From a virus, in IMG/VR virus record IMGVR_UViG_3300050821_007239, positions 1 to 26,196 of that record: a DNA stretch of 26,196 bases; one strand, written 5' to 3'. The position numbers and the translations under genes were made by a program. The notes beneath the pieces are model-generated. The model was not told the DNA's origin, searched no databases, and saw only the letters and a program-made list of their open reading frames with translations. Each line of letters starts with the position of its first letter. Position 1 is the stretch's first letter. This document shows positions 1 to 26,196 of this stretch, in pieces.

Positions 1-1713
1 CCGGTGACATCCGCCCGGTCATGGGTGATCTCCACCGCGACCGGGTCGTGCCGGCCGAGCGCCTCCCCCAGCCTTTGCAGATACGTGTCCATGTGCGTTG
101 TCGGCGACACGTGCCCCATCGCGTCCGACCAGGCTTTCGGCCACGCGGGGGCGATGTTGGCGTGATGCACATGGTTGGCGTGCGGCCACAAGACGGCGGG
201 CCGGTTCGAACGGATGATCTTGTCCCAGCCGGGGGTGACCATCCGCATGTCATCGTTCCACCACAAAATCCACTCACCGGCAGCACGAGATGCCAGCGCA
301 TTCAGGTAGCGGTGCAGCCCGGTGTAGCCGTACCGTTCCGGTGCCACCCACACTCGCGCCTGTGGCGGCAGCGCCGCGGTGTGGGTGGCCTCGTCATCCG
401 GGTCGGCGGCGATCAGGACCTCGATCGCGTCCGGCTCAGCGGCCAAAGCGACCAGTTGCGCCACCGTCTCCGCGAGAGACTCCGGCCGGCCGCGGGACGC
501 GAAACACACTGAGACCTCCGGCGCGCCCTCCGGCCGCTCCCCCGCGCCAGTCAGGGTCACCGCCGGGCAGAACCGCTCCTTCAACGCGGCCAGCACCGGC
601 TCCCAGTACTCTTCCGCGACCCGGTCCACGCCGAACCGTTCCGCTGACGCCCGCGCCTTCCCCCGCTTCGCCTGCCACGCGGGACCCTTCTGGTATGCGG
701 CCTCGTACGCCTTGGCGATCCCGCCGATATCCGGCTTCACCCACCATGAGCCATGGGTGGGATTCCAGAATCGCTCGCCCTTTACCAGCCACTGCCCCGC
801 CGCGACATCCTCCGCCAAAGCGGAACAGTCCGTCGCCACCACCGGCGCGCCGCACGCCATCGCCTCCACCGCGGGAAGGCAGAACCCCTCGCCGAACGAG
901 CACGCCGAATACAGGTCCAGGGCGGCATACCAGTTCACCAGGTGCTCCTGCGGCACCTGCCCCGTCAGCAGCGCGTACTGATCCACATACCGCACCGCGC
1001 CGGTCAGCCCAAGGCGCTGCTCGATCACCCGCAGATCCAGGGAATCCTTCTCCGCCAGCACTGAATGCACCAGCAGCGCGCTATCCGGGTGCTTCGCATG
1101 GAACCTGGCGAAAGCCTCATACTGCTCGGCCATGCCCTTACGGAACGCGTCCTTGTTCGCCGCATTGATCCCGATCGTGAACAGCCCATCCACGCCGAGC
1201 TGCCGCCGCGCCTCATCCCGGTCCAGCGACGGCGACCACACATCCAAATCGATGCCATGCGGCGCGTACAGAACCGTCTCGAAACCCGCATCGCGGAGCA
1301 TCCGCTCCCCGAACCGGGACATCGCGATCGGCACCGCGCCCGACACCTTCAGGCAGTTCTCATCCCGCATCGACAGCGGCGCACAGTCCACCGGCATCCA
1401 GTGCGCCACTGGCAGCCCCGTCAGATGCGACGGCTCCAAAGCCCAGATGTCACACAAAGTGATGATGAAATCGGCCTGCTCCCGGCGGAAATGCTCCCCC
1501 AGGATCGCCGCACCGAACGGGTCACCGTTGAACACCGACGGAAGCACCTTGAACCCGTCATACGGCAACGGCGAACCCGCCAGACCGGAGAACGCACTGA
1601 AGATGACCTCGTGGCCCATGTCGCGCCACTTGCGCGCCCAGATGCGCGCCTGGATTCCGTAACCAGCCTAAGGTTGAGGGCCACGGTGCATTCGAATGCA
1701 ATATGATCCTCAA
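1..1713 (-). CDS. Two-domain glycosyltransferase (GT4-like + GT2-like), 3' end off the window, frameshifted near its start
   Basis: Probable sugar transferase modifying a phage or host surface component; acceptor and donor unknown. The start is inferred as TTG at 1713, six bases after GGAGGTGA, giving MRIILHSNAPWPSTL. The remaining protein lies in the +1 frame, beginning AGYGIQARIWARKW, so one base around 1668 must be skipped or is an error. HSNAPW...GYG is the usual N-terminal strand and glycine loop of GT-B phage glycosyltransferases. The first ~370 residues are GT4-like: APHGIDLDVW, then EGFCLPAVEAMACGAPVV, which is the EX7E element. From about residue 395 a GT-A fold begins (VSVCFASRGRPESL, then GEWILWWNDDMRM as the DXD-like site), cut by the window edge. 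In the frame of the body a TAG stop sits just before AGYG, so no alternative start rescues it. Family assignment is firm; whether the gene is functional is not. Confidence 0.8.
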
Positions 1714-1717
1714 CCCT
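1670..1717 (-). promoter_or_regulatory. Hairpin enclosing the TTG start of the glycosyltransferase gene
   Basis: On the minus strand AGGGTTGAGG (1717-1708) can pair with CCTCAACCTT (1679-1670), ten base pairs with one G-U. The TTG start codon (1713-1711) lies inside the 5' arm. The loop holds the perfect palindrome TGCATTCGAATGCA (1687-1700). The 3' arm ends next to the frameshift point. The fold could limit initiation; that is inference, the complementarity is seen. Confidence 0.5.
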
Positions 1718-1766
1718 CATCACCTCCCCGGGCCGCTATCGCGGCATGGGAGGAACAGGAGTTGTT

Positions 1767-1807
1767 CAAAAGAAGGCCCTTCGGGGGGATTGAAAGGGAA
1801 TGCCTTC
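1767..1807 (-). terminator. Probable intrinsic terminator after the 146-residue protein gene
   Basis: Read on the minus strand, GAAGG (1807-1803) pairs with CCTTC (1776-1772), and an inner CCCTT pairs with AAGGG. The stem is followed directly by TTTTG. It lies just downstream of the gene ending at 1814 and before the glycosyltransferase ribosome binding site, so it would partly separate the two. Confidence 0.5.
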
Positions 1808-1813
1808 AAAGGG

Positions 1814-2254
1814 TCACAGGGAGGCGTACCAGGCGGCCCCGTAGACCGTCGCGCCCTGGCTCACCGTTGGCGCCACCGCGGCGGCGACCGTGAAGCCGGT
1901 GGACCCGACCGACGTGATGTAGGTGTTCAGCGTCCCGGCCGCGATCGTCGTCGGGCACAGCACCACCGTGGGTGTCGTGGGGAACGTAGACCCGAAGGTG
2001 ATGGACACCTGCGACCCGGTAGCCGTGGCCGTCCCGGTGCCCCACGTGACCGACCCGCGGATCATCGTCGCCGCCGGGGTAGTGCCCACCACCGGCGCCG
2101 GCGGCGACGTGCCCGCACCCGCGCCTGCGGCGGCGGTGACGGTGGTGGAGTCCCACGGGGAGTAGGCCGTCGTCGCCCCCGTGGCGGTCCCGTAGACGCC
2201 CTGGCCCTGCGCCAGGGACCCGTAAGGCACGGCGACTGCAACGTCAGATGCCAT
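1814..2254 (-). CDS. Beta-rich virion protein, possible fibre or decoration protein (146 aa)
   Basis: Not recognised as a named family. The ATG at 2254 follows GGGAGAG with a seven-base spacer, a good start. The N-terminus (MASDVAVAVPYGS) resembles the start of the major capsid protein (MSENEVAIPYGS), so a head-associated role is conceivable. The middle is an Ala/Gly/Thr-rich linker. The C-terminal ~85 residues are beta-rich, with VSITFGSTFPTTPTVVL followed by TLNTYITSVGSTGFTVAAA and an aromatic end (VYGAAWYASL). That pattern resembles small receptor-binding or H-type-lectin-like sandwiches at the tips of phage fibres, though this is only a resemblance. It is the next minus-strand gene after the capsid, separated from it by the plus-strand cassette 2356-4422. 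Confidence 0.65.
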   Translation of the reverse strand: MASDVAVAVPYGSLAQGQGVYGTATGATTAYSPWDSTTVTAAAGAGAGTSPPAPVVGTTPAATMIRGSVTWGTGTATATGSQVSITFGSTFPTTPTVVLCPTTIAAGTLNTYITSVGSTGFTVAAAVAPTVSQGATVYGAAWYASL

Positions 2255-2318
2255 GGTTGATCTCTCCCTTGCCTGCCGGATCCCGGCGGTGATATTTGGC
2301 TGGCGGGCCATGAGCGGG

Positions 2319-2349
2319 TAGACACGGGGGGATGCAAGCGTGATATCAT
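2319..2349 (+). promoter_or_regulatory. Promoter of the plus-strand cassette; leaderless arrangement
   Basis: TATCAT at 2344-2349 is a good -10 box and ends six bases before the ATG at 2356, so the transcript would start at or next to the start codon. TAGACA at 2319-2324 is a possible -35 box with a long 19-base spacer. No ribosome binding site precedes the ATG. Confidence 0.55.
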
Positions 2350-2355
2350 CGCGGC

Positions 2356-2571
2356 ATGGCAGAGAGCGCAGCACGCGACGCGGAGCAGGACAGGCTAGAC
2401 CCGGACGAACTGGTCCGCTTCATCATGAGCATGCCGAGAAGGCTGCACGACGAGATCTTCGCCGCCGAGGAGGAGCGGGCCAGGGCCGCCATGCGGCGGC
2501 CGTCCGTCGCGGCATGGATGCGTGAAGCGGCACTGGCGAAACTGGCAGGCGACAGGAAACAGGCCCGATGA
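2356..2571 (+). CDS. Small charged protein, first gene of the plus-strand cassette (71 aa)
   Basis: Function unknown. The protein is hydrophilic and probably helical (DPDELVRFIMSMPRRL, then EIFAAEEERARAAMRRPSV), with no membrane segment or cysteine motif. The ATG lacks a Shine-Dalgarno sequence but has TATCAT six bases upstream, which favours leaderless translation. It is followed after 24 bases by a second gene and then by three overlapping ones, all on the strand opposite to the structural genes. The compact charged fold could be a small regulator, but there is no clear helix-turn-helix. Confidence 0.65.
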   Translation: MAESAARDAEQDRLDPDELVRFIMSMPRRLHDEIFAAEEERARAAMRRPSVAAWMREAALAKLAGDRKQAR

Positions 2572-2595
2572 GCGGCACGCAAGAACTGGGGAAAG

Positions 2596-2832
2596 ATGAG
2601 GGCTGACCCAATGGCCGAAACCCGTCTCCTGTGCCTCTCCACCCGCGACGCCAAAGCAGTCACCCGGGAAGCCAACACCGCCGCCGACCGCAGCAACCGG
2701 GCCTACCAAGACGGGCCCGCAGTCGTGATCGCCTACCGCGACAAGAGGTTTGCGATGGATGTAGCTGAGTGGGCATTCGACCGCGGGCACGCCGACGACG
2801 ACGCGGCCGCAGCCGCGATAGCGAGCCTGTGA
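2596..2832 (+). CDS. Hypothetical protein of the plus-strand cassette (78 aa or shorter)
   Basis: Not recognised. The ATG at 2596 follows GGGGAAAG closely; an in-frame ATG at 2611 with GAGG eight to nine bases before it is an equally possible start, giving 73 residues. The sequence is mixed alpha/beta with the strands VVIAYRDKRFAMDV and an Ala/Asp-rich C-terminus (GHADDDAAAAAIASL). Its TGA overlaps the ATG of the next gene (ATGA-type junction at 2830-2834), indicating translational coupling and supporting this as a real gene. Confidence 0.6.
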   Translation: MRADPMAETRLLCLSTRDAKAVTREANTAADRSNRAYQDGPAVVIAYRDKRFAMDVAEWAFDRGHADDDAAAAAIASL

Positions 2833-3344
2833 TGACCGGCCCGGCCCAGGCTCACGCACACGAACCTTGGAACAAGCCGTGCGATGAGACATGCCCCGGT
2901 CACAAGGTGCCCGTGGTCGTCGTATGCCCTCATCACCACAAGATGGTCACCGGTGAAGCCGCCAGCCCGGCCGCGGCGGAAGCTACCGTCACCACCCACG
3001 ACTGGCCGCCCATGTGCCGACAGGTCTGCCCCGGCAGCGGCAAAACCGCCGCCGTGGTCACGCTCCCCCGCCGCGTCGCCCGCGTCGCTCACGCCCTGAT
3101 CGCACGCACCCGGGACAACGCCGGCGGCCCGATCACCACCACCGAGGTCTGCGAGTACGACAGCCCCGTAGACGCCCGCACGGTCGCCCACACCAGGAGG
3201 GCGCTGCGCCGGGCCATGGAACCGTACGGCCTCGCAGACCGCGCCGGCTGGAACCTGTGGATGCCCACCAATCAGGCGTACAACCTGCGCCGGGCACTGG
3301 AGGAGTTGGCACTCGCGCAGGAAACCGAAGAGGGGGCATTGTGA
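2832..3344 (+). CDS. Cys/His-containing hypothetical protein (170 aa)
   Basis: Function unknown. The ATG at 2832 overlaps the stop of the preceding gene. The first ~65 residues hold scattered Cys and His (CDETCPGH, CPHHHKM, CRQVCPGSG) that could bind zinc, and the last pair sits in a conspicuous CPGSGKT string. This looks like a P-loop, but it lacks the surrounding strand and Walker B, so an ATPase is not claimed. The C-terminal half is alpha-helical and basic (RVARVAHALIARTRDN, RALRRAMEPYGLADRAG), resembling a small DNA- or RNA-binding helical domain. The TGA overlaps the GTG of the next gene. Confidence 0.6.
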   Translation: MTGPAQAHAHEPWNKPCDETCPGHKVPVVVVCPHHHKMVTGEAASPAAAEATVTTHDWPPMCRQVCPGSGKTAAVVTLPRRVARVAHALIARTRDNAGGPITTTEVCEYDSPVDARTVAHTRRALRRAMEPYGLADRAGWNLWMPTNQAYNLRRALEELALAQETEEGAL

Positions 3345-4054
3345 GCGCCAAACCTGAGACCAGCGTCTACCGCTGCGCCGACTGCGGCCACGGCGAGCAC
3401 CTGACCGCCTGGGGCGCCGCTACCGTCCACGGCCCACTGGCTGCGGACGGCGAGATTGCCGAGGACATCTGGACCGAGGTCTACGAGGTCTACGAGGTTC
3501 ACGAGGGCTCGATCCAGTGCTCCAAGCACCCCGACGCGGTCATTGAGCGCTGCATCGACGGCGAGTGGTGCCGCTGGTGGTGCTGCCCGTGGTGCCTAGG
3601 TGATGCCGGCCGCTGCGACTACGTCACGGGGACACACGATGGCTGGCGGCCCATCGCAGAGATCGCCACGATGCCACCATTGCCGGGTATCGCCAGAGGG
3701 CACGCGCTAATCCTGGAACCGGGCGAGCCTGCGAGACTGGCGCGCTGCCGCATCTGCGAGGCGGAGCGGGGTTCGCTTCGGGGCGAGGGCCAGTGCCCCG
3801 GCGACCACCACAACTGCCCGTCGACCGTGCAGGAAGGCACCCCGGACTCTCACCGGGTGGGCGGATCGGAGGATTGGCACTGCTACCAGCCCGGCCAGAT
3901 GAACGCGGACTTCACTGCGTGGACCTGCCGCTCCGGTCACGTGATCACACGGGACAATCACGCCCACCCGGGCGGTCGGTGCATCATCCCGCAGAGCTGC
4001 CCGTGGGATGACCTAATGCCCGCGCCGCTCGCGTCGGCGAGGACGGCATCATGA
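3341..4054 (+). CDS. Cysteine-rich, multi-zinc-ribbon-like hypothetical protein (237 aa)
   Basis: Not recognised. The start is GTG at 3341 inside the previous stop (GTGA overlap). The protein has several Cys/His clusters: CADCGH near the N-terminus, CSKH, WCRWWCCPWC near residue 80, CRIC, CPGDHHNC, and CRSGH/CIIPQSC near the C-terminus. They suggest two or three structural zinc sites, perhaps tandem copies of a degenerate ribbon. A short in-frame repeat of about nine bases (3476-3501) encodes EVYEVYEVHEG. No catalytic motif is visible. Such proteins are common in actinophage accessory regions, usually without known function. Confidence 0.6.
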   Translation: MSAKPETSVYRCADCGHGEHLTAWGAATVHGPLAADGEIAEDIWTEVYEVYEVHEGSIQCSKHPDAVIERCIDGEWCRWWCCPWCLGDAGRCDYVTGTHDGWRPIAEIATMPPLPGIARGHALILEPGEPARLARCRICEAERGSLRGEGQCPGDHHNCPSTVQEGTPDSHRVGGSEDWHCYQPGQMNADFTAWTCRSGHVITRDNHAHPGGRCIIPQSCPWDDLMPAPLASARTAS

Positions 4055-4422
4055 GCGCCCGCATCGCACCCGACGGCCGGCTGGAGTTCGTCCGCAACAC
4101 CAAGACCGGCCGCGTCCACATCCTGCCCTGGATGCCGGGTGAAGTGGTGACCATATACAAGCCACACGACCCCGCCGACACTAAGCGGTTCATAGAGGCG
4201 ATGTTCGAGCGGACGCCCATGCTGTGCGGCACGAAGCTCCAAGTCGGCGCCGATGAGTACTGGCCAGGGGTCTACGTCGGCGGGGACGAGTTCGCCGATG
4301 AAGACCTGTGCATCGCCTGCGTCAACGCGCTCGGCGGCCAGTCGTCACTCGCGTTCCACGCCGACAACCGGGGCCCGGCGGACGAGGACTTCAGCATCAT
4401 CAGAAAGAGCCCGATGATCTAA
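4051..4422 (+). CDS. Hypothetical protein, last gene of the plus-strand cassette (123 aa)
   Basis: Unknown function. The ATG at 4051 overlaps the preceding TGA, so it is translationally coupled. The N-terminus is beta-rich (RLEFVRNTKTGRVHILPW), followed by a short helix (DTKRFIEAMF) and a C-terminal part with CIAC and one further Cys (MLCGTK). No signal peptide or membrane span. It ends 20 bases before a strong GC hairpin that probably ends transcription of the cassette before it runs antisense into the capsid gene. Confidence 0.65.
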   Translation: MSARIAPDGRLEFVRNTKTGRVHILPWMPGEVVTIYKPHDPADTKRFIEAMFERTPMLCGTKLQVGADEYWPGVYVGGDEFADEDLCIACVNALGGQSSLAFHADNRGPADEDFSIIRKSPMI

Positions 4423-4441
4423 AGCATCAAGGGAGCCGGGA

Positions 4442-4472
4442 GGCCCGGGCCGGGGAACGCCCGGCCCGGGCC
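4442..4472. terminator. Strong hairpin between convergent genes, probable bidirectional terminator
   Basis: Thirteen perfect GC pairs (4442-4454 with 4460-4472) close a five-base loop. The hairpin sits in the 61-base gap between the stop of the plus-strand cassette (4422) and the stop of the major capsid gene (4484). It has no U-tract, but the position and stability fit a two-way transcription barrier. Confidence 0.65.
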
Positions 4473-4483
4473 TTCGCCGGGTT

Positions 4484-7400
4484 TCAGGACCAGGTGCCGG
4501 TGGAACCGGACCGGTCGGTCTTCTGCAGGCCCTGAATGAGCGAGCAGTAGAACGGAGCGTTGACGACCAGCGCGCCCAGCATGAACATGCTGTAGCGGAA
4601 GCTGGCGTCGATCACGGGCCAGGAGATACTGCATATTGTTACTCGCCACCGAAGTGGCGGGGCTGGTCATTTCTGCCAGCCTCTCATGCTTTGCCATTGC
4701 ATGAGATCGGCCTGTCTCTTCCTCTGCGGCCGTAAGCACGTAATGCCTCGCATTTACGTCCGTCACACAGAGGGCGCACATACAGTCTCTACACGCCGGC
4801 AGGCATCGCCGACGCTCGGGATTCCCCGGTGATTTCCGGAGGGGTTCCCCGAACAGTGCGCATCCCTACGCAGATCACTCTGCGTAGGCCCCTAGTTACT
4901 CATAGTGAGGTAGTCCTGGACCGCCACGAACTCGACCACGTTGGAGACGTTGCTCCACGCGAACGGCATCGTGTAACTCATCAGGAGAGCCGAGCCCTGC
5001 GGCAGCCACGGGTGGACCACCACGCGGACGACGGACCTCGTCACGGGATTCTGGAATTCCGACACGGCAGCACCAAGGCGCACACCAGGCACTTCCGACT
5101 GCTCCACGAACAGGCGGTAGTTGGTGGCAGCCCCAAGCTGCACGATGTCATTGGACAGGCGGGCGACGTCGCCACCTTCGGCGATGATCTCCGCAGGGTC
5201 GGCGCGGTACGAACCATAGGTCCCCACGCCGGAGCCGGTGCCGTCCCACAGCTGCTGAAGGGCCGTGTTCAGCACGGAGGTCTTCAGAGTGTCACCAACC
5301 GACTGGGTAAAGTAACCGGCAGCCCAGTTCGCGGGATAGATGTTCGACCCGCCGGACGCGGCGTTGCCGGACAGGACCGAGAACAGCCCCTCCTGGTCGT
5401 TGGCCGAGGAGGTGCCGGTATCGGAAGCCGGGGCCTGCGTGCCCGTGGTGGGCAGTGCACCCTGGAGGGTGTAGTACAGGCCGCCGACGTTGTTGGCGTT
5501 GAGGTAGTAGGTGCCCGCGGAGGCCCCCGTGGTCGTGTAGATCTTGTAGAACATCGCGCCCTTGACGGGTGCGATCTGCACGTCCACAACCTGGCCCGAG
5601 GACCAGGCCACGGAAGCCGACGATCCGGCCGCGGTTTCCCCGAAGAAGGTGGCTGCGGTGACTTCCACGAAGACGTTCGTGGTGACACCGGTCAGCGCGG
5701 TTTCTCCGGTGTTTGCCGTCCTCGCGGTGAGGGTTGGCGCGGCCGGCGCGGAGAGGGCGATGGAAGTGGCGCCCAGATGGCTCGCCTCTTCGTTCAACAT
5801 GAACTCCTGCAGCAGCAAAAGATTTGCCAGTGCAGAAATGTCCTCGAACCCTTGCGGTTTGTTACTCCCGCCATTCCTTAGGCGGGGGTCATCTCATTTC
5901 TGGATGACTCTGCACCTTTTCCATCGGTGCAGGCCGGAGCACAACTTCACCTGCGGTTTGCTGTCCCCGTTGACATCGGGACAGCCCCCCGTGGCAGGTG
6001 CCACACGTTTGCTCTCTACGGAACCCTGATGCGAGGTTTCCACGGTATTCCCCGGCGAGCTCGGTGGGGTTCACCGTTACGGTGCGGTTTGCACCTGCGG
6101 ATCGCTCCGCAGGGGGGCCAGTTAAATAGACCAACCCTCGAACTGGCTGAGCCAGCTCAGGTTCTCGGACAATCCCCAGAAGCGGTACATGTTGTTACTC
6201 ACCAGCATGACCTGGCGGGGACGGTCGTTTCCGCCGTCCTCTCACGCTCTCGCGTAAGATCGGAACTATATCTTGATCTGGCTTTTACGATGGCGCGATC
6301 CCGGCCGCATAAAACCCGCCCTTGACGCGGCGGCCTCCTATTGGCCGGACCGGGATGCTCTGGTCGCGCATTGCTGACGTGATCATCCTGTTGCTGCACC
6401 CGAAGTGGATGCCTAGCTGCTTGATAGACATCCCGGCGCCGTACAGTTCGGCAAGTCCCGTCCAGTCGCGCTGGCTGCGGCGCTGCCGGTGGGTGTTGAC
6501 TTCAGGATGTTCGTGCAACCAGTCGCCGTAACACCTCTGCTTGCAGAAGACGTGGCCAAACGCGCGGTGTGACGGCGGCTTCCAGAACTCCGTGCCGCAC
6601 TGCTCGCAGGTGAACTTGACCCGCGTCCAGCGTGGGTGGAGCGGCCCGGCGAACCGTGTACGGATGTCGTAGACCGGATCGCCGTCAGGCGTCAGGCCGC
6701 AAGCGGCGACGACTTCCCTGACGCAAACGGCGGCGTCGTGGTTGATCTTGCTGCCGGTGAACCGGAATACCCGGTAACCGGCCGCAGTCAGCGCGGTGTC
6801 GCGTTCGGCGTCCTTAATCCTCTGGTCTCGCAGGGTGTGCTGCGCACCGTCGGCCTCAAGAACGATAGGGGCCTGATGGAGTTCTATATCCACCAAGTAG
6901 CGATCCAGCAGCAGGGACTGGGTTGTGAATCCGATCCCCGCCGCCATCAGGGCGTCGCATAGGCGCCGCTCGATAGGCGTATCCGTTGCCGGGCCTCGCA
7001 TGCATGGGAGCCGCTGCAGCAGCGCCTCCCGCGATTGCTGACGGAACTGGGGGGTGCGCTGCGATTCGGCCCGCGTTCTCAGCTTGATTCCCGCAGCTCG
7101 CAGGGTTGCCTGGATGGCTTCCGGCGCGCACTTGTACTCGATGCGGAGAGCGTTGACGCTCTCCCCCGCGTCGTACCGGGTGGTGATGTCAAGCTGTTCG
7201 GCGGGGGCGAAGGCGCGCATTGACCAGTTGCCCATTATTCAATTATGCCAGATCCCGCGTACATAGTCTCTGAACCTTGACCGTAGGCGCGTTGCCCTTA
7301 GGCCCTCGGCTGCTGATTGCCCCTGCTGCTCACTTCTCAAGCCGTCGCGCTCGCCCTTTCGGGCCACGCTGTGGCGTGAGCAGGTGATACGGGTGTTCCA

Positions 7401-8515
7401 GCAGTTCTCGCGGTTTTCACTCGCCCGTCACCGGGCGAGGCCCCTACCTAGTTTAGACAAGGGACGGTGAGGTCCACGGCATCCTGGGTTCCGGTGCCGG
7501 GGAGGTTGAGCGGCCAGTTCACTGCGGAACTGGTGCCGCCGATCGCGCCGCCGGACTGGACCAGTTCCGGGATGCCGAGGCGGACGAACTTGCCGCCGCT
7601 CGGGCCGGTCTGGGAGCCGGAGACGCCGGTGATGACCTTGCGCCTGCGCGACGCGCCCTGACCCGGGACTCGGGGGAGCTTGTTGCGCAGAGGGCTATAC
7701 ACCAAAATTGTTACTCGCCGCTTACTGCGGCGGGCCATCGCATTTCTGGATGGCTCTGCATGTCTCCATGCAGATCGGACTATTCCTTGGCCTGCGCGAG
7801 CAGGTCCCCCGTGCCTAGTCTCTGAACCTTCCGCTCGGCTTGCGCCAGGGCGGCTCGGCTGCTGATTGCCCCTGCTGCCTATTTCTCAGGCCGTCGCGGC
7901 CAGGCTTTCGCCTCACGCTGTGGCATAAGCAGGTAGGTGTGGGTGTCCCAGCAATTCTCGGGGGTTTGCGACTATGCCTCACGGCATAGTGCCCCATGAT
8001 CATCCAGGGTAGATGAGAGAGCTCGGGGCGACGAGATCGAAGGGCACGAACCCTGTCCCAAGCGGCGACGTGGTGGTAATGGACTTCAGGACGTCCTGGT
8101 CGACGCCAGGGACGTCCTTCAGGGCGGAGGCGAACTGGTTGGCCAGTTGCCGCAGCCCCTGGTTCTGTGGCGCGGCCGTCATAAAGGCGGCGAACTGCCC
8201 AGCGAATTCGGGCTTGAGGCCCTTGAGCACCTCGCGGGGCTCGTTGACGCCCTTGGAAATGGCGGCACGGAAAGCGTCCTCCGCCTTCATGGAACGGCGG
8301 AAGATCTGCTCGTCGTCGGACAGCGGCATATTGCCGCCGACCCGGGCATATCCTGCGCCCTTGACCAGCGTCGGCATTTTGTCCGACAGCATCAGGTCCG
8401 GGGCGCGGTAACGCTCGACGTCCGCATCGGCGTGCCAGCGGGTGTCGGTGCCCGTCCTTTCCAGGACGGGGGTGGCGGCGCTCCCGTAAGGGATTGCCAC
8501 TTCGTTTTCAGACAT
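4484..8515 (-). CDS. Major capsid protein, five exons split by four group I introns (633 aa after splicing)
   Basis: Builds the capsid shell, presumably with an HK97-type fold (inferred from context). Exons on the minus strand: 8515-8006, 7702-7460, 6187-6134, 5854-4908, 4631-4484. Their lengths sum to 1902 nt, one continuous frame. The joined junctions read naturally: SSLIYP|VYSPLRNKLPRVPG, DLTVP|YRFWGLSENLSW, SQFEG|QGFEDIS, VQDYL|SISWPVIDASF. An FN3/Ig-like insertion (roughly residues 300-405, starting near APAAPTLTAR) would project from the capsomer. AGGAGG precedes two adjacent ATGs (8518 and 8515); 8515 has the better spacing. Upstream come protease and scaffold genes, as usual for head modules. 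Without splicing, translation stops after IYPG, about 171 residues. Splice sites are inferred from intron structure and protein continuity. The last one splits a Leu codon and is the least certain. Confidence 0.9.
4632..4907 (-). ncRNA. Group I intron 4 of the capsid gene (276 nt, no ORF)
   Basis: P2 is a nine-pair hairpin CTACGCAGA/TCTGCGTAG. P3 is GCGCAC (4861-4856) with GUGCGC (4779-4774), compensatory to the P3 of intron 3. The P7 5' strand lies in GTAGAGACTGT (near 4782-4792) and the 3' strand in GAGACAGGCC (near 4711-4720); this P7 is the weakest of the four, with one mismatch. P9 hairpins follow and the end is GAGTAACAATATG. The 5' junction is placed after TACCU because it keeps a U at the exon end and restores VQDYLSISWP. 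An in-frame TAG follows within six codons. The 5' pairing with the exon is poorer than in the other introns, so this splice site deserves direct testing. Confidence 0.87.
5855..6133 (-). ncRNA. Group I intron 3 of the capsid gene (279 nt, no ORF)
   Basis: The 5' exon ends GAGGGU, which can pair with GCCCCC inside the intron as P1. P3 is CCGCAC (6087-6082) with GUGUGG (6006-6001). P7 is GAGCA (near 6010-6015) with UGCUC (near 5935-5942). P9-region hairpins follow, including the shared CAGAAATG loop, and the intron ends GAGTAACAAACCG. An in-frame TAA occurs at the fourth intron codon. The core resembles intron 4 more than introns 1 and 2 (compare GCCGGGGAATACCG with ACCGGGGAATCCCG), whereas the 3' hairpins resemble those of intron 1. 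Confidence 0.9.
6285..7235 (-). CDS. Intron-encoded homing endonuclease, DUF559/Vsr-like PD-(D/E)XK fold (316 aa)
   Basis: Predicted to cut intron-less capsid alleles so the intron is copied in by repair. Residues ~12-52 look like a helix-turn-helix. Residues ~85-178 form a DUF559/Vsr-type nuclease: TPIERRLCDAL, RYLVDIELHQAPIVLEADG with D116 and E127, H133, then RDTALTAAGYRVFRF. Residues 207-240 hold a CxxC...CxxxC zinc site (C210, C213, C231, C235). Residues ~256-295 form a second helix-turn-helix (MSIKQLGIHFGCSNRMITSA). The gene lies wholly within the P8 loop of intron 2 and its TAA is three bases from the closing P8 strand. No ribosome binding site precedes the ATG; CATAAT six bases upstream suggests a leaderless transcript. 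PD-(D/E)XK and Vsr-like homing enzymes are known but rarer than LAGLIDADG, HNH or GIY-YIG ones. Confidence 0.88.
   Translation of the reverse strand: MGNWSMRAFAPAEQLDITTRYDAGESVNALRIEYKCAPEAIQATLRAAGIKLRTRAESQRTPQFRQQSREALLQRLPCMRGPATDTPIERRLCDALMAAGIGFTTQSLLLDRYLVDIELHQAPIVLEADGAQHTLRDQRIKDAERDTALTAAGYRVFRFTGSKINHDAAVCVREVVAACGLTPDGDPVYDIRTRFAGPLHPRWTRVKFTCEQCGTEFWKPPSHRAFGHVFCKQRCYGDWLHEHPEVNTHRQRRSQRDWTGLAELYGAGMSIKQLGIHFGCSNRMITSAMRDQSIPVRPIGGRRVKGGFYAAGIAPS
7242..7247 (-). promoter_or_regulatory. Possible -10 box for leaderless expression of the endonuclease
   Basis: CATAAT lies exactly six bases before the endonuclease ATG and overlaps the end of the P8 5' strand. The same spacing is seen before several plus-strand cargo genes here. 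No convincing -35 box is visible, so support is limited to the position and the lack of a Shine-Dalgarno sequence. Confidence 0.35.
7703..8005 (-). ncRNA. Group I intron 1 of the capsid gene (303 nt, no ORF)
   Basis: Self-splicing ribozyme by structure. The 5' exon ends CUACCCU; GGGG in the intron can form P1 with a U-G pair at the splice site. P3 is CCCCCG (7964-7959) with CGGGGG (7811-7806). The conserved P4/J/P6 stretch reads GGGGCAATCAGCAGCC. P7 is GACTA within TTCAGAGACTA (near 7816-7826) with TAGTC (near 7777-7783), the latter preceded by an AAGGAA-type J8/7. P9, P9.1 and P9.2 hairpins follow, then GAGTAACAATTTTG with the terminal G. An in-frame TGA occurs at the second intron codon. 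It lacks an endonuclease, so it depends on past or trans-acting mobility. Very similar to intron 2. Confidence 0.93.
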
Positions 8516-8533
8516 CATGCCTCCTACGGCATG

Positions 8534-8557
8534 AAAAAGGCCCCACAAAAGGGGGCC
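8534..8557 (-). terminator. Intrinsic-terminator-like hairpin directly before the capsid gene
   Basis: GGCCCC (8557-8552) pairs with GGGGCC (8544-8539) around a seven-base loop and is followed by TTTTT (8538-8534). It begins 15 bases after the scaffold stop and ends nine bases before the capsid AGGAGG. No space for a promoter remains between it and the capsid start. It may be a leaky attenuator or an RNA-stabilising 5' hairpin after cleavage. Confidence 0.6.
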
Positions 8558-8572
8558 GGCGCGTTCGTGGTT

Positions 8573-11146
8573 CTAGGGCGCCGGGATAGTGCGAAGCACC
8601 TCCTCGGCGCGGGAACGGACCTTGGGGTCAGCCGACTGCGCTTGCATGCGGACGTAGTCGGTGAAAGCCTCGCGCTCGGCTTCGGCCTGTGCGGCTTTGG
8701 CGGCGCGGTGCTCGTCGATCAGGGAGCGCTTCTCCACGGGAGCTGCGGTCTCCGGCCGGCTCATTTGGCCTCGCACGGGGGCCTGCGCCGGGTCGGGCTG
8801 GGAGCCCAGTTCTTCGACCTGCTTGGTGAGGTCGGAGAGCTGGGAGTCGTATCGGGCGCCGATTTCGCGGAGTTGCTCGGCGACGACGGCCTGGACGGCA
8901 GCGCCGTCTCCGTGGGCTTTCATCGCGTCGAGGGCGGCGCGGGCGCCGGCTTCGGAGGCTTCTTTGAGGGCGGCGATCAGTTCTGCTTTGTTCGCCTTGC
9001 CTTTGCCCTTCTTTTTCTTGCCGAACGGGGGTGCCTGGTTGCCGCCGAACGCCTTGCCGTCTCCGTCGCTGTCACTGTCGGGGGTGGCGGTCTTGGCGAT
9101 CTGCACGAGGGCCGCGGCGAGGTCCGCGAGGGCCTGTGAATCGAGGGTGCCGTTTTCGGATTTGCCGACGGTGGGGATGCCTCCCATGGACATGGGGACC
9201 TTCTTTTCCGGTGTGCTGGTGGCGCCCATTCCCGGGCCGGTGGGGAGGGCGTGGCGGGCCGGGGCCATGGGGCAGCATCCGGCGAAGGTGGCCTGGATGT
9301 GGTCGTGGACGGAACGCATCGCGGCGGCGGCCATCATCTGCTCGGAGGTGGAGTAGTAGTCGTTGCCGGAGGATCCGGGCGGGTTAGGGTTGTTGGGCCC
9401 GTGGTCGCCCGGGGAGGGGGTTTCGTGGCCGGCGGTGAGGTTGCCGCGCTGGAACTGCTGCGGCTCGGGCACGTGGGACGCGGGGGGTGCCGGGGAGGCG
9501 GCTTGGGTGCCGGTGATGGCCGGGGAGTTCGCTTCGTGGCCTGCGGTGATCCAGGACCGGTGGAATGAGGACGGGCTGATCCCGGACTGGGGGCGGATCT
9601 TGGTGTCGGGGTAGGCGTCGGTGAACGCCTTGCGCAGGCCGGCGCGGGCGTCGGCGAGGGCGGCGGGGTCGGCGTCGTGGAGGCTCTCGGCGGCTTTGGC
9701 GATGGCGGTCAGCTTGGCGGCTTTCTTTGCCTTGCCCTCGGCCTGCTTCCAGGCGGCCTGCGCCTCGAACCAGACGCCGTCGACCGCGTCCATGACGGAC
9801 TTCAGTGCCGGGTAGGCCTCGATCACGTCGGCTTCGTCGTAGGCGGGGCATAGGGCGTCGTGCATCCGCTGCACCGAGTACGGGGCGGATTTGCCCGCGC
9901 GCTCGGCCATCACGCTGGTGTTCGCGTTCGCCGGGGGGATCGTGCCGGCTTCGGCGACGGGTGCGGGGATGTGGTCGGAGCTGCCGTCGCTGTCGCTGGG
10001 CAGGCTGGCGTCGTGTTCGAGGGATTCGACGTAGGAGCCGTCGGGCTCGCGGTGCGCCCCGGCGGGCTGTGTCGTGGCGGGGACGCCGCGCTTGACCTTG
10101 GCCAGGAGGGAGTCGGCGACTTCGCGGCTGATCAGTCCCGCCGCGGCGGCCTTCTCCACCGCCTCGGCCGGGTCCAGCGGGGGTGCCGCAGTGGTGGTAG
10201 TGGTTTCTTCGGCCATCTCAGGCTCGGCTGCCTTACTGGCACCCACCGGCTCCTTGTCCTCGGACAGGGGGTTGGACACGCCGAGTTCTTTGGCGCGGCG
10301 GGCGATGAGGCGCTTGGCGCCGGCGACGTTGCCGTGGCCGGAGCGGGCGAGGTGGGCGGCGTTGTCGAGGTCGCCGGCGTTTTCGATGGGGTAACTGCCG
10401 TCGTCCAGGGCGTGGCCTGCACTGGCGGCTTTGCGGCGCTGCGCGGTGGTGAACTTGCGCTTGTAGACGCTCTCCTCGGCCTTGATCACCTCGTCGCCCA
10501 GGGTGAGCTCCGGGGTTGCGTCCTCGGCGAGGTGTTTGGCGACCCAGTGGGCGCGGCCGGTTTCGGTGCCGTCGAGGCCTTCGGATTTGCCGAGTTCGCG
10601 CCACTTGTTCCAGTCGGCGCGGGCGCGGAGGACGTCGGTGCCGTCCATGGCGCCTTTGGTGGTGGGCTCGGCGGCGTCGTACTCGCGGCGGGCGGTCTCG
10701 TAAGCGCTGCGGGCGGCCTTGATCGCGGCCTTGGTCACGTGCGGCGGCTCCGGGGTGGCGGCTTTGGCGGCGCCAGCGTCGGCTTCGGCTCCCCCGTCGT
10801 CGTCGGTTTCGCCTTCGGCGCCCTCGTCCGCTTCGCCGTTGTCGCCGTCGGTGGAGTCTTTGGCGGCTTCCCCTTCGGCGGGTGGCGCCTGCCCCTTGGC
10901 GGTTTCGGTGCTTGGCCCGGCGGCGGCCTCCTCCGTCAGTTCGATGTCGGTTTCGGTCGCGGCGGCCGTCATCGCGGCACCCCCCGTGCTGTTGGCGATG
11001 GACTTGATGAGCAGGAATGGGGCCCCGTTCGCGGGTGCGAACACGCCGTCCATGCGGCTGGGGTCGAGCTGGATGATTTCGGTGATGCCGTCGGTGTCTT
11101 TGAGGGCCTCGTCTTCGTCTTCGCCGGCGAACAGGGGGTGGGTCAT
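8573..11146 (-). CDS. Large scaffold-type head protein with a DUF6582-like segment (857 aa)
   Basis: Probable internal scaffold for procapsid assembly, inferred from its place between the prohead protease and the capsid gene, its acidic, disordered composition and its helical C-terminus. Residues ~60-135 are Glu/Asp/Ala-rich. Residues ~137-290 form a conserved-looking block ending in YKRKFTTAQRRKAA and AGAKRLIARRAKELG, which I associate with DUF6582 of actinophages. The middle is Pro/Ser/Ala-rich low complexity. The last ~170 residues are helical (KAELIAALKEASEAGARAAL, LREIGARYDSQLSDLTKQVE, DEHRAAKAAQAEAEREAFTD), with a likely coiled coil that could contact the shell. It begins three bases after the protease stop. 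At 857 residues it is much longer than typical scaffolds, so part may have another role, for example retained internal head protein. Confidence 0.72.
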   Translation of the reverse strand: MTHPLFAGEDEDEALKDTDGITEIIQLDPSRMDGVFAPANGAPFLLIKSIANSTGGAAMTAAATETDIELTEEAAAGPSTETAKGQAPPAEGEAAKDSTDGDNGEADEGAEGETDDDGGAEADAGAAKAATPEPPHVTKAAIKAARSAYETARREYDAAEPTTKGAMDGTDVLRARADWNKWRELGKSEGLDGTETGRAHWVAKHLAEDATPELTLGDEVIKAEESVYKRKFTTAQRRKAASAGHALDDGSYPIENAGDLDNAAHLARSGHGNVAGAKRLIARRAKELGVSNPLSEDKEPVGASKAAEPEMAEETTTTTAAPPLDPAEAVEKAAAAGLISREVADSLLAKVKRGVPATTQPAGAHREPDGSYVESLEHDASLPSDSDGSSDHIPAPVAEAGTIPPANANTSVMAERAGKSAPYSVQRMHDALCPAYDEADVIEAYPALKSVMDAVDGVWFEAQAAWKQAEGKAKKAAKLTAIAKAAESLHDADPAALADARAGLRKAFTDAYPDTKIRPQSGISPSSFHRSWITAGHEANSPAITGTQAASPAPPASHVPEPQQFQRGNLTAGHETPSPGDHGPNNPNPPGSSGNDYYSTSEQMMAAAAMRSVHDHIQATFAGCCPMAPARHALPTGPGMGATSTPEKKVPMSMGGIPTVGKSENGTLDSQALADLAAALVQIAKTATPDSDSDGDGKAFGGNQAPPFGKKKKGKGKANKAELIAALKEASEAGARAALDAMKAHGDGAAVQAVVAEQLREIGARYDSQLSDLTKQVEELGSQPDPAQAPVRGQMSRPETAAPVEKRSLIDEHRAAKAAQAEAEREAFTDYVRMQAQSADPKVRSRAEEVLRTIPAP

Positions 11147-11149
11147 GGT

Positions 11150-11668
11150 CTACCTCCTGAGCTGGGCGAGGGATTCGGGTGTGGGGCGGCGGCGGGCGGC
11201 GCCGCCTTGCATGGACACACCGTTGATGTGGCCCTTCAGGACGAGCGGCCAGGCGTCTTTCGACCAGACGATGCCGACGAGCCAGTCCCCCGCTTTGACG
11301 ACCTGGGTGCCGCCTTTGACGGGTATGGACCAGTCGGGTCCGCGGTAGATGTAAGACTCGACGCAGGTGCCGGCGCCGTCGGTGCCGTCGGAATGCCACA
11401 GGCCGACTTCGGCGCCCTTGGTGAGATAGGACCAGGCGGCGTCTTCGAGGGCGTCGGGGCCGACGAAGTCCCGGTAGCCGTCCTGGGCTACTTTGACGTC
11501 GGCTTTCATGGCGGGGTAGGCGACGCACAGGGTGTAACGGCGTTCGGGCGCGGACTTGATGAGCACGCCGGCGAAGCCTGCGCCGTCCCAGGCGCTTTTG
11601 GCCGCCTCGGGGGCGTCCCCGTCGATGACGACTCGCTTGCCGGTGCCGTCTTCCACCGTGACGCGCAT
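11150..11668 (-). CDS. Prohead protease, XkdF-type serine protease (172 aa)
   Basis: Cleaves scaffold and possibly capsid N-terminus during head maturation. The sequence carries the XkdF-like pattern: LCVAYPAMKADVKVAQDGYRD, then GLWHSDG with probable catalytic H92, CVESYIY, GDWLVGIVWSKDAWPLVLKG, and INGVSMQGGA with probable nucleophile S152. Length is normal for the family. The ATG at 11668 follows GAGGGGG. It lies directly upstream of the scaffold gene, the standard order. The N-terminal ~40 residues (a short strand-rich domain ending GFAGVLIKSAPERR) are not usual for the catalytic core and may be a targeting segment. Confidence 0.85.
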   Translation of the reverse strand: MRVTVEDGTGKRVVIDGDAPEAAKSAWDGAGFAGVLIKSAPERRYTLCVAYPAMKADVKVAQDGYRDFVGPDALEDAAWSYLTKGAEVGLWHSDGTDGAGTCVESYIYRGPDWSIPVKGGTQVVKAGDWLVGIVWSKDAWPLVLKGHINGVSMQGGAARRRPTPESLAQLRR

Positions 11669-11682
11669 GCGGCCCCCTCTTG

Positions 11683-13494
11683 TCAGGCCGATGGGGTGAG
11701 CACCACGGGCTGGGATGGCTGGGCGGCCAGTGGCGGGGCGGGTTCCCAGGTCACGGGCGGTTGTCCAGGCGCGCTGGCGGTCAGCGCGGCCGCCTGCGCG
11801 CCTGTGGGGGTGATGGTGACCGTGGCCGTCTGCGCGACTGCGGGCTCAAGCGTGACGGTCGCGGCCAGCGGCCCGTATGGGGTGATAGCACCTGTGGCCG
11901 CCTGTGCGCCTGTGGGGGTGATCGCGGGAACCGCGGTCAGCGGGCCGTATGGGGTGATGGTGAGGACGCCGGGCTGGCGTGGGCCGGGGATGCTTCCGTG
12001 GATGATTGCCCCGGCCGTGTTCACCACGGCGGAGAGGATCTTGCCGATGCCCCGGCGGATCGCCCCGGCGGTGGTCACGGCGACCGTGAATGTGCGGTGG
12101 TAGCCCTTGGCGTACGTGGCCGTGGTGGTCACCGTGGCAGTGAAGGTGCGGGTGAGCGTGCGGCCGAGTGACCCGGTGGCGGTCACGGTCACAGTGAGTG
12201 TCTTGGCCAGTGAGCGGGCGCCGAGGGTGGCCGCGGTAGTCACGGTGGCCGGGAGCGTCTTGCCGGGGCTGCGTGCGAGCGCTGCGGTCGCGGTGATGGC
12301 GGCGGAGAACGTCTTGCCGGGGTTGCGGGCCAGGGAAGCAGTTGTAGTGACGGCGGCCGCGAGAGTCTTGACGGCTTGCTGGCCGAGCGAGCTGGTCGTG
12401 GTGACGGCGGCGGGGAGGGTCTTGCCGGCCTGCCGTGCCAGTGAGCCGGTTGCGGTGACGGCGGCGGTGAAAGTCTTGGCCGGGCTGCGGGCCGCGGCGG
12501 CCGCGGCGGTGACTGTGGCGGTGAAGGCCCTGGATACTTGCCTGGTCACCGATCCGGTGGTTGTCACCGAAGCGGCGAGGCTCTTGGATACTCGATCTTG
12601 CGCAGTGCCGGCCGTGGTGACTGAGGTGGCGAGCACCTTGGATGCCTGGTCGGCGATCGTGCCAGTGGTGGTCACAACGGCGGGGAGGGTGACGGGGATG
12701 ACTCGCTGGCCGGACGGTTCCATGGGATAGATCCGGCGCGGCCCGGCGGCCCGCATCGGCCCGTTCAGCAACACCGGCCCGGCAAACGTGCGCGGGATCC
12801 CGGACACGGGGGCCTCGGGGCCTAGGTACCCGGTGTCGGACGCGCCGGGGGAAGCCATCCAGAACGGGCCGGCGCCGGTCAGGGCGGTGCAGATGCCGAA
12901 CCGGCAGATGCCCACCGTGCCGGTGGTGTTCTGGGTGGCCGTGCTGGTTTTGGTCTCAGCCGGGATGGAGGCGTCCGCTGTGGTGAACAGCTTGACCTGG
13001 AGCTGACCCACGGAGGGGTCGCCGATCAGGTAGCCCTCGATGCGGAAGAACTGGTTCAGCGGGATCGTGGTGACCGTGGAGGTGGCGGCCCCGCCGCTGG
13101 CGATGACGCAGGACACCACGCCGGCGGTGGTGATGTTGATGCCGCCGCACTGGGCCGCGCCGGTGGTGAGTGCGTTGAACACCCGGACGTTGGAGCCCGA
13201 AGGGTTGGCGGTGAAGTACAGGTACTGACGGAAGAACACTTGCAGGAGGCCAGAGGCGGTGAGCGATGCACTCCAGGACACGTAAACCGAGGTTGAGGTT
13301 CCCCCTGTGGCGGCTTTGAGGGCCAGCGGATGGCCACCGAGGACGTGCGTGCTGTCGTAGGAGAGGACGCCGGTGCTGCCAGTATTGGAGACAACCGCGT
13401 CGAACGCCGGCCCGGAGGTTCCCCCCGAGATCGCCGGGGTGATCGTAGTGCCGTTGGTGCCGCCGTCGAAGGTGTTGGCGAGGTAGACGGCCAC
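11683..13494 (-). CDS. LamG-like virion protein with an 18-residue repeat stalk (603 aa)
   Basis: Probable surface fibre or decoration protein. GTG at 13494 follows GGGAGG with a five-base spacer. Residues ~1-225 look like a concanavalin/LamG-type jelly roll (NTFDGGTNGTTITP, then YVSWSASLTASGLLQVFFRQ, FFRIEGYLIGDPSVGQLQVK). Residues ~269-502 are thirteen consecutive 18-residue repeats with consensus TLxAxVTTTGSLxRxxxK. The C-terminus has about four shorter repeats of the ITPYGPL/ITPTGAQ type. The repeats likely form an extended beta stalk. There are no signal peptide or membrane spans. It sits immediately before the prohead protease, an unusual place for a fibre gene. Confidence 0.7.
   Translation of the reverse strand: MAVYLANTFDGGTNGTTITPAISGGTSGPAFDAVVSNTGSTGVLSYDSTHVLGGHPLALKAATGGTSTSVYVSWSASLTASGLLQVFFRQYLYFTANPSGSNVRVFNALTTGAAQCGGINITTAGVVSCVIASGGAATSTVTTIPLNQFFRIEGYLIGDPSVGQLQVKLFTTADASIPAETKTSTATQNTTGTVGICRFGICTALTGAGPFWMASPGASDTGYLGPEAPVSGIPRTFAGPVLLNGPMRAAGPRRIYPMEPSGQRVIPVTLPAVVTTTGTIADQASKVLATSVTTAGTAQDRVSKSLAASVTTTGSVTRQVSRAFTATVTAAAAAARSPAKTFTAAVTATGSLARQAGKTLPAAVTTTSSLGQQAVKTLAAAVTTTASLARNPGKTFSAAITATAALARSPGKTLPATVTTAATLGARSLAKTLTVTVTATGSLGRTLTRTFTATVTTTATYAKGYHRTFTVAVTTAGAIRRGIGKILSAVVNTAGAIIHGSIPGPRQPGVLTITPYGPLTAVPAITPTGAQAATGAITPYGPLAATVTLEPAVAQTATVTITPTGAQAAALTASAPGQPPVTWEPAPPLAAQPSQPVVLTPSA
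11989..12690 (-). repeat. Tandem 54-bp coding repeats (about 13 units)
   Basis: Each unit encodes 18 residues: for example TFTAAVTATGSLARQAGK, TLPAAVTTTSSLGQQAVK, TFSAAITATAALARSPGK. One unit near the ninth has 19. Units at the ends are more diverged than the central ones, consistent with expansion by unequal recombination or slippage. Confidence 0.8.
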
Positions 13495-13526
13495 CAGCGC
13501 CTCCCGCCGGTCAGGTCAGGTGCCGG

Positions 13527-14120
13527 CTAGTTGATCCCGTAGACGTTGAACGTCGAGCACGTGATCGAACTGGTCGCGCTGGTGGAGGCGTTCGTCCACG
13601 TCGCGGCCATCTCCAGGTAGTAGGCGCTTTCCGTCGACAGCGACACCGCGGTGGTGGAGCCCACCGACACGATCTGCGGTGCCAGGGCCGAGGTGTTGAC
13701 GGCGGTGGCGAACTGGGCGATGCCCATCACCAGCCACGTCCCCGAGGATCCGGTGGCGGTGCAGACGATGTCTGCCTCGTACGTCCACCACCAGGCTGTC
13801 GCCGAAGCGATGGAGATCGTGGAGGGGCCGAGCGGGCCGAGTGCGGTGCCGGAGGTGCCTTGTGTGGCGTCGGCGTAGACGCCGAGCGCGGCGAGGGTCT
13901 GCGGGGTGGCCGTGGTGGAGAAGACCCCCCGTGCGGTGACCCGGATGCCCTTGGTGGTCCCGGCGCCGGGGGTGAAGAAGTTCGCCGGCAGGTAGGCGGC
14001 GCCGCCGGGGGTCTTGGAGATGACCGTGGACGTGCCCGCGGAGGCGTTGCCCAGCAGTGGGGTGCCCGCCCCGGACTGGACGTTGATCGTCTCGTACCAG
14101 GTGCCGGAAAGACCGGACAC
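13527..14120 (-). CDS. Beta-rich virion protein (197 aa)
   Basis: Unknown family. GTG at 14120 follows GGAGGTG with a short spacer, a strong start. The protein is Thr/Ser/Ala/Gly-rich with alternating strands: GTWYETINVQSGAGTPLLGN, GIRVTARGVFSTTATPQT, WWWTYEADIVCTATGSSGTW, AYYLEMAATWTNASTSATSS. Stretches of this kind resemble jelly-roll capsid-decoration or tail-surface proteins of actinophages. It lies between two other beta-rich proteins, with a 32-base gap to the next gene, and probably belongs to the same virion-surface set. No catalytic residues are apparent. Confidence 0.65.
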   Translation of the reverse strand: MSGLSGTWYETINVQSGAGTPLLGNASAGTSTVISKTPGGAAYLPANFFTPGAGTTKGIRVTARGVFSTTATPQTLAALGVYADATQGTSGTALGPLGPSTISIASATAWWWTYEADIVCTATGSSGTWLVMGIAQFATAVNTSALAPQIVSVGSTTAVSLSTESAYYLEMAATWTNASTSATSSITCSTFNVYGIN

Positions 14121-14165
14121 GCCGCACCTCCGGCAATCGCACTAGAATGGCTGAAGGTAAGGCGG

Positions 14166-14828
14166 TCAGTTGAAGGAAACACTCACGGTCGAGGTCAGTG
14201 AGTCGTTTGTATTCAATGGCAGGCCGCTAAACGTCGCGTGTACGAAGATTGTCGCGTTCGCGGTGGCCCCGCCGGCGGCGTTTCCCAAGGTCACGATGTC
14301 GCCGGCACTGATGGTGCTGATGGCGGAACTGCCGTTCTGGGCTCTAGTCACAGTGAGACTTGTGGTGCCCGTCCCGGCGGTTACCTTAAGAACTTCGGTG
14401 TCCACTTGGACAAAGGTGTTGTTCGCCGGGGTATAGGACGCCGCAACGTTCATCGAGGTATTGGAGGACGACCCGATGACCGTGCCGGCGCCGGACGCGA
14501 CCGTGGTGGCGAACGGCTTGGTCGCCGAGTCGGACAGGAGTACCTCGGCGATCGTCTGGCCGCTCAGCGAGGTGATGGTCCCGGCGACCTGGTAGGTGTC
14601 GTTGGTGTAGGTGGTGGTCTGCTGCGAGGACGTGCCGGCGACGCGGGACTCGGCGGACTCGTCGAACGCGGCCACGTCCGTCTTCGCCGCCGTGTACGGG
14701 GACCCGGTGCCGACCCCGCCGATGCCCCAGCCGAGATTCTTCGGCTCGGCCTGCGTCGGCGTGGAGCCGATCATCCGGCCGGCAACCACACCGTCCCCCG
14801 TGCGGGTAACCACCACGGTGTTTGTCAC
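14166..14828 (-). CDS. Beta-rich virion protein (220 aa)
   Basis: Unknown function, probably structural. GTG at 14828 overlaps the TGA of the preceding gene (GTGA) and follows a GGGGGG run at five bases. The N-terminal part (NTVVVTRTGDGVVAGRMIG, then NLGWGIGGVGTGSPYTAAKT) is followed by a Ser/Thr-rich beta segment and a repeating strand pattern (VDTEVLKVTAGTGTTSLTV, TISAGDIVTLGNAAGG). The VLKVT...LTVTRAQNGS phrase resembles a motif seen in small capsid- or tail-associated proteins of phages; I cannot name the family securely. Confidence 0.65.
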   Translation of the reverse strand: MTNTVVVTRTGDGVVAGRMIGSTPTQAEPKNLGWGIGGVGTGSPYTAAKTDVAAFDESAESRVAGTSSQQTTTYTNDTYQVAGTITSLSGQTIAEVLLSDSATKPFATTVASGAGTVIGSSSNTSMNVAASYTPANNTFVQVDTEVLKVTAGTGTTSLTVTRAQNGSSAISTISAGDIVTLGNAAGGATANATIFVHATFSGLPLNTNDSLTSTVSVSFN

Positions 14829-15097
14829 TGTGACCCCCCGGTGAGGTAACGTGCCGCGATTCTGGCCCGGCGCGCGGCGAGACGCTGGCCCACGGCCCAC
14901 CAGCCGAGGCGCTTGAACGGGTTGCGGTGGGCGTAGGACTGCACCCCGAGGTCGTGGGTCACGGGGGGATCTGTCAGTCCGCATCCGGCGCAGGGCTTGC
15001 CGGTCTCCCGCGGGTGCTGGCAGTTCACGCACGCCCGGACGATCACATGTGTCACCGTGGCCTTGGTGACCGTGCGCGCGAACAATGGCTCGCTCAC
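14825..15097 (-). CDS. Small zinc-ribbon protein (90 aa)
   Basis: Unknown role. GTG at 15097 overlaps the preceding TGA, and its own TGA overlaps the next GTG, so it is locked into a translationally coupled set. The centre holds CVNCQHPRETGKPCAGCG, a CxxC-x10-CxxC zinc ribbon. The C-terminus is basic and helical (PFKRLGWWAVGQRLAARRAR), suited to nucleic-acid or membrane-surface binding. It is the only non-beta protein in the run from 15489 to 11683. Confidence 0.65.
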   Translation of the reverse strand: MSEPLFARTVTKATVTHVIVRACVNCQHPRETGKPCAGCGLTDPPVTHDLGVQSYAHRNPFKRLGWWAVGQRLAARRARIAARYLTGGSQ

Positions 15098-15489
15098 GGC
15101 TGCGGATTGCCTTCCACGATCAGCAGGCCTGTGGCCCAGCAGAAGGCGGTGCTTCCGCCGGGGCTCTCCCACAAGGCGTGGTAGTACGTCCCAGGCGTCA
15201 GGCTCGCCGTCGCCGCCGGGTACATGTTCAAGAGCACTGACGACGCCGATGAGCTGCTGGTCACGGTGAGCACCCCGGCGGTGCTGGGCGTCGTGGTGAT
15301 GTCGATCATTGGCGGCACGGTCACGTCGGTGGCACTGGGCCGGGCCACATACTCCCAGCCGGTCGCGCCGCCGATCGGGTACGGGGTCGCGCCGCCCGGC
15401 GCGGTGGTGGTGAACTCGAACAGCCATTGCTGCAGCGACCCGGCGGCCATCCTCAGGGTCCAGGGGTTCACTGAGGAGGAGTTGGTCAC
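15094..15489 (-). CDS. Beta-sandwich protein, virion-associated (131 aa)
   Basis: Not assigned to a family. GTG at 15489 follows GGGAGG at about eight bases. The protein is all-beta: MAAGSLQQWLFEFTTTAPGG, GWEYVARPSATDVTVPP, VLTVTSSSSASSVLLNMYP, SLTPGTYYHALWESPGG. The closing pattern LTPGTYYHALW is typical of Ig-like or BppU-like N-terminal domains of phage baseplate and fibre proteins, where a TPGTYxxxL strand is common. It begins the coupled run 15489-14166. Confidence 0.65.
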   Translation of the reverse strand: MTNSSSVNPWTLRMAAGSLQQWLFEFTTTAPGGATPYPIGGATGWEYVARPSATDVTVPPMIDITTTPSTAGVLTVTSSSSASSVLLNMYPAATASLTPGTYYHALWESPGGSTAFCWATGLLIVEGNPQP

Positions 15490-15609
15490 CGGCGTTTCCT
15501 CCCTGGCGGTGGAGACGCGGTGCTATCGTCGGGGGGCAAGCGCTCTTGGGGGCCGCGGCCTCCGGACCGCCGGCGCGGTGTGACCGTGGAACCGTCGCCG
15601 CGCCTTAAC

Positions 15610-15639
15610 GGGGGGCACGGTCTAGCGGGCGTGCCCCCC
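15610..15639. terminator. GC hairpin between divergent genes
   Basis: Ten perfect pairs (15610-15619 with 15630-15639) close a ten-base loop. It lies in the 173-base gap between the divergent starts at 15489 (minus) and 15663 (plus). There is no U-tract on either strand, so it may be a transcriptional insulator or operator rather than a terminator. Confidence 0.4.
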
Positions 15640-15650
15640 GCCTTGCGGGT

Positions 15651-15656
15651 TAAGCT
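15651..15656 (+). promoter_or_regulatory. -10-like box for leaderless gene at 15663
   Basis: TAAGCT ends six bases before the ATG and no Shine-Dalgarno sequence is present. No clear -35 box is visible. Confidence 0.4.
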
Positions 15657-15662
15657 GCGCGT

Positions 15663-15902
15663 ATGACACAGGTGGCCGCCATAAGCCCCGGGCAGGTGGA
15701 GAGCCTGAACGAGCAGATCAGCCGGCTTGACCCCGGAGAACCGTACATGGCGGTGCTGGTGGACGGCCAGGCCTATGTGCGCAGCACAAGAGGACAACCG
15801 GATACTCTTATCCGGTTGTGGCACAAGGAGCCCGCAATGATGATCCCTGACTCTGCGGGCTACCGGCCGCAGACGCGCGGAATGGATATCGCGGACCTCT
15901 GA
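15663..15902 (+). CDS. Hypothetical cargo protein (79 aa)
   Basis: Not recognised. Plus-strand gene inserted among minus-strand structural genes. Strands and a short helix are visible (SPGQVESLNEQISRL, YMAVLVDGQAYVRST, DTLIRLWHKEPAMMI) with no cysteine or membrane span. It has a leaderless-type start. The TGA overlaps the ATG of a second tiny gene (TGATG), supporting both as real. Confidence 0.6.
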   Translation: MTQVAAISPGQVESLNEQISRLDPGEPYMAVLVDGQAYVRSTRGQPDTLIRLWHKEPAMMIPDSAGYRPQTRGMDIADL

Positions 15903-15997
15903 TGGCCGTACTGCTCTGGGCCCTGCGGATTCTGAATGTGGCCATCGTGGCTCTTGGCGTCCTGTGGGCGTACAGCGTGGCCCGGCGTTCGCCTTAG
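15902..15997 (+). CDS. Single-span membrane peptide (31 aa)
   Basis: The ATG at 15902 shares its A with the stop of the preceding gene (TGATG coupling), and the TAG at 15995-15997 ends four bases into the convergent glycosidase gene. The peptide (MAVLLWALRILNVAIVALGV followed by LWAYSVARRSP) is one hydrophobic helix with a basic C-terminal tail, consistent with an inner-membrane peptide with its tail in the cytoplasm. It could be a lysis, superinfection-exclusion or toxin-like peptide; nothing decides between these. Confidence 0.5.
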   Translation: MAVLLWALRILNVAIVALGVLWAYSVARRSP

Positions 15998-16887
15998 GCG
16001 AGGGCCGCGACCGTGTCATACATCTGCCCGTACAGGTCCAGCCACGCCGCCGGCTCGGTCGCTGCCGCATACCCGGTGTAGGCGGGGTTGGCGCCTTTGC
16101 CGCCGTTCCACGCGCACACCAGCGGCGGGGTTTTCCCGGCGGCGACGCGGGCCTGCAGCCAGTCCAGGGCGTAGGTGAAGAATTCGGTGCCCTGTGCGAC
16201 GGTGGTTGTCTGCTGGTCGGCGCCGATCTCGTCCACGCAGAACGGCTTGCCGATCGAGTCGGCGTAGGCGGCGAGCTTGTCGAGGCGGGAGGAGTAGCCG
16301 TAGTAGCCGTCGGCGTAGAACTCCTGGCCGAGCATGTCGGTCAGGTCATCGGGGGTGTTCGGCGGCACCGGCGTCCACGAGACGTGGGCGTCTTTTTTGT
16401 ACACCTCGTAGTCGGTGAAGTCGACCACGTGCGGGTAGCCGTGTTTGCGGACGATCGGCACCAGCGGGGCGAGCCAGGTGAAGTAGTCCGCGGCCGTCGC
16501 AAATTTCGACGTCGGGTTGTGCGCGAGGGTGATCCACATTTTCAGGCCTGCGGCGGCACATGTGGCCAGGAAGGTGTCCAGCTGGGCTGGCGTGGCGGGT
16601 TCCATGTCGACCAGGGCGGCCCGGCAGGCGGCGGGATACCCGTTCAGCACCGACGCCTGGTAGGTGGTGAACGAGCTCATCAGGAACGTGTGCTGCAGTG
16701 GCAGCGGCCGGGCGGACAGTTTGCAGAACTGGGTGACCGTGGGGTCGTTCCACGGGACTTGCCGTAGCGCGGTGCCAACGTTGGGGGTGGCGACCTGGAA
16801 TGGCGCCGTGCCGGTGGCGGTGGCGCCGGAGGCAGCTTTGACGGTGGCGGTGCCGGCCGACGGCCAGGTGCTGATGCCCGCGGTCAC
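15994..16887 (-). CDS. Glycoside-hydrolase-like virion enzyme, TIM-barrel type (297 aa)
   Basis: Predicted to cut host surface or extracellular polysaccharide during adsorption. GTG at 16887 overlaps the stop of the Ig-like gene. Residues ~1-40 are beta-rich and may complete an Ig-like domain. From ~45 a barrel pattern appears: YPAACRAALVDMEPATPAQL, AAAGLKMWITLAHNP, YPHVVDFTDYEVYKKD, MLGQEFYADGYYGY, GKPFCVDEIGADQ, PLVCAWNGGKGANP. E220 in FCVDEIGA at the end of a strand is a good candidate nucleophile, and E161 in DFTDYEVY a candidate acid/base. I cannot assign a GH family number. It ends by overlapping the tail of the plus-strand membrane peptide. Confidence 0.7.
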   Translation of the reverse strand: MTAGISTWPSAGTATVKAASGATATGTAPFQVATPNVGTALRQVPWNDPTVTQFCKLSARPLPLQHTFLMSSFTTYQASVLNGYPAACRAALVDMEPATPAQLDTFLATCAAAGLKMWITLAHNPTSKFATAADYFTWLAPLVPIVRKHGYPHVVDFTDYEVYKKDAHVSWTPVPPNTPDDLTDMLGQEFYADGYYGYSSRLDKLAAYADSIGKPFCVDEIGADQQTTTVAQGTEFFTYALDWLQARVAAGKTPPLVCAWNGGKGANPAYTGYAAATEPAAWLDLYGQMYDTVAALA

Positions 16888-17177
16888 GCTGTGGCCGTCC
16901 AGGTGGCGACGCCGGAGACGTCCGATACCAGGGTCCAGGTGCGGTTCCCGGTATCGGTGAACGCGGACGCCTTGGTTGGGTCGGGTTCGCTGATCTGGAA
17001 CTGGGCGGTGCCTTCGGCCTCCTGGCCGGTGGCCTGGTCGGTGACTTCGCCGGTGCCGGTGAAGGAGATCACCGAGGCGCCGGGGGCGTAGGTGACCGTG
17101 GCGGTGATCTTCGCGCCCGGCGGGTAACTTTTCTGGTCGTAGGTGACCGCGGTGACGACAGGGGGGCTGCCGGCCAT
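16884..17177 (-). CDS. Ig-like domain protein (97 aa)
   Basis: A single bacterial Ig-like beta sandwich: VVTAVTYDQKSYPPGAKITA, VISFTGTGEVTDQATGQEA, NRTWTLVSDVSGVATWTATA. Such domains decorate virions and bind carbohydrates weakly. The ATG at 17177 follows GGAGA at four bases. Its TGA overlaps the GTG of the glycosidase, whose N-terminus looks like a continuation of an Ig-like fold. The two may act together or derive from one protein. No slippery sequence for a -1 frameshift fusion was seen at the junction. Confidence 0.7.
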   Translation of the reverse strand: MAGSPPVVTAVTYDQKSYPPGAKITATVTYAPGASVISFTGTGEVTDQATGQEAEGTAQFQISEPDPTKASAFTDTGNRTWTLVSDVSGVATWTATA

Positions 17178-17236
17178 GGTGTCTCCAAGATGGGCGAGAT
17201 GGACTTCGGGTCACCCACTAGTCAGGGGTTCGCGGC

Positions 17237-17272
17237 GGGAGCCTCCAGGCATGGACATCCCTGGGGGCTTCC
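17237..17272. terminator. Hairpin in the intergenic gap before the Ig-like gene
   Basis: Thirteen pairs including two G-U wobbles (17237-17249 with 17260-17272) close a ten-base loop. It lies in the 175-base gap between the divergent starts at 17177 and 17353. On the minus strand it would fall between the HAD gene and the Ig-like gene. There is no U-tract. Confidence 0.4.
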
Positions 17273-17352
17273 GCTCATTTCAGGGCCGTGTCCCTGACCG
17301 GTGAGGGCAGAACCTCGGCCGCCTGATTGGCAGGCCAGTTACGCTTATCGGC

Positions 17353-17574
17353 ATGCCACGCCGTTACACCCCTGCGGACGGCCTGATCGCTAGGGCGGGC
17401 CGGGCGCATGAGGATCCGAAAAAAATGACCGAGGCGGCGAACCGGGGTCGTCGCGCCAAGTTCACCGCCGAGGCGCTGCGGCGCAATCCTGACCTTTCAC
17501 CCGAAGAGGCTGAGCGCGCCGGCGCCCTGCTCCTGCGGGCCGAGATGGCACGACTGCGAAAGTTGAGACGCTAA
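17353..17574 (+). CDS. Small basic cargo protein (73 aa)
   Basis: Unknown. Basic and helical throughout (TEAANRGRRAKFTAEALRRN, DLSPEEAERAGALLLRAEMA, RLRKLRR), which suits nucleic-acid binding. No Shine-Dalgarno sequence; TACGCT (17340-17345) lies seven bases before the ATG, again a leaderless arrangement. The stop overlaps the convergent HAD gene by four bases. A single-gene insertion on the strand opposite to its neighbours. Confidence 0.6.
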   Translation: MPRRYTPADGLIARAGRAHEDPKKMTEAANRGRRAKFTAEALRRNPDLSPEEAERAGALLLRAEMARLRKLRR

Positions 17575-18341
17575 GGCTGCGGGCCCAGCGCCAGCCAGTA
17601 GCGGGCGGAGTCCCAGGTGGCGAACTCGCGGACGTGATCGCGGGCCAGGGTGGGCGTGTAGGGCCGCTCGGGGGTCCAGACACTGATGCCGGGCCGGGCG
17701 ACGGTAATCTGGACGGCAGGGTTATCGTCCAGGAGCACGGCGGCGTTATCTGACCCGAAGCAGCCGGCGAGATAAGCCGGTTTGTTTCCGTGCCCGACCG
17801 CGTGCACCTCGATCGCGGGTCCGCCCCAGTCCGCCAGCCAGTCTGCGGTGGCGGCCTGGACCGACGGGTCCCGTTCGGTGACCACTTGGCAGGGGAAGCC
17901 GGCGTCGTAGGCGTCGCGGAGGGTGTCGAGGGCGTGGAAGTCCGGGGCGAATGATGCCAGGAACGCCGGCTCGGACAGCAGCCCGGACACCCATCCTGCC
18001 TGCTGCTGCGGCAGCCGGGCGGTAATGAACGTGCCGGGGAAGAATGTCTGCGACAGTGGGGCGTAGGAGGTGCCGAACCGGGCGTTCAGTGCCCCGCAGA
18101 GGGCTTCGGCGGTGAAGGACAGGATGCCGTCGCAGTCCCAGATGAGCGCCGGGTGGCCGGTGAGCGCGTCCTCGCCGGGCGGGCAGCCGCCGTGCACCGC
18201 GGCGGCGAGGGTGCGCGGAATGTTCCACGCGGCCTCAGCGGCTGGCAGCCCGGATGCGGCGGCGGCGCGCTGCAGCCGCGGCAGGGCGATGTGATCGGGG
18301 TTGCCGTGGCGGTCCAGGGGCCGGAGGCATCCGCAATCCAA
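17571..18341 (-). CDS. HAD-superfamily phosphatase with an N-terminal Cys motif (256 aa)
   Basis: Predicted hydrolase of a phosphorylated small molecule, possibly a 5'-nucleotidase-like enzyme. The HAD motifs are all visible: IWDCDGIL with D69 (nucleophile) and D71, VVTERDPS with T155, HGNKPAYL with K187, and LLDDNPAV with D205/D206. The N-terminus reads CGCLRPLDRHGNPDHI, a Cys/His motif common in small actinophage proteins. The start is taken as TTG at 18341, with GGGGAGG 11 bases upstream. No ATG or GTG exists in this frame after the preceding stop; translation may start slightly upstream at a rare codon, because LDC at the start looks like the second half of a CLDCGC motif. It follows the 73-residue gene by 55 bases. 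Confidence 0.75.
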   Translation of the reverse strand: MDCGCLRPLDRHGNPDHIALPRLQRAAAASGLPAAEAAWNIPRTLAAAVHGGCPPGEDALTGHPALIWDCDGILSFTAEALCGALNARFGTSYAPLSQTFFPGTFITARLPQQQAGWVSGLLSEPAFLASFAPDFHALDTLRDAYDAGFPCQVVTERDPSVQAATADWLADWGGPAIEVHAVGHGNKPAYLAGCFGSDNAAVLLDDNPAVQITVARPGISVWTPERPYTPTLARDHVREFATWDSARYWLALGPQP

Positions 18342-18396
18342 ACAGATAGCGGCCTCCCCGGCGGGATCAGTGGTGCCTCGATCCCCGCCATGACGG

Positions 18397-18618
18397 TCAC
18401 CGGGCGCTCGCGTTCAGGACGGCCCGCAGCGCGACCACGTCGGGGAGTGGCAGGTTGTTTTTTGCGCCGAGATCCCGCAGTTTGGCGCAGAACGCTTCCA
18501 CGTCCGCGAGAGTCGCGCAGGGCCGCAGCCCGTCGATGCGCTGTGCCCGGGGGCCGCTGATCGCACAGGTGACCGTGATCGTGTGCGCTTCCTCAACCCG
18601 CGGCCCATGGGCGCTCAC
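18397..18618 (-). CDS. Small hypothetical protein after the MuF-like gene (73 aa)
   Basis: Unknown. GTG at 18618 overlaps the MuF-like stop (GTGA), which fixes the start. A beta strand (AHTITVTCAISGPRAQRIDG) is followed by helices (ATLADVEAFCAKLRDLGAKN, DVVALRAVLNAS). Small alpha/beta proteins here may be accessory head or connector proteins, but there is no direct evidence. Codon bias and coupling support a real gene. Confidence 0.6.
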   Translation of the reverse strand: MSAHGPRVEEAHTITVTCAISGPRAQRIDGLRPCATLADVEAFCAKLRDLGAKNNLPLPDVVALRAVLNASAR

Positions 18619-19472
18619 GCCGCCAGTTGCCGCGCTGCGGGCGCGGCCGCCGGTACGAGACTGCACCTGCAGCGAGGATGAGCTAGCGGCGTTTTGTCCC
18701 CCGACGGGAACTTCTGCCCTAGTCTGACTGGGCTTGCTGCCTGATTTGCCTTGCACCGGGCACACACCCTGCCGTCGTTCCTTGTCTGCCACCGGACCCA
18801 TTTGACGCCTGCGAGCTTGTACACCCAGTACGCCGCCCGGCCAGATGCCCACGTGGTCTCGGACTGGGTGACCAGCAGCGCGCTGATCAGGGAGCCGAGA
18901 ATCGCGCGGATCTGCTCCGCCAGCTCGTCGGCGGAGATGCCGCTGTCGAGCGCCGCAGTCAGGACGCGTTCCAGCCGGGACAGCCGGGTTTCCAGGATGC
19001 CGTCGATCCGGGAGCGGGCCTCGGCCAGCAGGTCCGCGAGGCCCTGCTGGGTGCCGCGGATCTCCCCGATGCCCAGGACGGTGATCGCGCTGGCCCAGCC
19101 TAGGCCCCATGCCGCACCCCACAAGGCGGTGAGCAGGCCCAGCAGGATCGCGGTGATGGCTGCGGCGACGCCCTGGGCGGCGAGGAACCGCCGGGCGGCG
19201 GTCTGCGGCGGCTGCGCGGGCTGCTGCTGTGATTGCTGCTGTGCGATGGCCCGGCGCCGCTTGCGGCGTTTGCGGCGGGCCTTCGCCACCTCACCGGGGG
19301 CGCTGGCGGGGATGGTGACGTCGGTGCCGTGCAAGGCCAGCCATGCGGCGGCGAGCCGGCCCGCGTTCACCGAGGCGGCGAGCTGGCGGGACAGCGACTG
19401 GGCGTATTCGGCGGCGAGTTGGGAGTCGGTGTACCAGCCGGGCCATGCTTGCTTGGCGACGGCGCGCGTCAT
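18615..19472 (-). CDS. MuF-type minor head protein (285 aa)
   Basis: Head morphogenesis protein that usually binds the portal and is carried in the capsid. The C-terminal region has the MuF signature: TTWASGRAAYWVYKLAG, WVRWQTRNDGRVCARCKANQ, LGQKFPSGDKTPLAHPRCRC, with Cys/His residues (C237, C240, H265, C268, C270) in the usual positions. A hydrophobic stretch at ~98-133 (FLAAQGVAAAITAILLGLLT) could touch membrane during DNA entry, which is less common. The ATG at 19472 follows GGAGG at four bases; an in-frame TTG 66 bases upstream has no ribosome binding site. Normally the MuF gene follows the portal directly; here a two-gene plus-strand cassette separates them. Confidence 0.83.
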   Translation of the reverse strand: MTRAVAKQAWPGWYTDSQLAAEYAQSLSRQLAASVNAGRLAAAWLALHGTDVTIPASAPGEVAKARRKRRKRRRAIAQQQSQQQPAQPPQTAARRFLAAQGVAAAITAILLGLLTALWGAAWGLGWASAITVLGIGEIRGTQQGLADLLAEARSRIDGILETRLSRLERVLTAALDSGISADELAEQIRAILGSLISALLVTQSETTWASGRAAYWVYKLAGVKWVRWQTRNDGRVCARCKANQAASPVRLGQKFPSGDKTPLAHPRCRCSLVPAAAPAARQLAA

Positions 19473-19501
19473 GCCGCCTCCATGCGCGGGAACCAACTCT
19501 G

Positions 19502-19507
19502 TACGAT
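19502..19507 (+). promoter_or_regulatory. -10-like box of the RNase H cassette
   Basis: TACGAT lies 49 bases before the ATG at 19557, giving a short leader rather than a leaderless start. No clear -35 box is seen. It falls within the upstream region of the divergent MuF-like gene. Confidence 0.35.
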
Positions 19508-19556
19508 GCCAGGAGGCCACCGCAGGCGTCTTTGCCAAAGGTCAAGGTGACGTGAA

Positions 19557-19763
19557 ATGACCCATCTCGTGAGCCCGTTCCACGCTCACCAGCATGAACC
19601 CGTCGGCGTGGACAATGAGATGGTCAAAACGACCGACTCGGACGGCAGCGTCACCGAGGCCCCGGTTACTTACGTTCTGCGCCGCTGCAAGTGCGGGGAC
19701 GTGGAAACCGGGGAGCTGGACGGCACCTGGACCCTCGCGCAGATCCGGCCTCCCGGCCGGTGA
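19557..19763 (+). CDS. Small Cys/His protein preceding the RNase H-like gene (68 aa)
   Basis: Not recognised. The sequence has HAHQHEPVGVD near the N-terminus and VTYVLRRCKCGDVETGELDG near the C-terminus, so His/Cys could form one zinc ribbon; the fold is mostly beta. AAGGTGA about seven bases before the ATG is a weak ribosome binding site. The TGA overlaps the GTG of the RNase H-like gene, so both are translated from one message. Confidence 0.62.
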   Translation: MTHLVSPFHAHQHEPVGVDNEMVKTTDSDGSVTEAPVTYVLRRCKCGDVETGELDGTWTLAQIRPPGR

Positions 19764-20416
19764 GTGCATCCCGGACACTTCTCGGTACCGCCCAGCAGGC
19801 CGAGCCTGTTCCTGGCCGGCCGTTAATGGCGGCGACCGACGCCAGTGTGAGGGGCCGTTCCGCCGGGATGGGGTTTGTGCGCACCGACGGGCGGTGGGGC
19901 GTCGCCCGGCGGGACTACTTCACCAGGATCACTTCGGCTCACACTGAACTGCTCGCTGTCGCCCTGCTCCTGGAGCGGGACCACGCCAGTCCCCCGCCGG
20001 CCGTGGTGTTTCTTGACAGCCAGCACGCCTGGCTTTACCTGACCGCCTGGCAAAGGGGTGAGACACGGCGAATGCCGGATGGCGTCACCCGGATGCCACG
20101 GGAATGGCATGCCGCGAAGCAGCCACGGGTGCCCACCCTCGTGCGCTTGGCTGCACGCGTCGCCACCTTGGCCGACGTCCGTTTCGAGTGGGTGCGTGGC
20201 CATGCGGGGCATCCGCTCAATGAAGCCGCCGACCGGCTTGCCTCGCTCGCGCTGAAAAACACGAGCAACCCGGCCGCCCGGCTGCGTGCCGGGCAAGTGA
20301 CAGCGGCGTTCCTGGCCCACTGGAACAGCATCCCGGCTAGTGGTGGCTTGCCTTCAGCCGTTCCCACTCGCCCAAAGCCCGGCGGGCGGCCTGCTGCACC
20401 TCGGGTGTCGTCTTGA
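19760..20416 (+). CDS. RNase H-like nuclease (218 aa)
   Basis: Predicted to cut RNA in RNA-DNA hybrids or act as a related nuclease. GTG at 19760 overlaps the preceding stop. RNase HI landmarks: MAATDASVRGRSAGMGFV with D27, HTELLAVALLLE with E63, VVFLDSQHAW with D86, and FEWVRGHAGHPLNEAADRLA with H148/H151 and D158. All four acidic residues of the active site are therefore present. About 40 C-terminal residues past the fold are Pro/Arg-rich. The last 80 bases lie antisense to the 3' end of the portal gene. It sits as cargo between portal and MuF-like genes, so it is probably not part of the virion. It may help phage DNA replication or clear R-loops, which is inference. Confidence 0.75.
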   Translation: MSASRTLLGTAQQAEPVPGRPLMAATDASVRGRSAGMGFVRTDGRWGVARRDYFTRITSAHTELLAVALLLERDHASPPPAVVFLDSQHAWLYLTAWQRGETRRMPDGVTRMPREWHAAKQPRVPTLVRLAARVATLADVRFEWVRGHAGHPLNEAADRLASLALKNTSNPAARLRAGQVTAAFLAHWNSIPASGGLPSAVPTRPKPGGRPAAPRVSS

Positions 20417-23400
20417 CCTTGCCGCCGAACGCGTGCCCGGCCGCCCATGCCCGGATCGCGTTGATCGCGGTGGCGATGGCCTGCTGCTCCCCCATCGACT
20501 GGTCTCGCATCAGCGCACGGGCGGTGTTTTGCACGTAGGCGGGCAGTTGCTGCATGTGGGCGACGTGCCGGTCCGGGGTGTGCCACAGGCCTTCACGGCC
20601 GAGCCGGTGGTGGACGGTGGACACCACCGGCGTTTGCGCTGATTTCCCCGCTTGCCCGTGTGTCTGGGAACTGTGCGTTTCCAGGGCGGCTTTGGCGTCT
20701 TTGCGGCCGATGAACCCGACGTAGCCCTTCACCGGCAGGCCGCGTTTGCGGTAGGCCAGTACCCGGTGGTGGCCGTCGATCACGTCGGCCTTTGATTCGC
20801 CCTCGGCCTGGATCATGATCACGGGCGCGACCTGGTTTGGGTCGTGCTTGATCTGCCGGGCGTAGTGCTTGACGTCGTCCGGCTCGTGGGAGGCGCGCCA
20901 AGTGTCTTGGCTGGCGTCGTTGATGCGGTCCTGCGGGATCTGCACCGGGCCGATCCACCGGGCCTCGCGCACCCATCCGAGGGCTTTCTCGGGGAAGCTG
21001 GCCCGCATGATCGACAGGATGTGCTCGGCTTCGACCGGGTTGGGGTCCGAAAGGTCGGCGGCGTCTTTGGCGAGGGGCTTGGAGGTGCGGGAGCGGCGCA
21101 CCGCCTGCCAGGACGCCTCGAACCCGGAGTGGAGTGGGTGGTCCTCGATTTGGCGGGCGGTCAGCCACGCCCATCCGGCGGTTTCGTGGCTGGTGGCGCC
21201 GTCGGTGGCCGGCTTGAACATGGCGGGCGCGTCGGTGACGACCGTGGTGAAGGACCAGTTTCCGTGCGAATCCTCGACCGTGTGGTGCGGGCTCAGGTTC
21301 GGCAGGACACCGAGCTCTTCGGTGGCTTCGCGGATCGCGCCGAGGAACGGCGGTTCGCCCTCGTACAGGGCACCGCCGGGGATGCCCCACGTGCCCGGCT
21401 CGGCGGAACCGGGCCCGCGGTTCTGCAGCAGGTACCGCCGTTTGCCGTCGGGGCCTTTAGTGCGGATCAGCAGGCCCGCGGCGCCGTACGCACCCCAGTG
21501 CTTGTGCCCTTGTGTGCAGGTGATGTGCCGTTCGCCGGACGATTTGAAGGCCCTGGCGCCGAGCGGGTGGCGGATCGCGTCGCCGCCGCGGTGCACGGTC
21601 AGGTGACCGAATGTCACTGTCCGTGGCGGCACCGGATCCGGCAGTGGGTCGCCGTCGTCCAGGTAGGCGAGGATGACGTGCGGGTGCCAGTCCGGGTGCT
21701 CGGAGGCGGACAGGTCTTCCAGGGCTGCGCGGAGCAGATCCCCTCCCGGCAGGGACACCTGGGCGAACACCGGCATCTTGCCGTCGCTGGATGAGCCTGC
21801 GGGGAATGACCCGATGCCGCCGACGGTGCCGGTCAGCGGCCCGGTGACAATCGCGGCCGCTTCGCGGGCCCGTTCGGCTGCGGCGCCGAACGCGTCGTCG
21901 TCCACGTCGGGCCCCAGGTAGCAGACCGTGATGTGGTGGTCGGTGACGCCGCCGGGCAGCGGCTCCAGGGCACCCTCGGGCAGGTCCAGGGAAATCATCC
22001 CGCTGCGCGGGTTCAGGGTGTACCCGGATACGGTCTTGGTGGCCAGGGCTTTGCGGGCCGAGGCGCACGCGTAGTCGGCGGACAGGCCCGCAGCCATGTC
22101 CTGCTCGATCGACGCGAGCACGTGCCCGGGCAGGTCCCGGACGGCCCACTGTGCCACGGTGCCGCCGCGTTTCAGGTGCGACTTCAGCAGCCCGAGCTCG
22201 CGCAGCGCATCACCGGGCTTGTCGGTCGCCGCCGCCCATGACGGTCCTTCCTCGTCGCTCCGGCTGAGTACCTCGCCAGCGATCGTGCGCCGCTGGGTGT
22301 CCAGCAGGGGCAGGCACGAGCCCTCCTCGAACTCGGCCAGGGTCTGCGCCGACAGGGCCGCCTCGATGGCCTTTTTGGTCGCGGCGCGCTGCTGTGCCTG
22401 CACTTTCGGCGACCGGGCGGCGACGGGGCCCAGGCCGACCTGCCGGGCGCCGGAATGCGCCGGGGTGCCGCGGGATCCGGTGCTGTTCTGGGTGCGGGAC
22501 ACCTGGGCGGCCTGGCCGCGGCGCTGCGCGCCGGACATCCGGTTCCGCGGCACCGTTGGCGGCGGTGAGCCCGGGCCGGACGCCGCCCCCGGGACGGTGA
22601 GATCCGCCGCAGCGGCCCCCGGCCGCGCAGCCGCCCTCCCGGGCCCGCCAGGACCAGGAGATCCCCCCAGCGGCTGCGCGGTCGCCTCGGTCACGCCAGT
22701 GAGAGGGACGAGGCCCCCCCATTGCGTGGCCCAACCGGGGTCTGAGGTGATGGGGAGGCCCCACGGGTCGCGGCCGAGCAGTTGCCTGCCCTCGTCAATG
22801 GACAGCAGGCCCGCGCCGATCTGCTCCACCAGTGCGGTAGTCAGCTCGGCGATGTTTTCGTCTTCGTCCAGTCCCTCCCATTTGAACTCCATATCGAATT
22901 GGCCGCATACGTCCTGCAGGAGACGGTCGAAAATGGCGGCCTTGAGGAACAGGAGCAGGGGGACGGTGGACTTGCGCTGGCGAATGTCCACCCGGGCACC
23001 GACCGTTTGCCGGGCGGTCCCGGACGAGGCGGCGGCGGCGGAGAGCTGCGGGATTATGCCCAACTCGAAAGGCTGCACGTCGAAGGCCATGCATGTCTGG
23101 ATCATCACCAGCGTGTCGAAGTCGTCGGCGAGTGGCCCCGGCTTCATTGGATCCGCTTTGGAACCCGACGGCAGGACGATGATCTTATGCTTCCATGCCT
23201 GGTCGCCCGAAAGGGCGTTCAAGGCGTCCTGAAGCTCGCGGATCTGCGACGGGGTCAGGGACGAGTCCCCGGCGGAGACGATGAGCCCGGGGATGGATCC
23301 TTCGGAGAAGTACTGCTGCTGGTACTGCTGCTTGTTGATGCCCGTCATGATCGGCATCAGGGCCTTTTCGACAAAGCTCATCCCGTATACGGTCCACGAC

Positions 23401-24299
23401 CGGCGGGTGAACGGCAGGTACAGCAACTGGTCGCCGGCGTACTCGCGGAGCAGCCCGGTCGTGTCGCCGGACGATTCGGTGATCAGCGTCATCAGGTCGA
23501 CGCGGGGCACGCCCCACTCGAACTGCTGGTAGCAGACGTTCGGCGGCTGCGGTTTCCCGCCACGGATGTCCACCAGGGGCTTGATCAGGCTGCCGTCGAT
23601 CAGGTCCAGGCCGGCGACGCTGCTGCCGAACAGGCCACCGCGCTTCGCCCGGGCCGGGTGCGGGAACACCGCCAGAGCGTCGGTGACGAAAAAGTCCTCC
23701 AGGGCCGCATTCAGCCACGAGGAAAAGTCGGCGTAGTCAGGGTCGGGCTTGCGGAAAAACTTGACCGCCTTCGCCTGCCGCTCCGCGAAATCCGCTGCGG
23801 CCCGATGGTCGCCGCGCATCGCCTTGGCAGCATGGCGGGTGGGGCCGATGTCCCAGCCGACGCCGCGGATCTCTTCCTTCCGCAACTCGATGCACTGGCG
23901 GGCCACCGAATACAAGTCGGCGAGGGTGCGCAGCGTGTTGAAGTCGGCGAGCTTCCCCCAGCCTTCGGTGCCGGGCATCCCGAGGTTGAGGTCCCATGAA
24001 ATGGGATACTCTTTGCGCCGCGGGAAGGGGCGTTCCTCCCCCGGTTCGGGGATGTCGATCGGGACCGGCTGAATCGGCGCCGACGGGCCGAACATGCCCG
24101 ACAGGAACGTGAACCAGTCCCGCGGCAGCGCGCCGCTCGTGCCGTAGGCGTGGCCGCCGTCCCACTGGTTGTAGGACGCGACCAGCGGGGAGGGGCCCGG
24201 GGAAATGTAGGGCGCGGGGCCGCTGGCGAAACCGCCCGTGGACGGGGCCGGGGCGACGGCTTTGAGGGCGCGCTCAATCACACGGGGGTCGGCCGCCAC
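20337..24299 (-). CDS. Portal protein fused to 2H-phosphoesterase, NUDIX and ParB-like domains (1320 aa)
   Basis: Residues ~95-530 form the portal, the dodecameric DNA channel: WDLNLGMPGTEGWGKLADF, CIELRKEEIRGVGWDIG, YLPFTRRSWTVYGMSFVEKA, PFELGIIPQLSAAAASSGTA, LLSIDEGRQLLGRDPWG. After a Pro/Gly linker (540-640), residues ~757-905 resemble a 2H phosphoesterase (HITVCYLG at 789, HPHVILAYLDD at 872). Residues ~930-1070 contain a complete NUDIX box, GX5EX7REX2EEXG, from G976 to G997. Residues ~1110-1205 look ParB-like (DVIDGHHRVLAYRKRG). The C-terminal ~90 residues are helical (LPAYVQNTARALMRDQ). GTG at 24299 follows GGGGTGA. Ordinary portals have about 400-700 residues, so this is a large fusion. 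The frame is open throughout with no sign of error. Portal assignment is solid; whether the enzymes are active is inferred from motifs. Confidence 0.85.
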   Translation of the reverse strand: MAADPRVIERALKAVAPAPSTGGFASGPAPYISPGPSPLVASYNQWDGGHAYGTSGALPRDWFTFLSGMFGPSAPIQPVPIDIPEPGEERPFPRRKEYPISWDLNLGMPGTEGWGKLADFNTLRTLADLYSVARQCIELRKEEIRGVGWDIGPTRHAAKAMRGDHRAAADFAERQAKAVKFFRKPDPDYADFSSWLNAALEDFFVTDALAVFPHPARAKRGGLFGSSVAGLDLIDGSLIKPLVDIRGGKPQPPNVCYQQFEWGVPRVDLMTLITESSGDTTGLLREYAGDQLLYLPFTRRSWTVYGMSFVEKALMPIMTGINKQQYQQQYFSEGSIPGLIVSAGDSSLTPSQIRELQDALNALSGDQAWKHKIIVLPSGSKADPMKPGPLADDFDTLVMIQTCMAFDVQPFELGIIPQLSAAAASSGTARQTVGARVDIRQRKSTVPLLLFLKAAIFDRLLQDVCGQFDMEFKWEGLDEDENIAELTTALVEQIGAGLLSIDEGRQLLGRDPWGLPITSDPGWATQWGGLVPLTGVTEATAQPLGGSPGPGGPGRAAARPGAAAADLTVPGAASGPGSPPPTVPRNRMSGAQRRGQAAQVSRTQNSTGSRGTPAHSGARQVGLGPVAARSPKVQAQQRAATKKAIEAALSAQTLAEFEEGSCLPLLDTQRRTIAGEVLSRSDEEGPSWAAATDKPGDALRELGLLKSHLKRGGTVAQWAVRDLPGHVLASIEQDMAAGLSADYACASARKALATKTVSGYTLNPRSGMISLDLPEGALEPLPGGVTDHHITVCYLGPDVDDDAFGAAAERAREAAAIVTGPLTGTVGGIGSFPAGSSSDGKMPVFAQVSLPGGDLLRAALEDLSASEHPDWHPHVILAYLDDGDPLPDPVPPRTVTFGHLTVHRGGDAIRHPLGARAFKSSGERHITCTQGHKHWGAYGAAGLLIRTKGPDGKRRYLLQNRGPGSAEPGTWGIPGGALYEGEPPFLGAIREATEELGVLPNLSPHHTVEDSHGNWSFTTVVTDAPAMFKPATDGATSHETAGWAWLTARQIEDHPLHSGFEASWQAVRRSRTSKPLAKDAADLSDPNPVEAEHILSIMRASFPEKALGWVREARWIGPVQIPQDRINDASQDTWRASHEPDDVKHYARQIKHDPNQVAPVIMIQAEGESKADVIDGHHRVLAYRKRGLPVKGYVGFIGRKDAKAALETHSSQTHGQAGKSAQTPVVSTVHHRLGREGLWHTPDRHVAHMQQLPAYVQNTARALMRDQSMGEQQAIATAINAIRAWAAGHAFGGKVKTTPEVQQAARRALGEWERLKASHH

Positions 24300-24334
24300 C
24301 GGTCACCCCCGCGTGGGCTTCGGGATCAGCGGCG

Positions 24335-24376
24335 GTCCCCGGGCACGATAAAGGCGCAGGCCCCGGGCGCGGGGAC
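24335..24376 (-). other. Hairpin in the leader of the portal message
   Basis: GTCCCCG (24335-24341) is complementary to CGGGGAC (24370-24376) and the intervening sequence is GC-rich. It would form in the ~85-base leader between the promoter and the portal GTG. A regulatory role is possible but not shown. Confidence 0.3.
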
Positions 24377-24391
24377 ACTACGCCTAGTCGC

Positions 24392-24420
24392 ACTCTAAGT
24401 TATGGGCCCCTGATCTGCAA
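24392..24420 (-). promoter_or_regulatory. Sigma70-type promoter for the portal and downstream head genes
   Basis: On the minus strand TTGCAG (24420-24415) and TAGAGT (24397-24392) are separated by exactly 17 bases. This is the best consensus promoter in the window. It drives toward the portal start at 24299. Confidence 0.6.
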
Positions 24421-24463
24421 GTTCTTCCGGATGTTAATCGCGGCGGATGTGCACAATGGAGAC

Positions 24464-24856
24464 ATGGTGCGGCTTGTGGAGGGCTGGTACGCGGGGTGCG
24501 GAGAGCGTTTCGCGCAAGGGTGCCTTGATGCCCAGCTCGGGAAGCGCGTGCCGGTGACCTACGAAGGCGTAATGGTCCTGGGAACGGTCGTGGCCGTGGA
24601 GGTGGCCGCCGACGGTTCATGGGCCGAGGTGGCGGTGGAGACGGAGATTCCGGTGCAAAAGCTCCCGGTGGCGCGCACGGGCACGTTCACCATCGGCCGG
24701 CTTCTCTCGCAGGAAGAGGGGAACCGGAGGTTCATGGTGAAATCCGTGCCGCCGGCCATCAATCCCTGGGTTCCGTTGGAGCCGGGCGGCCTGCCGCCGC
24801 GGACGTACCCGATGTGGCGCAGACAGGAAGCGGCGCGGCTGGGGATAACGCCGTAA
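24464..24856 (+). CDS. Hypothetical cargo protein (130 aa)
   Basis: Unknown function. Two starts are possible. ATG at 24464 has CACAAT six bases upstream, in line with the leaderless pattern of other plus-strand genes. ATG at 24431 would add 11 residues. The protein is beta-rich (RVPVTYEGVMVLGTVVAVEV, SWAEVAVETEIPVQKLPVAR, GTFTIGRLLSQEEGNRRFMV) and ends in a short basic tail. Its 3' half lies antisense to the membrane-protein gene on the other strand. Strand patterning and codon use make this frame the more convincing one in 24617-24856. Confidence 0.6.
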   Translation: MVRLVEGWYAGCGERFAQGCLDAQLGKRVPVTYEGVMVLGTVVAVEVAADGSWAEVAVETEIPVQKLPVARTGTFTIGRLLSQEEGNRRFMVKSVPPAINPWVPLEPGGLPPRTYPMWRRQEAARLGITP

Positions 24857-25090
24857 CCTGATTCGCTCGTGCCAGTGCCGCACCCTGACACGGCATTCCG
24901 GCGGGCATGGCGACGACGGCGTGCGCCGTTGGCTGCGGGAGATGCCCCGCCACGCGCAGATGCCGACATAGGCGGCCACGAGGAGCCAGTGCGTCCACGG
25001 CTGGCCGGTCACAGCGAGCCAGCCGGCGAGGGCGGCGAGGAACAGTGCCGCGAGGATGGTGTACGGGTGGGCGCGGATCCAGATGGTCAC
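24617..25090 (-). CDS. Small membrane protein; C-terminal extent uncertain (up to 157 aa)
   Basis: GTG at 25090 overlaps the TGA of the upstream gene, so the start is firm. Residues ~7-50 form two hydrophobic spans (YTILAALFLAALAGWLAVTG, then HWLLVAAYVGICAW) followed by a basic loop, which suggests a two-span inner-membrane protein such as a holin-like or accessory protein. Beyond ~60 residues the sequence becomes Arg/Pro-rich without structure and runs antisense to the plus-strand gene 24464-24856. This part looks like a frame without selection, so a real product may have lost its original stop or carry a frameshift here. No alternative stop is visible in this frame before 24617. Confidence 0.5.
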   Translation of the reverse strand: MTIWIRAHPYTILAALFLAALAGWLAVTGQPWTHWLLVAAYVGICAWRGISRSQRRTPSSPCPPECRVRVRHWHERIRLRRYPQPRRFLSAPHRVRPRRQAARLQRNPGIDGRRHGFHHEPPVPLFLREKPADGERARARHRELLHRNLRLHRHLGP

Positions 25091-25854
25091 GCAGGCTGGG
25101 CGTACTTCTCATAGCCCGTGCCGGCGCCGGGGAAGGCGTCGGGCCCGGGGGGCGCGAGGATGCCGAGGGCTTCGAGTACCTGCGGGGTGTCGTAGCGGAT
25201 GACGAGGATGTCCGGGTCGCCGGCGCGGGTGAACGTGGTGCGGTTGACCCGGTCCTCGTGCCATTCCCCCATTTCGGTGCCGATGCTGCCTGCGGGGGCG
25301 CTGGCGGAGTTCGCCGCGCTCATGGTGGAGTTCAGGCCGCCGCTGCGGGTGAGCGGGGCGCTGCCGAAGGTTACTGGGCCGGCGGCGGCCATGGCCACGT
25401 TCAGGCAGGAGTTGCCGTAGTAGTGGGGGCGGTGGTATTCGGTGTAGGCGGCGAAGCCGAAGATCCCGATGTTGGCGGTGCTCCCGGATGCCCGCGCGGC
25501 GACGGTGCGATCGGTGCGGTCCGGGGAGCCGAATTTGAACTCGCGGACGGCGCCGTCGTCCAGGCGGAACCCGGTGAAGTCGTAGGAACCGTACGCGCCG
25601 ATGACGAAGCCGCCGTTGGCACGGGGATCGCCGGGTTCGTCTTTGAGGGTGTCGCGCCCATCGACAGTGGTAATCACCTCGATGCGGCCGGAGGTGAGGT
25701 TGGTGACGCGCAGGCCGTAGACGGCGCCGGGGTTCCCGGCGGCAAACAAGGCGCCGTCGTGAGAGCGGGCGTACAGCGGCTGGCGGGCGCCGGCGACGAG
25801 GACGGCGGCCTCGATGAGGCGGCGGGGGCTGCGGGCACAGGTTCCGGCGTGCAT
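25087..25854 (-). CDS. Conserved-looking beta-rich protein of unknown function (255 aa)
   Basis: Not assigned. The ATG at 25854 follows AAGGAAG at about seven bases; an overlapping frame starting at 25861 is Arg-rich and rejected. Residues ~40-120 form a beta-sandwich pattern: VYGLRVTNLTSGRIEVITTV, GGFVIGAYGSYDFTGFRLDD, AVREFKFGSPDRTD. The middle (ANIGIFGFAAYTEYHRPHYY) and the C-terminal strands (DPDILVIRYDTPQVLEALGI) continue the alpha/beta mix. No signal peptide, and few cysteines. Its stop overlaps the membrane-protein start, so the two are co-translated. It may be a virion or host-takeover protein; nothing decides this. Confidence 0.65.
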   Translation of the reverse strand: MHAGTCARSPRRLIEAAVLVAGARQPLYARSHDGALFAAGNPGAVYGLRVTNLTSGRIEVITTVDGRDTLKDEPGDPRANGGFVIGAYGSYDFTGFRLDDGAVREFKFGSPDRTDRTVAARASGSTANIGIFGFAAYTEYHRPHYYGNSCLNVAMAAAGPVTFGSAPLTRSGGLNSTMSAANSASAPAGSIGTEMGEWHEDRVNRTTFTRAGDPDILVIRYDTPQVLEALGILAPPGPDAFPGAGTGYEKYAQPA

Positions 25855-25899
25855 GGATCATCTTCCTTTTCCTTGGGGGACTGGGGTGGTGACAGGGGC

Positions 25900-26124
25900 T
25901 TAACCGGCGGCGATGATCAGGCCGCCGGCGCAGTTTTCTTCGTGTTTGCGTTTGGCGGCCATGACCTCGATCACCTGCCGCAACTCGTTGGCCGCGCGGG
26001 CCCAGCCGCAGTGCTTCCCCTCACCGGAGCGGCAGCAGAACACCCAGGGCAGGTGGGTGATCGGTGCGCCGACGACCTGACCGGGGAGCACGGCGGAAGG
26101 GTTGGCGGTGTAGGTGGTGACCAT
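25900..26124 (-). CDS. Small hypothetical protein (74 aa)
   Basis: Unknown. Two adjacent cysteines and nearby His/Cys (VFCCRSGEGKHCGWARAANE) could bind a metal, followed by a helix (ELRQVIEVMAAKRKHEENCA). The ATG at 26124 has GGGGGAG about 11 bases upstream, a long spacing, so the start is only probable. It is the first minus-strand gene of the window and is 45 bases from the next. Confidence 0.5.
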   Translation of the reverse strand: MVTTYTANPSAVLPGQVVGAPITHLPWVFCCRSGEGKHCGWARAANELRQVIEVMAAKRKHEENCAGGLIIAAG

Positions 26125-26143
26125 GTGGCTGCCGCTCCCCCGC

Positions 26144-26149
26144 TATCGT
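26144..26149 (+). promoter_or_regulatory. -10-like box before the partial gene at the right edge
   Basis: TATCGT lies eight bases before the ATG at 26158. A GAGG one base before the ATG is too close to act as a normal ribosome binding site, so a leaderless start is likely. Confidence 0.35.
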
Positions 26150-26157
26150 TTTGAGGT

Positions 26158-26196
26158 ATGACCGAGCCTGACCGGTACGCGCGGTTCCAGAGAGGC
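26158..26196 (+). CDS. 5' end of a plus-strand gene, truncated by the window
   Basis: Only MTEPDRYARFQRG is visible before the window ends. The frame is open and preceded by a -10-like box, as in other plus-strand cargo genes. Too short for any family call. Confidence 0.4.
   Translation, partial: MTEPDRYARFQRG

Follow-up and report, generated by a model that had tools for sequence, protein, structure and literature searches.

A phage portal protein extended by 2H phosphoesterase, NUDIX and ParB/sulfiredoxin-fold modules, from a clade of soil phages with shuffled portal modules

Our sequence comparisons show that, in a clade of soil phages, the portal gene is a recombination platform on which modules are gained, lost, reordered and exchanged. 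In the window, i.e., the whole stretch of 26,196 nucleotides analysed here (IMG/VR record IMGVR_UViG_3300050821_007239), the ORF at 20337..24299 on the minus strand (1320 codons, GTG start) encodes a polyvalent portal in which a virion domain is joined to several effector-type enzymes in a phage late context. From the N to the C terminus, its domains are a portal, a Pro/Gly-rich linker, a 2H phosphoesterase, a NUDIX domain, a ParB/sulfiredoxin-fold domain and a helical C-terminal domain. We give a probability of about one half to the reading in which the extension would be head-packed cargo that is delivered with the DNA and acts on host nucleotides or RNA ends; the virion association of the modules is the likeliest reading. 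The original prediction had described a portal fused to three enzyme-like domains, possibly a counter-defence or DNA-processing device. Its domains, the fusion and, as the likeliest reading, the virion association are supported, while the strand, the nearest relatives of the 2H domain and the DNA-processing role of the ParB-like domain required revision.

The minus-strand frame is uninterrupted, whereas the plus strand across 20337-24299 is interrupted by stops; thus, the predicted single open frame of 1320 codons is confirmed, with its strand corrected to minus. The assignment of the portal, 2H, NUDIX and ParB-like domains agrees with Pfam, PHROGs, predicted folds and motifs. That an assembly or frame error joined separate genes is a practically negligible explanation. 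Fused forms are present in many independent metagenome assemblies, L118, the nearest relative, aligns collinearly with the window along the entire length with the exception of one cassette, and the cultured Arthrobacter phages Mufasa8 and Sonali encode portal-NUDIX-MuF as one ORF; nothing was found in favour of such an error. Since many independent contigs share the fusion, it is due neither to chance nor to misassembly.

The portal core (residues 95-530; 22710..24017, minus strand) matches the Phage_portal family (Pfam PF04860, E 6.6e-14 over residues 279-509; phrog_2662, 1.3e-41) and is 27-67% identical to other portals. It is of the HK97/SPP1 type, with its Phage_portal domain lying within a head gene block that includes MuF, XkdF protease and SU10-like capsid protein neighbours. 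This local block, which comprises the portal, MuF, an XkdF-type protease, a scaffold-like protein and the capsid protein, is on the minus strand throughout. The window encodes the MuF-like minor head protein in a gene of its own (18615..19538; Pfam PF04233, 4.5e-7), while MuF is fused in 86 of the 108 related portals described below. The XkdF-type head maturation protease (11150..11668; Pfam Peptidase_S78_2, 8e-14) is a candidate processor of the portal linker, and the scaffold-like protein (8573..11146) is encoded between the protease and capsid genes. Between the portal and MuF genes, an RNase H gene is present on the plus strand (19691-20416; Pfam 9e-12), sharing 80 bases with the portal 3′ end. 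A different opposite-strand ORF occupies the same gap in L042, and the gap may thus be an insertion hot spot.

The 2H phosphoesterase module (residues 765-914; 21558..22007, minus strand) was recognized by our own HMM, Pfam, predicted fold and motifs, with HITV (H789) as motif 1 and HVIL (H874, with Ile876 in place of Thr) as motif 2. Its Pfam match is below the curated cut-off on the full ORF (0.0048) and has a value of 1.8e-4 for the domain alone. The sole solved-structure match of the 2H sequence profile, superoxide reductase, was a chance hit, and a fold search was used instead. The structure model, built from nine sequences (pLDDT 87.7), has the two-lobed 2H fold when compared with solved structures: the 2′,3′-cyclic phosphodiesterase of D. 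radiodurans (drCPDase; Z 15.3, rmsd 3.8, 151 residues), Usb1 (Z 13.9), E. coli LigT (Z 13.8, rmsd 2.5) and phage Acb1 (Z 10.5, rmsd 3.5, 125 residues). Acb1, an anti-CBASS nuclease, thus has the same 2H fold, but the bacterial 2′,3′-CPDases and LigT (Z 13.8-15.3) are structurally nearer, and Acb1 is a standalone protein, unlike the portal-fused 2H described here.

Motif 1 reads HxT in 74 of 76 2H copies, as does motif 2 in 73 of 75, and the module family has two H-x-[T/S]-x motifs, which the window copy (HITV and HVIL) does not. The window has the only HxI copy at motif 2, residue 876 being Ile (ATC) instead of the ACC codon of L118; a sequencing error behind this codon is possible. In L185 and L192, one of the two 2H copies is without the motif-1 Thr. 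The catalytic residues, whose loss among relatives would have refuted the original prediction, are thus conserved in the family, but the missing motif-2 Thr makes the activity of the window's own 2H module doubtful, and this module may be impaired and is probably weak or binding-only.

The NUDIX domain (residues 940-1055; 21135..21482, minus strand) has a Pfam match (PF00293) at residues 951-1055 with an E-value of 3.9e-11 and a score of 43.5 bits, against a curated cut-off of 21.1. The NUDIX box, GX5EX7REUXEEXGU, is complete at residues 976-998, as predicted, which identifies the domain as a NUDIX hydrolase. Its nearest solved structure is RenU (6uuf, 3.3e-21), and the clade holds several distinct NUDIX types. 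Both this domain and the ParB-like domain that follows it look intact.

The ParB/sulfiredoxin-fold domain (residues 1084-1199, with DGHHR at 1175-1179; 20703..21050, minus strand) was detected by our own HMM, its motif, the sequence profile and the predicted fold, and PHROGs gave a ParB-like match at residues 1139-1186 (2.9e-4). A model built from 48 sequences (pLDDT 92.3) superimposes on sulfiredoxin (Z 9.7, rmsd 1.9, 87 residues) and on the ParB-like PadC (Z 7.9). According to the sequence profile, free serine kinase (SerK, 4.1e-5) and SbnI (6.2e-4) are the closest proteins of solved structure, with Noc and ParB ranking behind them. The D-G-x-H-R motif is invariant across the 48 domains; together, the alpha+beta fold and the conserved Arg place the domain in the ParB/sulfiredoxin superfamily. 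It differs from the ParB partition CTPases in that DGHHR replaces the GxRR-type motif and no HTH match was obtained; no Pfam match of any kind, HTH or other, was found in residues 1075-1320. Based on these data, this is a ParB/Srx-fold domain, probably nucleotide-binding, and not a partition ParB. The predicted fold and GHHR motif are thus retained, but with sulfiredoxin as the best fold match and free serine kinase and SbnI as the best sequence matches, the proposed DNA-processing role is not implied. The helical C-terminal module (residues 1217-1320; 20340..20651, minus strand) is 77-78% identical in L007 and L017, belongs to no Pfam family and has no match among INPHARED phages.

Relatives were recovered with portal alignments, a first one, which detected 33 loci, and a clade alignment, which yielded 80 in viral contigs; single-sequence patterns over viral contigs were too strict and gave zero matches. 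In bacterial genomes, the clade alignment matched Arthrobacter terricola, one metagenome-assembled proteobacterium and nothing else, and the host group of these phages is probably actinobacterial. Searching with the 2H module gave 80 loci. The final set comprised 75 distinct 2H ORFs, 43 of them also containing a portal. The related portal ORFs that are complete number 108, measure 618-1989 aa and show 26 module orders, as read with profiles built here, whose seeds were partly confirmed by Pfam. NUDIX is present in 44 of these ORFs, 2H in 37, the ParB-like domain in 57 and MuF in 86, and the extension after the portal reaches 1434 aa at most. All three enzymes occur together in only four of the 108, each time in a different order: 2H-NUDIX-ParB in the window, NUDIX-ParB-2H in L043, MuF-2H-NUDIX-ParB in L110 and NUDIX-ParB-2H-MuF in L158. 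In L086 (10306-12957), the portal extension instead includes an Arr-type (rifampin) ADP-ribosyltransferase domain (8.6e-9).

The modules are also found apart from the portal. ParB and 2H are encoded in ORFs adjoining a portal-MuF ORF in L080 and L116, MuF and NUDIX in following ORFs in L064 and L086, and MuF is a separate gene in L042, L043 and L118, as in the window. The A. terricola locus (L040) has a 618-aa portal without modules and a separate MuF, indicating that the modules are dispensable for the portal fold. Additionally, L148, L152, L155 and L170 encode a ParB-like and a 2H domain together as a protein of their own of 320-507 aa, probably the same cassette pair in standalone form. Long insertions split the portal match in L136, L158, L165 and L123, and the portal part of L108 (2597-7843) has an intein-like insert with Hint and LAGLIDADG matches, both below cut-off.

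The clearest case of module gain or loss is the NUDIX cassette. In the alignment of the window with L118, residues 919-1077 (21069..21545, minus strand) are missing from L118 as a block, and the remainder is collinear. Module identity is decoupled from portal identity, which shows that modules are exchanged: the window and L042 are 67% identical in the portal and 37% in NUDIX, L017 and L092 are 90% identical in the portal and 55% in ParB, and the window and L017 are 51% identical in the portal and 78% in the C-terminal module. By eye, the low-complexity linker (residues 510-660) of the window looks more similar to that of L118 than the portal core is (67%), which suggests that recombination has taken place across it. 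For the modules, dN was lower than dS in every measured pair that was sufficiently diverged, some pairs being saturated; by this codon-based measure, the modules are shown to be under purifying selection, with their catalytic motifs kept in relatives. The modules would thus represent shuffled cargo rather than fixed portal architecture, and the independence from order suggests cargo modules that work independently.

The Pro/Gly-rich linker of the window contains a TPAH motif (residues 612-615; 22455..22466, minus strand), an instance of a clade-wide short linear motif, [ST]P[AG]H. Of 71 linkers, 52 contain TPxH, where shuffling the linkers predicts 2.05, and most of the others read SPGH or similar; among 46 homologues of the scaffold-like protein, 15 have [ST]P[AGS]H, against 2.5 expected; because the motif-bearing sequences are related and non-independent, these counts overstate the significance. 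In the clade portal polypeptides, 64 of 66 occurrences of [STN]P[AGS]H are located within 170 residues after the portal. The strict motif was not found in the window's own scaffold-like protein, nor was [ST]P[AGS]H found in any of the 39 capsid proteins checked. We consider [ST]P[AG]H a candidate processing site or docking site. Its absence from the capsid proteins, which would normally be cut by the same protease as well, means that it could be a docking site instead of a cleavage site. In phage SPN3US, the portal is cut by the prohead protease (PMC10052503), but this removes an N-terminal propeptide, in contrast to the C-terminal extension considered here.

The C terminus of portal proteins faces the head interior. 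The modules would therefore lie on the head-interior side and, with twelve portal subunits, about twelve copies of each could be brought to the vertex as the prohead assembles. A chain that stays bound to the portal ring is not ejectable intact through the channel, so delivery would require release. Release could take place within the prohead, close to the [ST]P[AG]H motif that the linker and the scaffold-like protein have in common, with the XkdF-type protease as a plausible agent; alternatively, the extension could be kept tethered by the flexible linker. Freed modules would be ejected together with the DNA and would work, during the first minutes after entry, on nucleotide signals, ADP-ribose-type metabolites or 2′,3′-cyclic RNA ends, countering host defence or host RNA damage. 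We count as favouring delivered cargo the 26 module orders and their independence, the NUDIX cassette that is wholly present in the window and wholly absent from L118, the decoupling of module from portal identity, the presence of MuF, the classical carrier of injected effectors, within the same chain in most portals, the conserved catalytic motifs and low dN, the module-free A. terricola portal and the module genes adjoining the portal in L080, L116, L086 and L064, the motif shared by linker and scaffold, the Arr-type domain of L086, and the prohead-protease precedents of the SPN3US portal and P1 DarA. Against it count the need for a cut, the lack of the motif in capsid proteins, the N-terminal position of the SPN3US propeptide, the greater structural nearness of the 2H to LigT, Usb1 and CPDase than to Acb1, and the missing motif-2 Thr in the window. 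More tentatively, the portal might be a general, evolvable effector rack whose C-terminal linker takes up interchangeable enzyme cassettes, and from which a head protease or docking partner recognizing [ST]P[AG]H frees a defined dose of around twelve copies per cassette for ejection, a modular route distinct from MuF effectors and from free internal proteins.

Action in the cell that produces the virions, rather than in the next host, is an unlikely but serious alternative. From the unassembled or prohead-bound portal, NUDIX would clean nucleotide pools late in infection, 2H and the ParB-like domain would process nucleotides or RNA ends while packaging proceeds, and the fusion would only couple their dose to late expression. 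The separate late genes for the same domains beside the portal in L080, L116, L086 and L064 are in line with this and indicate that portal attachment is not obligatory; nevertheless, fusions to the portal or portal-MuF recur across many architectures, with MuF within the same chain, which argues against this alternative. We regard as rather improbable that the extension is mainly structural (a crown extension, a spacer or a DNA-organizing mass in the head), its enzyme folds being kept for binding and some of them inactive. The defective motifs of the window, L185 and L192 and the large total size of the extensions would suit a structural role, but nearly all other copies keep their catalytic motifs, the A. 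terricola portal has no extension at all, and the length range of 618-1989 aa, with varying content and order, would hardly be tolerable for a structural element. Very unlikely, finally, is that the modules degrade signals or DNA of superinfecting or resident elements instead of countering host defence at entry. Osa-type ParB-like proteins have been proposed to degrade rival DNA (PMC5512222), yet no associated exclusion genes were seen in the window, and the location in the head gene block favours a virion function.

The delivered-cargo reading extends earlier proposals. Iyer et al. (2017) described polyvalent proteins of phages and conjugative elements, including 2H domains fused to portal or MuF, and suggested that portal- or MuF-fused 2H degrades host defence nucleotides (PMC5512222). 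These are likewise multidomain late proteins that combine a head-protein domain with 2H, ParB/Srx-fold, ART and other enzymes, for which head packaging and injection were predicted and counter-signalling was proposed. A 2022 NAD+-ADPr survey reported Nudix domains fused to MuF, portal or capsid protease, and so covalently attached to the portal and MuF as in our clade, proposed their packaging and delivery, and assigned most phage Nudix domains to the T4-NudE and NadM types (PMC9503650); the window NUDIX, by contrast, is closest to RenU among solved structures, and the clade types are diverse. Since portal-2H and portal-NUDIX fusions are already in print, the window protein is a variant of polyvalent proteins. 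A literature search combining 2H phosphodiesterase, Acb1, portal and virion returned nothing on portal-borne 2H beyond these two surveys of polyvalent proteins. What is new here is the extent of module shuffling on the portal, with 26 orders, up to three enzymes carried by one portal itself, and the conserved linker motif.

T4 Alt and the P1 Dar proteins are packed in the head and ejected with the DNA (PMC5512222), DarA being cut by the prohead protease (PMC12810830); they resemble the proposed cargo in packing and ejection, but are separate proteins that are not attached to the portal. Gp3 of Mufasa8 and Sonali, the portal-NUDIX-MuF protein mentioned above, has no 2H or ParB-like module, its portal is only about 26-27% identical, and the linker motif was not found in it. 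These cultured Arthrobacter phages, together with a precise linker site, make the older proposal of injected portal-fused enzymes directly testable. If delivery is confirmed, an essential structural protein would double as a fixed-copy loading platform for counter-defence or host-takeover enzymes, and the shuffled cassettes would constitute a list of what soil phages need delivered immediately on entry.

Two further genes of the window deserve mention. A polynucleotide kinase/HAD phosphatase-like gene (17571-18341, minus strand; phrog_415, 2.3e-9) adjoins MuF and is kept in L042, L043 and others; its combination with 2H would fit RNA end repair. The major capsid gene (4487-8446, minus strand) is divided into five exons relative to its continuous homologue in L047. 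Its first insert (7756-8015) is a group I intron with a score of 55.2 bits, above the Rfam cut-off, and a weak group I match was obtained for the second (about 6197-7459), which contains a DUF559-type endonuclease gene (6285-7235). The 3′ ends of the remaining inserts, 5855-6133 and 4634-4897, resemble that of the first; four introns within one capsid gene would be unusual.
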